From Comamonas sp. GB3 AK4-5 (lineage in GTDB: Bacteria > Pseudomonadota > Gammaproteobacteria > Burkholderiales > Burkholderiaceae_C): DNA of 64,000 bases. Below are positions 1 to 64,000 of this stretch, in pieces; within the stretch, counting starts at the first letter, position 1, and the number at the start of each line of letters is the position of its first letter. The position numbers and the translations under genes were made by a program. The notes under the pieces are model-generated. The model searched no databases, was not told the DNA's origin, and was given only the letters and a program-made list of their open reading frames with translations. The stretch covers positions 4,774,001 through 4,838,000 of the forward strand of contig NZ_CP166730.1 in assembly GCF_041320665.1 (NCBI RefSeq). The letters are read 5' to 3'.

Positions 1-1
1 T

Positions 2-1681
2 GCCGTGGGCTTTGCGCTGGCCGAAAAGCTGCTGGCTGCCGAGTTCAACCAGGGCAAGCACCGCATCGTTGACCACCACACTTTTGTGTTCATGGGCGAT
101 GGCTGCCTCATGGAAGGCATCAGCCACGAAGCCGCCGCACTGGCCGGCGCCTGGAAACTCAACAAGCTGATCGCCCTGTGGGACGACAACGGCATCTCCA
201 TCGACGGCCAGGTCACCCCCTGGTTTGGCGACGACACCGCCGCACGTTTTGAAGCCTATGGCTGGAACGTGATCCGCGCCGTGGACGGCCACAATGTGGA
301 CGCCGTGGACGCCGCCATTGCCGCTGCCAAGAAGAGCGCCGCCAAGCCCACGCTGATCTGCTGCAAGACCAGCATCGGCAAGGGTTCGCCCAACCGCCAG
401 GACACCTCCAAGGCCCACGGCGAGCCCCTGGGCGCCGAGGAAATCGCGCTGACCCGCGCCGCCCTGGGCTGGGAGCATGGCCCGTTTGAAATCCCCGCCG
501 ATGTCTACACCGACTGGGATGCCAAGGCCGCCGGCAAAAAGGCCGAAGCCGCCTGGAACCGCAAGTTCAACGCCTACGCCAAGGACTTCCCCGAGCTGGC
601 CGCCGCCTTCACCCGTCGCATGGCCGGCAACCTGCCCGAGAACTTCGTCGAAGTGGCAGCGCAGATCGCCTCCGACGCGCATGACGCCGCCGCCACCGTG
701 GCCAGCCGCAAGGCCAGCCAGCTGGCCCTGGAAGGCCTGACCGCAGCCCTGCCCGAGCTGCTGGGCGGCTCGGCCGACCTGACCGGCTCCAACCTGACCA
801 ACACCAAGAGCACCCCCGCTTTCCGCGTGGATGCCAAGGGTGCCGTGGTCAAGACCGAAGAAGGCAAGATCGGCCGCCACATCAACTACGGTGTGCGCGA
901 GTTCGGCATGGCCGCCATCATGAACGGTGTGGCGCTGCATGGCGGCTACATCCCCTACGGCGGCACCTTCCTGACCTTCTCCGACTACAGCCGCAATGCC
1001 ATCCGCATGGCGGCGCTGATGAAGCAGCGCGTGATCCATGTGTTCACCCACGACTCCATCGGCCTGGGCGAAGACGGCCCCACCCACCAGTCCATCGAGC
1101 ATGCAGCCAGCCTGCGCCTGATCCCTGGCCTGGATGTGTGGCGCCCCGCTGACACCACCGAAACCGCCATGGCCTGGGCCGTGGCACTGAGCCAGAAGAA
1201 CCGCCCCACGGCCATGCTGCTGAGCCGCCAGAACCTGGCCTACGCTCCCAAGAGCGAAGAAGCGCTGGACAACATCGCCTGCGGCGCCTATGTGCTGTCC
1301 GAGCCCAAGGATGTGGGCCTCTTGGGCAAGAAGGCCCAGGCCGTGATCATTGCCACCGGCTCCGAAGTGCAGCTGGCCCTGGCCGCCCAAAAGCAGCTGG
1401 CCGAGCAGAAGATTGCTGTGCGCGTGGTCTCCATGCCCAGCACCACCACTTTTGACCGCCAGGACATGGCCTACAAGCAATCCGTGCTGCCCGCCGGCCT
1501 GCCCCGCGTGGCCGTGGAAATGGGCGTGACCGACTTCTGGTGGAAGTACGGCTGCGCCGCCGTGGTCGGCATCGACAGCTACGGCGAGTCGGCCCCCGCA
1601 CCGGTGCTGTTCGAGCATTTCGGCTTTACCGCCGACAATGTGGCCGCCACCGTGCAGGAAACGCTGCGCCGCGCCAAGTAA
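2..1681 (+). CDS. tkt: Transketolase, C-terminal part (5' end outside window)
   Basis: Thiamine-diphosphate enzyme of the non-oxidative pentose phosphate pathway; it moves two-carbon ketol units between sugar phosphates in the cytoplasm. The reading frame is already open at base 2 and starts with AVGFALAEK, which normally lies well inside the protein, so about 100 N-terminal residues are missing. Visible landmarks are the GDGCLMEGISHEAA thiamine-diphosphate/metal segment, the central pyrimidine-binding domain (REFGMAAIMNG, THDSIGLGEDGPTHQ) and the C-terminal domain (IATGSEVQLAL). It lies 95 bp upstream of gap on the same strand, so the two central carbon genes may be co-expressed. A perfect 13-bp inverted repeat separates them. 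Confidence 0.97.
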   Translation, partial: AVGFALAEKLLAAEFNQGKHRIVDHHTFVFMGDGCLMEGISHEAAALAGAWKLNKLIALWDDNGISIDGQVTPWFGDDTAARFEAYGWNVIRAVDGHNVDAVDAAIAAAKKSAAKPTLICCKTSIGKGSPNRQDTSKAHGEPLGAEEIALTRAALGWEHGPFEIPADVYTDWDAKAAGKKAEAAWNRKFNAYAKDFPELAAAFTRRMAGNLPENFVEVAAQIASDAHDAAATVASRKASQLALEGLTAALPELLGGSADLTGSNLTNTKSTPAFRVDAKGAVVKTEEGKIGRHINYGVREFGMAAIMNGVALHGGYIPYGGTFLTFSDYSRNAIRMAALMKQRVIHVFTHDSIGLGEDGPTHQSIEHAASLRLIPGLDVWRPADTTETAMAWAVALSQKNRPTAMLLSRQNLAYAPKSEEALDNIACGAYVLSEPKDVGLLGKKAQAVIIATGSEVQLALAAQKQLAEQKIAVRVVSMPSTTTFDRQDMAYKQSVLPAGLPRVAVEMGVTDFWWKYGCAAVVGIDSYGESAPAPVLFEHFGFTADNVAATVQETLRRAK

Positions 1682-1686
1682 TCACC

Positions 1687-2778
<1,092 letters not shown>

Positions 2779-2816
2779 ATGGCGGCCCTGGACTGATTTT
2801 TTCGGTCTAATCTAGC

Positions 2817-2843
2817 GCCAGCGCTTGTCCATCAAGCGTTGGC
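2817..2843. repeat. Palindromic copy of a dispersed AGCGCTTG-type repeat
   Basis: GCCAGCGCTTG and CAAGCGTTGGC form an inverted repeat around 5 bp with one G.T pair, followed by GCAGCTATCAAAA. Related sequence occurs near 30586-30640, 34093-34140 and 37074-37100, always between genes. I read it as a small dispersed intergenic repeat; similar elements are common in Comamonadaceae. Confidence 0.55.
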
Positions 2844-2857
2844 AGCTATCAAAATCA

Positions 2858-2888
2858 AAAAGCCAGCACCGTGAGGCGCTGGCTTTTT
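2858..2888 (+). terminator. Intrinsic terminator after gap
   Basis: AAAAGCCAGC (2858-2867) pairs with GCTGGCTTTT (2878-2887) around a 10-nt loop, with T residues on the 3' side. It ends the tkt-gap unit and precedes the Sel1-repeat gene. Confidence 0.85.
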
Positions 2889-2955
2889 GCTTGGCTACTT
2901 TCGAATATTCTCTATCGCACGCCCGGCACAGACCAGGTCCATCACGTCTACCTCC

Positions 2956-3918
2956 ATGAAACCACTGAGCTCACTTTCCGCACTCACTCTCGCCCTGCTG
3001 CTGGGCATGCAAACGGCCGGCGCACAACCCGCCGACATGCTGCGCGATGCCCGCAACGGCGACGCCGCCGCACAGACCGCGCTGGGCACGGTCTATGTCA
3101 AGGGCGAGGTGGTGGAGGCCAACCCGGTCGAGGCGGCCAAGTGGTACCGCCGCGCCGCCGAACAAGGCTATGCCCAGGGCCAATACAACCTGGGCGTGAT
3201 GTTCGACGATGGCCTGGGTGTGGAAGAGAACCAGACCGAGGCCGCACAATGGTTTCGCCGCGCGGGTGAGCAAGGCCATGTGGGCGGGCAATACAACCTG
3301 GGGCTGATGCTGGCCCATGGCCTGGGCGTGCCAGTCAATCTGGCCGAGGCCGCACAGTGGTTCCGCCGCGCTGCCGACCAAGGCTTTGTGCTGGCCCAAT
3401 ACAACATGGGCACCATGCTGTTCGAAGGCAATGGCCTGGAGCAAAACCTCCCCGAGGCGGCCAAGTGGTTTCGCCTGGCTGCCGAACAAGGCGATGCCGA
3501 TTCGCAGTTCAACCTGGGGGCGATGCTGGCCGACGGCAACGGCATTCCCCAGGACCTGAGCGAGGCCGTCAAGTGGTACCGACTGGCTGCCGCGCAAGGC
3601 GATGTATCCGCCCAGAACAACCTGGGCGTGGCCTACGAAAACGGCCGGGGCGTGCCCCGCGACCTGGCCCAGGCCGTGCAGTGGTACCAGCGCGCCGCCG
3701 CGCAAGGTCTGGCGGAAGGGCAAAGCAATCTGGGCGCCATGCTCAGCCAAGGCCGTGGTGTGGCGGCGGACCAGGAGCAGGCCTATTTCTGGCTGAGCCT
3801 GGCAGCAGCCGAGGACGCCACCGCACGCGCGGCCCGTGAGCAGGTTGCCCGCAAGCTCAGCGCTGCACAAAGGCAGCGCCTGGAAGCGAAAGCAGCGGCC
3901 TGGAGCCCGCAAAAATAA
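2956..3918 (+). CDS. Exported Sel1-repeat (TPR-like) protein
   Basis: 320-residue protein with an N-terminal signal peptide (MKPLSSLSALTLALLLGMQ, cleavage likely near AGA-QPA). It is followed by about seven 36-residue Sel1-like repeats with the recurrent pattern AAKWYRRAAEQG..QYNLGVMF..G.GV..N. Sel1 repeats form alpha-solenoids for protein-protein contacts, so this is likely a periplasmic adaptor or regulatory protein; no partner can be named. The start at 2956 was chosen because it begins the signal peptide; the upstream in-frame start at 2887 lies in the terminator of gap. It appears to be a single-gene unit. Confidence 0.88.
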   Translation: MKPLSSLSALTLALLLGMQTAGAQPADMLRDARNGDAAAQTALGTVYVKGEVVEANPVEAAKWYRRAAEQGYAQGQYNLGVMFDDGLGVEENQTEAAQWFRRAGEQGHVGGQYNLGLMLAHGLGVPVNLAEAAQWFRRAADQGFVLAQYNMGTMLFEGNGLEQNLPEAAKWFRLAAEQGDADSQFNLGAMLADGNGIPQDLSEAVKWYRLAAAQGDVSAQNNLGVAYENGRGVPRDLAQAVQWYQRAAAQGLAEGQSNLGAMLSQGRGVAADQEQAYFWLSLAAAEDATARAAREQVARKLSAAQRQRLEAKAAAWSPQK

Positions 3919-4237
3919 AAGTGCAGCCCGCAGTGCCAGCACAGTGGCACGGCACAAGGCCGCCCCCGCAAATGCCTGCAAAGGGTGCGCGCGGTGCTCC
4001 GCTTTGGCCTGCAGACATGCAGCCCCACCGGCCTCGCCAGCGCGTCCAGGGGGCGTGGGCTGCTATCAAAAATCCAGCGACAAGGCGGCTGGATTCTTTC
4101 CTGCCATAGCCAAAGCCTACACCGTGTTACTGAATGTTATATGACATTCTCCAGGCACATTTTGACCCTCTGATGCGCAGGCCGCCGCTATAGTCTCGCC
4201 ACCTATAACAGCGCCTTCCATGGGGGAGGGGAAAATC
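3919..4237. other. Intergenic region with one terminator-like hairpin
   Basis: 319 bp between the Sel1 protein and the next gene. The only structure I can support is the hairpin AATCCAGC (4071-4078) / GCTGGATT (4088-4095) followed by CTTTCC, which could terminate the Sel1 gene. It is preceded by GGCTGCTATCAAAA, which resembles part of the dispersed small repeat. No convincing gene is present. Confidence 0.5.
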
Positions 4238-4792
4238 ATGAATTTCATTTTGGGCTACGCACGCTATGTGCTGCTGGCTGGACTGGCCTTGTTCGGTTTC
4301 AGCGCTTATTTGCTCTACCAAAGCGCCAACGGCGGCGGCATTCCCGAGCAGGCCGCACTCACCGTCATCAGCGGTGACATGCAGGAGGCACGCAAGGTCA
4401 CCGTGACCAAGAAGCGCCGCCGTGGCGGCGAAACCAAGTCCCATTACTACGAGGTGGACCTCAAGCCCCAGGACGGCGAAGTGCTGACCATCAAGCTGCC
4501 TTCGCTGGTGCCCGAGTCTGCCGTGCAGGCCATGGCCGATGCCGACATGCTTGAGGTGGGCTACGACGCCACCAGCGATGCGCACAATGCCTACTCCGTC
4601 AGCGGCGACGGCCAGCCCCTGCTGCCCTACGAGCAGATGGCCCAATACATGCAGGAAGACGCCGACCACAGCAGCGCCGAAGCCCCCACGATGATGGGTC
4701 TGGGCCTGGTGCTGGCCATCATCGGTGGCCTGGGCATGCGCTGGCGCAAACAGCGCATCGCGCGCGAAGAACAGGAGCAGGCCGCAGCCTGA
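4238..4792 (+). CDS. Small membrane protein of unknown function
   Basis: 184 residues with a hydrophobic N-terminal segment (about residues 6-26, ARYVLLAGLALFGFSAYLLY) and a second near the C-terminus (about 155-172, MMGLGLVLAIIGGLGM), followed by a basic tail. The middle part is soluble, with a KKRRRGG stretch. I do not recognise a family. The ATG at 4238 has a strong Shine-Dalgarno (GGGGGAGGGG at 4222-4231). A terminator follows at 4836-4867, so it is probably transcribed alone. Confidence 0.75.
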   Translation: MNFILGYARYVLLAGLALFGFSAYLLYQSANGGGIPEQAALTVISGDMQEARKVTVTKKRRRGGETKSHYYEVDLKPQDGEVLTIKLPSLVPESAVQAMADADMLEVGYDATSDAHNAYSVSGDGQPLLPYEQMAQYMQEDADHSSAEAPTMMGLGLVLAIIGGLGMRWRKQRIAREEQEQAAA

Positions 4793-4835
4793 TTGCGACC
4801 GCTCCCTCGCCGGGCCTGTGCATACGGCCCGGCGC

Positions 4836-4867
4836 AAGCCGCTGCCATCAGGCAGCGGCTTTTTTTA
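4836..4867 (+). terminator. Intrinsic terminator after the 4238 gene
   Basis: AAGCCGCTGCC (4836-4846), loop ATCA, GGCAGCGGCTT, then a run of T: an 11-bp GC-rich stem with a U-tract. Confidence 0.9.
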
Positions 4868-4943
4868 TCTCACGGCCAGACGCACATGGCTTGCGCCGGC
4901 CACACCATCTGCGCACACTGGTGCCTCCGCCATCCCCTGCACC

Positions 4944-5480
4944 ATGGCCGCCCACACCACCACCGCCGCCACACTCGTCGTACTCCTGCCCCTGCTGGTA
5001 TGGCGGCTGCGCGCGCGTTGGCGGCGTCTGGTGGGGCGCCAGCGCACCAGCAAATACCGGCCCTGGATCAGCATTGCCATTTATGCACTGCTGCTGGGCC
5101 TGATCAGCTGGGCCTGCTGGGGCCGGTGGACGGCCCTGGCCACGCTGGGCACAGGGCTGGCAGCAGGCGGTCTGCTGTCGCGCTGGGCCTGGAAAAAAAC
5201 CGTGCTGGAACCCACGCCGCAAGGGCTGTACTACACGCCCCACACGCGCCTGGGGATTGCGCTGTCACTGCTGTTTCTGGCCCGCATCGCCTACCGGGTG
5301 GTGGAGGTGCTCTGGCTGCTGCCGCCTTCGGACGCCGGCCTGCATGCGCTGGTCATCAGCCCGCTGACCCTGGCCGTGTTCGGGCTCATGGCCGGCCACA
5401 CCATGGGCTATGCCCTGGCCCTGTTTGCCTGGCGCCAGCGCGTGCTGGCGGCCAAGCGCGCCCGCGAGGCAGTCACCTGA
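4944..5480 (+). CDS. Integral membrane protein, possibly CcdC/DUF1453-like
   Basis: 178 residues with four or five predicted membrane segments (about 7-20, 43-58, 60-78, 98-120 and 132-155) and basic cytoplasmic loops. The arrangement, with a SRWAWKKTVLEPT loop before a helix, is reminiscent of DUF1453 (CcdC) proteins, but this is a weak resemblance and no function should be assumed. The ATG at 4944 starts just before the first helix. It stands alone between a terminator and the convergent Bug-receptor gene. Confidence 0.6.
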   Translation: MAAHTTTAATLVVLLPLLVWRLRARWRRLVGRQRTSKYRPWISIAIYALLLGLISWACWGRWTALATLGTGLAAGGLLSRWAWKKTVLEPTPQGLYYTPHTRLGIALSLLFLARIAYRVVEVLWLLPPSDAGLHALVISPLTLAVFGLMAGHTMGYALALFAWRQRVLAAKRAREAVT

Positions 5481-5624
5481 CACAGCTGCTGCGCGCGTCC
5501 AGACGCACAGGCAAGGCGTGGTGCACCAGCCAATACGCCGCTACAGCATGTTGTGCATGCCTTGGCTGCTATAAAAATTCAGTGCCGCAATGGCACTGCC
5601 CGGCGTCTCTTCAGCGCTGTGGAC

Positions 5625-6590
5625 TTATTCGATGCGCACGTCGGCGGCCTTCACCACGCGAGCGGATGCGGCCCAGTCGTCCCGCAGCAGTTGCTGGAAT
5701 TCCTTGACCGGCAGCGTGCCGGCTTCCACCCCCACGCGGGCCAGGCGCTCCTGCACCACGGGTTCGGTCAACACCTTGCGCACGGCGGCGTTGATGCGCT
5801 CCACCTCGGCGGGTGGTGTGCCGGCCGGCGCCAGCAGGCCCAGCCAGGAATCAAACACAAAGCCAGGCACGCCAGCCTCGGCCACCGTGGGCAGCTGGGG
5901 CAGGAAGCGCGAGCGCTGCGCACCCGAATAGGCCAGCAGCTTCACGCGAGGATCTTTCTCGAAGGCCAGCATGCCGATGGTGGCTCCGGTCACCAGCTGC
6001 ACCCGTCCGGCCAGCAACTCAGTGACCGCGTCGCCCGTGGACTTCATCGGGATGTGCTGCAGCTGCACGCCGGCCTGGGCCGCCAGCAGGGCGCTGGCCA
6101 GGTGCGAGGCGCTGCCGTTGCCGGCCGATGCGTAGTTCAGCGTACCGGGCTGGGCCTTGGCCCGCTGCAGCATGGCTTGCAGCGAGGAGATGCCACTGCT
6201 GGCGGGCACACCCACCACATAGCCGGTGCGCCCCAGGAAGGAGACGCCCACAAAATCCTTCTGCGCGTCATACGGCAGCTTGGCATACAGATGGCTGGCC
6301 AGGTTGTGGCTGGCAGCCGCCAGCACCAGGGTGTTGCCGTCGGGGGCGGACTTGGCCACCTGGGCCGTACCCACGCTACCACCCGCACCGGCGCGGTTTT
6401 CCACCACCACGGTGGCGCCCAGGGCCTGGCCCAGCTCATTGCTGAAGGTGCGGGCCACGGTGTCCTGTGTGGCGCCAGCACCAAAGGGCACGACGATGCG
6501 GATCAGGCGCTCGGCCTGGGCGGTGGATGCAAAAGACAGGGCTAGGGCAGCGGCCAGCAGGGAGCGGCAAGCAAGAAGGGAGGCAAACAT
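5625..6590 (-). CDS. Bug-family (TctC-like) periplasmic solute receptor
   Basis: 321-residue tripartite tricarboxylate transporter receptor. A signal peptide (MFASLLACRSLLAAALALSF, cleavage after AQA) is followed by RLIRIVVPFGAGATQDTVAR, the hallmark N-terminus of Bug proteins, and VVVENRAGAGG. Such proteins bind small carboxylates or related solutes in the periplasm for TctAB-type carriers. No tctA/tctB is nearby, so it is one of the orphan Bug receptors that are abundant in this family; the ligand cannot be predicted. The ATG at 6590 begins the signal peptide; no good Shine-Dalgarno is visible, so the start is moderately sure. It is divergent from csaA. Confidence 0.9.
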   Translation of the reverse strand: MFASLLACRSLLAAALALSFASTAQAERLIRIVVPFGAGATQDTVARTFSNELGQALGATVVVENRAGAGGSVGTAQVAKSAPDGNTLVLAAASHNLASHLYAKLPYDAQKDFVGVSFLGRTGYVVGVPASSGISSLQAMLQRAKAQPGTLNYASAGNGSASHLASALLAAQAGVQLQHIPMKSTGDAVTELLAGRVQLVTGATIGMLAFEKDPRVKLLAYSGAQRSRFLPQLPTVAEAGVPGFVFDSWLGLLAPAGTPPAEVERINAAVRKVLTEPVVQERLARVGVEAGTLPVKEFQQLLRDDWAASARVVKAADVRIE

Positions 6591-6801
6591 CACGGGAGGT
6601 AGGCAGAAAACGGAAAAAGCACCCGCCTGTGCGGCGCCGTAGCGGCTGAAAGCCTGTGCGCGGCGGAGGGTGCGAGAAGCGGATTCTCGGCACCTACCTC
6701 GCCAAACCCAACCAATCATTCGCCATGTGCAAACAACCAAATCAACCAAGCACCAGTGTTGCGCGACATTTGCGAACCCCGGTGCGCAGCATGATGGGGC
6801 C

Positions 6802-7164
6802 ATGACAGCAATTGACACCACCCTGCACGCACCCATTGGTTTTGATGATTTTCTGCAGGTGGAGCTGCGCGTGGGCCGCATTGTGGCGGCCGAAGTTTTC
6901 AAGGAAGCGCGCCGCCCTGCCTATATCCTGCAAGTGGACTTTGGCCCCGAGCTGGGCCTGCGCAAGTCCAGCGCCCAGATCACCCAGCTCTACACCCCGG
7001 AGTCACTGATTGGCCGGCAGGTGGTGGCGGTGCTGAACTTTCCCAAAAAGCAGATCGGACCCATCCAGTCGGAATGCCTGGTCACAGGTTTTCACAATAC
7101 TGACGGCCATGTGGCCTTGTGCGTGCCCGACCAGGAGGTGCCTCTGGGCACCAAGCTGCTGTAA
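6802..7164 (+). CDS. csaA: CsaA/YgjH-type tRNA-binding protein
   Basis: 120-residue single OB-fold protein of the tRNA-binding domain family (as in EMAP II and the MetRS C-terminus). Typical features are FLQVELRVGRIVAAEVF near the N-terminus, the LGLRKSSAQIT segment and the NFPKKQIGPIQSE segment. Family members bind tRNA, and the Bacillus protein has been described as an export-related chaperone. The length is normal. The ATG at 6802 begins the conserved domain. It is divergent from the Bug receptor and appears monocistronic. Confidence 0.9.
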   Translation: MTAIDTTLHAPIGFDDFLQVELRVGRIVAAEVFKEARRPAYILQVDFGPELGLRKSSAQITQLYTPESLIGRQVVAVLNFPKKQIGPIQSECLVTGFHNTDGHVALCVPDQEVPLGTKLL

Positions 7165-7222
7165 ACAGCGTACGGCCTCCTCGCGGCACACCTGCGGCCC
7201 TTTCCCCATGCTGCGGGCAGCA

Positions 7223-7242
7223 AAAAGCCCCTGAAAGGGGCT
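7223..7242 (-). terminator. Terminator of the 90-residue protein gene
   Basis: On the minus strand AGCCCC-TTTCA-GGGGCT is followed by TTTTTG. It lies downstream of the minus-strand gene ending at 7302 and may also work for csaA from the other side. Confidence 0.75.
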
Positions 7243-7301
7243 GCGGTGGAGGGCTGTGGGCCGCCCCGGTGCGTTCTGTATGCGCCTGCGCGCCGGCAGG
7301 C

Positions 7302-7574
7302 TCACGCCACAATCTGGATGGCGCCGATGTCCACATATTCCAGGAACTCCTCACGCGCCAATGTGACGGTCACGGGCTGTGCATCGCTGACCCAGGACAG
7401 CACCATGCTGGCAATGGCCACATCCACCTGCACCTGCAGGTTTTGCGGAATCGGCTCCAGCACCCCGTCGCCGACGCGGTGCTGCACCGGGCCCACGATG
7501 CGGGCCTGAAAGTGCGGGGGCAGTCCTGCGGTGTCATCCTCGTCATTCAGAGGGAAATGCTGGGAGTGGGTCAT
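7302..7574 (-). CDS. Conserved small protein of unknown function
   Basis: 90 residues, acidic N-terminus (MTHSQHFPLNDEDDTAG), no signal peptide or membrane segment. I do not recognise the family. It is supported as real by an excellent Shine-Dalgarno (AAGGAG, 8 bp before the ATG at 7574), by protein-like composition and by a terminator directly downstream. It lies downstream of, and on the same strand as, the HPF/RaiA-like gene, but a terminator lies between the two. Confidence 0.7.
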   Translation of the reverse strand: MTHSQHFPLNDEDDTAGLPPHFQARIVGPVQHRVGDGVLEPIPQNLQVQVDVAIASMVLSWVSDAQPVTVTLAREEFLEYVDIGAIQIVA

Positions 7575-7707
7575 GCAGTGGCTCCTTGTAGAGGCCGCCG
7601 CTGCGGCCAGATGCTGCGAGCAGCGAAAGATGGCCCTTGACTCTATCCCGCACCCTGCCTGCCAAGGTGCAAAAACGGCCACGGTCTTGCAAGCAAATGT
7701 GCAGGCA

Positions 7708-7733
7708 ACAAAAAGCCACCTCGCAAGGTGGCT
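7708..7733 (-). terminator. Terminator of the HPF/RaiA-like gene
   Basis: On the minus strand AGCCACC-TTGCGA-GGTGGCT runs into TTTTTG. It lies between the ribosome-associated factor gene and the 90-residue protein gene. Confidence 0.8.
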
Positions 7734-7769
7734 GGTCGGGGCCTTGCGGCCCATGGTGCTCAGGGGGCT

Positions 7770-8132
7770 TCAGCCCACCGCAGAATCTTCCACGCCGCGC
7801 ACGCTTTCACGGCCATGCTTGTCCTTGAGCTTGCCCAGATCGGTCTCCACCGCACGCAGCAGTTTCTCCAGGGCCGCAGTCAAGGCTTCCTGCACTTTTT
7901 CGGCCTCGGCATTGACAGCAATCGGTGGCCGGCCGTTGGCACGGGTTTCGAGCACGCATTTCTTGCCCGGTCCGCCATTGCTCTTGAGCGCATCCACCTC
8001 GGTCAGGTACACCTCCACACGCTGCACATACTCCTTGAGCCGTGCCAGACGGTTGTGAATTTCCTCTTGCACCCATTGGGCCAGCGATTCTCCGCCCTGG
8101 ATGGAATCGTCGGCATGAACTTGCACTTGCAT
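7770..8132 (-). CDS. HPF/RaiA-type ribosome-associated protein
   Basis: 120 residues of the sigma54-modulation/S30EA family, which bind the small ribosomal subunit in stationary phase or stress and promote hibernation. The fold is indicated by the N-terminal strand MQVQVHADDSI, a helix with ARLKEYVQRVEVYLTEV, the core KKCVLETRANGRPPIAVNAEAEKVQEALTAALEKL arrangement and a charged tail. It is short, with no C-terminal dimerisation domain as in long HPF. The ATG at 8132 has AAGGAGG eight bases upstream; an in-frame start at 8153 has none. It is divergent from the hydrolase gene at 8407. Confidence 0.85.
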   Translation of the reverse strand: MQVQVHADDSIQGGESLAQWVQEEIHNRLARLKEYVQRVEVYLTEVDALKSNGGPGKKCVLETRANGRPPIAVNAEAEKVQEALTAALEKLLRAVETDLGKLKDKHGRESVRGVEDSAVG

Positions 8133-8406
8133 CAGCGTCCTCCTTGTTGCCATATGGGGGGTGGACTTGTTCCACCTCGGCCCGCACAGTGACCGCCGTC
8201 AGCGCCAGCAAAGGCCGGACGGGCGACACTGCTGAGACCCATGATGCCCCAGTTCACCAGGCTTGTCGCCCTTTCATCGACCTGGGCCAGGTGATTTTTG
8301 ATGCGCATCAAGTCGCCAGCGGCCCGCCCGCATCGGCCAAGTCCCTACATGTAACAGCGCTATCGCGTACACACAGAAGCCTGCAGGCGCACTAGCATGC
8401 AAGGCC

Positions 8407-9279
8407 ATGACCGCGCCCGCCTCCCGCCGACTCAAGATTGGCCTGTCGGCCTGCTTTTCCCACGCCGATCCCTACCGCCCGCTGTTCACCGGCAAGACGC
8501 TGCAGTATGTGGAGCAGTCGATTGCGCACTGGATCATGTCCAGTGGCGCCATGGTGGTGATGGTGCCCTGCCCCACGGGCGAAACGGCCCAGGGCGATGT
8601 CACATTGGCGCATTACGCCGATTGGCTGGATGGGGTGGTCATGCATGGCGGGGCCGATGTCTGGCCCGGCAGCTATGGCGAGGAGCCCCTCAAACCCGAA
8701 TGGATGGGCGACCGCGTGCGCGACCTGTATGACATGGCCGTGGTGGAGGCTTTTTCACAGGCCGGCAAGCCCATCTTTGGCGTCTGCCGTGGCCTGCAGC
8801 TCATCAACGTGGCCTTTGGCGGCACGCTCTACCAGGACATCAGCACCCAGGTGCCCGGCGCCCAGCAGCACCGCAACCCCGCCACCTACGACAGGCACCA
8901 GCACGATATTGCCATCGTGCCCGGCAGCCGGCTGGACCGGCTCTACCCCAACCTGCCGCGCGCCCGGGTCAACAGCATCCACCACCAGGGCATCAAGACC
9001 GTGGCGCCGGGCTTTGACGTAGAGGCCTTCAGCCTGCCCGACCGCATCCCCGAAGCCATACACCGCCGCATAGGCGGCAAAAGCTATATCGCAGCCACGC
9101 AGTGGCACCCCGAGTTCCGCGACCCCGAAGGCCGCACCCTGGACGACCGCGTGCTGCTGGACGACTTTCTCACCGCCTGCGCCAAAGCCCAGCTCCGCCC
9201 CGCCCTGAGCCACAGCCCCTTCCGCATCCGCGACCGCGCCGCCCGCATGCTGCGCCGCGCCCTGCTGCGCAGCAAGTAA
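8407..9279 (+). CDS. Gamma-glutamyl-GABA hydrolase-like class I glutamine amidotransferase (peptidase C26)
   Basis: 290 residues, PuuD-like. It should hydrolyse gamma-glutamyl amides in the cytoplasm; in E. coli PuuD acts on gamma-glutamyl-GABA in putrescine breakdown. The nucleophile elbow is GVCRGLQ, the catalytic His is in TQWHPEF, and the oxyanion region shows MHGGADVWP. A basic C-terminal extension (RIRDRAARMLRRALLRSK) goes beyond the usual family end. No putrescine genes are adjacent, so the substrate is uncertain. Confidence 0.88.
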   Translation: MTAPASRRLKIGLSACFSHADPYRPLFTGKTLQYVEQSIAHWIMSSGAMVVMVPCPTGETAQGDVTLAHYADWLDGVVMHGGADVWPGSYGEEPLKPEWMGDRVRDLYDMAVVEAFSQAGKPIFGVCRGLQLINVAFGGTLYQDISTQVPGAQQHRNPATYDRHQHDIAIVPGSRLDRLYPNLPRARVNSIHHQGIKTVAPGFDVEAFSLPDRIPEAIHRRIGGKSYIAATQWHPEFRDPEGRTLDDRVLLDDFLTACAKAQLRPALSHSPFRIRDRAARMLRRALLRSK

Positions 9280-9388
9280 AAGCCATAGCGTCCATAGCGT
9301 CCGGGCTCTTCACATCCGAATGATTCATGTCGGAAATCAAGGCCTGCTGCGCTACAACAGCTCACATTTTTTTAAAGCACCACAAAAA

Positions 9389-9413
9389 ACAAAGCCGCCC
9401 AAAAGGGCGGCTT
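9389..9413. terminator. Bidirectional terminator between the C26 hydrolase and slyD
   Basis: AAGCCGCCC (9392-9400), loop AAA, GGGCGGCTT. On the minus strand it is followed by TGTTTTTTG, so it mainly serves the minus-strand slyD gene; it also lies in the 3' region of the plus-strand hydrolase gene. Confidence 0.8.
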
Positions 9414-9544
9414 GTGAGCCGGGCGTTCACCGGCCGTTGAGACCGCTGCAGCGCCGCTGAGACAAGGCGCGGGCCCGCAGACAGTGGCAGCGCCACGGCA
9501 AGGGCCTGCAACGCCGTATCAGCGGTGCTGAAGCGGGCTTCCCA

Positions 9545-10030
9545 TCAATGGTGATGGCCGTGGGCGCCATGCACATGGCGGTGGGCGATTTCCTCTTCCG
9601 ACGCCGCACGCACCTCGGTCACGGTGCAGGCAAAGCGCAGTGCCTGGCCGGCCAGGGGATGGTTACCATCGAGCTGCACCACGGGGCCCTTGATCTTCAC
9701 CACGTTGTAGATCTGGGGCAGGCCCTGGTCGTTGCTGCCGCGCAGCTGGCCGCCCACCTTCACGCCTGCGGGGAATTCACCCTTGGGAATGGTGCGCTTG
9801 AGGCTTTCATCGCGCTCGCCAAAAGCATCTGCTATGGCCAGGTCCACGGTCAGCGCATCGCCTTTTTGCTTGCCTTCCAGGGCGGCCTCGACCTTGGCGA
9901 AGATGTTGTCATAGCCACCATGCAGATAGGCCACATCGCCCTTGTCCAGCAGCGGGCCGGCCAGGCCGCCTTGCAGCAGGGCGTGGATTTTGTAGGTGAT
10001 GGTGACGGCGGTGTCTTTGGAGATGTTCAT
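9545..10030 (-). CDS. slyD: SlyD-type FKBP peptidyl-prolyl isomerase
   Basis: 161-residue proline cis-trans isomerase and chaperone. The FKBP half-domain begins MNISKDTAVTITYKIH. The inserted-flap (chaperone) segment follows the SlyD pattern: GNIFAKVEAALEGKQKGD-like core, AFGERDESL, then LDGNHPLAGQALRF. The C-terminus is histidine-rich (HRHVHGAHGHHH), as in metal-binding SlyD proteins, which deliver nickel to hydrogenase or urease in other species. It is monocistronic, ending at the terminator at 9389-9413. Confidence 0.92.
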   Translation of the reverse strand: MNISKDTAVTITYKIHALLQGGLAGPLLDKGDVAYLHGGYDNIFAKVEAALEGKQKGDALTVDLAIADAFGERDESLKRTIPKGEFPAGVKVGGQLRGSNDQGLPQIYNVVKIKGPVVQLDGNHPLAGQALRFACTVTEVRAASEEEIAHRHVHGAHGHHH

Positions 10031-10152
10031 GGTCTAGATCGCGTGCAGGGGCAGCGGGCGCCGCCCCTCTCAATGGAAATTGCAGGGCATTGTCCGCTAT
10101 CTGCCCTGCGTCCGGCCGCGCTGGGGCCTTGGCCCCAGTTGCGATGCAGGGC

Positions 10153-12318
10153 TCAGAAGTGGGTCCACTCCTCGGTGTCCGAAGCCGTCGCCGGTACGGC
10201 GGGGATGACGGCGGGGGCACGCGAGGTCACCGAAGACGCTGCTGTGGGCGCGGATGTGGGCGCCGGTGCCAAGGCGGGAGCCTTGCCCGGATGCGGCCCG
10301 TGGGCGGCCGCCTGAATGACTCTGGCCGTGGCCGTGGCCGTGGCGGCTTGCTGGGCCTGGGCCCGGCGCTGGCCGCCTTGCACGCGAAACACCGCAACGG
10401 CTTCCAGCAGGGATTCGGACTGCTGGCGCAGGCTGGCGGCCGCACCGGCCATTTCTTCCACCAGGGCCGCGTTCTTCTGCGTAGCCTGGTCCATATTGGT
10501 CACGGCCTCGCCTACCTGGGCCACGCCGCTGCTTTGCTCGGCGCTGGCATGGCTGATGTTGCTGATCAGCTGGGTCACCTTCTGGATTTCCACCACGGCC
10601 TGCTCCATGGTCTGGCCGGCCTGGGCGGCACGGTTATTGCCCTGGCTGACTTCGGCCACGCTGGTGCTGATGAGCTGCTGGATTTCCTTGGCGGCTTCGG
10701 CGCTGCGCTGGGCCAGGGCCCGCACCTCGCCTGCCACCACGGCAAAGCCGCGGCCATGCTCTCCGGCGCGGGCGGCTTCCACGGCAGCGTTCAGCGCCAG
10801 GATATTGGTCTGGAAGGCGATGCCATCGATAACGCCTGTGATGTCGGCAATCTTGCGGCTGCCAGCATCAATGCCCTGCATGGCCTGCACCACCTGGCGC
10901 ACGGCAAGGCCGCCCTCGGTCACCACCTGCTCGGCGCTGCGCGCCAGCTGGTCGGCCGTGCGGGCGTGGTCGGCGTTGTGGGCTACGGTGCTGCCCAGTT
11001 CCTCCATGGCGGCCGCGGTTTCTTCCAGCGCGCTGGCTTCGCTTTCGGTCCGGCTGGCCAGGTCCATATTGCCCTGGGCAATTTCGGCGCTGGCCATGGC
11101 CACGCTCTCGGCCTGGGCCTGCACGGTGCGCACCACGCTGCTCAGGCCATCCACAGTGTGGTTCATGGCGTCCAGCAACTGACCGATTTCGTCCTGGCGC
11201 ACATGCGGAATCTTCACCGTCAGATCACCTGCGGCAATGGTGCGAGCCAACTGGCTGGCCTCGTTCAGCGGGCGCACGATCATGCGGCGCAGCAGCAGCC
11301 ACCACACGCCGGCCAGCACCAGCACGGCGCCCAGCCCCATGACGGCGAACATGCCGATCAGGCGGCGGGTTTCGGCCACGGCCTCGTCCTTGTAGGCACT
11401 GGCCACGAACACCCAGTTCCAGGGCGCGTACTGGCCAAAAACGGCCAGCTTCTCGCGCGGCACCTGCTCACCGGGGTTGGCCCAGGGGTAGCTGATGACC
11501 CCTTGCTTGCGTTCCACGATTTCGCGGATGAAAGCGCGGCCGTCGCTGTCCTTGGACTCCAGAATGCTCTGCCCCTCCTTCGCCGGGTGGACCACCAGGG
11601 TTCCCGCTTCAGCCGCGTCGCTGCGCAGCACGTAGTAATAGCCGCCGTCACCCACCTGGAGCGCACGAATGGAGGCCTTGAGGTTGGCCAGCAGCTCCGA
11701 GAAGTCCTGGCCCACAAAGGCGATGCCCACGGTGGCGCCGCTGGCGTCCTTGAGCGGGCGGTATTGCGCCATGTACTGGCGGCCGAACAAGGTGGCCAGG
11801 CCCATATAGCTGCGGCCGGCATTGATCTCGGCATAGGCCGGATGCTGGTGGTCCAGCAGCGTGCCGGTGGCCGGCTCGCCCTTGTCGGTCTTCAGCGACG
11901 AGGCCACGCGCAGATAATCCTGGCCCTGTTTGACGAACACCGTGGCCACGGCGCTGGTGGTGCGGGTGAAGCGCTCGATGCGGCTGTTGTCGCCCTGCAG
12001 CGGCTCGCCGTTGAGCCACAGCTCGGCCTGGCGGCCCTCGCCTTGCAATTCCAGCCGACCCGCCAGGCTGGCGCTCAGGCTGTCCGACAGGAATTGCGTG
12101 CGCTGGCGCAGGTCACGGTCATTGGCCTCGACAAAGCGACCCAGCATGGCCACGCCCTGCTCCAGATCGGCCTGCACCTTGTGCTGCACCACCCGTGCAA
12201 CGCTCCATGCAATGCCCAGCAGCAGGGTCGCCAAAATGGCGGCAACCCAGACAAAGTTGGTGATGGCCAGCTTGGTTCCCAGCCCTTGGCGGCGCCAGTA
12301 TCGTTGTCCTATGTGCAT
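10153..12318 (-). CDS. Methyl-accepting chemotaxis protein with Cache sensor
   Basis: 721-residue inner-membrane chemoreceptor. A first membrane helix (about 17-40) is followed by a large periplasmic double-Cache-like sensor with YYYVLRSDAAEAGTLVVHPAKEG. A second helix (about 325-345), a HAMP domain and the signalling hairpin (EIAFQTNILALNAAVEAARAGEHGRGFAVVA-type core, shown by VIDGIAFQTNILALNAAV) follow. A Pro/Ala-rich linker leads to a C-terminal EWTHF, which resembles the NWETF pentapeptide that recruits CheR/CheB. The start at 12318 has an AAGGGCG Shine-Dalgarno. Ligand unknown. Confidence 0.93.
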   Translation of the reverse strand: MHIGQRYWRRQGLGTKLAITNFVWVAAILATLLLGIAWSVARVVQHKVQADLEQGVAMLGRFVEANDRDLRQRTQFLSDSLSASLAGRLELQGEGRQAELWLNGEPLQGDNSRIERFTRTTSAVATVFVKQGQDYLRVASSLKTDKGEPATGTLLDHQHPAYAEINAGRSYMGLATLFGRQYMAQYRPLKDASGATVGIAFVGQDFSELLANLKASIRALQVGDGGYYYVLRSDAAEAGTLVVHPAKEGQSILESKDSDGRAFIREIVERKQGVISYPWANPGEQVPREKLAVFGQYAPWNWVFVASAYKDEAVAETRRLIGMFAVMGLGAVLVLAGVWWLLLRRMIVRPLNEASQLARTIAAGDLTVKIPHVRQDEIGQLLDAMNHTVDGLSSVVRTVQAQAESVAMASAEIAQGNMDLASRTESEASALEETAAAMEELGSTVAHNADHARTADQLARSAEQVVTEGGLAVRQVVQAMQGIDAGSRKIADITGVIDGIAFQTNILALNAAVEAARAGEHGRGFAVVAGEVRALAQRSAEAAKEIQQLISTSVAEVSQGNNRAAQAGQTMEQAVVEIQKVTQLISNISHASAEQSSGVAQVGEAVTNMDQATQKNAALVEEMAGAAASLRQQSESLLEAVAVFRVQGGQRRAQAQQAATATATARVIQAAAHGPHPGKAPALAPAPTSAPTAASSVTSRAPAVIPAVPATASDTEEWTHF

Positions 12319-12512
12319 ATCGCCCTTTGCTTGTGTAGTGAAAGCGATATGTCCCCGCCGGCCCCTCGCCGACGTACCAGGTCTGCGCTGCCGGGGTGTC
12401 ATCCCCCGGTCTGGCGCAACATTCGCTCCCTCATTTCAAGGCTAGCGTCCAGGGCCACGTTGCACTTGACCCACATCAATATGCAACAAAACATTACAAA
12501 GCCTCTCGCTCA

Positions 12513-12541
12513 GGCAAAAAAATGCCTGCAGGGCAGCAGGC
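12513..12541 (-). terminator. Terminator of the glutathione transferase gene
   Basis: On the minus strand GCCTGC-TGCCCT-GCAGGC is followed by ATTTTTTT, 25 bp past the stop codon. Confidence 0.85.
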
Positions 12542-12565
12542 AGGGTGTGAGGTGAAAGACCGGGC

Positions 12566-13267
12566 CTAGTTGGGCGGGATCTGCAGGCCGCGCTGCACGG
12601 CCGGGCGCTTTTCCCAGGCTGCCAGCACCCGCAGCACATTGGGGTACTTGCCCAGGCCCACCAGCTCGCCGGCGTCGTAATGCTCGATCAGGCAGCGCAC
12701 CCAGGGCAGCACGGCCATGTCGGCAATGGTGTAGCTGTCGCCCATGATCCAGGACTGGCCCTTGAGCTGCTGCTCCAGCACCTTCAGGAGTCGCTGGGCT
12801 TCGCTCACATAGCGCTGCAGCGGGCGCTTGTCCTCGTAGTCCTTGCCGCCATAGCGGTAGAAGAAGCCAATCTGCCCGAACATGGGCCCTATGCCCCCCA
12901 TCTGGAACATCAGCCACTGCAGCGTCTGATAACGCGCCACGGCATCCATGGGCAGGAACTGGCCCGATTTCTCGGCCAGGTAGACCAAAATGGCGCCGCT
13001 TTCGGCCAGCACCAGGGGGTGGCCACCGGGACCGCGCGGGTCCAGGATGGCCGGGATCTTGTTGTTCGGATTGACGCTCAGAAACTCCGGCGTGAACTGG
13101 TCGCCGGTCTGGATGTCCACCCGGTGGGCTTCGTAGGGAATGCCGGTTTCCTCCAGCATCACGGAGACCTTGACCCCGTTGGGGGTAGGCAGGGAGTACA
13201 GCTGCAACCAGTCCGGAAACTGGGCGGGCCACTTACGGGTGACGGGGAATTTGCTCAGATCAGTCAT
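12566..13267 (-). CDS. Glutathione S-transferase, Ure2p/YghU-like (nu class)
   Basis: 233 residues. The thioredoxin-like N-terminal domain contains LYSLPTPNGVKVSVMLEE, the TPNG motif typical of Ure2p-like/nu-class enzymes that use disulfide-bond reductase chemistry. NKIPAILDP (cis-Pro) and AESGAILVYLAEK (glutathione-binding Glu-Ser) follow. The alpha-helical C-terminal domain has the GDSYTIADMAVLPW N-capping box. The start at 13267 is preferred over 13288 because it begins the conserved MTDLSKFPVT. It stands alone with its own terminator. Confidence 0.92.
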   Translation of the reverse strand: MTDLSKFPVTRKWPAQFPDWLQLYSLPTPNGVKVSVMLEETGIPYEAHRVDIQTGDQFTPEFLSVNPNNKIPAILDPRGPGGHPLVLAESGAILVYLAEKSGQFLPMDAVARYQTLQWLMFQMGGIGPMFGQIGFFYRYGGKDYEDKRPLQRYVSEAQRLLKVLEQQLKGQSWIMGDSYTIADMAVLPWVRCLIEHYDAGELVGLGKYPNVLRVLAAWEKRPAVQRGLQIPPN

Positions 13268-13420
13268 GCAGGTGCCTTGGAAACGCAACAGCCACTGGCG
13301 CCAACGCCAGCTTGACTGTCATGGTAGCGGGCTTGCGCGACAGACTGTTACCACCCCGGCCCAGACCCCGTGAATGCCTGCTGAAATGTCGCGCGCAGCC
13401 CACGCCGCAGCCAATTTTGG

Positions 13421-13981
13421 TTACGTTTTTTTACGATCTAATGCCACCGTCAGTCCCTGGGGCGTGACGGTGATGGCCCCGGGCTGCAAGCCCATGGTGT
13501 CGGCCAGAGCCATGTCTTTTTCCTCCAGCTGGTAGAGCACCAGGCTCTCCAGCATCTGCTCGCCCAGACGCGGGCCATAGGTGGTCAGCATGGCGCTCAG
13601 CGCCTCGGGCGCATCGTCCACCTGCAGCGTGTTCACCTCCACGCGGTGGGCGCGCACCGTGCGGTCACTGGCCTCGTAGCGCAGGCCGAAATTCACATCC
13701 AGCCGGCCCTGAAAATGCTGCTTGAGCACCGGCCCCGACAGCAGCACCGGCAGCAGCGCACGGATCAGGTTGCGCTCCGGCAGCATGCTCAGCGTCGGCG
13801 CGGCCAGCTCCAGTTGCAGCAGGCCGGCCACGGGATAGGCCTTGGGAAATTTGCTGGCCAGCTTGGCCTGCAACTGCTGGGTGCTCATGCTGAGCTGACG
13901 CGGCAAGGCGCGGCCCGAGCAGGCGGTGGTCAAAAGAGGGGCTGCACAGGCGGCACTGAGCAAAAAACGGCGGCGTTGCAT
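13421..13981 (-). CDS. DUF1439 lipoprotein (YceB-like)
   Basis: 186 residues with twin-arginine-like MQRRRF, a hydrophobic stretch and the lipobox LTTAC, so it is likely a lipid-anchored periplasmic protein. The body follows the DUF1439 pattern: STQQLQAKLASKFPKAYPV, then beta strands with LRYEASDRTVRAHRVEVNTLQVD. YceB-type proteins have a TULIP-like lipid-binding fold in other species, but the role is unknown. Divergent from the penicillin-binding protein gene. Confidence 0.85.
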   Translation of the reverse strand: MQRRRFLLSAACAAPLLTTACSGRALPRQLSMSTQQLQAKLASKFPKAYPVAGLLQLELAAPTLSMLPERNLIRALLPVLLSGPVLKQHFQGRLDVNFGLRYEASDRTVRAHRVEVNTLQVDDAPEALSAMLTTYGPRLGEQMLESLVLYQLEEKDMALADTMGLQPGAITVTPQGLTVALDRKKT

Positions 13982-14228
13982 GGCGCGGCGATCCGGAAAA
14001 ACATGACGAAGCCCGTTGGAGCCGGGCAGCAGCCCGTGGTTCCCTGCCCTTGGTCACCAGGGCGCTCCATCCTGCGACCGTCCCGGCCCACCGTCAAGCC
14101 AGGCACCGCGATTTTCCACACCGGCAACGCTTTCTGCCCGGCTGCGGCACACTGGCCGGCGTCAACGCCGCAGCGCCAACTGGCGTTGGAAACCCTGTGC
14201 CACGCAAGCGGCCCCACGCAGCTTCTAT

Positions 14229-16817
14229 ATGGCCCTGGCCTCGACCACGGCTTTTTTGCAGACCATGCACCTGCCTTCTTCCCTCACTGCTGCCCTGGTG
14301 CAGCTGCAGTCCCGACTGCGCACCGGCTGGCAAGCGCTGCGCCAGTTTCTCGCCACCCGCACCCGCCGCCAATGGTGGCTGGCTGCGGCCTGCATTCCAG
14401 CCGCCCTGGTGCTGCTGCTGGGCCTGCTGGTGCTGCTCACCCCCAGCCTTACCGATATCCGCAAGGCCAAGCAGGACAGCCCGGCCCAGATTCTCTCGGC
14501 CGATGGCAAGGAACTGGCCCTGTTCACCCGCAGCAACCGCCGCTGGATAGCGCTAGACCAGGTCTCGCCCCATGTCATCAAGGCGCTGATCGCCACCGAA
14601 GACCACCGTTTCTACGAGCACCATGGCCTGGACTGGTTCCGCACGGCGGCCTCGGTGGTGCACACGCTGTCGGGCAGCCCGCAAGGCGGCTCCACGCTGA
14701 CCCAGCAGCTGGCACGCAATCTCTATCCCGAAAAAGTGGGGCGTGATGCCTCGCTGACGCGCAAGCTCAAGGAAGCCGTCACCGCCTACAAGATCGAGGC
14801 GCTCTACACCAAGGACGAGATCCTGGAGACCTATCTGAACACGGTCCCGTTTCTGTACAACGCCTTTGGCATCGAGATGGCGGCGCGCACCTATTTCGAC
14901 AAACGTGCCGACCAGCTCAATGTGCTGGAAGCCGCCACCCTGGTGGGCATGCTCAAGGGCAATAGCTACTACAACCCGGTGCGCAACCCCGAGCGCGCCC
15001 TGCAGCGGCGCAACACGGTGCTGAGCCAGATGGTCAAGCACGAGGTGCTGGCACAGGCCGAATTCGACAAGCTCAAGACCCGACCGCTGCGCCTGGACTT
15101 CGAGCGCCAGGAAGAGGCCGAAGGCCCGGCCCCGCATTTTGTGCGTGCCCTGCGCCCCTGGCTGGTGGACTGGGCCGACCGCCATGGCTACGACATCCAC
15201 AGCGACGGCCTGGTCGTGCACACCACGGTGGATGCGCGCATGCAGGCCTGGGCCAACCAGGCCGTGGCGCGCCAGGGCCGTACGCTGCAAGGCGTGGCCC
15301 AGCGCAACTGGTCGCAGGCCAATGCCTTCAGCCCACAGCAACCCCTGGTACAGGCCCTGGTCAAGGAAAGCGCGGCCTACCGCAATGCCGTAGCTGGCGG
15401 CGAGCCGCCTGAGGCCGCCCTCAAACGCCTGCTGGCGGATCGCAAATTCATGGCCGATCTGCGCGAGGAGAAGACCCGGGTGCAAGCCGGCTTTCTGGCC
15501 GTGGACCCACAGACCGGCCATATCCTGGCCTGGGTGGGTAGCCGCGACTACCAGCAAGACCCCTTCGACCATGTGCAGCAGGCCCGGCGCCAGCCCGGCT
15601 CTACCTTCAAGCCCTTTGTCTATGGCGCGGCCCTGCTGAACGGCCGCCAGCCCGGCGACCAGCTGGAAGACAAGGCCGTAGAGATTGCCCTGCCCGGTGG
15701 TGAAGTCTGGCGCCCCTCGGATGCCGGCCCGCCCAGCAACCAGTCCATGAGCTTGGCCGACGGCCTGGCCTACTCCAAGAACACCATCACCGCCCAGGTG
15801 ATGCAGCAGGTAGGCCCCACCAAGGTGGTACGCCTGGCCCAGGCCCTGGGCGTGCGCAGCAGCCCGTTGGACCCCGTGCCTGCCCTGGCCCTGGGCAGCA
15901 GCCCGGTCACGCTGCAGGAGATGGTCACCGCCTATGCCAGCCTGGCACGCGGCGGTCAGTACCTGCCGCCGGTAATGGTCACCCGCATCACCAACCGCGA
16001 CGGCGAGGTGTTGGCCGACTTTGCCCCACCCAAGGCAGAAGCCGCCATGGACACCCCGGCCGCACTGACCCTGGTGGACATGTTGCGCGGCGTGATCGAC
16101 AAGGGCACGGGCCGCGCCATACGCAGTACCTACGGCATACGCGCTGATGTGGCGGGCAAGACCGGCACCACCCAGGGCAATGCCGACGGCTGGTTCATCT
16201 TGATGCACCCCCAGCTGGTGGTGGGCGCCTGGGCCGGCTTCAACGACGGCCGCATCACCCTGCGCAGTGACTACTGGGGCCAGGGCGCGCGCAGCGCCCT
16301 GCCCATGGTGGGCGACTTCACCAGCCGCGTGCTGGGCGCACGCCGCATTGATGTAAAGGCCCGCTTTGCCGAGGCTGACACCCGCAGTTGGTGGAGCGAT
16401 CTGGTGGATGGCCTGGGCGAGAAGCTCCACAGCTGGTGGGGAGAGCTCATGCAGCCCAACAACCCGCCCGCCAAGCCGGCACCAGCCCCGCAGCCCCGCC
16501 AGCCCGGCCCTGCCCCGCAAGCGCCGCAGAGCACCGACACGCCGGATACGCCCCCCATGCCGGGCGCCGGCGACTTCCCGGGCTTTGGCTCATGCCCGCA
16601 GCCAGCCCCGCAGGGCAATGAAGGCCCGGTGGAGGAGCGCACGCCCACGCTGCAGGAGCAAGGCCTGCCAGCGCCGGCACCTCAACCCGCCCCGGTACAA
16701 CCGCCTCCGGCGGGTGAGGATGGGGCTTACAACCCCTACCAGTTGCCGCCCCTGCCCGGCCAACAACCGCGCCAGCAGGACCGTGAGGCCTACCCCATGC
16801 CGGCGTATGGGGGATGA
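14229..16817 (+). CDS. Class A penicillin-binding protein (PBP1-type glycosyltransferase/transpeptidase)
   Basis: 862-residue bifunctional peptidoglycan synthase in the inner membrane. After a basic tail and one membrane helix comes the GT51 domain with catalytic Glu124 in ATEDHRFYEHHGLDW and GGSTLTQQLARN. The transpeptidase domain has the SxxK serine Ser458 (GSTFKP), SKN (YSKNTITAQ) and Lys644 (KTGTT). The last 125 residues or so are a Pro/Gln-rich tail, probably disordered. The start is uncertain: 14229 and 14265 are both possible and neither has a good Shine-Dalgarno. A terminator follows at 16958-16988. Confidence 0.93.
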   Translation: MALASTTAFLQTMHLPSSLTAALVQLQSRLRTGWQALRQFLATRTRRQWWLAAACIPAALVLLLGLLVLLTPSLTDIRKAKQDSPAQILSADGKELALFTRSNRRWIALDQVSPHVIKALIATEDHRFYEHHGLDWFRTAASVVHTLSGSPQGGSTLTQQLARNLYPEKVGRDASLTRKLKEAVTAYKIEALYTKDEILETYLNTVPFLYNAFGIEMAARTYFDKRADQLNVLEAATLVGMLKGNSYYNPVRNPERALQRRNTVLSQMVKHEVLAQAEFDKLKTRPLRLDFERQEEAEGPAPHFVRALRPWLVDWADRHGYDIHSDGLVVHTTVDARMQAWANQAVARQGRTLQGVAQRNWSQANAFSPQQPLVQALVKESAAYRNAVAGGEPPEAALKRLLADRKFMADLREEKTRVQAGFLAVDPQTGHILAWVGSRDYQQDPFDHVQQARRQPGSTFKPFVYGAALLNGRQPGDQLEDKAVEIALPGGEVWRPSDAGPPSNQSMSLADGLAYSKNTITAQVMQQVGPTKVVRLAQALGVRSSPLDPVPALALGSSPVTLQEMVTAYASLARGGQYLPPVMVTRITNRDGEVLADFAPPKAEAAMDTPAALTLVDMLRGVIDKGTGRAIRSTYGIRADVAGKTGTTQGNADGWFILMHPQLVVGAWAGFNDGRITLRSDYWGQGARSALPMVGDFTSRVLGARRIDVKARFAEADTRSWWSDLVDGLGEKLHSWWGELMQPNNPPAKPAPAPQPRQPGPAPQAPQSTDTPDTPPMPGAGDFPGFGSCPQPAPQGNEGPVEERTPTLQEQGLPAPAPQPAPVQPPPAGEDGAYNPYQLPPLPGQQPRQQDREAYPMPAYGG

Positions 16818-16863
16818 CCCCCTGAGGCGCTTACGCCGCAGCCCCGACTTGGGCCACGTCAGT
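16816..16863. repeat. Partial copy of the stop-codon-associated dispersed repeat
   Basis: ACCCCCTGAGGCGCTTACGCCGCAGCCCC follows the stop of the penicillin-binding protein gene. It matches the first third of longer copies at 21502, 23185, 29772, 38660 and 61569, so it looks like a truncated copy. Confidence 0.5.
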
Positions 16864-16957
16864 TGCACAGACTGTGGATGAAGTGAACCGATAGAGGTGT
16901 GCAAGGCACTTTTCAGCTCAAGCTGAAAGATCCATTGCCATATCACCCGCTAACGTA

Positions 16958-16988
16958 GAAAGAGAGCGCATGAGGCGCTCTCTTTTTT
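16958..16988. terminator. Terminator after the penicillin-binding protein gene
   Basis: AGAGAGCGC (16961-16969), loop ATGAG, GCGCTCTCT (16975-16983), then TTTTTT. The preceding A residues make it usable from the opposite strand for the phosphatase gene ending at 17045. Confidence 0.9.
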
Positions 16989-17044
16989 GGGAAATCAAGG
17001 CGCTGCTGCGCCGAGCTGAAAAATTCTTTTCAAGAGCGCAGGCA

Positions 17045-17818
17045 TCAGCCTTCCAGGTACATGCGGGCCAGTTTTTCGCGAGCTGCGGCATCCATGCCCA
17101 AGGCTTCGGTCAGGTAGCGGTCCATGGTGCCGTAGCGCTCTTCCGCCAGTGCGAAAGCGCTGTCCAGAAAGGGCATTTGCACGCGCCACAGCACGTCCAG
17201 AATCTCTTGCGGCACCGTCTGTGCGGCCCTGGAAGCCAGCTCGACCGGGCGGCGGTAGAGCTGGTTGGTCAGCAGATAGTCTTGCTCCACCACTTCACGC
17301 GACACGCCCAGCGCCAGCAGGATCAAGGCCGCAGCCCAGCCTGTGCGGTCCTTGCCGGCTGTGCAGTGAAAGACCAGGGGCTGGTCGCTGTCCAGCAGCA
17401 TGCGAAACAGGCTGACAAAGCGCCCGGCGTTGTCGATGACAAAGCTGCGGTAGGTGTCCTGCATCAGGACCACGGTTTCCTCTGCCGTCAGGCGATGGCC
17501 TTGCTGCACCAGGGCCAGGGCACGTTGCACCACGGTGGGTTCGATGGACAGCACATGCTGGTCCAGACCGGGCCACTGGTAGCCATGGGCGGCGCGCTCG
17601 TCCACGCCGCGAAAATCCACGGCCCGCACCACACCCAGCGTTTGCAGTGCCTGCAGGTCCTGTGCGCTCAGATCGGCCAGATGGTCGGAGCGGTACAGCT
17701 GGCGCCAGCGCAGCGTGCGGCCGTCGGCCCCGGCGTAGCCGCCCAGATCACGGAAGTTGGTCGTGCCCTGCAGCGCAATGCTGCGTGGCAAGGAGGCGGG
17801 GGCAATGGCCAGGTCCAT
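17045..17818 (-). CDS. Tyrosine-protein phosphatase (IphP/PTP-like)
   Basis: 257 residues of the dual-specificity/IphP-type phosphatase family. The P-loop is HCTAGKDRTG, giving the CX5R catalytic Cys and Arg. The N-terminal NFRDLGGY is a hallmark of the family. The C-terminal YLLTNQLYRR and YGTMDRYLTEALG segments also fit. Likely cytoplasmic, with phosphoprotein or phosphoinositide substrates; not predictable. The ATG at 17818 has a GGAG and gives a normal length. It is downstream of topB on the same strand, 147 bp away. Confidence 0.9.
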   Translation of the reverse strand: MDLAIAPASLPRSIALQGTTNFRDLGGYAGADGRTLRWRQLYRSDHLADLSAQDLQALQTLGVVRAVDFRGVDERAAHGYQWPGLDQHVLSIEPTVVQRALALVQQGHRLTAEETVVLMQDTYRSFVIDNAGRFVSLFRMLLDSDQPLVFHCTAGKDRTGWAAALILLALGVSREVVEQDYLLTNQLYRRPVELASRAAQTVPQEILDVLWRVQMPFLDSAFALAEERYGTMDRYLTEALGMDAAAREKLARMYLEG

Positions 17819-17965
17819 GGAGACTCCAGTACAGGGGGAAGAGAAGCTACCCATGGTGCCTGCGCTGTGTGACCAACGCATGCACCCGGGCGACAGGCCT
17901 GGGGACAGGCAAGGAACAGACCCAGCACCGGCAGGCCGGCCAGCAGCCGGCTCTGCCAGAGTCTG

Positions 17966-20881
17966 TCAGCTGTTGCTGGTCAGATGCTGGCCCACGATGC
18001 CGGTGAGCTCAAACATATTGATGCGCTCCTTGCCAAACACCGGCAGCAGCTTGGCATCGGCCACGATGACGCGCTTGTCCTTGGGGTCTTGCAGGTTGTT
18101 GGCCTTCACATAGTCCCAGACCTTTTTCACCACCTCGGTGCGGGCCACGGCGCCGTCACCGATGACAGCGGCCAGTGCGGCATCCGGGCGGTAATTGGCG
18201 GCCGCGGGCTTGCGGGCCGTGGTCTTGGTGGCGGCCTTTTTGGCAGCAGGTGCTTTCTTGGCTGCCGCGCTGGTCTTGGCCGGGGTCTTGGCGGCGGCAC
18301 CCGCAGCCGTCTTGCGCGGAGGGTATTTGGATTCGCGCTGCTCGAACTCGAAGTTCACCTTGCTGGCGGTCGCATCCCAGACCAAAAAGGCCTTGAAGTT
18401 ACGGCGCGTGCGGTTGGAGACGAACTTCTCCAGCAGGTCGGTCTTGCCGGCAGACAGCAGCTTGCTCATCTGCTCGCGCTCTATGGGCTGCTGCAGGATG
18501 ATCTGGCCGCTCTTGAAGTCGCAGCTGGGCACGGGTTGCGACTCCGTGGGCACAGCCTTGGAGCAGACATAGTTGGCGCCATGCTCGAACACCGGTGCGC
18601 CGCATTTGGGGCAGTTACCCAGGGTCTGCTGGGCAGAGAAATCCACGATCTCGCCGGACTCTTCCTGCTTGTCGTCGCCGAAGTCGAATTCCAGCTTGTA
18701 GTTCTTGGCCTCCTCGTCGTGGACGATGGCCACTTCGGCAGTAAAGGGCCAGCCCGCCTTGGAGCGGAAGCCCTCCAGCGGGCCAATGCGGCGATCGCGC
18801 AGCAGGGCCTCGGCCTCGGCGGGCTCAAAGGTGCGTCCGGCAGGCGATTTGGTGAACGAGAAGCCGCAGCCCTCGCTCGCGCCCTGGCTGCCCGTGCAGG
18901 CGTAGCGGCGGTAGTTTTCCTTGACCACGCCACCGCAGTTGGGGCAGGGCGTGGCCAGGGTGGTGTAGTCACCGGGCACGGTGTCGCGGTCGTATTCCTT
19001 GGCCTTTTTGACCAGCTTCTCGGTCATGGCGGCAATTTGCTGCATGAAGGCGGCGCGCGAGAGCTCGCCCTTTTCCATCTGCGCCAGCTTGTATTCCCAT
19101 TCACCGGTCAGGTCGGCGCGCGAGAGCTCGTCCACCTGCAGGCCGCGCAGCAGCGTCATCAGCTGGAAAGCCTTGGCCGTGGGGATGAGCTCGCGGCCTT
19201 CGCGCAGCATGTATTTCTCGGTCAGAAGGCCTTCGATGATGGCCGCGCGCGTAGCGGGCGTGCCCAGGCCTTTTTCCTGCATGGCGGAGCGCAGCTCTTC
19301 GTCGTCGATCTGCTTGCCAGCGCCTTCCATAGCGCCCAGCAGCGTGGCTTCCGAGTAGCGTGCCGGGGGCTTGGTCCGCAGGCCCTTCACATCGGCGTGA
19401 TCGGTACGGGGCTGCTCACCCGGCTGCACCGCGACCAGGGGCTGGCCCTTGTCGCCTTCCTTGGCATCTTCCACCTCGTTGGCGGCTTCCTTGCCGTAGA
19501 TGGCCAGCCAGCCCGGCTTGACCAGCACCTTGCCCTCGGTCTTGAAGCTGTGCTGTTCCACCTTGCTGATGCGGGTGGTCACCTGGTGCTCGGCGCTGGG
19601 GAAGAACACCGCCATGAAGCGACGCACCACCAGGTCATAGAGTTTTTGCTCGGCCTCGGACAGGCCAGAAGGCGCTTGCGTGGTGGGGATGATGGCAAAG
19701 TGATCCGAGACCTTGCTGTTGTCAAAAATGCGCTTGGTCGGGCGGATGTAGTTGTCGTTGATGGCCTGCTGGGCAAAGGGCGCCAGGTGGCGCATGCCGC
19801 TGGTGGCCAGCATCTCGAAGGTCTGCTTGGCCACGGGCACATAGTCTTCGGGCAGGGCGCGCGAATCGGTACGCGGGTAGGTCAAGGCCTTGTGGCGCTC
19901 GTACAGGCTTTGCGCCAGCGCCAGCGTGGTCTTGGCCGAGAAGCCGAACTTGCCGTTGGCCTCGCGCTGCAGGCTGGTCAGGTCGAACAACAGGGGCGAG
20001 GCTTGCGTGGTGGGCTTGCTCTCTTCCGTCACCGTAGCGGGCTTGCCCTGCACGGCGGCGGCAATGGCCTCGGCCTCGGCCTTGTTCCACAGACGGTCGG
20101 CCTTGGCCTCGGCGTCTTCCGACTTCTTCCACTGGGGGTTGAACCATTTGCCCAGGTACTGGCCGGCCTGGGCGTTGAACGCACCATGCACCTCCCAGTA
20201 GTCGCGGCTGACGAATTTGCGAATCTTCTCTTCGCGCTCCACCACCAGCGACAGCGTGGGCGTCTGCACCCGGCCCACGGTGGTCAGGAAGAAGCCACCA
20301 TCGCGCGAGTTGAAGGCCGTCATGGCGCGTGTGCCGTTGATGCCCACCAGCCAGTCGGCCTCGGAGCGGCTGCGCGCGGCGTCGGCCAGGCCCTGCATCT
20401 GCTGCTCGCTGCGCAGCTTGTCAAAGCCTTCACGAATCGCCTGGGGCGTCATGGACTGCAGCCACAGGCGCGAGATCGGCTTGCCCAGCCCGCCCTTGGC
20501 ACCGCCGGCGTACTGCTCGATCAAACGGAAGATCAGCTCACCTTCGCGGCCCGCGTCACAGGCATTGATGAGTTGGGTCACGTCCTTGCGCTTGGCCTGC
20601 TTGACCACGGCGTTCAGCCGGCTCTTGGTCTTGTCCACGGGTTTGAGATCAAAGCGCGGGGGAATCACCGGCAGATTGGCAAAACTCCATTTGCCGCGCT
20701 TGACGTCGAATTCTTCCGGCGCCTGGATTTCCACCAGGTGGCCGACGGCGCTGGTCACCACAAAGCGCTCGTTTTCGAAATGGTCTTCGTGCTTGTCGAA
20801 CTTACCGTAGGCGGGGGTGAGGGCGCGCACGATGTCTTGTGCCACAGAGGGCTTTTCCGCAATCACCAGGGTCTTTGTCAT
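17966..20881 (-). CDS. topB: DNA topoisomerase III with histone-H1-like linker and C-terminal SWIB domain
   Basis: 971-residue type IA topoisomerase. The Toprim domain begins MTKTLVIAEKPSVAQDI. The active-site Tyr is about residue 335 in TYPRTDSRALPED. Three-cysteine-pair zinc elements (CPNCGG, CPKCGAP) follow the core. Residues about 857-895 are an Ala/Lys/Pro-rich stretch with AAKKAPAAKKAATK, like histone H1 tails. Residues about 896-971 match a SWIB/MDM2 domain (RTEVVKKVWDYVKANNLQDP and MFELTGIVGQHL). The core relaxes or decatenates DNA during replication and recombination. The ATG at 20881 is the conserved start. It is divergent from the SET-domain gene across 122 bp. Confidence 0.95.
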   Translation of the reverse strand: MTKTLVIAEKPSVAQDIVRALTPAYGKFDKHEDHFENERFVVTSAVGHLVEIQAPEEFDVKRGKWSFANLPVIPPRFDLKPVDKTKSRLNAVVKQAKRKDVTQLINACDAGREGELIFRLIEQYAGGAKGGLGKPISRLWLQSMTPQAIREGFDKLRSEQQMQGLADAARSRSEADWLVGINGTRAMTAFNSRDGGFFLTTVGRVQTPTLSLVVEREEKIRKFVSRDYWEVHGAFNAQAGQYLGKWFNPQWKKSEDAEAKADRLWNKAEAEAIAAAVQGKPATVTEESKPTTQASPLLFDLTSLQREANGKFGFSAKTTLALAQSLYERHKALTYPRTDSRALPEDYVPVAKQTFEMLATSGMRHLAPFAQQAINDNYIRPTKRIFDNSKVSDHFAIIPTTQAPSGLSEAEQKLYDLVVRRFMAVFFPSAEHQVTTRISKVEQHSFKTEGKVLVKPGWLAIYGKEAANEVEDAKEGDKGQPLVAVQPGEQPRTDHADVKGLRTKPPARYSEATLLGAMEGAGKQIDDEELRSAMQEKGLGTPATRAAIIEGLLTEKYMLREGRELIPTAKAFQLMTLLRGLQVDELSRADLTGEWEYKLAQMEKGELSRAAFMQQIAAMTEKLVKKAKEYDRDTVPGDYTTLATPCPNCGGVVKENYRRYACTGSQGASEGCGFSFTKSPAGRTFEPAEAEALLRDRRIGPLEGFRSKAGWPFTAEVAIVHDEEAKNYKLEFDFGDDKQEESGEIVDFSAQQTLGNCPKCGAPVFEHGANYVCSKAVPTESQPVPSCDFKSGQIILQQPIEREQMSKLLSAGKTDLLEKFVSNRTRRNFKAFLVWDATASKVNFEFEQRESKYPPRKTAAGAAAKTPAKTSAAAKKAPAAKKAATKTTARKPAAANYRPDAALAAVIGDGAVARTEVVKKVWDYVKANNLQDPKDKRVIVADAKLLPVFGKERINMFELTGIVGQHLTSNS

Positions 20882-20948
20882 GGGTGGTTCTCGTTCCATT
20901 ACCACGGCGGCCCTCCAGCGGGTGCCGCCGCTTCTACAATGTGTCTCT

Positions 20949-20983
20949 CACACGCGCGCACATGTGCGTACGTGTGTGCATAT
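20949..20983. promoter_or_regulatory. 35-bp perfectly alternating pyrimidine-purine tract with an imperfect palindrome
   Basis: From C20949 to T20983 every base alternates pyrimidine/purine, mostly CA, CG, TG and TA steps. It contains GCACATGTGC at its centre and a 28-bp palindrome (20949-20976) with 12 of 14 pairs matching. Such tracts can adopt Z-DNA or cruciform structure under negative supercoiling. It lies between the divergent topB and SET-domain genes, where both promoters must be. The tract is seen; the regulatory role is inferred. Confidence 0.75.
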
Positions 20984-21003
20984 TCAAGTTATCAGAGATT
21001 CAT

Positions 21004-21510
21004 ATGCCCCGCACCGCCGATTCCCCTTCCAGCCAACGCCGAATCCAGGCCAAGCGCTCCGGCGTGCACGGCAAAGGCGTGTTCGCCGTGCAGCCCATTG
21101 CCGAGGGCGAGACCCTGATCGAGTACACCGGCGAGGTGATCGGCTGGCAGGAAGCCCAGGATCGCCACCCCCACGACCCCAGCCAGCCCAACCACACTTT
21201 CTACTTCCACGTGGACGAGGACCGGGTGATTGATGCCAACTACGGCGGCAACTCGGCGCGCTGGATCAACCACAGCTGCGCGCCCAACTGCTACACGGAC
21301 GAGCGGGACGGCCGCATCTACATCGTGGCCCTGCGCAATATCGCCGCTGGCGAAGAGCTGAACTACGACTACGGCCTGATGGTGGAAGAGCGCTACACGG
21401 CCAAGCTCAAGGCCGAATATGTCTGCTGGTGCGGCGCGCCCAACTGCCGCGGCACCATGCTGGCGCCCAAGCGGGGCTGGCGGCCGCCGATGCCCACGAA
21501 CACCCCCTGA
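21004..21510 (+). CDS. SET-domain protein-lysine methyltransferase
   Basis: 168 residues, nearly all one SET domain. S-adenosylmethionine contacts are suggested by SGVHGKGVFAVQPIAEGE. The pseudoknot motifs are SARWINHSCAPNC and EELNYDYG, and a post-SET cysteine cluster CWCGAPNCRG follows. The family methylates lysines on proteins; in eukaryotes these are histones, in bacteria the targets are mostly unknown. The ATG at 21004 begins the basic N-terminus. Its TGA stop lies inside a copy of the dispersed repeat beginning CCCCCTGA. Confidence 0.92.
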   Translation: MPRTADSPSSQRRIQAKRSGVHGKGVFAVQPIAEGETLIEYTGEVIGWQEAQDRHPHDPSQPNHTFYFHVDEDRVIDANYGGNSARWINHSCAPNCYTDERDGRIYIVALRNIAAGEELNYDYGLMVEERYTAKLKAEYVCWCGAPNCRGTMLAPKRGWRPPMPTNTP

Positions 21511-21630
21511 GCGGCTGCGCCGCTTCCCCCTCTTTAGGCGCTACGCGCCGGAGGGGAACGGCACCAGCGCCAATCGGGGAGACAAGGCGGCCCTTGCGCG
21601 GTGCCCCTGAGGTGGAGGGAGCGCCAGTTT
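21502..21630. repeat. Full copy of the stop-codon-associated dispersed repeat
   Basis: About 129 bp beginning ACCCCCTGAGCGGCTGCGCC and ending GCGCCAGTTT. It contains CGGCACCAGCGCC and AAGGCGGCCCTTGCGCGG, shared with copies at 23185, 29772 and 61569. It has several GC-rich hairpins and supplies the TGA stop of the SET gene. It fills the gap before birA. Confidence 0.75.
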
Positions 21631-21646
21631 CATAGGACGTGTGACG

Positions 21647-22501
21647 ATGGCCGCACAACAAGAAGAAAGCACAACGATGACCCAAGTGATTCACTGGAAC
21701 GCCGAAGCCCTGTGGGAGGCGGTGGCGCCGCAGTTGCCGGGTTTTACGGTGGAGATTCTGCCCAGCGTGGACTCGAGCAACACCGAGCTGATGCGCCGCG
21801 CGCGCAGCGGTGATACCGCGCCTACGTTGCTGGTGGCGGAGCAGCAGACCGCAGGCCGTGGCCGCATGGGCAAGCCCTGGGCCAGCAGCCTGGGCGATTC
21901 GCTGATGTTTTCGCTGGGCCTGCCACTGGCTCCCAGCGACTGGTCCGGCCTGTCGCTGGCCGTGGGCCAGGTGCTGGCCGAGGCGCTGCAGCCCGGCATT
22001 GCCCCCATCGCAGACAGCCCATCCGCCACGCCGCGCATTGGCATCAAATGGCCCAATGATTTGTGGCTGGAGGGCGACCGCAAGCTGGCCGGCATTCTGA
22101 TCGAGACCGCCCATTTCGGCGGCCATGGGCCGCGCCAGGTGATCGTGGGCGTGGGCATCAATGTGCGGCCCCGGCATGAGCAAGGCCTGTCCACCCCGCC
22201 CGCCTGCCTGCAGGACCTGGACCCACGCTGGGACGCCCCCGCCGCACTAGCTGCCGTGATCCCGGCCCTGGTGAACTGCCTGCAGCGCTTTGAGACCCAA
22301 GGTTTTGCCCCTTTCCAACCGGCCTTTGCCCAGCGCGATCTGCTGCGTGGCCGGCCGGTGCGGCTGAGCGATGGCACCCAGGGCATGGCCGAGGGTGTGG
22401 GCCTGGATGGCGCCCTGCTGGTGCGCACGGCCCAGGGCCTGGAACGCATCACCAGCGCCGAGGTCAGCGTGCGCCCCCAGACCGCTGCCACGGCCGGATA
22501 A
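21647..22501 (+). CDS. birA: Biotin--[acetyl-CoA-carboxylase] ligase (class I, no repressor domain)
   Basis: Attaches biotin to the carrier domain of acetyl-CoA carboxylase through biotinyl-AMP. Catalytic motifs are QQTAGRGRMGKPW, IGIKWPNDLWL with KLAGILIET, and VGVGINV. About 284 residues: there is no N-terminal helix-turn-helix, so it should not repress biotin genes. Possible starts are 21647 (AGGA nine bases upstream) and 21677; the former is used. The SPOR-like gene follows 9 bp later, so the two are probably co-transcribed. Confidence 0.92.
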   Translation: MAAQQEESTTMTQVIHWNAEALWEAVAPQLPGFTVEILPSVDSSNTELMRRARSGDTAPTLLVAEQQTAGRGRMGKPWASSLGDSLMFSLGLPLAPSDWSGLSLAVGQVLAEALQPGIAPIADSPSATPRIGIKWPNDLWLEGDRKLAGILIETAHFGGHGPRQVIVGVGINVRPRHEQGLSTPPACLQDLDPRWDAPAALAAVIPALVNCLQRFETQGFAPFQPAFAQRDLLRGRPVRLSDGTQGMAEGVGLDGALLVRTAQGLERITSAEVSVRPQTAATAG

Positions 22502-22510
22502 ACTGCGCCC

Positions 22511-23194
22511 ATGCTGCGTCTTTCACTGCTTGTCCTGCTGCTGGCCAATGCCGGCTACCTTGCCTGGAGCCAGGGCTGGATGGCCTCGCTGGGCTGGCAG
22601 CCTGAGACCCAGTCCGAGGCTTTTCGCCTCAAGCAGCAGATGCGGCCCGAGACCATCCAGGTTGGGGCCCCCAACAAGACCCACAGCCCGACCACGCCGG
22701 CACAGGCCACGCCAGCCCCGCCCCCCGTTGACGGCCCCAGCCGCTGCTGGCAGGCCGGCCCCTTCGATGCGACGCAGGCGGCCCAGCTGCGCCAGGCGCT
22801 GTACGCACTGGAGCTGCCCAGCAGCGCCTGGGAGCTGCCTGCCAGCGCCGTCCCCGGCCGCTGGATGGTGTACCTGGGCAAATTCCCCAGCGAGCGGGCA
22901 CTGGAGCAGCGCCGTACCGAGCTCAGCAAGCAGGGCATGACGGTGGAGGCCGCAGGCGGCACGCTGGAGCCCGGCCTGTCGCTGGGCCGCTTCCCCACCG
23001 AATCCGCCGCCACACGCGAGCTGACCCAGGCCCTGCGCCAGGGCGTACGCGGCGCCCGCGTGGTGCAGGAGCGCACCGAGGCCACCATCTACACCTTGCG
23101 CCTGCCCCAGGTCACCCCCGCCATGCACCCTCGCGTGGAGCAACTGCAAGCTGCGCTGGCGGGCAAGCCATTGGTGTTATGCACACCCTCCTGA
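22511..23194 (+). CDS. SPOR-like envelope protein
   Basis: 227 residues. An N-terminal hydrophobic segment (MLRLSLLVLLLANAGYLAW) acts as signal anchor, followed by a Pro/Thr-rich linker and a C-terminal region. The C-terminal region has two repeat-like units (WMVYLGKFPSERALEQRRTEL and LSLGRFPTESAATRELTQAL), the pattern of SPOR domains that bind denuded peptidoglycan at the septum. It is probably a cell envelope protein linked to division or wall turnover, but the SPOR call is by pattern only. It follows birA after 9 bp. Its TGA stop falls in a dispersed repeat. Confidence 0.75.
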   Translation: MLRLSLLVLLLANAGYLAWSQGWMASLGWQPETQSEAFRLKQQMRPETIQVGAPNKTHSPTTPAQATPAPPPVDGPSRCWQAGPFDATQAAQLRQALYALELPSSAWELPASAVPGRWMVYLGKFPSERALEQRRTELSKQGMTVEAAGGTLEPGLSLGRFPTESAATRELTQALRQGVRGARVVQERTEATIYTLRLPQVTPAMHPRVEQLQAALAGKPLVLCTPS

Positions 23195-23309
23195 GGCGCT
23201 GCGCGCCTTCCTCCCGCTCTCGCATCGCGTAGCGACGCGGGCAGGAGGACGCTGCCAGCGCGGCGGGGCGGCCCTTGCGCGGCAGCACTGGAATAGGCCG
23301 TGTCAGTTT
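23185..23309. repeat. Copy of the stop-codon-associated dispersed repeat
   Basis: Begins CCCTCCTGAGGCGCTGCGCG and ends GTGTCAGTTTT. It shares GCGCGGCGGGGCGGCCCTTG with the copy at 61569. The TGA of the SPOR-like gene is within its first bases. Confidence 0.7.
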
Positions 23310-23350
23310 TGTGCGCAGCGTCGCATCCTCGCAAGTCCAGCGTCCAATAA

Positions 23351-23384
23351 AAAAAGCCCACGAGCCAAGGCCGTGGGCTTTTTG
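23351..23384. terminator. Bidirectional terminator between the SPOR-like and Bug genes
   Basis: AAAAAGCCCACG (23351-23362) pairs with CGTGGGCTTTTT (23372-23383); A and T runs on both sides let it work for both convergent genes. Confidence 0.92.
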
Positions 23385-23399
23385 CTGAATGGAGAGTGA

Positions 23400-24374
23400 T
23401 CAGTCCAGCTGGATCTTGGCGTCCACGGCCACTTTTTTCATGGTGACGATGGCGGTCTGGATCTGCTTGCTGAATTCGGCGGTGCTGGAGCCCGAGGGGT
23501 ACAGGCCTTGGGCGGCCATGCGCTTTTGCACGGCGGGGTCCTTGAGCGCTGCCACCACGGCTTTTTGCACACGCTCCACCTGGGCGGCAGGCATGCTCTT
23601 GGGGGCCACCAGGCCGAACCACGAGGGGTTGTTCAGGTCAGCGTGACCGGCTTCGGCGTAGGTGGGCACATCGGGCAGCACGTCCAGGCGCTGCGGCCAG
23701 GACACGGCGATGGCCAGGAGCTTGCCGGACTTGATGTGCGCCAGCGACGAGGCCACCTGGTCAAAATACACCGGCACCTGGCCGCCCAGCACGTCGTTGA
23801 TGGCCGGGCCTGCGCCACGGTAGGGGATGTGCAGCATGTCGGTGCCGGTGCTGCGCTTGAACTGCTCGCCCCACATATGGCCGATGGTGCCGTTGCCCGG
23901 CGTGGCGTAAGACACCTTGCCGGGATGGGCCTTGAGATAGGCCACCAGCTCGGCAAAGTTCTTCACCGGCAGGTTGGCGGGGTTGACCATGATGACGCCG
24001 GGGGCCTTGACGATTTCCGTCACGCCCACAAAGTCCTTCACGGCGTCATAGGGCAGCTTGCTCAGCACGGCAGGGTTCACGCCGTGGGTGGACAGCGTGG
24101 CGATGCCAAAGGTCAGGCCGTCGGTGGAGCGGGCCACTTCGGCCATGCCGATGGAGCCACCGGCACCGGCCTTGTTCTCGATAATCACGGGCTGGCCCAG
24201 CAGCTTGCCCAGCACGTCCTGCAGGTTGCGCGGCACCATGTCGGTGGAACCTCCCGGAGGGAAGGGCACGACGATGCGCAGAGGACGGCTGGTGTCCTGG
24301 GCCAGGGCCACGCCGGGCGCAACCGTCACGGCGGCGGCCGCAGCCACGGAGGAGAGGAAATGACGACGTTGCAT
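23400..24374 (-). CDS. Bug-family (TctC-like) periplasmic solute receptor
   Basis: 324 residues. The signal peptide MQRRHFLSSVAAAAAVTVAP ends at ALA-QDT and carries an RR pair, so Tat export is possible. The mature protein starts with RPLRIVVPFPPGGSTDMVPR, then VIIENKAGAGGSIG, the Bug family signature. It should bind a small organic acid for a TctAB-type carrier that is not encoded here. A LysR regulator is divergently transcribed 105 bp away and probably controls it. Confidence 0.93.
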   Translation of the reverse strand: MQRRHFLSSVAAAAAVTVAPGVALAQDTSRPLRIVVPFPPGGSTDMVPRNLQDVLGKLLGQPVIIENKAGAGGSIGMAEVARSTDGLTFGIATLSTHGVNPAVLSKLPYDAVKDFVGVTEIVKAPGVIMVNPANLPVKNFAELVAYLKAHPGKVSYATPGNGTIGHMWGEQFKRSTGTDMLHIPYRGAGPAINDVLGGQVPVYFDQVASSLAHIKSGKLLAIAVSWPQRLDVLPDVPTYAEAGHADLNNPSWFGLVAPKSMPAAQVERVQKAVVAALKDPAVQKRMAAQGLYPSGSSTAEFSKQIQTAIVTMKKVAVDAKIQLD

Positions 24375-24457
24375 CAGAGGAGTCCTTGAGGAGGAGAGAT
24401 GTTGCCAAGCGTACGTGATTTGGAGCGCTGTAAAAAGCAATAGCTGTGCCTGTTATC

Positions 24458-24472
24458 ATTCCATAAAGGAAT
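24458..24472. promoter_or_regulatory. LysR-type palindrome upstream of the regulator gene
   Basis: ATTCC-ATAAA-GGAAT, a perfect inverted repeat whose inner part fits the T-N11-A rule for LysR-type sites. It lies 7 bp before the GTG of the regulator and 84 bp before the divergent Bug-receptor gene. Likely the autoregulatory operator. Confidence 0.6.
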
Positions 24473-24479
24473 CAAAACA

Positions 24480-25403
24480 GTGTCCTCCAGCCTATTGCCT
24501 TTGCGGCGCCTGACGCCACCTATCCACCTGCTGCGGGCCTTTTCCACCGTGGCCCGGTTTGGCGGTGTCTCCCGTGCAGCCGAGGCCTTGCACCTGACGC
24601 AAAGCGCCGTCAGCAAACAGGTGCAGGAGCTGGAAAAATGGGTGGGTGTGCCCTTATTTGAGCGCAACCGCAAGCGATTGACGCTCAGCTCCGCCGGCGA
24701 GCGCTATGAAAAATCCGTGCGCGCCCTGCTCTCGCAACTGGAGTCGGCCACGCTGGAATTGATCACCAGCAGCGACGGCGGCGGGGCCTTGCACCTGTCC
24801 ACCCTGCCCACGTTTGGCGCCAAGTGGCTCATTCCAAAACTTCCTGATTTCCAGTCCCACAACCCCCAGGTGACGCTGCACTTCGTGCCCTATGTGCAAA
24901 GCTACGATTTCGAGAGTCCGGCGCTGGACTGCTCCATTTTGTTCGGCGACGGCCACTGGCCTGGCACCCGCGCCCATTACCTCAGCGGGCGCGAGGTGGT
25001 GCTGATCGCACCGCGCAACCAGGCCCAGTTGCACCCCATCCACAGCCCGGACGATGTGCGCCATTGCACGCGGCTGCGCCATGTGACCGTGCCCCAGGCC
25101 TGGTCGCGTTGGAGCGAGGTCTATGGGGTCGAGGCGCTGGACCCGCTCAGTGGCCCGCAGTTCGACCAGTTCCAGACCATCATTCGCGCCGTGCAGGCCG
25201 GCATGGGCGTGGCCCTGGTGCCGCGCTGCCTGGTGCAGGACGAGATCACGGCCGGCCTGGTCAGCGAGCCTCTGCCCGAGCACCGCATCACCAGCGACCG
25301 GGGCTATTGGCTGTGCTATCCCGAGACCCGCGCCAACCTGACCACGCTGCAGCAGTTCCGCGACTGGCTGCTGACCAAGGCCGAGCCGCTGCCCGCAGAT
25401 TAA
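24480..25403 (+). CDS. LysR-family transcriptional regulator, GcvA-like
   Basis: 307 residues. The winged helix-turn-helix is at about 18-77 (LLRAFSTVARFGGVSRAAEALHLTQSAVSKQ pattern), with PLFERNRKRLTLSSAG closing it. The effector domain follows with LHLSTLPTFGAKWLIPKLPDFQ, characteristic of the GcvA subgroup. It starts with GTG at 24480. Divergent from the Bug-receptor gene, it presumably activates it in response to a carboxylate. Confidence 0.93.
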   Translation: MSSSLLPLRRLTPPIHLLRAFSTVARFGGVSRAAEALHLTQSAVSKQVQELEKWVGVPLFERNRKRLTLSSAGERYEKSVRALLSQLESATLELITSSDGGGALHLSTLPTFGAKWLIPKLPDFQSHNPQVTLHFVPYVQSYDFESPALDCSILFGDGHWPGTRAHYLSGREVVLIAPRNQAQLHPIHSPDDVRHCTRLRHVTVPQAWSRWSEVYGVEALDPLSGPQFDQFQTIIRAVQAGMGVALVPRCLVQDEITAGLVSEPLPEHRITSDRGYWLCYPETRANLTTLQQFRDWLLTKAEPLPAD

Positions 25404-25499
25404 GGAGCAGCCTCCGCTTATGTCTGCTGGATTTCAGGCATAAAACGCTTTAAAAACAAGCTGGCACCAGCACGCCAAGCTCCCGAATCAAGAGCATCC

Positions 25500-26951
25500 C
25501 TATTCCGCCGCCTGCGCCGGAAAGCGCACGGTAAAGCGTGCACCCGGCATGGGCAGACCGGGGCGGGCATCTTCCAGCGCCACCTGGGCGCCATGCTGGC
25601 GAGCGATTTCCAGCACGATGGGCAGGCCCAGGCCGGAGCCGTCGGCCTCGGTGCCCAGCGCGCGGTAAAAGGGCTGGAAGACCAGGTCGCGCTCGCTCTC
25701 GGGCACGCCGGGGCCGGTGTCTTCCACCTGCAGCAGCATCTGGCGCGACAAGGTATCGGCCAGCACGCGCACCGTCACCACGCCGGCCTGCTCGGGGTCA
25801 GAGGGGGTGTAGTTGATGGCGTTGTCCACCAGGTTGCGCACCAGCTCCTGCAGCAGCGTGACATTGCCCCAGACCTGCAGCGGCGCGCTGCCGGGCAAAA
25901 GGCCGTCATAGCCCAGGTCGATGCGCTTGTCCATGGCGCGCGGCAGGCAGTCCTGCACCACGTCGATCACCAGCGTCGCCAGATCGCAGGGCGTGCGCGC
26001 CAGCGCCGTGCCGGCGCCTTCGGCCCGCGCCAGCGCCAGCAGCTGGTTGACGGTGTGGGTGGCGCGTATGGAGCTGCGCCCTATCTGCTGCAGCGAGCGC
26101 TTGAGCTCTTCGGTGCTGGTGCCCGGGCGCTGGGCCAGATCGGCCTGCATGCGCAGGCCTGCCAGCGGGGTCTTGAGCTGGTGGGCCGCATCGGCCAGAA
26201 AGCGCTTTTGCGTGGCAATGGAGTCGTTCAAGCGCCGCAGCAAGTCGTTCACCGCGTCCACCAGCGGCGCCACTTCCATGGGCACGGCCTTGTGGTTCAG
26301 CGGTGAAAGATCGTCGGGCTTGCGCGCGCGGATGCGCTCTTCCAGCCGGTGCAGCGGCTTGATGCCACGCGCCAGCGCCAGCCACACCAGCAGCACCGAA
26401 AGCGGCAATATGACGAACTGCGGCAGCATCACGCCCTTGATGATTTCCGCCGCCAGCACGCTGCGCTTTTCACGGGTTTCGGCCACCTGCACCAGGGCCA
26501 GCACCTCGCGGTCCAGCGGCACGCGCACCCACAGGGCTGCCACGCGGATGGGCACACCGCGCAGCTCGTCGTCACGCAGCTGCACCTGACCTATGGGAGG
26601 GTCGTCGCGCACATCGCGCTCGGGCGGCATGGGCATGTCGCGCTCCCCTGCCAGCTGCTCGCTGCCGGCACCCAGAATCTGGTAGTACACCATGTCCGAG
26701 TCGTCGGCCCGCAGCAGCTCACTGGCCGGGCGCGGCAGGTAGAACTGCACCTCGCCGTTTTCCACCACCAGCAGCTGGGCCAGGGCCTGGGCGTTGTATT
26801 CCAGCGCACGGTCAAAAGGCTTGTTGGCCAGCTCCTGGGCCACCAGCCAGGTCAGCGCCAGCGACACCGGCCACAGCAGCAGCAGGGGCGTGAGCATCCA
26901 GTCGAGAATCTCGCCAAAAAGAGACCGCTGCTCGCGCTGAAAAATATTCAT
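25500..26951 (-). CDS. tctE: Sensor histidine kinase, TctE/QseC-like
   Basis: 483 residues in the inner membrane. Two membrane helices (about 19-41 and 170-192) flank a periplasmic domain of the 2CSK_N type. A short HAMP-like region, the H-box FLADAAHQLKTPLAGLR, the N-box LVRNLVDNAINYTPS and G-boxes DTGPGVPE and GSGLGLPIV follow. TctE-type kinases sense tricarboxylates and control tctCBA. It lies 166 bp downstream of the cognate regulator gene. The pairing with the nearby Bug receptor is inferred. The symbol is by family. Confidence 0.88.
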   Translation of the reverse strand: MNIFQREQRSLFGEILDWMLTPLLLLWPVSLALTWLVAQELANKPFDRALEYNAQALAQLLVVENGEVQFYLPRPASELLRADDSDMVYYQILGAGSEQLAGERDMPMPPERDVRDDPPIGQVQLRDDELRGVPIRVAALWVRVPLDREVLALVQVAETREKRSVLAAEIIKGVMLPQFVILPLSVLLVWLALARGIKPLHRLEERIRARKPDDLSPLNHKAVPMEVAPLVDAVNDLLRRLNDSIATQKRFLADAAHQLKTPLAGLRMQADLAQRPGTSTEELKRSLQQIGRSSIRATHTVNQLLALARAEGAGTALARTPCDLATLVIDVVQDCLPRAMDKRIDLGYDGLLPGSAPLQVWGNVTLLQELVRNLVDNAINYTPSDPEQAGVVTVRVLADTLSRQMLLQVEDTGPGVPESERDLVFQPFYRALGTEADGSGLGLPIVLEIARQHGAQVALEDARPGLPMPGARFTVRFPAQAAE

Positions 26952-27117
26952 GCAGTGTGTGTCAGGAATGCCATGCCGGACTGTGGGACACAGGCCCCGA
27001 TCTGGACTGCAGTCTAGGTGTTTGCATTCGATGGAATCACGAGGCGGTGGGCTGCAGACCGTGCCGCAGCACGGCAAGCCGACCCCACAAAGTTAGGCGC
27101 TCGAAGACAACACCGTA

Positions 27118-27792
27118 TCAGTGGTGGATTTTTTCCAGGCAGTAGCCCAGGCCACGCACGGTGGCGATGCGAACGGGACCGCGCTCGATCTTTTTGCGCA
27201 GGCGGTGGATGTAGACCTCGATGGCGTTGTTGCTCACCTCTTCGCCCCACTCGCACAGGCGCTCCACCAACTGGTCCTTGCTGACCAGGCGGCCCGCGCG
27301 CTGCAACAGCACTTCCAGCAGGCCCAGCTCGCGGGCAGACAGCTCCACCATCTTGCCGTCTATGGTGGCCACACGCCCGGCCTGGTCATAGACCAGGGGG
27401 CCGTGCTTGATGGTGCTGCTGGTGCCGCCCATGCCGCGCCGCGTCAACGCGCGCACCCGCGCTTCGAGCTCCTGCAGCGAAAACGGTTTGGCCATGTAAT
27501 CGTCCGCACCGAAGTCCAGGCCCTGGACACGCTCTTCCACACTGTCAGCGGCAGTGAGGATCAGCACCGGCAACGCATCGCCACGGCTGCGCATCTTCTT
27601 CAGGACTTCCAACCCATGCATCTTGGGCAGGCCAAGATCCAGGATCAGCAGATCGAACTGGTCATTGGCCAGCAGGGCGGCATCGGCTTCGGTGCCGCTG
27701 GCCACATGGTCCACCACGGCCCCTGCGCCGCGCAGGCTGCGCAGCAGTCCATCGGCCAGCACCTGGTCGTCTTCGGCGATGAGGATGCGCAT
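27118..27792 (-). CDS. tctD: OmpR-family response regulator, TctD/QseB-like
   Basis: 224 residues. The receiver domain has the acidic pair in AEDDQVL, phospho-acceptor Asp52 (LLILDLGLP) and Lys in DDYMAKPF. The winged-helix DNA-binding domain has LSARELGLLEVLL and NNAIEVYIHRLRKKI and ends VRGLGYCLEKIHH. Upstream of and on the same strand as the kinase gene, it forms a two-component system. Specific targets are not visible. Confidence 0.93.
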   Translation of the reverse strand: MRILIAEDDQVLADGLLRSLRGAGAVVDHVASGTEADAALLANDQFDLLILDLGLPKMHGLEVLKKMRSRGDALPVLILTAADSVEERVQGLDFGADDYMAKPFSLQELEARVRALTRRGMGGTSSTIKHGPLVYDQAGRVATIDGKMVELSARELGLLEVLLQRAGRLVSKDQLVERLCEWGEEVSNNAIEVYIHRLRKKIERGPVRIATVRGLGYCLEKIHH

Positions 27793-27987
27793 GGGAAATC
27801 TCCTGGGTTCGCCGCGGTCGGGCCACGGTCATTTATATGTGGTGCTGCCAGGGCGCCCCTGCTACCGCCGGCCAGCCGTCGTATTTTAGAAGCCGTCCAT
27901 CCCGGCCACCAGCGGACTTTCCCCGGGGAAATGACAGCCACCCCGAATCTTGACCTGCAGCAAGCCTCCAGGGCGCACAGGCCAGGC

Positions 27988-28491
27988 TCAGGCCAGGGTG
28001 CCGCTGTCGCTGGCGTAGGCCTCCAGGCCAATCTTCACCACCGTGGCCACCTCCTCGCCCACGGCCTCCACAAACTCGGCCTCGGCCTGGGCCACCGCGT
28101 CGTGAAAGGCCTGCAGCCAGGCCAGGCCGGTGGCGGTAAAGCGCACACGCCGGGCCCTGGCATCCAGCGGGTCCACCTCGCGCGTGACCAGGCCCCAGGC
28201 CTCGCACTGGCCCACCAGGTCGGCCATGGACTGCTTGGCTATCCCGGCCTTGTCCGCCAGGTCGGTGATGCGGTCGCCCACCAGCGACAAATGCCGCGTG
28301 ATGTGGATATGGGCAGCGCTCACCTGGTCGCGTGCCGCCAGGTTGGACAGGGCCAGCGGCACCTCCACCGCACGCGCCATCAGCTGCAGCACACGGGCAT
28401 CGAAACGGCGCATGGCATGGCCCAGCAGGCGGCCCAGATGGGTCTGGCGCCAGGCATCAGCAGGGGGAATAGCGGGTTGCAGCTCGGTCAT
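27988..28491 (-). CDS. MarR-family transcriptional regulator
   Basis: 167 residues. The winged helix-turn-helix core is HITRHLSLVGDRITDLADKAGIAKQSMADLVGQCEAWGLV followed by the wing VDPLDARARRVRFTATG, the typical MarR arrangement. It likely binds a short palindrome as a dimer and responds to a small ligand or oxidant; target unknown. The ATG at 28491 is preferred over a TTG at 28518. It is divergent from recA, 149 bp away. Confidence 0.88.
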   Translation of the reverse strand: MTELQPAIPPADAWRQTHLGRLLGHAMRRFDARVLQLMARAVEVPLALSNLAARDQVSAAHIHITRHLSLVGDRITDLADKAGIAKQSMADLVGQCEAWGLVTREVDPLDARARRVRFTATGLAWLQAFHDAVAQAEAEFVEAVGEEVATVVKIGLEAYASDSGTLA

Positions 28492-28564
28492 GGCGACATG
28501 GTAGCAATAGACAGGCAAACTGACTAAATATTGTTAGATTTCATTTTTACTCTCGCCTAAACTA

Positions 28565-28580
28565 CTGTTCAAGCATCCAG
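28565..28580. promoter_or_regulatory. Degenerate LexA (SOS) box before recA
   Basis: CTGT-N8-CCAG inside TACTGTTCAAGCATCCAG. The left half is perfect and the right half has one mismatch to ACAG. It lies 60 bp before the recA start, where an SOS operator is expected. Confidence 0.55.
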
Positions 28581-28640
28581 CCTGGTAAAGATTCCAGTGG
28601 CTGCACCTTCTACCCCAACCACCTCTTCCAGGAGCGCACC

Positions 28641-29765
<1,125 letters not shown>

Positions 29766-29771
29766 GAAAAC

Positions 29772-29893
29772 ACCCCCTGAGGCGCTGTGCGCCTTCCCCC
29801 CTCTCTCGCTACGCGGAAGGGGGACGGCACCAGCGCTTACCGGGGAGACAAGGCGGCCCTTGCGCGGTACCCTGACATGGGCCGCGCCGGTTG
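29772..29893. repeat. Copy of the stop-codon-associated dispersed repeat (recA-recX gap)
   Basis: Begins ACCCCCTGAGGCGCTGTGCG, contains GGACGGCACCAGCGC and GACAAGGCGGCCCTTGCGCG, and ends GGGCCGCGCCGGTT. Its core is nearly identical to the copy at 21502. It occupies most of the gap between recA and recX. Confidence 0.75.
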
Positions 29894-29955
29894 AAGACTG
29901 CTCCCTGCTGGCGCGGAAAATCGCTTCGATCCCGCCGTAAAAGTTAGCCATCTTC

Positions 29956-29980
29956 GCGCAGGGGTTCCTGCGCTTTTTTT
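29956..29980 (+). terminator. Intrinsic terminator between recA and recX
   Basis: GCGCAGG (29956-29962), loop GGTT, CCTGCGC (29967-29973), then seven T. It ends 20 bp before the recX start, so recX should be expressed mainly by read-through, as known for E. coli recA-recX. Confidence 0.92.
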
Positions 29981-29999
29981 GTTTGTGGAGCATCACGGC

Positions 30000-30458
30000 A
30001 TGGGCTTTGCCAAACTGTCCCTCACCGGCCGCGCGCTGCGGCTGTTGGCCCAGCGCGAGCATTCACGGCTGGAGCTGGAACGCAAGCTGGCGGCCCATGT
30101 GGAAGAAGGCGAAGACCTGGCCACCGTGCTGGACGCGCTGGAGGCCAAGAACTTCATCAGCCCCGAGCGGATGGCCCAGTCCGTGGTCTACACCCGCAGC
30201 AAAAAGCTGGGCACGGCCCGTGTGGTGCAGGAGCTGCGCAGCAAAGGGCTGGACGACGATATCGTGCGGGCCGCCGCCGAACAGCTGCGCGCCACCGAAC
30301 ACGCCCGCGCCCATGCCGTGTGGCTGCAAAAATTCGGCAGCCCACCCACCACGCCGCAAGAGCGCATGAAGCAAATGCGCTTTCTGGCCAGCCGTGGCTT
30401 TGGCGGTGACGTGGTGCGCCGCGTGCTGCAAGGCCGCGAGGACGAGGACTTCGGCTGA
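30000..30458 (+). CDS. recX: Regulatory protein RecX
   Basis: 152 residues, modulator of RecA that limits filament extension. Three-helix repeats are visible: RALRLLAQREHSRLELERKL, then FISPERMAQSVVYTRSKKLGTARVVQELRSKGL, then FLASRGFGGDVVRRVL. The ATG at 30000 has GGAG nine bases upstream; the longer frame would begin inside the T-run of the terminator. Located directly downstream of recA, as is usual. Confidence 0.93.
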   Translation: MGFAKLSLTGRALRLLAQREHSRLELERKLAAHVEEGEDLATVLDALEAKNFISPERMAQSVVYTRSKKLGTARVVQELRSKGLDDDIVRAAAEQLRATEHARAHAVWLQKFGSPPTTPQERMKQMRFLASRGFGGDVVRRVLQGREDEDFG

Positions 30459-30765
30459 AGCCCTGCCTGCGGCAGCAAGCTGCCAATCTGCAGCGTGGAT
30501 GAAACACACCCGAGACACTACCAATGCACGCCCCCTGTGCTTTGGATACGCTGCCCCTGGCTGCTATCAGGCAGGCACGCAGCAAAATTCATAGCTTTCA
30601 ACGCTTGATGCACAAGCCACACAGGCTGTTTTTGCTGTGAGACCCGCGCAATGCGCAGCCCTTCGGCCCAATGGGCTTGGCGGTCCAAAGGTGCTTGCAC
30701 CACAGTGCAACTGCCTTTTGGCACGCATGGATCCCGTGGTCCCCACCACCGCAAAGGAGACAGAT
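30459..30765. other. Intergenic region with a dispersed small repeat
   Basis: 307 bp between recX and the first binding protein. Bases 30586-30640 (CATAGCTTTCAACGCTTGATG and ACAGGCTGTTTTT) resemble 34093-34140 and belong to the small repeat family. A Shine-Dalgarno AAAGGAGA at 30753-30760 serves the next gene. No gene is seen. Confidence 0.5.
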
Positions 30766-31608
30766 ATGCCCCTGCACATGCTCCACTCCAAGCCGGCCCG
30801 CCACAAACGGCCGGCATTGCCCTCCTTCCTCGCGCTGCTGGCCTGCAGCCTTGCCTTGCTGGGCATCGGCACGGCACAGGCCGATCAGCTCGACAGCATC
30901 ATGACCGCCAAAAAGCTGCGCGTGGCCATTGACCTGGCCGTGCCACCCTATGGCATGAAGAACAGCCAGCAACAGCCCACGGGCTCGGACATGGAAACCG
31001 CCCAGTTGCTGGCCAAGGACCTGGGCCTGGCGCTGGAGATCGTGCCCACCAACGGCGCCAGCCGGATTGCGCTGCTGCTGGGCAACAAGGCCGACGTCGT
31101 GATCTCCAGCCTCTCCATCACCCCCGAACGGGAGCGGATCATTGATTTTTCCCGGCCCTATGCCGGCATCTTGTCGGTCGTGGGCGCGCCCAAAAGCCTG
31201 GTGGTCAAAAAGGCCGCCGACCTGGAAGGCAAGACCATCGCCACGGCGCGCGGCACCACCAATGACCAGGAGCTCAGCAAGATCGCGCCCCAGAGTGCGA
31301 CCGTAGTGCGCTTTGACGATGATGCCGGCAGCCTCGCGGCCGTGGTCAGTGGCCAGGCCCAGGTGTTTGCCACCGCACCCTCTTTGCTCAAGGCCGTGAA
31401 CGACGCCAACCCGGCCCGGCAGATGGAAGTCAAGCTGGTCATGAAGGTCAACCCCCTGGCCATAGGCATGCGCAAAGGCGAGACCCGGCTCAAGGCCAAG
31501 GTCGACACCTGGATAGGGAGCCAGCTCAAAAACGGCCAGCTCAACACCATCTACAAAAAGTTCCACGGCACCGACCTGCCCGAGCTGATCCTGCACGCCG
31601 GGGGCTGA
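30766..31608 (+). CDS. Polar amino acid-type ABC transporter substrate-binding protein (paralog 1)
   Basis: 280 residues with a signal peptide ending at AQA-DQLDS. The mature part follows the SBP_bac_3 fold: KLRVAIDLAVPPYGM at the start, ISSLSITPERERIIDFSRPY in the hinge region and the final KFHGTDLPEL. It closely resembles the protein at 36250, about three residues in four by eye, yet lies apart from the permeases. SBP_bac_3 proteins usually bind amino acids. The gene context here suggests a sugar acid or related carboxylate. AAAGGAGA precedes the ATG. Confidence 0.92.
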   Translation: MPLHMLHSKPARHKRPALPSFLALLACSLALLGIGTAQADQLDSIMTAKKLRVAIDLAVPPYGMKNSQQQPTGSDMETAQLLAKDLGLALEIVPTNGASRIALLLGNKADVVISSLSITPERERIIDFSRPYAGILSVVGAPKSLVVKKAADLEGKTIATARGTTNDQELSKIAPQSATVVRFDDDAGSLAAVVSGQAQVFATAPSLLKAVNDANPARQMEVKLVMKVNPLAIGMRKGETRLKAKVDTWIGSQLKNGQLNTIYKKFHGTDLPELILHAGG

Positions 31609-31858
31609 CACCCCGTCTGCGCCGCCCCGGCGCTGGCCCACGGATTACTGCCCCTGAGATCGCGAACACATTCTGAGAGCTTGTTGACGATCTCCTCGCG
31701 GCGGGCACCGCAGGCTGTGCTGCAGCACAGCAAGGCAACCACGTTGACGACCTGCACCCACCCTCGCGCCTGGTGAGCCTCCGCCGTGCTCCGGCATGGC
31801 TGCGCGCCTACGCCCATCTGCCGCCACCCCACCCGGCGGGCCGGCACAGGCCCCGCAG

Positions 31859-31897
31859 CCCAGGAGCCCAGGAGCCCAGGAGCCCAGGAGCCCAGGA
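31859..31897. repeat. Tandem repeat (CCCAGGAG), 4.9 copies
   Basis: Four perfect and one nearly complete copies of the 8-bp unit CCCAGGAG lie head to tail in the intergenic region. A unit of this kind can change copy number by slippage. Confidence 0.9.
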
Positions 31898-32028
31898 CCA
31901 TAGTCTCCCCCGCGATGAAGCAACAGCGGACCCACAGCAGCCGCATCAAGGCTTGTCCCCAACACAGTCCTACGGGCCGGGAACGGCCTGAAAGCGCCCA
32001 CTACACGGCCTTGCCCATGCTTCAATTT

Positions 32029-32098
32029 CTTAGGTAAAAATTTTTTACAATCTGAAGACAGAAGAGGAATCAACCAAAGAAGCTGCTTTTTACCTTAG
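32029..32098. promoter_or_regulatory. Nested inverted repeats in AT-rich promoter region
   Basis: CTTAGGTAAAAA (32029-32040) is repeated in inverted form as TTTTTACCTTAG (32087-32098), 11 of 12 matching. The left arm also forms the perfect 15-bp palindrome GTAAAAATTTTTTAC at 32034-32048. Paired sites 58 bp apart could bind a regulator and loop; the IclR regulator at the end of the cluster is a candidate. Role inferred. Confidence 0.55.
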
Positions 32099-32153
32099 TG
32101 AAAACGCTTAAATACATGCTCTACCTCTGGACTTCTGGTGTGATGGGTCTAGT

Positions 32154-32981
<828 letters not shown>

Positions 32982-32986
32982 GACGA

Positions 32987-33065
32987 GCACCCTCCTAGTC
33001 GCTTCGCGCCTTCTCCCTCAATGGGGCGACAGCCTCGCGGCGGGGTGAGGGGCTAGTGCCAACCT
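32987..33065. repeat. Degenerate copy of the dispersed repeat
   Basis: CACCCTCCTAGTCGCTTCGCGCC, then CCTCGCGGCGGGGTG and AGTGCCAACCT. It matches the family layout (polypyrimidine stretch, GC hairpins, GCCA end) but is short and diverged. Confidence 0.4.
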
Positions 33066-33087
33066 AGAAACAAACAAGGAGACAAAC

Positions 33088-33939
33088 ATGAAATTGGTTC
33101 GCTATGGACATATCGGCCAGGAAAAACCCGGTCTGATCGACACCCAGGGACAGCTGCGCGACCTCTCGGCTCATGTGGCCGATATCAACGGCACAACCCT
33201 GGCACCCGGGGCCTTGCAGCAACTGGCTGCTTTGGATGCCGCCAGTCTGCCCCTGGTCAGCCAGCCCCAGCGCTACGGCGCCCCCGTAGCCCAGGTGGGC
33301 AAGATTGTGTGCGTAGGTCTCAACTACGCCGACCATGCGGCCGAAACCGGGGCCCCGATTCCGGCAGAGCCGATTCTGTTTTTAAAACCCAGCTCCTCCA
33401 TCGTGGGCCCCTATGACGAGGTGGTGATTCCGCGTGGCTCGGTCAAAACCGACTGGGAGGTCGAGCTGGGCGTGGTCATCGGCACAAAGGCCTCTTATGT
33501 GAGCGAGGAAGAAGCGCTGGACTATGTGGCCGGCTACACCGTGATCAACGATGTCTCGGAGCGCGAATACCAGTTGGAACGCGGCGGCCAGTGGGACAAG
33601 GGCAAGGGCTGCGACAGCTTCTCGCCCATAGGCCCCTGGATGGTGACCCGCGACGAGGTGGCCAACCCACAGGCGCTCAAACTGTGGCTGGAGGTCAACG
33701 GCAAGCGCTTTCAGGACGGCAGCACCCAGACCATGATTTTTTCGGTGCCCAAACTGGTCAGCTACATCAGCGAGTTCATGTCGCTGCTGCCCGGCGACAT
33801 CATCAGCACGGGCACACCACCCGGAGTGGGCCTGGGCCAAAGACCTCCGGTGTACCTCCGACCTGGCGACCACATGCGCCTGGGCATAGAAGGCCTGGGC
33901 GAACAGCGCCAAACCACCAGGGCATGGCGCGCCCTCTGA
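33088..33939 (+). CDS. Fumarylacetoacetate hydrolase-family enzyme, 2,4-diketo-3-deoxy acid hydrolase-like
   Basis: 283 residues. An N-terminal cap precedes the FAH fold: VGKIVCVGLNYADHAAE, the metal ligands in DWEVELGVVIG (Glu...Glu) and DVSERE, and STGTPPGVGLG near the end. Family members cleave or decarboxylate 2,4-dioxo acids with a divalent metal. Next to the SDR, it best fits hydrolysis of a 2,4-diketo-3-deoxy sugar acid to pyruvate and a hydroxy acid. AAGGAG precedes the ATG. Confidence 0.9.
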   Translation: MKLVRYGHIGQEKPGLIDTQGQLRDLSAHVADINGTTLAPGALQQLAALDAASLPLVSQPQRYGAPVAQVGKIVCVGLNYADHAAETGAPIPAEPILFLKPSSSIVGPYDEVVIPRGSVKTDWEVELGVVIGTKASYVSEEEALDYVAGYTVINDVSEREYQLERGGQWDKGKGCDSFSPIGPWMVTRDEVANPQALKLWLEVNGKRFQDGSTQTMIFSVPKLVSYISEFMSLLPGDIISTGTPPGVGLGQRPPVYLRPGDHMRLGIEGLGEQRQTTRAWRAL

Positions 33940-34042
33940 GTGTCTTTGTGACTTTGCCGCTTCCCTCTCTCTGCGGGAGGAGGACGCGGCCTCAGCAGGA
34001 CGGCCCTGGCTCGCTGCCTCTGATTCGGGCTCTGCCAGTTTG
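33932..34042. repeat. Degenerate copy of the dispersed repeat
   Basis: Begins CCCTCTGAG at the stop of the hydrolase gene, has CTTCCCTCTCTCTGCGGGAGG and ends CTCTGCCAGTTTGATG. The order of motifs follows the family, but identity is low. Confidence 0.4.
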
Positions 34043-34092
34043 ATGCGCCAAGAGCGGCACATAGCGCCATGGACCGCTGAGATATTCATCAA

Positions 34093-34140
34093 ATTCAGTA
34101 GCCATCAGCGCTTGCTACGCATAGGAGACAGGCTGTTTTT
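34093..34140. repeat. Copy of the dispersed AGCGCTTG-type small repeat
   Basis: AAATTCAGTAGCCATCAGCGCTTG followed by ACAGGCTGTTTTT, ending exactly at the permease ATG. The likely Shine-Dalgarno (AGGAGA, 34121-34126) lies within it. The same end sequence ACAGGCTGTTTTT occurs at 30622-30640. Confidence 0.5.
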
Positions 34141-34824
34141 ATGCAATACCAGTTCGATTTTTCTGCCGTTCTGGCTCAGTGGCCTTTGCTGCTGGAAGGC
34201 GCCTGGACCACGGTGCAGCTGTCATTTCTGGCCACATTGCTGGGCTTTGTGCTGGGCACGCTCTGCGCCATAGGCCGAGGCAGCAGCCTGCCCTGGCTGC
34301 GCCGCCTGGTGGGTCTCTACGTCGAAGCCATACGCAATACACCGCTGCTGATCCAGAGCTATTTCCTGATCTTCGGCATGTCCTCGGTCGGCATCACCCT
34401 GCCCATCATGGCCGGCGCCGTGCTGGCCTTGGTGATCAATATCGGCGCGTACAGCTGCGAGATCATCCGCGCAGGCATCGAGTCCATACACAAAGGCCAG
34501 CTTGAGGCGGCCGAGTGCCTGGGTCTGTCGCGCGCCCAAACCCTGTGGCATGTGGTGCTGCGCCCTGCCGTGGAACGCGTCTGGCCCGCACTGACCAGCC
34601 AGTTCGTGCTGCTGATGCTGGCCTCCAGCATCATGTCCTCGGTGGGCGCCGAGGAGCTGCTGGGCGTGGCCAATCGCATCCAGTCAGACACCTTCCGCAA
34701 CTTTGAGGTTTTTTTGGTGCTATGGGCCGTGTATTGGCTGCTGTCCTGTCTGATGCGCATGGGCTTTTGGTTGCTGGCCCAGTTGGTGTTCACGCGCCGG
34801 CGCAAGCTGGGAACGGCCTTGTGA
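34141..34824 (+). CDS. Polar amino acid-type ABC transporter permease 1
   Basis: 227 residues, about five membrane helices, HisM/GlnP family. The binding-protein-dependent transport signature (EAA loop) is [44 protein letters not shown] is typical of polar amino acid permeases. It is 10 bp upstream of the second permease, giving a heterodimeric channel. In the same run of genes as the hydrolase and dehydratase, so probably an importer for their substrate. Confidence 0.93.
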   Translation: MQYQFDFSAVLAQWPLLLEGAWTTVQLSFLATLLGFVLGTLCAIGRGSSLPWLRRLVGLYVEAIRNTPLLIQSYFLIFGMSSVGITLPIMAGAVLALVINIGAYSCEIIRAGIESIHKGQLEAAECLGLSRAQTLWHVVLRPAVERVWPALTSQFVLLMLASSIMSSVGAEELLGVANRIQSDTFRNFEVFLVLWAVYWLLSCLMRMGFWLLAQLVFTRRRKLGTAL

Positions 34825-34834
34825 AGGAGCAGCC

Positions 34835-35482
34835 ATGAGCCAAGAACAACTGCTTTTTTTGCTGCAGGGCGCCTGGGGTACGGTACAGCTCTCGCTGCTG
34901 ACCTTTGTGGTTGGTGGCCTCGCCGGCATGGCACTGGCCATGGCGCGCATCGCGCCGGCCAGGCCGCTGCGCTGGTGTGCCATCGCATGGATACAGCTGA
35001 TCCAGGGCACGCCGCTGCTGGTGCTCATGGGCCTGTGTTTTTATGGGCCCAGCATCGCGGGAATGGGATCGGTCCCAGCCCTGCTGGCAGCGGCCCTGGC
35101 CATGTCGATGTATTCCAGTGCATTTCTGGGCGAGATCTGGCGCGGGTGCATAGAGGCCGTGCACAAAAGCCAGTGGGAGGCCGCCGAATGCCTGGGCCTT
35201 TCACGCTGGCAGCGCATGCGCCTGGTCATCCTGCCCCAGGCCCTGCGCATGGCCACGCCTCCGACCGTGGGCTTTGCGGTGCAAATCGTCAAAAACACCT
35301 CGGTGGCTTCGCTGGTGATTGGCTTTGCCGAGCTTTCATACAACGCCAAGGTACTCAACAACTCCACCTTCCAGCCCTTTGTCTACTTTGGCAGTGCTGC
35401 CGTCCTGTACTTCGCCATCTGCTACCCGCTTTCGCGCTGGAGCATGGTTCTTGAAAGGAAACTCAATGCAAGCCGTAGTTGA
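34835..35482 (+). CDS. Polar amino acid-type ABC transporter permease 2
   Basis: 215 residues, five membrane helices, same family as the preceding permease. It shows [15 protein letters not shown] and the EAA loop [31 protein letters not shown]. Its 3' end overlaps the ATPase gene by 17 bp, which indicates translational coupling. The ATG follows AAGGAG. Confidence 0.93.
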
Positions 35483-36194
35483 ACTCGACGCCATCCACAA
35501 GCGCTTTGGCAACTTGCATGTGCTGCGCGGCGTCTCATTTTCCGTGGCCAAAGGCCAGGTGGTGGCCATTGTTGGCAAAAGCGGCTCGGGCAAGAGTACG
35601 GCCCTGCGCTGCATCAACCGGCTGGAAAGCGTGGACCAGGGCCGCATCCAGGTCTGCAACCATGGTGTACATGCACCGGATCTGGACCTGAGCGCCCTGC
35701 GCCGCGATGTGGGCATGGTGTTCCAGGGCTACAACCTGTTCCCCCATTTGACGGTGCTGCAAAACATCACGCTGGGGCTGACGGCGGTCAAGCACCAGGG
35801 CGCCCATGCAGCACGCGAACTGGCCCACGAGGTGTTGGCCAAAGTCGGTCTGGCCGACAAGGCCCATGCCTATCCCGAGCAGCTATCAGGCGGGCAACAG
35901 CAGCGCGTGGCCATTGCCCGCTCGCTGGCTATGCAGCCCCAGGTCATGCTGTTCGACGAGGTGACATCGGCCCTGGACCCGGAGCTCACGGGCGAGGTAC
36001 TCAAGGTCATAGAGCAGTTGGCCGCTCAGGGCATGACCATGATTTTGGTGACCCACGAAATGGCTTTTGCCCGCCATGTGGCCGACCAGGTGATCTTTAT
36101 GCACCAGGGCCAAGTTTGGGAGCAGGGCGCGGCCTGTGTGCTGAGTGCCCCTTCCACGCCTGAACTCCAACAGTTTGTAGGCAGCGGACTGTGA
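35466..36194 (+). CDS. Polar amino acid-type ABC transporter ATP-binding protein
   Basis: 242 residues. Walker A is GKSGSGKST, the Q-loop [13 protein letters not shown], the ABC signature LSGGQQQR, Walker [14 protein letters not shown], and the switch His is in LVTHEM. The ATG at 35466 lies inside the end of the second permease gene. It energises the importer formed by the two permeases and the adjacent binding proteins. Confidence 0.95.
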
Positions 36195-36249
36195 CCGCAG
36201 CCGCCGTGTGAGCAATCCCCATCACCACTACCACCACGAGGAGACCCAT

Positions 36250-37068
36250 ATGACAACGCACCGTATCCAACCCGCTCTCGGCCTGCGCACCGCTTTGCTG
36301 GCCCTCGGCCTGACCCTGCTGGGCAGCGGCTCCGCCCTGGCCGACCAGCTCGACAGCATCCTGGCGGCCAAAAAGCTGCGCGTGGCCATCGACCTGGCCG
36401 TGCCGCCCTATGGCATGAAGGACGACAAGCTGCAGTCCACCGGTTCGGACGTGGAAACCGCCCAACTGCTGGCCAAGGACCTGGGGCTGGCGTTGGAGAT
36501 CATTCCCACCACGGGCGCCAACCGGATTCCGTTTTTGCAGACCGACAAGGCCGACATCGTGATCTCCAGCCTCTCCGTCACGCCCGAGCGCGAGAAGGTC
36601 GTCGCCTTCTCCCGAGCTTATGCAGGCATCTTGTCTGTGGTGGGGGCCCCCAAAGGCATGGACATCAAGAGTGCAGCCGACCTTGAGGGCAAGAAGATCG
36701 CCACGGCACGCGGCACCACCAATGACCAGGAAATCAGCAAGATCGTTCCCAAGAGCGCCGCCTTGCTGCGCTTTGACGATGACGCCACCAGCACCACGGC
36801 CGTGGTCAGCGGCCAGGCCCAAATCTTTGCCACAGCACCCGCGCTGCTCAAGGCCGTGAACGACAAAAACCCGGCCAAGCAGATGGAGGTCAAGTGGGTC
36901 ATGAAGGTCAACCTGCTGGCCATGGGCCTGCGCAAGGGCGAGGACCGGCTCAAGGCCAAGATTGATGAATGGGTGCAGCTGAATCTGAAAAACGGCCAGC
37001 TCAATGCCATCTACAAAAAATTCCATGGCGCAGACCTGCCCGAGCAGGTGCTGCAAGCAGGCTCTTGA
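36250..37068 (+). CDS. Polar amino acid-type ABC transporter substrate-binding protein (paralog 2)
   Basis: 272 residues, signal peptide ending at ALA-DQLDS. Very similar to the protein at 30766 along its whole mature length, for example KKLRVAIDLAVPPYGMK and TARGTTNDQE in both. The differences cluster in segments such as NRIPFLQTDKADI versus SRIALLLGNKADV. It is the receptor directly next to its ATPase; AGGAG precedes the ATG at 36250. Confidence 0.93.
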   Translation: MTTHRIQPALGLRTALLALGLTLLGSGSALADQLDSILAAKKLRVAIDLAVPPYGMKDDKLQSTGSDVETAQLLAKDLGLALEIIPTTGANRIPFLQTDKADIVISSLSVTPEREKVVAFSRAYAGILSVVGAPKGMDIKSAADLEGKKIATARGTTNDQEISKIVPKSAALLRFDDDATSTTAVVSGQAQIFATAPALLKAVNDKNPAKQMEVKWVMKVNLLAMGLRKGEDRLKAKIDEWVQLNLKNGQLNAIYKKFHGADLPEQVLQAGS

Positions 37069-37133
37069 AGAAAAACCATAGCAACCAGCGCTTACCCACC
37101 AAACGCCGACCATCCATTCCAGCAAGGATTTAC

Positions 37134-38660
37134 ATGCAGCCCTTCATTCGCCTCCACCCTGCAGACGATGTCGTGATTGCCCGCACCCAGCTGCTGGCAG
37201 GCACATCCATTGAAGCGTTTACCAGCCGCGGCCTGGTGCCCCCTGGCCACAAGATTGCCGCCCGTGCCCTGGCCACTGGCGCGCCCGTGCGCCGCTACAA
37301 CCAGGTCATAGGCTTTGCCAGCCAGCCGATTGCGGCCGGCGAGCATGTACATGTCCACAACCTGGACATGGGGCCGGACAAGGGTGACTTTGCGCGCGAC
37401 TATGCATTCGGCGCCGACCTCAAACCCGAGCCCGCACGGCGCGAGGCCGTCTTCATGGGCATACGCCGTGCAGACGGGCGTGTGGCCACGCGCAACTACA
37501 TCGGCATCTTGACCAGCGTGAACTGCTCGGCCACGGCTGCCCGTGCCATTGCCGAGTATTTCTCCCGTCGCAGCAATCCAGCAGCGCTGGCGCCCTACCC
37601 GCAGGTGGATGGCGTGGTCGCACTCACCCATGGCACCGGCTGCGGCATGGCCAGCCAGGGCCTGGCCATGGACATGCTCAGGCGCACGCTGACCGGCTAT
37701 GCCAGCCACGCCAATTTTGCTGGCGTGCTGGTGCTGGGCCTGGGCTGCGAGGCCAACCAGATCCGGGCCTGGATGGAATCGGGTTCCTTGTCCGAGGGAA
37801 ACAACCTGAAGGTCTTCAATATCCAGGACAGCGGCGGCACACAGAAAACCGTGGACAAGGGGATTGCCTTGGTTACGCAGATGCTGGAGGGTGCCAACGC
37901 CGTGCAGCGCGTGCCCTGCAGCGCTGCCGCGCTGCGCATAGGCCTGCAGTGCGGCGGATCGGATGGTTATAGCGGCGTCAGCGCCAACCCGGCCCTGGGA
38001 GCCGCCGTAGACCTGCTGATCGCCCATGGCGGCACGGCCATCCTGAGCGAGACACCTGAAATCTATGGCGCCGAGCATTTGCTCACACGCCGTGCCGTCT
38101 CCACCAAGGTCGGACACAAGCTGGTGCAGCGCATACATTGGTGGGAGGAATACACGCGCATCAACGGCGGCGAGATGAACAACAACCCCTCGCCGGGCAA
38201 CAAGGCCGGCGGCCTGACCACCATTCTTGAAAAATCCCTGGGCGCCGTGGCCAAGGGCGGCACCGGAAATCTGCAAGCAGTCTACGAATATGCCGAAACC
38301 GTGCAAACACCAGGCCTGGTGTTTATGGACACCCCCGGCTACGACCCGGTGAGTGCCACTGGCCAGGTGGCGGGCGGCGCCAACCTCATCTGCTTTACCA
38401 CGGGGCGTGGCAGTGCCTATGGCTGCGCCCCCTCACCCTCGCTCAAGCTGGCCACCAACAGCGCCCTCTGGCAGCGCCAGCAGGAGGACATGGACATCAA
38501 CTGCGGTGAAATCATTGACGGCAGCTGCTCCATTGCCGAAATGGGTGAGCGCATCTTCACGCGCATGCTGGCCACGGCCTCGGGCGAAAAGACCAGGAGC
38601 GAGCTGCATGGCTATGGGCAAAACGAGTTTGTGCCCTGGCAGTTGGGGGCGGTGATGTGA
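37134..38660 (+). CDS. UxaA-family sugar acid dehydratase (altronate dehydratase-like)
   Basis: 508 residues. An N-terminal SAF domain (about 1-90, with IAARALATGAPVRRYNQVIGFA and GEHVHVHNL) is fused to the large catalytic domain of the UxaA/GarD family. Landmarks are TNYIGI-like ATRNYIGILTSVNCSATAA, THGTGCGMA, GLQCGGSDGYSG and NNPSPGNKAGGLTTILEKSLG. Members dehydrate hexonates or related acids to 2-keto-3-deoxy acids using iron. It would supply the substrate of the dehydrogenase at 32211. The exact sugar acid is unknown. AAGGA precedes the ATG. Confidence 0.92.
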   Translation: MQPFIRLHPADDVVIARTQLLAGTSIEAFTSRGLVPPGHKIAARALATGAPVRRYNQVIGFASQPIAAGEHVHVHNLDMGPDKGDFARDYAFGADLKPEPARREAVFMGIRRADGRVATRNYIGILTSVNCSATAARAIAEYFSRRSNPAALAPYPQVDGVVALTHGTGCGMASQGLAMDMLRRTLTGYASHANFAGVLVLGLGCEANQIRAWMESGSLSEGNNLKVFNIQDSGGTQKTVDKGIALVTQMLEGANAVQRVPCSAAALRIGLQCGGSDGYSGVSANPALGAAVDLLIAHGGTAILSETPEIYGAEHLLTRRAVSTKVGHKLVQRIHWWEEYTRINGGEMNNNPSPGNKAGGLTTILEKSLGAVAKGGTGNLQAVYEYAETVQTPGLVFMDTPGYDPVSATGQVAGGANLICFTTGRGSAYGCAPSPSLKLATNSALWQRQQEDMDINCGEIIDGSCSIAEMGERIFTRMLATASGEKTRSELHGYGQNEFVPWQLGAVM

Positions 38661-38750
38661 CCCCCTGAGCCGCCTTCGGCGCCTTCCCCCGGGGGACAAC
38701 GGACTTTGCTGCGGGGTGGCCCTTGCTTGGGAACGTGCCTGTTTCCAAGC
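38660..38750. repeat. Copy of the stop-codon-associated dispersed repeat
   Basis: ACCCCCTGAGCCGCCTTCGGCGCC directly at the stop of the dehydratase gene, then CTGCGGGGTGGCCCTTGCTTGG. Shorter and more diverged than the copy at 61569. Confidence 0.55.
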
Positions 38751-38861
38751 CTGCGCCAATGGCGTGCGAAGGGGGTGGATTGCAGCCCCCGCAGATCACG
38801 ACTTCCCAAGCACAGCGCCAGCCAAGAACCTTTCCCACACTCCCTTAAGATTCGCCTTGAA

Positions 38862-39716
38862 ATGAAAGCACCTGGACCCCGTACCACCTCTTCCAAGCGC
38901 CACAGCACCGCTGCCGAGAGCGTCCCCCCCGCGTCCGGCCCGGAGGCTGAAGGAGACACGCCGCGCTACAGTGCCCCGGCCCTGGACAAGGGACTGGACA
39001 TTCTGGAGCTACTTTCCCAGGCCCAAAGCGGGCTGACGCTCAATGAGATCGCGCAAAGCCTGGGGCGCAGCGTGAATGAAATTTTCCGCATGGTGGTGAC
39101 GCTGGAGCGCCGAGGCTATGCGCTGCTCGATGCCAATGACCGCTACAGCCTGTCGCTCAAGCTGTTCGAGCTCGCGCACAAGCAGCATTTCCTGCGCTCC
39201 CTGGTTGCCTCGGCCCTGCCTCTGCTGCGCGAGCTGGCCCAGCGCGCGCGCCAGTCCTGTCACCTGGCGATCTACCAAGGCGGACGGGTTGTGATCATTG
39301 CCCAGGTGGACAGCCCCGAGCGCTGGTCCTTCGGCCTCAAGGTGGGCGTCATGCTGGGACTGACCGACACCTCCTCAGGCCATGTGTTGCTGGCCTTCAG
39401 AGATGAGGTTGAGCGCGCGCGTATGCTGGCCGCCCATGTCAAGGTGGATGGCGAGCTCAGTCTGGACCCGGGCGAGCTGTTTGAGATCCTGGCGCAGGTG
39501 CGCCAGCAGGCCCATGCCACCATGCCCAGCCGCCAGATACGCGGGGTCACGAATATGGCCTTTCCCATCATGGGGACCGCAGAGCACGTGATCGCCGCAC
39601 TCAACGTACCCTATATCGAGCGCATAGACGCACAGTCCAGCCCCGACCTGGAGGAGGTCAAAGCCATCGTCAGCGCCATTGCCGCACGCATCTCCAAGGC
39701 CATGGGAGCGAGCTAG
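38862..39716 (+). CDS. IclR-family transcriptional regulator
   Basis: 284 residues. A 30-residue flexible N-terminus precedes the winged helix-turn-helix (ALDKGLDILELLSQAQSGLTLNEIAQSLGRSVNEIFRMVVTL) and the GAF-like IclR effector domain (SCHLAIYQGGRVVIIAQVDSPERW, then TDTSSGHVLLAF, GVTNMAFPIMG). IclR regulators often control sugar acid and aromatic acid catabolism. As the last gene of the cluster it is the likely controller of the dehydratase-transporter genes. Confidence 0.92.
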   Translation: MKAPGPRTTSSKRHSTAAESVPPASGPEAEGDTPRYSAPALDKGLDILELLSQAQSGLTLNEIAQSLGRSVNEIFRMVVTLERRGYALLDANDRYSLSLKLFELAHKQHFLRSLVASALPLLRELAQRARQSCHLAIYQGGRVVIIAQVDSPERWSFGLKVGVMLGLTDTSSGHVLLAFRDEVERARMLAAHVKVDGELSLDPGELFEILAQVRQQAHATMPSRQIRGVTNMAFPIMGTAEHVIAALNVPYIERIDAQSSPDLEEVKAIVSAIAARISKAMGAS

Positions 39717-39886
39717 CCCCTCGGAGACACTGCGCAGGGACAGCGTATTTGCGGTCTTTAAGGCCACAGGCATGCACTCGCCAGTCATTCCCCCAGTAGC
39801 ATCACAGCTTGTGCACGCCGCTGCCGTCTGGCCCTCCAAGCGAGAGGCCTGCGCGCAGCGCCCGCATTGACCGCTACAACCAAAGA

Positions 39887-40609
39887 ATGACCTCCATGAC
39901 CTCTGCTTCGCACACTCCCGATGCCCCTTCTGCCTTGCACACAGGACTGAGTGCCGGAAAGTCCTTGCTCGCAGGCATGGCCCTCGGCCTGGTACTGGCC
40001 ACGGTGCTGGGCGGGGGCTCAGTGGCTTTTTATCTGCTGCGCTTGATGGGGAGCACGGGGCCAGGCCTCGCCAACGTCGGATTCATCGGCATGCTGAGCG
40101 CGCCACCTGTGCTCGTGGCTCTGGTGCTGCTCCTCAGCATTCCGGCCTATGCCTTTGCGGGTGTGCAGCTGGGGCGCGCCCGTGCCAGCCGCAAACTGGT
40201 GCAGCGCTATGGCCCCAGCCTGGCCCAGCATCTGGCCGAACTGCTGGCCAGGCGCATCGAGGCCCTTCCCGGCGCGCACAAAGCCCTGCACAAAACGGCC
40301 GACCTGCTCTCTCCCGATACGGCCATGGAGTATCTGCAGCCTTGGGTGGGCAATGGCCGGGCCGTGCGCCTCATGGTCCACGGCGTGCTCCAGCGCCTGC
40401 CTGTATCGGAGCTGCTGGAGGAGTGGCAGCACCAACGTGCCCAGTGGGATGCACAGGCTCAGCCCGACGACCCGGCCCTGCGTGCTTTTCTGGGCAATGC
40501 CATTCAGGACAAGCTGACGGATCTGGCCACGCCCTCCCTGGGCCTGCTGGGGGCGTTGATGGCCGCCCATGCCGCCGTGCTGGGCCTTGGCCTGTGGCTG
40601 ACGGCCTAG
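39887..40609 (+). CDS. Membrane protein of unknown function
   Basis: 240 residues. Three hydrophobic segments are visible: two near the N-terminus (about 31-55 and 68-90) and one at the very C-terminus (about 222-238). The soluble part between them is helical. I do not recognise the family. Two closely spaced ATGs (39887, 39896) are possible starts. The stop is 7 bp from the stop of the convergent yddG-like gene. Confidence 0.7.
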   Translation: MTSMTSASHTPDAPSALHTGLSAGKSLLAGMALGLVLATVLGGGSVAFYLLRLMGSTGPGLANVGFIGMLSAPPVLVALVLLLSIPAYAFAGVQLGRARASRKLVQRYGPSLAQHLAELLARRIEALPGAHKALHKTADLLSPDTAMEYLQPWVGNGRAVRLMVHGVLQRLPVSELLEEWQHQRAQWDAQAQPDDPALRAFLGNAIQDKLTDLATPSLGLLGALMAAHAAVLGLGLWLTA

Positions 40610-40616
40610 CCGCCGC

Positions 40617-41549
40617 TCAAATCCGCGTTGCCCGCCAGCACACCAGCGAGCCCAGCGTGACCAGCACCACGCCCTGCCAGAATGGCCAGCCCGGCTGCAC
40701 CGCCAGCCAGATGCTGGCCCACAGGGCCGACAGCACGGGGGTGAAGTAAGAGCCGGCCGCCATCACCGCCAGATTGCCGCGCTGTATGCCGTGTTCCCAG
40801 CAGCTGTAGCCTATGGCGGTGCAGGCGCCCACCGCCAGCACCTCCAGCGCCACGCCCCAGGACCAGCGCATGGGCACGGTGTCCACCACCAGCCATTGCG
40901 CCCACAGCACCACGGCCGTCAGCAGTACAAACAGGCCCACACCGTTGAAGCCACCGCCGTGCATGCGCGAGAGCACCGAGTACACCGGCCACAGCAGAGC
41001 CGCAGCAAAGGCCAGGGCGTAAGCCAGGGGGTTGCTGTGCATATGGGTGAGCAATGCCTGCCACCAGGGCATGGCCTGGCCGCCATCCCCATCCAGCACC
41101 CGCACCAGGCCCCAGATGCACAGGGCCACACCCGGCCACAGCCACCAACGTGCCCGCTGCTGGCGGCACAGCACGGCCAGCACAATCGTCAGGCAGGGCC
41201 AGAGGTAGTTGATCATGCCCAGCTCCATGGACTGGGCCCGGTCCTGGGCCAGGCCTATGGCCACGGATAGGCAAACCTCGTACAGCGCAAACAGCACGCC
41301 GCAGCCGATCAGATAGACCTTGGACACGCTGCGCAGCTGGGCCCTGCGGGGCAGACCCAGCACCGCAAACAGCAGCACCGCGCTGACGCTGTAGAGCATG
41401 GCAGCACCACCCAGGGCCCCCAGGGCCTCGGAAACCGAGCGAATCAAGCCCACGGTGCTGCTCCAGCACAGCACGGCCACCAGGCCGATCCAGGTGGCGC
41501 GGCGCACGCTGGCCGCATCGCGGGCAAGGGGAGACGGAGATGTGGACAT
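40617..41549 (-). CDS. yddG: DMT-family exporter, YddG-like
   Basis: 310 residues with ten membrane helices arranged as two EamA repeats. YddG features include WIGLVAVLCWSSTVGLIRSVSE at the start, SMELGMINYLWPCLTIVLAVL, LSRMHGGGFNGVGLF and IGYSCWEHGIQRGNLAVMAAGSYFTPVLSAL. In E. coli YddG exports aromatic amino acids. The real substrate here is inferred from family only. Confidence 0.85.
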   Translation of the reverse strand: MSTSPSPLARDAASVRRATWIGLVAVLCWSSTVGLIRSVSEALGALGGAAMLYSVSAVLLFAVLGLPRRAQLRSVSKVYLIGCGVLFALYEVCLSVAIGLAQDRAQSMELGMINYLWPCLTIVLAVLCRQQRARWWLWPGVALCIWGLVRVLDGDGGQAMPWWQALLTHMHSNPLAYALAFAAALLWPVYSVLSRMHGGGFNGVGLFVLLTAVVLWAQWLVVDTVPMRWSWGVALEVLAVGACTAIGYSCWEHGIQRGNLAVMAAGSYFTPVLSALWASIWLAVQPGWPFWQGVVLVTLGSLVCWRATRI

Positions 41550-41726
41550 GGAAAACCGCTCTACAAAAATGAGCTGCTGATGCGCTTTGAGCCTGGGTTT
41601 ACAGCTTCAAACCACCGCAAAACCAGCACCACCAAGCAAAGACAGCTCCGCCAAACAGAGCACGCGCCGGCCTGCATGGGCTCGCCAGGCATTGTGCCCG
41701 GGGCTGCAGCCCATCCACACGCGCAG

Positions 41727-41748
41727 AAAAAAGGCCTCGAACGAGGCC
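41727..41748 (-). terminator. Terminator of cycA
   Basis: On the minus strand GGCCTC-GTTC-GAGGCC is followed by TTTTTT, 26 bp after the cycA stop. Confidence 0.88.
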
Positions 41749-41773
41749 TGGGTGGAATGGGCTTGCAGCTGCG

Positions 41774-43183
41774 TCAACCCCGCGCGGCCGCCGTCACCAC
41801 GCGGCGGCGTACGAATTGGTAAGCCACGACCAGCAGCACAAACCACAGCGGCGTCACCACCAGCGCCTGGCGTGTGTCGTCTTTGAGGGTCAGCAGCACC
41901 AGAATGCCGGCAAAAAACGCCAGGCAGGCCACGCACATGGCCACGCCGCCAGGCATTTTGAAGCGCGAGGCCGCATGCAGGGCCGCACGCTGGCGGCGGT
42001 AAACCATGTACGACAGCAGGATCAGCGACCAGACAAACATGAACAAAATCGCCGACACCGTGGTCACCAGCGTGAAGGCTTCCACCAGATCGGGAATCAC
42101 CCACATCAGAAAAGCGCCCAGCAGCAGGCAGATGCAGGAGAACAACAGGCCACGCGAAGGTACGCCGCCGCGCGAGAGGCGGTAGAAGGCCTTGGGCGCG
42201 TCGCCCTTGAGCGCCAGACCGTAGAGCATGCGACTGGTGGAGAACACGCCGCTGTTGGCCGAAGAGGCCGCCGAGGTCAGCACCACAAAGTTGATCACAC
42301 CGGCGGCGGCAGGCAGGCCGGCCAGCACAAACAGTTCCACGAATGGGCTTTTGTCGGGCACCACGTCGCGCCAGGGCGTGACGGCCATGATGGCAATCAG
42401 CGCCAGCACGTAGAACACAATGATGCGCACCGGAATCGAGTTGATGGCGCGCGGCAGCGTGCGCTCGGGGTCCTTGGCCTCGGCCGCCGTGGTGCCTACC
42501 AGCTCGATGCCGACAAAGGCAAACACCGCGATCTGAAAGCCGGCGAAAAAGCCCAGCAGCCCGTTGGGGAACATGCCGCCGTCGTTCCACAGATTGGACA
42601 GCGAGGCCGCACGCCCGGCCGGAGACACAAAGCCGCCCCCCACCATGTACAAGCCGGTGGCGATCAGGCCCACGATGGCCACGATCTTGATCATGGCGAA
42701 CCAGAACTCGGTCTCACCAAACAGCTTCACCGTCAGCAGGTTCAGGCCCAGCAGCACCAGCACACAGGCAATGGCCGGGGCCCATTGCGGCAGGTCGGGC
42801 CACCAGAACTGGGCATAGGCCGAGATGGCGATCACATCGGCAATGCCGGTGACGATCCAGCAGAACCAGTAAGTCCAGCCGGTGAAAAAGCCCGCCCAGG
42901 GGCCCAGCAGATCGGCCGAGAAATCGATGAAGGACTTGTACTGCAGATTGGACAGCAGCAGCTCGCCCATGGCCCGCATCACAAAGAACAACATGGCGCC
43001 GATGGCCATGTAGACAAAGATGATGGAGGGGCCTGCCAGGCTGATGGTCTTGCCCGAGCCCATGAACAGGCCGGTGCCTATGGCGCCGCCAATGGCGATC
43101 AGCTGGATATGGCGATTGGTGAGATTGCGTTGCAGGTCGTCCTGGCCATGGGAGGCCGGCGTGCCTGATGCCTTGCGCGTCAT
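41774..43183 (-). CDS. cycA: D-serine/D-alanine/glycine transporter-like amino acid permease
   Basis: 469 residues, about 12 membrane helices, AAT family of APC transporters. IGGAIGTGLFMGSGKTISLAGPSI near the N-terminus, FAFVGIELVGTTAAEAKDPERTLPRAINSIPVRIIVFY in the middle and SANSGVFSTSRMLYGLA are family marks. CycA imports small neutral amino acids by proton symport. The ATG at 43183 gives a canonical N-terminus; a longer frame would add 47 unconserved residues. It has its own terminator. Confidence 0.9.
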   Translation of the reverse strand: MTRKASGTPASHGQDDLQRNLTNRHIQLIAIGGAIGTGLFMGSGKTISLAGPSIIFVYMAIGAMLFFVMRAMGELLLSNLQYKSFIDFSADLLGPWAGFFTGWTYWFCWIVTGIADVIAISAYAQFWWPDLPQWAPAIACVLVLLGLNLLTVKLFGETEFWFAMIKIVAIVGLIATGLYMVGGGFVSPAGRAASLSNLWNDGGMFPNGLLGFFAGFQIAVFAFVGIELVGTTAAEAKDPERTLPRAINSIPVRIIVFYVLALIAIMAVTPWRDVVPDKSPFVELFVLAGLPAAAGVINFVVLTSAASSANSGVFSTSRMLYGLALKGDAPKAFYRLSRGGVPSRGLLFSCICLLLGAFLMWVIPDLVEAFTLVTTVSAILFMFVWSLILLSYMVYRRQRAALHAASRFKMPGGVAMCVACLAFFAGILVLLTLKDDTRQALVVTPLWFVLLVVAYQFVRRRVVTAAARG

Positions 43184-43514
43184 CGGGGAAACCTTTGCAA
43201 AAGCTGCCACCACCCGCAGCCCGCAACACCGCCGCTGCGGTGCCGGACCGCGAGGGCGGACGAAAAACCTGAAATCCGAAAAAGTCCGCCAGCATAAACC
43301 AGGCCGACAAATCTCAGCCCACACCCACGCAACATGCCTGGCACCACATCAGAGGCATGCGCGCCCCTGCAGCGGCGACGGCCAGGCTGCGCTGCTACGG
43401 AGTTTTTCTGCGCATATGCAGGTGGCGCCTACACATGCAGCTGCGCAATAGATAGCAAAAAGGGGGCAGTGCCCCCTTTTGCGACGCGGCCCTGGTGCAG
43501 GGCCGGGCTATGGC
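43184..43514. other. Intergenic region between cycA and argC
   Basis: 331 bp. It must hold the cycA promoter and contains the argC terminator at 43457-43480. I see no gene and no other clear structure. Confidence 0.5.
43457..43480. terminator. Bidirectional terminator after argC
   Basis: AAAAGGGGGC (43458-43467), loop AGT, GCCCCCTTTT (43471-43480). Confidence 0.9.
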
Positions 43515-44447
43515 TTACAAGCCCAGCATCAGCTGCAGGTTTTGCACCGCCGCGCCGCTGGCGCCCTTGCCCAGATTGTCCAGGCGGGCAATCAGCACGG
43601 CCTGGCGGTGCTGCTCGTTGGCAAACACGCGCAGCTCCAGCTGGTTGGTATTGGCCAGCGTGTCGGCGGCCAGCTTCAGGTCGTCGGTGGGCGGCAACAC
43701 CTTGACCCAGTTGGCGCTGGTGTTGGTGCGGGCATAGTGGCTGGCCAGGGCGTCATGCAGATCGGCCGCCTTGGGCGCGCCGGGCAACAGGTCCAGGTGC
43801 AGCGGCAGCTGCACCAGCATGCCCTGGGCGAAATTGCCCACGGCCGGGATGAACACCGGACGGCGCGTCATGCCGGTGTAGTGCAGGATTTCGGGGATGT
43901 GCTTGTGCGACAGGCCCAGGGCATAGGCCTCGTAAGGCGCAGCCGTGCCGGCCTCGTAGGCTTCCATCATGGGACGGCCACCGCCGGAGTAGCCCGACAC
44001 CGAGGGCAGGCTCACCGGGTAGTCGGCGGGCATCAGGCCCGCTGCCACCAGCGGCGCCAACAGGGCGATGGCACCCGTGGCGTAGCAGCCGGGGTTGCTC
44101 ACGCGGGTGGCGGCCTTGACCGCATCCAGCTGGCCTGCGCGCAGCTCGGGGAAGCCATAAACCCAGTCCGCTGCGGTGCGGTGGGCGGTGGAGGCGTCGA
44201 TGATCTTGATGGCACGGCCGGTTTCAGCGGTGATGGCGTCGACCATGGCCACGGTCTCGCGGGCGGCATCGTCGTGCAGGCACAGGATGACCAGGTCCAC
44301 ACCTGCCATCAGCTGTCGCTTGGCGGCGGGGTCCTTTCGCAGCGCGGGGTCAATGCTGACCAGCTCCACACCGGTCATTCCCTGCAGGCGGTCACGGATT
44401 TGCAGCCCCGTGGTTCCGGCCTCGCCATCGATAAAGACTTTGGACAT
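43515..44447 (-). CDS. argC: N-acetyl-gamma-glutamyl-phosphate reductase, short type
   Basis: 310 residues. It catalyses NADPH-dependent reduction in arginine synthesis. The N-terminus [17 protein letters not shown] is the mark of the short (type 2) ArgC form. The catalytic Cys121 is in SNPGCYATG, and [10 protein letters not shown] and HKHIPEI follow. The ATG at 44447 has GGGAGCTAGGA upstream. It stands alone, with a terminator after it. Confidence 0.95.
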
Positions 44448-44752
44448 TCCTAGCTCCCGCGCGCTCTGGCGCACACCCCTAAACTCCGCCTGGCGGCATG
44501 TTGCATTCCGAAGAATCAAGGGCCGCATTGTCACTGAAATCGCACCCCGATCTATTGTCCTGATGTAAGTGACAGCTTGGCGTCAATGTCGCGCAACCAC
44601 GTACGCATATACGTATATGCCACTTGACAATGCCCTTTTTCGTTGCGATGCAGCATGGTACATTCGTCAGTCGCCATGTCATTCGAGCCCGGCCGCCTGA
44701 CCACGCGTCCATGGCAAACGGGTATTTCCCCTCCGTTCAAAGAGACAATCTC
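44448..44752. other. Divergent promoter region argC/sucC
   Basis: 305 bp. It holds the 23-bp alternating tract with a perfect palindrome (44598-44620). A TTGACA hexamer (44624-44629) follows, which could be the -35 of sucC; no convincing -10 is seen at 17 bp. Confidence 0.5.
44598..44620. promoter_or_regulatory. Alternating pyrimidine-purine tract with perfect 16-bp palindrome
   Basis: Twenty-three bases alternate perfectly. Bases 44605-44620 form the perfect palindrome GCATATACGTATATGC, 3 bp upstream of a TTGACA hexamer. Position and symmetry suggest an operator or a supercoiling-sensitive element; role inferred. Confidence 0.6.
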
Positions 44753-45913
<1,161 letters not shown>

Positions 45914-45934
45914 GAAGCCCTCGGAGATAAACAC

Positions 45935-46828
45935 ATGTCGATCTTTATCAACAAAGACACCAAAGTCATCACCCAGGGCATCACCGGCAAGACCGGCCAG
46001 TTCCACACGGAAAAGTGCCAGGAATACGCGAACGGCAAGAACTGCTTCGTGGCCGGCGTGAACCCCAAGAAGGCCGGTGAGTCGATCTTCAACATCCCCA
46101 TCTACGCCTCCGTCAAGGAAGCAGCCAGCGACACCGGCGCCACCGTGTCGGTGATCTATGTGCCGCCCGCAGGCGCTGCTGCAGCCATCTGGGAAGCCGT
46201 GGAAGCCGATCTGGACCTGGCCATCTGCATCACCGAAGGCATTCCAGTGCGCGACATGCTGGAAGTGCGCAACAAGATGAAGGCCAAGGAAGCCGCTGGT
46301 GGCAAGCGCACCCTGCTGCTGGGCCCCAACTGCCCCGGCCTGATCACGCCTGACGAGATCAAGATCGGCATCATGCCCGGTCACATCCACAAGAAGGGCC
46401 GCGTGGGCGTGGTGAGCCGTTCCGGCACGCTGACCTACGAAGCCGTGGCACAGCTGTCCGAGCTGGGCATCGGCCAGTCCTCCGCTGTCGGCATTGGTGG
46501 CGACCCCATCAACGGCCTGAAGCACATCGATGTGATGCGCGCCTTCAACGACGATCCCGACACCGATGCCGTGATCATGATTGGCGAAATCGGCGGCCCC
46601 GATGAAGCCGAAGCCGCCATGTGGTGCAAGGCCAATATGAAGAAGCCTATCGTGGGCTTCATCGCTGGCGTGACTGCCCCTCCCGGCAAGCGCATGGGCC
46701 ACGCAGGTGCCCTGATCTCCGGTGGCGCCGACACGGCCGATGCCAAGCTGGCCATCATGGAAGAGTGCGGCTTCACCATCACCCGCAATCCTTCCGAAAT
46801 GGGCCGCCTGCTGAAGGGCCTGCTGTAA
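45935..46828 (+). CDS. sucD: Succinyl-CoA synthetase, alpha subunit
   Basis: 297 residues. CoA-binding and phosphohistidine subunit. The N-terminus is [41 protein letters not shown] and [10 protein letters not shown] are family marks, and the active-site histidine is in [11 protein letters not shown]. With sucC it forms a two-gene operon. A terminator-like hairpin follows at 46929-46972. Confidence 0.97.
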
Positions 46829-46928
46829 TTGTTGTAATCGCGCGTAGTCGGGCCGCTGAGCGCTGCCCGGCTTACGCAGAATTACGAATCGGTTAGCGAC
46901 TCCAGTCCCACTACACTGGATGCTCCCA

Positions 46929-46974
46929 TAAAAGAAACGCCAGCTTGGGGTCCCCCACGCTGGCGTTTTTATTC
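46929..46974 (+). terminator. Terminator after sucCD (leader of terC)
   Basis: AACGCCAGC, inner TTGGGG/TCCCCCA, GCTGGCGTT, then TTTATT. A strong hairpin with a U-rich tail, 20 bp before the terC start. It may also act as a leader element of terC. Confidence 0.85.
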
Positions 46975-46991
46975 ATAACAGCGGAGTAAAA

Positions 46992-47672
46992 ATGGAGTTC
47001 CTGAGCACTGCCGATTTCTGGATCGGCCTGATGAAGATCGTCTGGATCAACATCATTCTCTCTGGCGACAATGCCGTCGTCATTGCCCTGGCGGCCCGTT
47101 CGCTACCCCCTGAACAACAGAAAAAAGCCATCATGTTCGGCTCCGGCGCGGCCGTGGTGCTGCGCATCGTGCTGACCGTGGTGGCGGCCAAGCTGCTGGA
47201 GCTGTCCTTTTTGCAGGTCATCGGCGGCGTTCTGCTGCTGTGGATCGGCTACCAACTGCTCACCGGTGGCGACGACGACGAAGGCGAAGCCAAGGGCACG
47301 GGCTCCATGGCTGCAGCCATCCGCACCATTCTGATTGCCGACCTGGTGATGAGCCTGGACAACGTGATTGCCGTGGCGGCCACCGCCCAAGGCAATATGG
47401 TGCTGCTGATTTTGGGCCTGGCCATTTCCATCCCCCTGGTGATCTTCGGCTCCACGCTGATGATCAAGCTGATGGACCGCTTCCCCGTCATCGTCACCCT
47501 GGGCGCTGCCCTGATCGGCTGGGTAGGCGGCGAAACCATCGTCAACGACAACCTGCTGCACGGCTACACCTTGGCCCACCCGTGGCTGCACTATGTCGCT
47601 GCTGCGGCAGGCGCTGTGCTGGTGGTGGGTCTGGGCAAGCTCATGCAAGCCCGCCAAGCCAAGACGGCCTGA
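46992..47672 (+). CDS. TerC-family membrane protein (YjbE/YkoY type), copy 1
   Basis: 226 residues, about seven membrane helices. The two acidic motifs of the family are ILSGDNAVVIALA and IADLVMSLDNVIAVA, one in each repeat; WIGYQLLTGG and GWVGGETIVND follow. Relatives export manganese, in E. coli and Bacillus also during protein metalation at the membrane. A second TerC protein, on the opposite strand, is encoded at 51929. It lies between the sucCD terminator and its own terminator. Confidence 0.92.
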   Translation: MEFLSTADFWIGLMKIVWINIILSGDNAVVIALAARSLPPEQQKKAIMFGSGAAVVLRIVLTVVAAKLLELSFLQVIGGVLLLWIGYQLLTGGDDDEGEAKGTGSMAAAIRTILIADLVMSLDNVIAVAATAQGNMVLLILGLAISIPLVIFGSTLMIKLMDRFPVIVTLGAALIGWVGGETIVNDNLLHGYTLAHPWLHYVAAAAGAVLVVGLGKLMQARQAKTA

Positions 47673-47707
47673 CCCCCCAGACTGCGTTCCCTACGGAACA
47701 CAGCACA

Positions 47708-47735
47708 CAAGGCGCCTGCTGGCGCCTTTGTTTTT
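47708..47735 (+). terminator. Terminator after terC copy 1
   Basis: AAGGCGCC (47709-47716), loop TGCT, GGCGCCTT (47721-47728), then TGTTTTT. Confidence 0.85.
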
Positions 47736-47890
47736 GGCAGCTTGCACTGCACCCTGCCCCGGATACATATCCGCAACCTTGGTCGGACCGATGGAGTGAC
47801 CATGTCGCACAAAACGTCACCTCGCCAGACCTGCGGCCAAAGAAACGGCAGAAATCGCCTATTTCACCGCCCAAACACCACCGATCGACC

Positions 47891-47905
47891 TGGCACAGCG
47901 ATTGC
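47891..47905 (+). promoter_or_regulatory. Sigma54 (-24/-12) promoter of the pilin gene
   Basis: TGGCAC-AGCGA-TTGC has the exact spacing of the RpoN consensus, with conserved GG and GC. The expected start of transcription is near 47917 and the pilin ATG is at 47941. Pilin genes in Pseudomonas and others are controlled by RpoN with PilR, so the match is meaningful. Confidence 0.85.
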
Positions 47906-47940
47906 GCGGGGATTGCACATTCACAACCCGGGAGCAATCC

Positions 47941-48486
47941 ATGCGGCGTTCCGTGCAACAGGGCTTTACCTTGATCGAGTTGATGATTGTGGTGGCCATC
48001 ATCGGCGTCTTGGCGGCCGTGGCCTTGCCGGCCTACCAGGACTACACCAAGCGCGCCAAGATGGCGGAGGTGGTGCTGGCGGCTTCAACCTGCCGCACCA
48101 CCATCACGGAAGTCGTGCAGTTCATGCCCGCCGACAAAGTCACCACGGCCGCCGCAGATGCCAATCACTGGGGCTGCGAGGCCAACCCGGTTGCTGCCTC
48201 CGCGACTGCAGACCCCAAGGGCCCCAGCAAATATGTGCAATCGGTTTCGGCAGATGCGCAGGGCGTGGTCTCCGTCGTGGCCCAGAATTTCAACGACAAC
48301 AATATCGACGGCAAAACCCTGCAACTGCGCCCCTACTTCAAGGACAGCAGCAACACCGCCGTCCCGCTGGATTTGAGCGTTGCCAGCAAAGGCCAGGGCA
48401 AGCCGATCTCCGAATGGCGCTGCGGCCCGCTGGCCGCCGACAAAGCCGCACTGCTCAAGTTCCTGCCCGGCTCCTGCCGGGAATAA
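47941..48486 (+). CDS. pilA: Type IV pilin (PilA-like)
   Basis: 181 residues. A short basic leader MRRSVQQG is followed by the class III prepilin site [28 protein letters not shown], with Glu at position +5 of the mature protein. PilD would cut after Gly8. Two cysteines near the C-terminus (WRCGPL and GSCRE) would form the usual disulfide loop. Preceded by a sigma54 promoter and Shine-Dalgarno GGGAG. It is probably a major or minor pilin for twitching motility; the rest of the pilus genes are not here. Confidence 0.92.
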
Positions 48487-48507
48487 ACGCCTCGCCGCCT
48501 CTGGCAA

Positions 48508-48530
48508 AAAAAGCGCCGAAGGCGCTTTTT
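48508..48530. terminator. Bidirectional terminator between pilA and moaC
   Basis: AAAAAGCGCC (48508-48517), loop GAA, GGCGCTTTTT (48521-48530); shared by the two convergent genes. Confidence 0.92.
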
Positions 48531-48535
48531 GAGTT

Positions 48536-49030
48536 TTAGGCTGCGTCTATGGCCCAGTCACCCGACTTGCCGCCTTGTTTAGCAAGCACCCGCACCCCTT
48601 CCATGCACATGCGCTTGTCCACGGCCTTGCACATGTCGTAGATGGTCAACAGCGCCACCTGCACGGCCGTCAGTGCCTCCATTTCCACGCCGGTCTGGCC
48701 ACGGGTTTCCACAGTGGCCGTGCAATGCACAGCGTTTTCGGCTTCCTGGAGCGCAAAGTCCACGGCCACGCGGGTCAAAGCCAGGGGGTGGCACAGCGGG
48801 ATCAGCTCGCTGGTTTTCTTGGCGGCCATGATGCCGGCGATGCGGGCAATGCCCAGCACATCCCCCTTCTTGGCCGTGCCGCTGGCGATCAGGCCCAGGG
48901 TGGCAGGCGCCATCACGATGCGGCCTTCGGCCACTGCCACGCGGTGGGTGTCGGGCTTGCCGCCGACGTCCACCATATGGGCTTGGCCATGGGCGTCGAA
49001 GTGTGTGAGTTGGTCGGTCATAGAGGTCAT
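48536..49030 (-). CDS. moaC: Cyclic pyranopterin monophosphate synthase
   Basis: 164 residues. With MoaA it converts GTP to cyclic pyranopterin monophosphate, the first step of molybdenum cofactor synthesis. Conserved parts are [50 protein letters not shown] and [23 protein letters not shown]. ATGs at 49030 and 49021 are both possible; the second gives 161 residues, as in E. coli. Single gene convergent with pilA. Confidence 0.96.
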
Positions 49031-49248
49031 GCACAGAAGCGGCCACCACCTCCTGCGCCACGGGTGGGCATACAGGGACAGGGGTACAGCGCGGAACGTT
49101 TGGGGATTACAGGCATCATAGAGGGGCAAGCCCCCTGCAGCCTGCGGCTGTCGCCAAGGGTATAGCGCCAGCCATAACCCATGGGGCTGCGGGCGCAATG
49201 CGCGCTGCAGCGGGCCGTACAGACTGTGTTTCTCACCCGATTTTTGCC

Positions 49249-50826
49249 ATGCACCATTCACAGCGAAAAAAGCCTTTGGCGTATATCCTGTCAGCACTGG
49301 GTGCTACGATTTTTCTGAATCTTGCGCCAACCTATCTGCCTTTGGCGCAGGCGCAAAGCCAGGGCACGCCCCTGCCGCGCATGGGCGATGGCGCCGACAT
49401 CACCACCAATGACGAGCGCCGCATCGGCGACAGCATTGCCCGCCAGCTCTACCGCGACCCGGACTACCTAGACGACCCCGTGGTGCACAGCTATGTGATG
49501 GGCATCTGGTATCCGCTGAAAGAGACTTCGGAGCAACGCGGCGAGCTGTCACCCGAGCTGAACGAGCGCTTTGCCTGGGAGGTACTGCTGGGCCGTGACC
49601 GCAGCATCAACGCCTTTGCCCTGCCGGGCGGCTTTCTGGGCGTGCACCTGGGCCTGGTGAGCGCCGTGGCCACGCGCGATGAGCTGGCCTCGGTGCTGGC
49701 CCACGAGTTAAGCCACGTCACCCAGCGCCATATCTCCCGGCTGATTGCCCAGGACAAGCGCAGCACGCCCTTGATGATTGGCAGCATGATTTTGGGCGCG
49801 CTGGCCGCCACCAAGAGCCCGGATGCAGGCATGGCCATGATGATGGGGGGCCAGGCCCTGGCGGTGCAGAACCAGCTGAATTTCTCACGCGACATGGAGC
49901 GTGAGGCCGACCGCGTGGGGTACAGCCTGATGGCGCCAGCAGGCTTTGCACCAGCAGGCTTTGCCAGCATGTTCGAGCGCCTGCAGCAGGCCAACCGCAT
50001 CAACGACAACGGCAGCTGGCCCTATCTACGCAGCCACCCGCTGACCACCGAGCGCATGGCCGATATGCAGGCCCGCACCCAGATGCTGGGCCAGGCCGCA
50101 GCCGCCAAGCCGCCCACCATGGAGCACACCATGGTCAGCTCCCGCGCCCGGGTGCTGACCCGCCCCGGGCCCGACGCCCTGCGCCAGTGGGCCGCCCTGC
50201 CCGCCAGCAGCGGCTTTGCCCAGCAATCGCCCGCGCAGCAAGCCGGTGCACTGTATGCGGCCATCTTCGGCTTGTTGCAGCTGCGCGATCTGTCCGCTGC
50301 CGAAGCCATGCTGCCCACGCTGCAGGCCCTGACCCAGAGCGATGCCGCAGCCCAGCGCCAAACGCTGTGGCTGGCGGCCGAACTGGCCCTGGCACGCAAC
50401 CAGCCGCAGCTGGCATTGCAAAGATTGGAGCAACTGCCGCCCGCCCCCGCTGCGCCGCACCACAATCCGGAAGATGAGCGCGCCACGCTACTGCTGCGCG
50501 CCCAGGCGACCTCCATGCTGCGCCGCAGCGGCGATGTGGCGGCTACCCTGCAAACCTGGGTCAGCGAGCATCTGCACGATGCTGCAGCCTGGCAGGCCCT
50601 GGCACGTGCCTCACGCGAAACCGGCCAGCCGCTGCGCGCGCTGCGGGCCGAGGCCGAGGCCTTTGTCGCTCAGTATGACTACGCGGCCGCCGTGGACCGC
50701 TTCAAGGCAGGCCAGCAACTGGCCCAGCGCAGTGGTGCCCAGGCCGACCATTTCGAGGCCTCCATTATCGACACCCGCTTGCGCGAGGTGCAATCACTGC
50801 TGCGGGAACAGACGAGCCAGCGCTGA
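49249..50826 (+). CDS. bepA: M48-family periplasmic metalloprotease with TPR domain (BepA-like)
   Basis: 525 residues. Signal peptide (residues 1-35, ending at AQA). The zinc site is HELSH at about residue 152, with the third ligand Glu in [10 protein letters not shown]. The C-terminal half is alpha-helical TPR-like. BepA (YfgC) in E. coli helps assemble or degrade LptD and BAM clients. A 15-bp tandem duplication gives [11 protein letters not shown] around residue 230. Its 3' end overlaps the convergent gene below by 33 bp. Confidence 0.88.
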
Positions 50827-51147
50827 CTCGATGACCATGCCCAGCACGGAGTAGAGGATGGCGGCCCACACGGCCGCCCAGAACCCGTTCACATGCAGGC
50901 CGGACAGCATATTGGCGGCGGCCCAGAACATCAGGCCGTTGAGCACAAAGAGAAAAAGCCCCACGGTCAGCAGCGTGACGGGCAGCGTCAACACCACCAA
51001 GATGGGGCGCACCAGCATGTTGAGCAAGCTGATGACCACCACCGCCCACAGGGCCGAGCCAAAGCTTTGCACCTGCACCCCGCTGTAGACCGAGGCCACG
51101 AGCAGCAGCGCGCAAGCGCTGAGAATCCATTTGAATAGCAGCTTCAT
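50794..51147 (-). CDS. Phage-holin-family (YvlD-like) small membrane protein
   Basis: 117 residues, four membrane helices, Phage_holin_4_2 superfamily. The pattern LLNMLVRPILVVLTLPVTLLTVGLFLFVLNGLMFW is diagnostic. These chromosomal proteins are not phage lysis holins; their role is unknown. Its last 33 bp overlap the end of bepA on the opposite strand. It is downstream of the 51257 gene on the same strand. Confidence 0.85.
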   Translation of the reverse strand: MKLLFKWILSACALLLVASVYSGVQVQSFGSALWAVVVISLLNMLVRPILVVLTLPVTLLTVGLFLFVLNGLMFWAAANMLSGLHVNGFWAAVWAAILYSVLGMVIESALARLFPQQ

Positions 51148-51256
51148 GGGCCGCAGCATAGCGCACCGGCTCGCGCTGCGACAGATGGGCGCCAGCGCCA
51201 CACCGACCTGGTGACGCTGGCTGCAGCCCTTATTACTGCAGTACTTGCAACCGTAT

Positions 51257-51733
51257 TTACTGCAGCACTTCTTCCAGCAAAAAGCCCAGGCCCAACAGGC
51301 TGGCCAGCAGCGATGGGAAGGAGCGGCCGGCCTGCAGCTTGGCCGGCGCAGCCATGTCGGCCCCCACCTGCACGGCATTGCCCTGGGTCTCCAGCTTGGG
51401 GCGACGCAAGTCCACGATCTGTGGGGAGATAGCCAACTCGGTGCGCAACTGCTCCACCACCTCAGCCAAGGGGCCACGGGCCAGCAACGAGGTCACCTTG
51501 CCGCCGCTGCGCTCCAGCTGGGGCAGGGCTTCGGCAAACAGCTTGTCGGCCCATTTGCTGCGCCAGTTTTCGCGGGCACGGTTGCTGACCCATTTGCTCA
51601 CCCGGTGGGTGATGCGCGGCGCGCAGGCGACCACCACCCAGTGGGTGCGTGCAGCATGCGGCGCCTGGGACATGGACTGCAGCAACGGCTGGGCGTAAGC
51701 AGCGTCGTCCAGGTACACGATGATGGTTTCCAT
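51257..51733 (-). CDS. Conserved protein of unknown function
   Basis: 158 residues. The N-terminus METIIVYLDDAAYAQPLLQSM followed by THWVVVACAPRITH suggests an alpha/beta (universal-stress-like) fold, but the usual ATP-binding motif is not seen. The final 25 residues are hydrophobic (SLLASLLGLGFLLEEVLQ), perhaps membrane associated. The gene follows a long terminator hairpin of the upstream terC. Its 3' end lies in a small direct repeat of TTACTGCAG and ACTT. Confidence 0.6.
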   Translation of the reverse strand: METIIVYLDDAAYAQPLLQSMSQAPHAARTHWVVVACAPRITHRVSKWVSNRARENWRSKWADKLFAEALPQLERSGGKVTSLLARGPLAEVVEQLRTELAISPQIVDLRRPKLETQGNAVQVGADMAAPAKLQAGRSFPSLLASLLGLGFLLEEVLQ

Positions 51734-51788
51734 GGAATTCCTCGGGTTCGGTGTCGCCCTGCAAAACAGGTGCATCACGGCTGGGGAT

Positions 51789-51873
51789 AAAAAAAAGGCA
51801 GGCCGGCGATAGAGCAGCTCCGGGGGAACTTGGTTCCCGCGCTGTGCGGAGTCTGGCTTCACGCCGGCCTGCC
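51789..51873 (-). terminator. Long-stem terminator after terC copy 2
   Basis: CGCCGGCCTGCC (51862-51873) and GGCAGGCCGGCG (51797-51808) form a perfect 12-bp stem around 53 nt. The loop contains an inner GGGAAC/GTTCCC hairpin. On the minus strand it runs into TTTTTTTT. It ends transcription of terC before the 51257 gene. Confidence 0.75.
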
Positions 51874-51928
51874 CGGCCAGCAGCGGCCCACTTAGGCCGC
51901 CGCAGGTGGCAGTCGCAGTGAGCGCTGC

Positions 51929-52696
51929 TTAGGCAGCGTGGCTTTCGCCGCTCGACTTACCCTTCTTGGCCGCAACCATCTTGCCCAGGGCCAGCACCAG
52001 CAGTGCACCGCCGATGTGGGCAGCCCAGTACAAAGTGGTGGAGATCTGGGCCATGCCGTTTTCATCCAGCGTACCCAGCTTCGGCATCCAGGTCCACTTC
52101 GCCGTGTTGACGAACAGCGGGTCGGTCACCAGCATGCCGCCGGCAATCCAGCCCAGCAGCATGCCGCCGGCCACGATGATGATAGGGAAGCGCTCCATCA
52201 GCTTGATGACCAGCTGCGAGCCCCAGACGATGATGGGGATGGAGATCAGCAGGCCCAGGGTCACCAGCAGCATCTGGTGCTCGCCCGAGCTTTGGGCAGC
52301 GCCGGCAATGGCGATCACGTTGTCCACCGACATCACCAGGTCGGCGACGATGATGGTCTTGATGGCGGCAAACAGCTTGTCGCTGCCCTGGATGTTGTCG
52401 TGGCCTTCTTCATCGGGGGCAATCAGCTTGATACCGATCCACACCAGCAGCAGTGCGCCAACCAGCTTCAATGCGGGCAGCGCCAGCAGCGTCATGGCAA
52501 AAGCGATCAGGATGACGCGCAAGATGATGGCACCCGCCGTGCCGTAAATAATGCCCTTTCTGCGCTGCTCGGGCGGCAGCTTGCGGCAGGCCAGCGCGAT
52601 CACCACCGCGTTGTCGCCACCCAGCAAGATGTCTATGATGATGATCTGACCCAGTGCAATCCAGAACGGGGTGTGGGTGAGAAAGTCCAAATCCAT
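51929..52696 (-). CDS. TerC-family membrane protein, copy 2
   Basis: 255 residues, about seven membrane helices. Family motifs are LLGGDNAVVIALACRKLP and VADLVMSVDNVIAIAGAAQ. Compared with copy 1 it has a longer third periplasmic loop (VTDPLFVNTAKWTWMPKLG). Likely a metal exporter (manganese). GAGGAC precedes the ATG at 52696. It is divergent from the lipid operon. Confidence 0.9.
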   Translation of the reverse strand: MDLDFLTHTPFWIALGQIIIIDILLGGDNAVVIALACRKLPPEQRRKGIIYGTAGAIILRVILIAFAMTLLALPALKLVGALLLVWIGIKLIAPDEEGHDNIQGSDKLFAAIKTIIVADLVMSVDNVIAIAGAAQSSGEHQMLLVTLGLLISIPIIVWGSQLVIKLMERFPIIIVAGGMLLGWIAGGMLVTDPLFVNTAKWTWMPKLGTLDENGMAQISTTLYWAAHIGGALLVLALGKMVAAKKGKSSGESHAA

Positions 52697-53000
52697 AGTC
52701 AAAAGTCCTCGTTGTCGCATGATGGCCGCACTCGGCCGCACCTTGGAAACCAGGCTTTCAGGATCGGAAGTAGAAGCAATACCCGCCACGCGCGATGTGT
52801 GCGGTGGGGAGCGCTTTGAGCCGACCTTTGAAAACCAGTGGCTCAAAGGTCTTGTTCGACAGCGGCTGTTGCCGTGCCTGACAGGCCGGAAGCACAAGGC
52901 TTCGTATTGACGACCTGCCATCCGTTTGTAGCGCGCAGCAAGTGATGCGCCACAAACGAGGAACTACTCCCCTTTGAATGACTGCCGATTCTACGTAAAA
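52697..53000. other. Divergent region terC/lipid operon
   Basis: 304 bp with the probable promoter of the eight-gene operon. It carries three related arms, CTTTGAGCC (52814), GACCTTTGA (52823) and GGCTCAAAGGTC (52840), described as a finding. No gene is seen. Confidence 0.5.
52814..52851. promoter_or_regulatory. Competing inverted repeats upstream of the lipid operon
   Basis: CTTTGAGCC (52814-52822) pairs perfectly with GGCTCAAAG (52840-52848), and GACCTTTGA (52823-52831) pairs perfectly with TCAAAGGTC (52843-52851). The two pairings exclude each other. As DNA these are three CTTTGA half-sites; as RNA they could switch. Role inferred. Confidence 0.55.
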
Positions 53001-54026
53001 ATGGAACAAACCGCGAGTACGCCGAGATTGACCCACACCAAAACACAACACTCCATCAAAATTGCGGCGACCGGTGTTGCGCTCCCCGAACAACGGGTGA
53101 CCTCTTCTGAGTTGGATACAAGGCTGGGAAAGCCCCGCGGCTATGTGGAAAAACGCTCGGGCATTGCATGGCGCTACCACGCCAGCGACAACGCCAGCCA
53201 GGCCGAACTGGCAGCCGCGGCCCTGCATGACGCGCTGGACCGCCATCACATCCCAGCCGACTCCGTGGACCTGCTGATTTCTGCCTCGGCCATCGCGGTG
53301 CAGGCTCTGCCTTATAGCGCGGTGCACATTCTGAAGGCCGCAGGCCTGCCTGCCGGCACGCCCGGGTTTGATGTCAACAGCAGCTGTGTCAGCTTCATCA
53401 CGGCCATGCAGGTGGCCGCGGGCCTGCTGCAAAGCGGCGCCTATCAACGCATTGCCATTGTCTCGGCCGATATCGCCTCGCGCGGTATCGACTGGCAGCA
53501 CGAGGAGTCGTCCTTTATTTTTGGCGATGGCGCGGCCTGCGCCATCGTGGAGCGGGGCGATGGCAGCAGCGGCATCCTGGGCTGCTTGACCGAGGTCTAC
53601 ACCCAGGGCAGCGACTTCTGTGAAATTCGCGCCGGAGGAACCCGCAAAAACCCCAGGGCAGGCATGCAGGAAAGCGATTTTTTGTTCCACATGCAAGGCA
53701 AGCCCCTGTTCCGCCTGGCGTCCTCTTTGATCGAAGACTATTTCGAGCGCCTGCTGCAATGCAGCGGTCTGACACTGGACGACATCGCCACCGTGGTGCC
53801 CCACCAGGCCAGCCATCTGTCTCTGGAACATATGCGCCAGCGCCTGCATGTCCCCACGGAAAAGCTCATCGACATCTACCGCCACCACGGCAACCAGGTG
53901 GCGGCCTCCATCCCCACGGCACTGCACCACGCCTACAGCGAAGGGCGGGTGCAGCCCGGCAAGCCCCTGATGCTGATTGGCACCGCCGCAGGTTTGACGC
54001 TGTCAGGCATGGTGCTGCTGCCATGA
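53001..54026 (+). CDS. FabH/OleA-like 3-oxoacyl-ACP synthase III family condensing enzyme
   Basis: 341 residues, thiolase fold. The catalytic triad is visible: Cys129 (VNSSCVSF), His268 (VPHQAS) and Asn298 (HHGNQVAAS). It would join an acyl thioester to a second acyl or malonyl unit by Claisen condensation. Length and context (OleD-like reductase next) recall OleA, which joins two fatty acyl-CoA chains, rather than housekeeping FabH, but this is not proven. The ATG at 53001 is used; a TTG at 52974 is also in frame. First gene of the operon; overlaps the next by ATGA. Confidence 0.9.
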   Translation: MEQTASTPRLTHTKTQHSIKIAATGVALPEQRVTSSELDTRLGKPRGYVEKRSGIAWRYHASDNASQAELAAAALHDALDRHHIPADSVDLLISASAIAVQALPYSAVHILKAAGLPAGTPGFDVNSSCVSFITAMQVAAGLLQSGAYQRIAIVSADIASRGIDWQHEESSFIFGDGAACAIVERGDGSSGILGCLTEVYTQGSDFCEIRAGGTRKNPRAGMQESDFLFHMQGKPLFRLASSLIEDYFERLLQCSGLTLDDIATVVPHQASHLSLEHMRQRLHVPTEKLIDIYRHHGNQVAASIPTALHHAYSEGRVQPGKPLMLIGTAAGLTLSGMVLLP

Positions 54027-55027
54027 AGGTGCTGGTCACGGGGGCCACCAGTGGGTTGGGGCGCAATGCAACGGCCTGGCTGTTGGAGCAAGGCTGGCAG
54101 GTGCGCGCGGTCGGTCGCAACCTTGAGGCCGGCGCAGCGCTGCAGCAGCTGGGCGCAGACTTTGTGTCCATGGACCTCGGCCATGCCTCGCCGGAGGATG
54201 GCCTGCGCCTGGTCGCAGGCTGCGATGCCGTCTGGCATTGCGCCGCACGCTCTGCCCCCTGGGGGGCGGCCCATGACTTTCACCGCGACAATGTGCAAGC
54301 CACCCGGATGCTGGCCCAGGCCGCCGGACAGCAGGGCGTGCCCCGCTTTGTGCATATCTCCACGCCTGCGGTGTACTTTGATTTCCAGCACCACCTGATG
54401 CTGCCGGAGAGCTACCGGGCGCGCCGCTTTTCCAGCCATTACGCCCACAGCAAATGGCAGGCTGAGCAAGAAATCACCCAGGCCGTTGCCCAGTACCCCG
54501 GAACGCAATGGAGCATGCTACGCCCGCGCGGCCTGTACGGTCCCCATGACCGCGTCATCCTGCCCCGCCTGCTGCAGCAACTGGACCGCAAACGCGGCAT
54601 ATTGCGCCTGCCACGCGGTGGCCAGGCCATTTGCGATCTGAGCTTTGTGCACAACGTGGTGCACGCCATGCACCTGGCCACCACCCAGGCCAACTTGCCC
54701 AATGGCGCGGTCTTCAACATCAGCGACCAGCAACCTCGCACACTGGCCGAAATGCTGCACCAGCTGCTGCAACAAGAGCTTGGTCTTCACTACCGCATAC
54801 GCGCCCTGCCCTATCCGCTGCTCTATGGGCTGGCGACGCTGCTGGAAGGCCTGGCCAGCGTCACCCACAAGGAGCCGCTGTTGACACGCTACAGCGTAGG
54901 CGCCGTCTGCTTCGATATGACGCTGGACGCCAGCCAGGCCCGCTCGCTGCTGGGCTACCAGCCGCGCTTCACCCAGCAGCAAGGCATTGCACACACAGCG
55001 GCATGGCTGCGGCAACAGGGATTTTGA
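54023..55027 (+). CDS. OleD-like NAD(P)-dependent 3-oxo acid reductase (extended SDR)
   Basis: 334 residues, 3-beta-hydroxysteroid dehydrogenase/epimerase family. The Rossmann motif is GATSGLG (7-13). VWHCAARSAPWG and the N-V pair match OleD/3beta-HSD proteins. The catalytic Tyr140 and Lys144 lie in HYAHSKW, with Ser113 in HISTPAVY. In olefin synthesis OleD reduces the 2-alkyl-3-oxoalkanoate made by OleA. It overlaps the upstream gene by 4 bp (ATGA). Confidence 0.9.
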   Translation: MKVLVTGATSGLGRNATAWLLEQGWQVRAVGRNLEAGAALQQLGADFVSMDLGHASPEDGLRLVAGCDAVWHCAARSAPWGAAHDFHRDNVQATRMLAQAAGQQGVPRFVHISTPAVYFDFQHHLMLPESYRARRFSSHYAHSKWQAEQEITQAVAQYPGTQWSMLRPRGLYGPHDRVILPRLLQQLDRKRGILRLPRGGQAICDLSFVHNVVHAMHLATTQANLPNGAVFNISDQQPRTLAEMLHQLLQQELGLHYRIRALPYPLLYGLATLLEGLASVTHKEPLLTRYSVGAVCFDMTLDASQARSLLGYQPRFTQQQGIAHTAAWLRQQGF

Positions 55028-55028
55028 G

Positions 55029-55835
55029 TTGGCAAAGATCACAAGCTTTGAAGCGGGCTACTGCACCCATATCGCTTGCATGGCACTGAAGGGCGCGGGT
55101 TTCAGGGTCTGCAAATTTCCGGCCCGCACCTGGCTGCTTTCCGTGGGCGACAGGCACTGGCTGTGGGACACCGGCTATGCCGAGTGGTTTGAACGCGCCA
55201 CCCGTCAAGGCATCTTCCACCTTTACCGCCGCATCACCCCCGTGTATTTCGACCCGCGCGAGGCCATGGTGGCCCAGCTGGCGGCGCACGGGCTGCAGCC
55301 GGCCGATCTCCAGGGCATTTTGCTTTCACACCTGCATGGCGACCATATGGCCGGGCTGCGCGACTTTCCCGGCACACCGGTTCTCTGTTCGGAAGAAGGC
55401 TGGAACCGCATCCACCGCCTGGAAGGCCTGGCCGCCCTCCGACAAGCTTTTGTGCCGGCCCTGGTGCCCGAGGACATTGCCGGCCGGCTGCAGTTCTTCG
55501 AGCATTTCCCCGAAACCGCCCTGCCCCCCGAGCTCCAGCCTTTCACCCAGGGCTATGCCCTGCCCCACAGCCAGGGCGACATCGTTTTCGTCCCCTTGCC
55601 CGGCCATGCGGCTGGGCATTTCGGCGCCTTTGTGCGCGGCGAGCAAGGCTGGGTGCTGCTGGCCGGCGACGCGGCCTGGTCGCCCACGGGCTACCAGCAG
55701 CTGCGCGGCCCCTCGGTGCTGGCGAATGTGGTGATGGACCAGCCCCGCGCCTACTACCAAACCCTGGAACGCCTTCACCAGCTGTGGCGCGGCGGCAAGG
55801 TGCAAATCCTGCTCTCGCACGAGGGCGATCTATGA
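55029..55835 (+). CDS. Metallo-beta-lactamase-fold hydrolase
   Basis: 268 residues. The metal motif is LSHLHGDHMAG (His101, His103, Asp105, His106), with later ligands in PLPGHAAGHFG and LLAGDAAWS. The fold covers lactonases, thioesterases and others; in this operon a thioester or lactone hydrolase acting on the lipid intermediate would fit. I place the start at TTG 55029, immediately after the upstream stop, because no ATG fits. AGGG lies about ten bases upstream. The downstream overlap is ATGA. Confidence 0.87.
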   Translation: MAKITSFEAGYCTHIACMALKGAGFRVCKFPARTWLLSVGDRHWLWDTGYAEWFERATRQGIFHLYRRITPVYFDPREAMVAQLAAHGLQPADLQGILLSHLHGDHMAGLRDFPGTPVLCSEEGWNRIHRLEGLAALRQAFVPALVPEDIAGRLQFFEHFPETALPPELQPFTQGYALPHSQGDIVFVPLPGHAAGHFGAFVRGEQGWVLLAGDAAWSPTGYQQLRGPSVLANVVMDQPRAYYQTLERLHQLWRGGKVQILLSHEGDL

Positions 55836-57127
55836 ACCTCCCCTGGACACTGTGGCATTACTGGCGCGCCAAGCGCCTGCGCTTTGCCACGCGCGCCGCA
55901 CTGGAGGCCTGGCAGCAGCGGCAGCTGCAGCGCTTTATCCGCCGCACCCTGGCCCACAGCCCCTGGTTCAGCCGCTTGATCGACCAGCCCTTCACGCGCT
56001 GGCCCGAGATGAACAAGGCGCTGATGATGGCGCATTTCGATGCCATGAACACGGCCGGTCTGCGCAAGGACATGCTGCTGGACTGTGCACTGCGCAGCGA
56101 GCAGGAGCGCGACTTTGTGCCCAAGGTGGGCCGATTCAGCGTGGGCCTGTCTTCCGGCACCTCGGGGCAACGTGGCCTGTTTGTGGTCAGCCCACGTGAG
56201 CAGCAGATCTGGGCCGGCGGCATGCTGGCCAAGATGCTGCCCGACGGACTGATGGCAGGCGAGCGCGTAGCCTTGTTTTTGCGTGCCGACAGCAATCTCT
56301 ATCAGGCCGTCAACAGCCGCTGGCTCAGCCTGGACTTCTACGATTTGTTCAGCCCTTTTGCGGGGCATTTACAGCGTTTGCAACAGCAGGCGCCGACCAT
56401 TATCGTGGCGCCGGCCCAGGTGCTGCGCGCGCTGGCCCTGGAACATGCCGCAGGCCGGCTGGCACTGCCAGGCCTCAAAAAAATGATCTCGGTGGCCGAA
56501 GTACTGGAACCCCAGGACCGCCAGCTGCTGCAGCGCTGCGCCCCACAGGTGGCCGAGGTCTACCAGGCCACCGAAGGTTTTCTCGCCGCCAGCTGCGCCC
56601 ATGGCGCCCTGCATCTCAACGAAGAATTTGTGCACATAGAGCCGCAGTGGCTGGATGGCCAGCGCTTCATCCCCGTCATCACCGATTTCACGCGCCACAC
56701 CCAGCCCATAGTCCGTTACCGGCTGGACGATGTGCTGCACACCACCCACCAGGCTTGTCCCTGCGGTAATCCCGCGCGCGTCATCACGGCCATCGAAGGC
56801 CGCCAGGATGACCAGCTGCTGCTGGCCAATGCACAAGGCCAGCGCCAGACGATTTTTGCCGACCTGCTAAGCCGGGCTCTGGCGCAGCAGCTGCCCCTGG
56901 AAAGCGACTACCGCCTGGAGCAGCGGTCTGCCGACACCCTGCACCTGAGCGCCACCTGCGATGCGCCCACGCTGGAGCGGGTACGCCAGGGCCTGGTCCA
57001 ATGTCTGCAGCAGCAGGGGGTAGACACCGCACAGCTGCACTGGGAAACCCAGGCGGCACAGCCCATTCCCGCGCAGTTCGACCGCAAACGCCGCCGCATC
57101 ATCCGGCGCTGGGAGCCCAGCGCATGA
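55832..57127 (+). CDS. F390-synthetase/PaaK-like adenylate-forming enzyme
   Basis: 431 residues. The ANL family phosphate loop is SVGLSSGTSGQRGLF. VYQATEGFLA corresponds to the A5 motif, and IVRYRLDDV to the A7/A8 region with the conserved Asp. KRRRI near the end may hold the A10 lysine. Such enzymes activate a carboxylate as an acyl-adenylate, then form a thioester, amide or, in OleC, a beta-lactone. The substrate here is probably the long-chain acid of this pathway; this is inference. It overlaps both neighbours by 4 bp. Confidence 0.87.
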   Translation: MNLPWTLWHYWRAKRLRFATRAALEAWQQRQLQRFIRRTLAHSPWFSRLIDQPFTRWPEMNKALMMAHFDAMNTAGLRKDMLLDCALRSEQERDFVPKVGRFSVGLSSGTSGQRGLFVVSPREQQIWAGGMLAKMLPDGLMAGERVALFLRADSNLYQAVNSRWLSLDFYDLFSPFAGHLQRLQQQAPTIIVAPAQVLRALALEHAAGRLALPGLKKMISVAEVLEPQDRQLLQRCAPQVAEVYQATEGFLAASCAHGALHLNEEFVHIEPQWLDGQRFIPVITDFTRHTQPIVRYRLDDVLHTTHQACPCGNPARVITAIEGRQDDQLLLANAQGQRQTIFADLLSRALAQQLPLESDYRLEQRSADTLHLSATCDAPTLERVRQGLVQCLQQQGVDTAQLHWETQAAQPIPAQFDRKRRRIIRRWEPSA

Positions 57128-57738
57128 AGCTGTTATCCCTGCGTCTTTGGCAGATGCTGCTGGGCTGGGGCAGCGTGGGCATCGTCTACCACTTCAGCGA
57201 TCGCTGGCAGGCGCCCGGGCGCCTGATGGCCCCGGGTTGGGTAGACCAGCTCATTCCCTTCTCGCCCCAAGCCATCTGGCTGTATCTCTCGTTCTTTCTG
57301 CTGATCCCCTGCGGCTATCTGCTGACACCGCTGTCCACTCTGCCCTGGCTGCGCCGCGCCATGCAACTGGCCGCGCTGGGTGCAGGCATGGTCTATATGC
57401 TGTGGCCTACCACCATGGTCTACCCCAAGGTGATTGACACCGGCCTCAGCGCCCGGCTGCTGACCCTGCTGACCCAGTTCGATTCAGCGCAAAACTGCCT
57501 GCCCTCTTTGCACATGGCACTTAGTCTGCTGGCCGTGTGGGCCATTGCCAAGGCCCGTCACAAGGGGCTGACGATACTAGCCCTGCTCTGGGCCTTGCTG
57601 ATCGGTTTTTCCATACTGCAGCTGCGCCGCCACCTCTTTGTCGATGTGCTGGCGGGCACGGCGCTGGCCTTGGCTGCCGGGGTGCTGGCACAGGCCATAG
57701 GCCAACGCCGGCTGCGAGCGACAGGAGATATGCCATGA
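57124..57738 (+). CDS. PAP2-superfamily membrane enzyme
   Basis: 204 residues, five or six membrane helices. NCLPSLHMALS gives the first active-site His and LQLRRHLFVDVLAG the second His with its Asp. The usual first phosphatase motif (KxxxxxxRP) is not visible. The H-x3-D pattern is closer to the inositol-phosphorylceramide/sphingomyelin synthase branch (PAP2_3). It may therefore transfer or remove a phospho-headgroup at the membrane. It is tightly coupled (ATGA) to both neighbours. Confidence 0.82.
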   Translation: MKLLSLRLWQMLLGWGSVGIVYHFSDRWQAPGRLMAPGWVDQLIPFSPQAIWLYLSFFLLIPCGYLLTPLSTLPWLRRAMQLAALGAGMVYMLWPTTMVYPKVIDTGLSARLLTLLTQFDSAQNCLPSLHMALSLLAVWAIAKARHKGLTILALLWALLIGFSILQLRRHLFVDVLAGTALALAAGVLAQAIGQRRLRATGDMP

Positions 57739-58886
57739 GTGAATTGGTCATTCCGGTGCTGATGATGGCCGTGCTGGTGCTGGGCGAAGCCGCGGTGCTG
57801 CAGTGGGGCCTGGCACGCAAGGTGTGCTGGCAGGACGTGATCTTCAACCTCAACTCCGGCCACATCATGCTGTGGCTGTTTCGCGGTCTGGAAGTGCTGT
57901 GCTATGGCGCCGTGGCCCAGCACTTCAGCTTGCAGCTGCTGGAGCATGTGGCGCCCGTCTGGCGCTGGCTGTTTGCTTTTCTGGCCTGGGATTTCTGCTT
58001 TTACTGGCTGCATCGCAGCCACCACAACTGGCGCTGGCTGTGGGCCGTGCACAGCGTGCACCACCAGGGCGAACATTTCAATCTGTCGCTGGGGGTGCGC
58101 AACTCCTGGTATTCGTCGCTCACCTCAATCCCTTTCTTCCTCCCACTGGCCCTCATCGGTGTGTCGCTGTCGGAGTTCATCACCGTCTCCCTGATCCACT
58201 ACACCTTGCAGCTGATCAACCACAACGCCCTGGTCGGCTCCCTGGGCTGGCTGGAAAAAATTCTGGTGACCCCCAGCCACCACCGCGTGCACCACCTGCA
58301 TGAACGTGCCTGGAGCAACAGCAACTTCAGCGGCAGCCTGATTCTGTGGGACAAATGCTTTGGCACTTTCCGACAGTCTGCGGACCGCAGCCAGCACGTC
58401 TATGGCATCAAAGGCAGCCAGGCATCGCACAACCCGGGGCTGGAAAGCAATCTGCCCTTTGTGCGCCTGCTGCGCCCCGGCAGCCAGCCCACACCGCGCC
58501 CGCAAGCGCCCGCTTTCCAAAGCCATGCGCTGATGGTCTTCCTCGGCGCTGCCCCGCTGTTTGCCCTGGTGTTGGGCTATATCCAACGCTATGACTACGG
58601 CTGGCAGGCGTTTTCTGCCGCGCAAGCGGCCTTGCTGGTCGTGCTGGCTGTGGGCTCGGTCGCCCTGGGCGCCATCGCGGACGGGCGCCGCTGGGGTCTG
58701 TATGTCTGGTGGTGGACCACCCTGGCCTATGCCCTGATTTTCCCGCTATGGCTGGGATGGCATGCACCGCTGTGGCTGGGCTGCGCTGCGCTTCTGGTGC
58801 TGCATGCCACCTGCGTGCTGGCAGGCTGGGGGCGCAAGCCACTACCTGTCCCGGCACCGGCCCAGGAGGAGCACCTCCATGCCTGA
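57735..58886 (+). CDS. Sterol desaturase/fatty acid hydroxylase-family protein
   Basis: 383 residues. The diiron histidine clusters are HRSHH (93-97), HSVHH (106-110) and SHHRVHH (about 181-187), with an additional His-containing segment LIHYTLQLINHN. Four membrane helices surround them and three more follow in a C-terminal extension, so it is longer than simple fatty acid hydroxylases. It should add a hydroxyl or a double bond to a lipid chain. It overlaps the PAP2 gene by 4 bp and the next gene by 8 bp. Confidence 0.9.
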   Translation: MSELVIPVLMMAVLVLGEAAVLQWGLARKVCWQDVIFNLNSGHIMLWLFRGLEVLCYGAVAQHFSLQLLEHVAPVWRWLFAFLAWDFCFYWLHRSHHNWRWLWAVHSVHHQGEHFNLSLGVRNSWYSSLTSIPFFLPLALIGVSLSEFITVSLIHYTLQLINHNALVGSLGWLEKILVTPSHHRVHHLHERAWSNSNFSGSLILWDKCFGTFRQSADRSQHVYGIKGSQASHNPGLESNLPFVRLLRPGSQPTPRPQAPAFQSHALMVFLGAAPLFALVLGYIQRYDYGWQAFSAAQAALLVVLAVGSVALGAIADGRRWGLYVWWWTTLAYALIFPLWLGWHAPLWLGCAALLVLHATCVLAGWGRKPLPVPAPAQEEHLHA

Positions 58887-59976
58887 TACCCTGCCACCGC
58901 TGCGCTTTGCTTCCGGCCAGGAGCAGGCCTTCCACCGCGCGCTGCACCAGGCCGCCCGCGCCTATTTGCAAGCCAGCGGCGACCATCGCTATGCCAGCCG
59001 CTTCGACCAACTCAAGGCCTTGTTCTTGCTGCTGCTGGCCTGTGGCAGCTACGGGGTGATGCTTGCCAGCAGCCACGATGCCGTGTTTTTTGCCGGCTAT
59101 TTCCTGGCCATTGCCCTCAGCATGCTGCTGAATGTGGTGGTCAACCACGATGCCTCGCACAACGTCTTTTTCCGCAAAGCCTGGCTCAACCGGCTCGCAG
59201 GGCGCGTCGTCACCTTGCCCCTGGGCATAGAGCCAGAGTTCTGGCGACTGCGCCATGTGCGCTTTCACCATCTCTACGCCAATATCGAGCACTACGACCT
59301 CGACACCGAAGAGAACGGCTTTTTCCGGCAAACGCCCTTCCAGCGCAGACATGCTTATATGCGCTACCAGCATCTGTATTGGCCCATGATTGCCGGCCTG
59401 TCGCTGCCGTGGATTGCCTGGGTCTTCGATTGGTCGGACCGCCTGGGCCGCACGCCGCTGCGCCAGGAGCGGGAGCTGGCGTCCACCCAAGGCTGGTGCC
59501 TTTTTCTGCTGAGCAAGCTCGGCCATGTGCTGCTGGTGCTGGCGCTGCCGCTGTGGGCCGCCCACGCCCACGGTGTGGCCACCAGCACCATGCTGCTGGC
59601 CTATGTGCTGAGCCAGATGTTTGCCTCGCTGCTGGTGGTCTATCTGCTGCTGGGCACGCACTGGGCAGAAGCCGATTTTTTCCAGGCCGCTCCCGGTGGG
59701 GTCATGGAGCATGGCTGGTACCGGCACAACTTTGTCACCGCCTGTGATTGGGAGACCTCGCCGCGCTGGCTGAACCAGTTCACCGGTGGCCTGAACTACC
59801 ACCTGACCCACCACCTCTTCCCTGGCTGGCACCACCGCCACTACCCCGCACTGGCGGATAGGGTGGCCCAGCTGGCACACCAGCATGGGATGCCGTACCG
59901 CCGCATCAGCTACCGCGAGCTGCTGGCCTCACAGCGCCGTTTTCTGCGCCGCATGGGGCAGGAGGATGCGGTGTGA
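58879..59976 (+). CDS. Membrane fatty acid desaturase 1
   Basis: 365 residues. The three histidine boxes are HDASHN (90-95), HVRFHH (126-131) and HLTHHLFP near residue 313. Four membrane helices lie between them. It belongs to the acyl-lipid/acyl-CoA desaturase family that needs ferredoxin or cytochrome b5-like donors. AGGAGGAGC upstream of the ATG is a strong Shine-Dalgarno. It is a close paralog of the next gene. Confidence 0.92.
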   Translation: MPDTLPPLRFASGQEQAFHRALHQAARAYLQASGDHRYASRFDQLKALFLLLLACGSYGVMLASSHDAVFFAGYFLAIALSMLLNVVVNHDASHNVFFRKAWLNRLAGRVVTLPLGIEPEFWRLRHVRFHHLYANIEHYDLDTEENGFFRQTPFQRRHAYMRYQHLYWPMIAGLSLPWIAWVFDWSDRLGRTPLRQERELASTQGWCLFLLSKLGHVLLVLALPLWAAHAHGVATSTMLLAYVLSQMFASLLVVYLLLGTHWAEADFFQAAPGGVMEHGWYRHNFVTACDWETSPRWLNQFTGGLNYHLTHHLFPGWHHRHYPALADRVAQLAHQHGMPYRRISYRELLASQRRFLRRMGQEDAV

Positions 59977-61073
59977 GCCCACAGCGCCTGCCCCCTCTGC
60001 CCTTTGGCCACCAGGACCGGGCGCTGTCGCAGGCGCTGCGCCAGGCCTCGCAGGATTGGCTGGTTGAGCACCAGGAACACCGCTTTGCCGACCTGGGCAT
60101 GCTGGCCAAGCTGTGCCTGCTGTGTGTTGTGTGCGGGCTGTGCTATTTGGGGGTGCTCGGCGCCACCAGCGCCAGCGGATTTTTTGCGGTCTATCTGGGC
60201 TTTATCACCAGCGGCATGCTGCTGACGGTGAATGTGGTGCACGACGCATCGCACAGCGCTTTTTTTCGCCGCCCTCGCGCGAACCTGTGGCTCAACCGCC
60301 TCGTCACCCTGCCGCTGGGGCTGGACCCTGAATGCTGGCGGGTGCGCCATGTGCAGCTGCACCATGCCCACGTCAACATCGAAGACTATGACCCGGACAT
60401 CGATGCCAACGGCGTGCTGCGCCAGGCGCCCTGGCACCGCTGGAAGCCCTTTATGCGCTACCAGCCGCTGTACTGGCCCTTGGTGGCCGCACTGACCTTC
60501 CCCTGGTATATCTGGCTGATGGACTGGCTGGACCGCGCCGGCCAAACCAAGGTCAGCGCCCGCCTGCCTGCCGGCTGGCGTGGCTGGGGCTTTTTCCTGC
60601 TGGGCAAGAGCGGGCATTTTCTGCTGGCCCTGTGGCTGCCCTGGCAGCTCGGCCTGGGCCAGTTTTCCTGGTCCTACATCCTGCTGTGCTATTTGCTCAG
60701 CCAGATGCTGTCCTCGCTGTTCTTCGTGATGCTGCTGGTGGGCACCCACTGGGCCACGGCCCGCTTCTTCGAGCGCCCCGCCAGCGGAGGCATGGCACAT
60801 GGCCGCTGCACGCATATCCTGCTCACCACCTTGGACTGGAACACCCGGCCACGCTGGCTGGGCTATTGGCTGGGCGGCGGCAATCTGCATTTGACGCACC
60901 ACCTGTTTCCCCACTGGAGTCACCGCCATTACCCGGCGCTCAGCCACATCATTGCCCGCACCGCGCCGCAGCATGGCCTGCCCTACCAGGCCCTGAGCCT
61001 GTCGGAAGTGCTGCAACTGCAGCAGCGCTTTTTGCGGGCGATGGGAACCGCCCCCAGCCAGCCCAAAAACTGA
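59973..61073 (+). CDS. Membrane fatty acid desaturase 2
   Basis: 366 residues, GTG start overlapping the upstream stop (GTGA). The histidine boxes HDASHS, HVQLHH and HLTHHLFPHW match desaturase 1, and many whole segments are alike, for example RRLP/LPPLPF starts and SHRHYPAL ends. It arose by tandem duplication and diverged, suggesting two different double-bond positions. Last gene of the operon; no terminator seen directly after it. Confidence 0.92.
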   Translation: MSPQRLPPLPFGHQDRALSQALRQASQDWLVEHQEHRFADLGMLAKLCLLCVVCGLCYLGVLGATSASGFFAVYLGFITSGMLLTVNVVHDASHSAFFRRPRANLWLNRLVTLPLGLDPECWRVRHVQLHHAHVNIEDYDPDIDANGVLRQAPWHRWKPFMRYQPLYWPLVAALTFPWYIWLMDWLDRAGQTKVSARLPAGWRGWGFFLLGKSGHFLLALWLPWQLGLGQFSWSYILLCYLLSQMLSSLFFVMLLVGTHWATARFFERPASGGMAHGRCTHILLTTLDWNTRPRWLGYWLGGGNLHLTHHLFPHWSHRHYPALSHIIARTAPQHGLPYQALSLSEVLQLQQRFLRAMGTAPSQPKN

Positions 61074-61163
61074 TGGCGGCCACGCCGCAGGACCGCCTCT
61101 GCGCGTATGGATTTTGTGTGCCGCTGCCACCGCGCCGCAGACTTTGGTCTACGCTTGCGGCCA

Positions 61164-61565
61164 ATGGCATCCATCCACATTTCCGACATCGAAGCCGCCA
61201 TCAACCACTGGCGGCGCCTGCGTCCCAGCCCTGACGGCGTGCGCCTGGCACCCGAGGTACGGGCGCTGGCTCCGGTGTATGCGCGGCTGATCCATGCCGG
61301 CGCACAAGAAGTGAGCCCGGCCAGCCTGTCCACCGCCGCCATGCAAGCCTGGCTGGCCTGGTACGAGACGCAGCCGGACACGCCCTGTATCGCGATTTGC
61401 TCCACCAGCCAGGGCGATGCCCAGTGCAAGGGCTGCGGGCGCAGTTTTGCCGAAGTGCAGCAGTGGCTGGAACTCACTCCCGTGCAAAAACGCGCCGTGT
61501 GGCAGCGCATCCAGGCCGAAGGCCAGGCCCTGCGCTTTACGCGCTATGCAGAAAGAGGGAAGTAA
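61164..61565 (+). CDS. DUF3717-DUF1289 fusion protein
   Basis: 133 residues. The first 70 match DUF3717 (IHISDIEAAINHWRRLRPS), a short domain typical of Burkholderiales. The last 55 match DUF1289 with its zinc-like cysteines (PCIAICSTS...CKGCGRSFAEVQQW). Function unknown. The ATG at 61164 begins the first domain. It lies 90 bp after the desaturase gene, possibly co-transcribed, and is followed by a dispersed repeat. Confidence 0.85.
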   Translation: MASIHISDIEAAINHWRRLRPSPDGVRLAPEVRALAPVYARLIHAGAQEVSPASLSTAAMQAWLAWYETQPDTPCIAICSTSQGDAQCKGCGRSFAEVQQWLELTPVQKRAVWQRIQAEGQALRFTRYAERGK

Positions 61566-61568
61566 CTC

Positions 61569-61682
61569 CACCCCCTGAGCGGCTGCGCCGCTTCCCCCTC
61601 TCTCTCGCTGCGCGAGGGGGGGGACGGCACCAGCGCGGCGGGGCGGCCCTTGCGCGGTGCCCTGGCATGGGCAGCGCCAACT
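61569..61682. repeat. Full copy of the stop-codon-associated dispersed repeat
   Basis: Begins ACCCCCTGAGCGGCTGCGCC, contains CTCTCTCGCTGCGCGAGGGG, CGGCACCAGCGCGGCGGGGC and CCCTTGCGCGGTGCCC, and ends GGGCAGCGCCAACTG. The first 27 bp equal the copy at 21502. Confidence 0.75.
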
Positions 61683-61714
61683 GCGTGCGCCGTATACCCG
61701 CAAAAGAATCGAAT

Positions 61715-61745
61715 AAAAAAGGAGCGCCTGATGCGCTCCTTTGCG
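61715..61745. terminator. Bidirectional terminator between the DUF3717 and azlD genes
   Basis: AAAGGAGCGC (61718-61727), loop CTGAT, GCGCTCCTTT (61733-61742), with an A-run upstream. Confidence 0.9.
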
Positions 61746-61806
61746 GGGTTTCAGATGATTTTGATCTGCAAACCGGCTTTCTGCTTGCAGGAGCAGCTCC
61801 TGTTTT

Positions 61807-62148
61807 TCACCACCCCAGGCCGATGTGCAGCGGCAAATACACCACCATGCCCACCACGATGGTGCCCAGAATGCCGCGCTTCCACCAGAAGTAGGCGGTG
61901 GCGCAGACCAGGGCCGGCAGGCGCGCATCCACCAGGGTGTGAATCAGCTGGCCGTTGCTCATCACCAGTTCGGGGGCAATCACGGCCGCCAAGGCTGCCA
62001 GTGGCGCATAGCGCAGGCCGCGCTTGAGCCATTCCGGCATGGGCAGTTCTTTGTCGGGAATCATGAAAAAGGCGCGCGTGAGCAGCGTGATCGCCGCCAG
62101 CCCCAGGCCGGCCACATAACCCCAGATCCAATGTTCTCCGCCACTCAT
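61807..62148 (-). CDS. azlD: AzlD-family branched-chain amino acid exporter subunit
   Basis: 113 residues, four membrane helices. TLLTRAFFMIPDKELPMPEWLKRGLRYAPLAALAAVIAPELV is the AzlD signature. It works with AzlC to export branched-chain amino acids or analogues. The start at 62148 overlaps the azlC stop (ATGA). Last gene of the fmt-azlC-azlD run, ending before a terminator. Confidence 0.9.
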   Translation of the reverse strand: MSGGEHWIWGYVAGLGLAAITLLTRAFFMIPDKELPMPEWLKRGLRYAPLAALAAVIAPELVMSNGQLIHTLVDARLPALVCATAYFWWKRGILGTIVVGMVVYLPLHIGLGW

Positions 62149-63008
62149 GCGCACTCCTTTTGCGCAGCCGCACGGGCGGCTTCGCTGCCATGGGGCGGGG
62201 TCTCATCCAGCGGCAGCACCGGGTGGTGCTCGCCCTTGGCCGGATCGGGGGCACGCACGGCCGGCAGCGGGCGCAGGCGGGCGGCGCGGCGCTCGGCCTG
62301 CTCCATCAGCAGGCCCACGGCCACGGCAGCGGCAATCGCCGTCAGGATGTTGAGCTTGAGCGGCAATGCAAACGCGGCCACGGCGGCCAGTGAGGCCACG
62401 GCACAGGCCACCCAGGTGGCGCGATCGTTGAGCATGGAATACAGCACGCCCAGCAGCGCCAGCACGCCGGCAAAGCCCAGGCCCCAGGACAGGGGAATCT
62501 CGTTGGCCAGGTAGACGCCGGCCAGCGAAGGGATTTGCCAGCCCAGCCAGTTGGAGATCGCCGCACCCCAGAAGTAGGGCACCTGCTCGGGCTGCTTGGC
62601 CGTTGTGGGGTAGCGCTTGCTGAAGGCCACAAAGATCACATCGCCGCTGAAGTAGCCGATCGCCAGGCGATGGCGCAGGCGCAGATGCGAGAAGAAGTTG
62701 CGCCACATGGTGCTCAAAATCACAAAGCGCAGGTTCACGCAGAACGCGGTGAACCACAGCACCCACAGCGGTGCACCCACGGCCAGCAGCGGCAGCACGG
62801 CCAGTTGGGCACTGCCGGCGTAGACGGTGAGCGTCATGAACACGGCCAGCGGCAGCGGCATGCCGCTTTTGACCATGGCCACACCCGTCACCAAACCCCA
62901 GGCAGAGATGCCGGGCATGGTGCCCAGCACGTCGCGTACGCCCAGTCGGAAAGCAGGCTGGCGTGCGATACCCGTGGCACGCTGCCACAGGACGGTGGCT
63001 TGGTTCAT
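62145..63008 (-). CDS. azlC: AzlC-family branched-chain amino acid exporter subunit
   Basis: 287 residues, about seven membrane helices. [22 protein letters not shown] and [16 protein letters not shown] with [14 protein letters not shown] are typical AzlC segments. The tail after about residue 245 ([21 protein letters not shown] onward) is an unconserved hydrophilic extension. It overlaps fmt upstream and azlD downstream by 4 bp each, a tightly coupled operon. Confidence 0.92.
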
Positions 63009-63985
63009 GGCTGCTCCGGCAGCTGGAGCATGGTGCCCACGGGAATCTCAAAGCCGCGCAGAAAGTCGCCGGCCGCCAGTTTTTTGCCGCCGGCGCGCTG
63101 CAGCTGTGTCAGGCGCAGCGCGCCTTGGCCGCAGGCCACCAGCACGCCGTCGGCATCCGCTGCCAGCACCTGGCCGGGACGGGCGTCGCCGCCCGGTGCT
63201 TCGGGCAAGGCCTCGGGGGTGGCCGTCCAGAGCTTGATGGTCTCGTCACCCAGCTGCGTGCTGCCGCCGGGGAAGGGGTTGAAGGCGCGCAGGCGCCGGT
63301 CCAGCACTTCTGCATCCAGGCGCCAGTCCATGGCGCTTTCGGCCTTTTCGATCTTGTGGGCGTAGTTCACACCCTCTAGAGGCTGGGGCGTGCGCGGCAG
63401 GCCGCCGCAGGCCGCCATCTCCAGTGCTTCCACAATCAGGCGACCGCCCAGCGTCGCCAGCTTGTCGTGCAGGCTGGCCGTGGTGTCGCGGGCTTCGATG
63501 GGCAGACGCTCCAGCAGGCACATATCGCCGGTGTCCAGGCCTATGTCCATCTGCATGATGGTCACGCCGGTTTCGACATCACCGGCCTCGATGGCGCGGT
63601 GTATGGGCGCCGCACCGCGCCAGCGCGGCAGGATGGAGGCGTGGATGTTGAGACATCCTTTGGGCGGCAGATCGAGCACCCACTGCGGCAGGATCAGGCC
63701 GTAGGCGGCCACCACCATCACGTCGGCACCGGCATCCAGCAGGGCCTGGCGGGCCAGGGCTGCGTCTTCGGGGTATTTACCATCCAGACGCAGGCTGCGC
63801 GGCTGGGCCACGCGGATACCGTGCTCCAGCGCGCACTGCTTGACGGGCGATGCCTGCAGCTTCATGCCACGACCAGCGGGGCGGTCGGGCTGGGTCAGCA
63901 CCAGGGGAACTTCAAAACCGGCCTGTAAAAGCCGTTCCAGGGCCACGCGCGCAAAATCGGGCGTGCCGGCAAAAATCACTTTCAT
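63005..63985 (-). CDS. fmt: Methionyl-tRNA formyltransferase
   Basis: 326 residues. It formylates initiator Met-tRNA using 10-formyltetrahydrofolate. [20 protein letters not shown] starts the protein. The catalytic region is [25 protein letters not shown] (Asn, His) with GLDTGDM (Asp), followed by the C-terminal tRNA-binding domain with [14 protein letters not shown]. Usually def precedes it; that would lie beyond the right edge. Its stop overlaps the azlC start. Confidence 0.97.
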
Positions 63986-64000
63986 GCACTCTCAGACGCA

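Follow-up and report, generated by a model that had tools for sequence, protein, structure and literature searches.

The locus analysed here raises the question of what eight tightly packed genes for lipid-type enzymes make together in Comamonas sp. GB3 AK4-5. The genes, g1 to g8, all lie on the plus strand and span positions 53001-61073 of the window, i.e. of the whole 64,000-nucleotide stretch of NZ_CP166730.1 that was analysed. They form a real and conserved lipid operon that is apparently unstudied; no study of it was found in open-licence PMC papers, the literature that was covered. The operon probably builds an uncharacterised membrane lipid, for which a core of four genes (g1-g4) would make the greasy part, with modifications and a polar head added by the other genes.

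Organization of the operon

Six of the seven junctions between the genes overlap, by 4 bp at g1/g2, g3/g4, g4/g5, g5/g6, and g7/g8 and by 8 bp at g6/g7, and the only non-overlapping junction is g2/g3, which has a 1-bp gap. The same-strand, overlapping operon of eight genes described in an earlier, sequence-only reading of the window is thus real, and the lipid-type enzyme set that it named is borne out by the Pfam and NCBIfam families of g1 to g8, namely KAS III, extended SDR, metallo-beta-lactamase fold, TIGR02304, PAP2_3, FA_hydroxylase, and two FA_desaturases, respectively. That reading was also right that the operon lacks an acyl carrier protein (ACP) gene, for which there is no room between the window's genes, but this absence does not argue for CoA substrates as it had proposed, because the ketosynthase MxnB accepts carrier-protein substrates (PMC5724707) and a housekeeping ACP could serve.

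The sigma-70 promoter scan returned 1 site, compared with 1.4 in shuffled sequences, and none directly 5' of g1. Terminator-like sites numbered 14, compared with 7.6 (sd 3.1) in shuffles, and the majority lie within genes. A function in anti-phage defence was considered and set aside, as none of the eight genes had a PADLOC match at E <= 0.001.

The condensing enzyme

The g1 gene (53001..54026) encodes a KAS III-type condensing enzyme with the catalytic residues Cys129, His268, and Asn298. Its nearest solved proteins in a PDB sequence search are MxnB (178.8 bits) and CorB (160.6 bits), the stand-alone ketosynthases of myxopyronin and corallopyronin synthesis, which join two long acyl chains and form alpha-pyrones; the best FabH scored 139.6 bits, Escherichia coli FabH ~120 bits, and OleA ~44 bits. 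The best NCBIfam model is the KAS III model PRK07204 (341 bits, below its cut-off of 402), and FabH models gave 198-220 bits.

In phylogenetic trees, g1 and its relatives from other copies of the core grouped with MxnB and CorB with a support of 99/96 when six long 'other KAS III' rows were left out and of 94/94 in the larger first tree that included them. A tree with a clade of core enzymes and OleA was rejected (p-AU 0.024), and one with a clade of core enzymes and FabH was rejected narrowly (p-AU 0.043, a borderline value), whereas the core enzymes as a clade apart from MxnB/CorB were neither supported nor rejected (p-AU 0.273). All 10 FabH proteins, including the distinct housekeeping FabH encoded by the strain's own genome (L001), formed a separate clade (99/98). 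Judged from its sequence, g1 is a member of the MxnB/CorB clade.

The Cys-His-Asn triad, which g1 has in common with FabH along with the fold, is present in all 93 aligned g1-family enzymes, a set from which hits of <180 bits or <=290 residues (the short reading of L026 among them) and repeat fetches were dropped; in one member (L174, Fusobacterium), the ketosynthase gene sits after g4. According to PMC4578411, Glu117 of the Xanthomonas OleA marks the position of the base in OleA and PpyS, and MxnB and CorB are placed inside the FabH clade, in contrast to their grouping with the g1 family here. Of the 93 enzymes, 86 have Leu at the position of this glutamate (Leu103 in g1) and 7 have Ile; the residue there is Val in MxnB/CorB, Phe in six of six FabH, and Glu in two of two OleA. 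The description of g1 as 'OleA-like' in the sequence-only reading could therefore not be upheld, given the missing glutamate, the weak OleA match, and the rejected joint clade. The tree that the same reading had called for, with OleA and FabH, also places g1 outside the housekeeping FabH clade, in this case narrowly.

Although g1 resembles MxnB/CorB in clade, triad, and a hydrophobic residue at the OleA-glutamate position, the systems differ. MxnB and CorB work for modular polyketide assembly lines that have their own carrier proteins, whereas the window's operon has neither a polyketide synthase nor an ACP gene. To our knowledge, g2 to g8 are absent from MxnB/CorB systems.

The reductase, hydrolase, and adenylate-forming enzyme

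The g2 gene (54023..55027) encodes an extended SDR of the NAD-dependent epimerase family; at least 97% of its aligned relatives (n = 90) retain S113, Y140, and K144. Its best NCBIfam model is that of OleD (NF042422), but its score of 156 bits is far under the curated cut-off of 580, which two Ole-type genomes exceed (~641 bits). The protein is thus a distant OleD relative rather than an equivalog, contrary to its earlier naming as an OleD-like reductase.

The g3 product (55029..55835, TTG start) is a metallo-hydrolase with an MBL fold, predicted to be that of AHL lactonase, and with a complete dinuclear metal-ligand set (H101, H103, D105, H106, H193, D214, and H264), each ligand being conserved in at least 97% of aligned relatives (n = 89). 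It shares only the fold and metal site with AHL lactonases, because its score on the best NCBIfam lactonase model, 44.6 bits, is under the equivalog cut-off of 360. The g4 product (55832..57127), a PaaK-like adenylate-forming enzyme, is by contrast a clear member of its family, TIGR02304 (542 bits, cut-off 251.9), and at least 97% of aligned relatives (n = 92) share its adenylation motifs. The family name, 'F390 synthetase-related', reflects similarity only, and no characterised member was found in the open-licence PMC literature. A 'Coenzyme F390 synthetase' insertion is listed by name in a mutant table of Pseudomonas syringae pv. actinidiae (PMC9823363); the F390 synthetase wording was also looked up in PMC5467263 and PMC2649909. 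The idea that OleB and OleC have been replaced here by a different hydrolase and ANL enzyme falls, because neither the OleA nor the OleD membership is supported.

The membrane enzymes

The g5 product (57124..57738) carries a PAP2_3 domain, and its PSLH and RH...D motifs recur in at least 97% of aligned relatives (n = 65). Its closest folds are SMSr (sphingomyelin-synthase-related), IPC synthase, and Aur1, at an identity of only 14-18% in the three best fold matches, with PAP2 phosphatases nearly tying with these sphingolipid synthases; it is a candidate head-group phosphotransferase.

The g6 product (57735..58886) is an FA_hydroxylase or sterol desaturase-family membrane oxygenase, with histidine clusters conserved in at least 97% of aligned relatives (n = 60). 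Two membrane fatty-acid desaturases follow, encoded by g7 (58879..59976) and g8 (59973..61073, GTG start), each with three histidine boxes conserved to the same extent (n = 98 each, in overlapping sets). No PDB sequence relatives of g6 or of g7 were found at E <= 1. The hydroxylases and desaturases of sphingolipid tailoring belong to the same Pfams, PF04116 and PF00487, as g6 to g8, and enzymes of these families require oxygen.

A conserved core with exchangeable tails

Gene order was compared in 80 named related loci, the best 80 of 360 confirmed candidates, and the sample leans to close relatives because of this choice. The genes g1-g2-g3-g4 occur in this order in all 80, with g3 always between g2 and g4, and the complete order from g1 to g8 is found in 39. 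The co-occurrence of g1 to g4 is far beyond chance. Moreover, when pairwise identities across 40 full operons (the 39 and the window's own) are set out as one matrix per protein, the eight matrices show correlations of 0.89-0.97. The neighbourhood search proposed earlier thus found the genes conserved together. The statement that no characterised pathway has this exact set stands in so far as no published pathway was found in open-licence PMC papers, but the set itself is not unique.

Two kinds of tail follow the core. Tail A, which comprises g5, g6, and one or two desaturases, was identified in 56 of the 80 loci; a further locus, L032 on a short contig, has g5 and g6 alone. Tail B, found in 16 loci, six of which have tail A too, consists of a second SDR, a GT21 protein, and usually an unknown protein of ~190 residues and a UGT-like glycosyltransferase; the sole PDB sequence relatives of this GT21 are ceramide glucosyltransferase. 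Neither tail lies within the stretch in eight loci, and a g5-like gene is present upstream in five Xenorhabdus loci. Nine of the 80 loci are flanked by narI and purU on opposite sides, and of these, three carry tail A, three tail B, and three both; for the tRNA-Tyr pair at this site, the check covered L021, L040, L041, and L048 from among these nine and also E. coli CFT073.

More distant cores, with 34-45% identity in g4 and with neighbours taken from the records' own annotation, adjoin other genes: an ATP-grasp and a GNAT gene in Paraburkholderia and Paenibacillus; Rieske, GNAT-annotated, and ATP-grasp genes in Rhizobium and Shinella, and the same in Roseateles but for an unnamed gene at the GNAT place; a DUF3419 gene in another Rhizobium; and a divergent TetR gene and a sulfotransferase gene in Ketogulonicigenium and two Paracoccus. 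The GNAT-place genes of Rhizobium, Shinella, and Roseateles had no match to a Pfam family, and DUF3419 includes BtaA-type betaine-lipid enzymes.

Two records speak against a strict core: pMPPla107 has g4 and none of the other seven genes nearby, and Pseudomonas Leaf58 shows, by annotation, only g3 and g4.

Horizontal acquisition and distribution

The operon was gained horizontally within the genus. A search for g4 gave no match in any of 36 other genomes of the genus, a set that includes incomplete ones, and among 24 other genomes of the order, eight gave weak partial hits only. The gene downstream of the operon, in contrast, was matched in 49 of 53 same-genus genomes (own included; a few weakly), and in all 29 other same-genus loci that were fetched, terC lies directly beside it and none of g1 to g8 is present. 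Homology to the two nearest relatives (L141 and L142) stops at ~52980 and resumes at ~61172, so the acquired segment (52980..61172, approximate edges) comprises the operon and short edges of ~21 and 99 bp.

The core is rare and patchy in the class: two of 369 class genomes, including this one, pass the TIGR02304 cut-off, a lower bound for the core because another genome (G423; 164 bits, below the cut-off) has g1 to g4 in order. Genera with named relatives include Serratia, Pectobacterium, Pseudomonas, Erwinia, Providencia, Xenorhabdus, Snodgrassella, and Gilliamella. E. coli CFT073 carries a seven-gene version (g1 to g6 and one desaturase), flanked by narI and, at the opposite end, by two tRNA-Tyr genes and purU, and this version was matched in 672 of 5,426 complete E. 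coli genomes, CFT073 among them, over at least 80% of its length in 671.

Although the g6 to g8 families imply a need for oxygen, the operon lies 0.1-1.1 kb behind the nitrate-reductase genes narJ and narI in E. coli and in 13 loci of Serratia.

Proposed pathway and alternative explanations

From the genes, motifs, clade, and predicted folds, we infer every reaction of the g1 to g8 route, with its step order, substrates, and product. The g1 enzyme would join two activated acyl chains, probably of the beta-ketoacyl type, and so form a beta-keto compound with two chains that is able to lactonise, and g2 would reduce the ketone to a hydroxyl. The lactonase-fold hydrolase g3 may then open a lactone or release an acid, and g4 would adenylate the carboxylate set free in this step, so that it could be ligated to CoA or directly. 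In the membrane, g6 would hydroxylate and g7 and g8 desaturate the chains, and g5 may move a phospho-head group onto the hydroxyl, as sphingomyelin and IPC synthases do to ceramide. In these terms the operon works most like a condensation of the MxnB/CorB type followed by tailoring similar to that of sphingolipids. We do not assign it to sphingolipid synthesis, because the operon contains no serine palmitoyltransferase; the homology to sphingolipid enzymes is also distant. We tentatively regard the locus as a horizontally acquired lipid cassette of a core and an exchangeable tail whose product is a ceramide-like amphiphile made without serine palmitoyltransferase, a reading to which we give somewhat less than an even chance.

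It is unlikely that the operon is instead a specialised fatty-acid route, in which a FabH-like g1 would use malonyl-ACP for priming or elongation, g2 to g4 would process a beta-hydroxy acyl chain, and g5 would act as a phosphatase, yielding an unusual hydroxylated, polyunsaturated fatty acid for ordinary phospholipids. The triad common to g1 and FabH, the KAS III and FabH model scores, the hydroxylase and desaturases, and the near tie of PAP2 phosphatases as fold matches of g5 are all consistent with such a route, but g1 stands apart from the ten FabH, if by a borderline test, and the route leaves no role for the lactonase-fold and adenylating enzymes or for the GT21, DUF3419, and sulfotransferase neighbours elsewhere. 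It is also rather improbable that the product is a small secreted molecule, a lactone or pyrone serving as a signal or an antibiotic, which g1 would form, g3 degrade or tune, and the tails decorate. The clade of g1, the AHL-lactonase fold of g3, and the patchy, mobile distribution would fit this. Four of the eight enzymes, however, come from membrane lipid-tailoring families, g3 keeps its place between g2 and g4 like a pathway step, and no transporter, regulator, or receptor gene is present within the window's unit, although TetR adjoins the core in some Alphaproteobacteria.

The olefin pathway OleABCD resembles the operon in that its condensing enzyme has a KAS III fold and is accompanied by an extended SDR and by an adenylate-forming enzyme (OleC), and OleD is the best model for g2; head-to-head condensation and reduction would then lead to beta-lactones, olefins, or long hydrocarbons, with g3 and g4 in place of OleB and OleC. 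The absent catalytic glutamate, the separate clade, the g2 score, the lactonase-fold hydrolase, and the polar-head tails make this very unlikely, and the polar head-group enzymes encoded in the alternative tails also make the hydrocarbon product once suggested less likely. Scarcely credible is the notion that the tail modifies lipids of eukaryotic hosts, such as ceramides, and not the core product: the tail enzymes resemble ceramide-modifying enzymes and several carrier genera live with hosts, but core and tail overlap in one operon and co-diverge, and the core would have no purpose.

Significance

The ceramide-like cassette may be extended to a wider proposal, which we consider doubtful as a whole: that g1 to g4 define an uncharacterised class of bacterial two-chain ceramide mimics made via a polyketide-type ketosynthase, with the head varied by tail cassettes (phospho-, glycosyl-, and perhaps sulfo- or amino-acid-derived) swapped at the same chromosomal site, and that a sizeable share of E. 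coli carries it unnoticed. If true, MxnB/CorB-type two-chain condensation would extend from antibiotics to membrane lipids, and tails swappable at one site would constitute a natural experiment on the roles of lipid head groups. Should the core's product be a ceramide-like lipid, a whole lipid class would be missing from the envelope chemistry described for well-studied bacteria, including the E. coli strains matched here, and a comparison of strains with and without the operon would show it directly.

In the window, a full-length manganese riboswitch-like match (RF00080) lies on the minus strand at 52747-52984, upstream of the terC-family gene, with a score of 23.2 bits that is below the gathering threshold of 45. 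The 5' edge of this match is where the acquired operon starts, and the terC promoter may therefore have been displaced by the gain of the operon.

In the Escherichia coli relatives and in 13 Serratia loci, the operon is found 0.1-1.1 kb after the nitrate reductase genes narJ-narI (L013, L021, L028, L038, L040, L048, and other loci). Its hydroxylase and desaturases should nevertheless require oxygen.

In the glycosylating tail, the protein of ~190 residues (L021:13355-13924) had no hit at E <= 0.001 among either Pfam or NCBIfam families, and the large proteins encoded after the core (g1-g4) at two distant loci, of 589 residues (L137:7197-8966) and 530 residues (L176:8301-9893), had no Pfam match.

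Two g1-type ketosynthases (L094 and L200) are present in a single Snodgrassella genome (G448). In Pseudomonas amygdali and Pseudomonas sp. Leaf58 (L015 and L206), the TIGR02304 gene g4 is found on megaplasmids either alone or together with the lactonase-fold metallo-hydrolase gene g3, and no ketosynthase gene is located nearby, suggesting that the g3 and g4 products may be able to act on their own.
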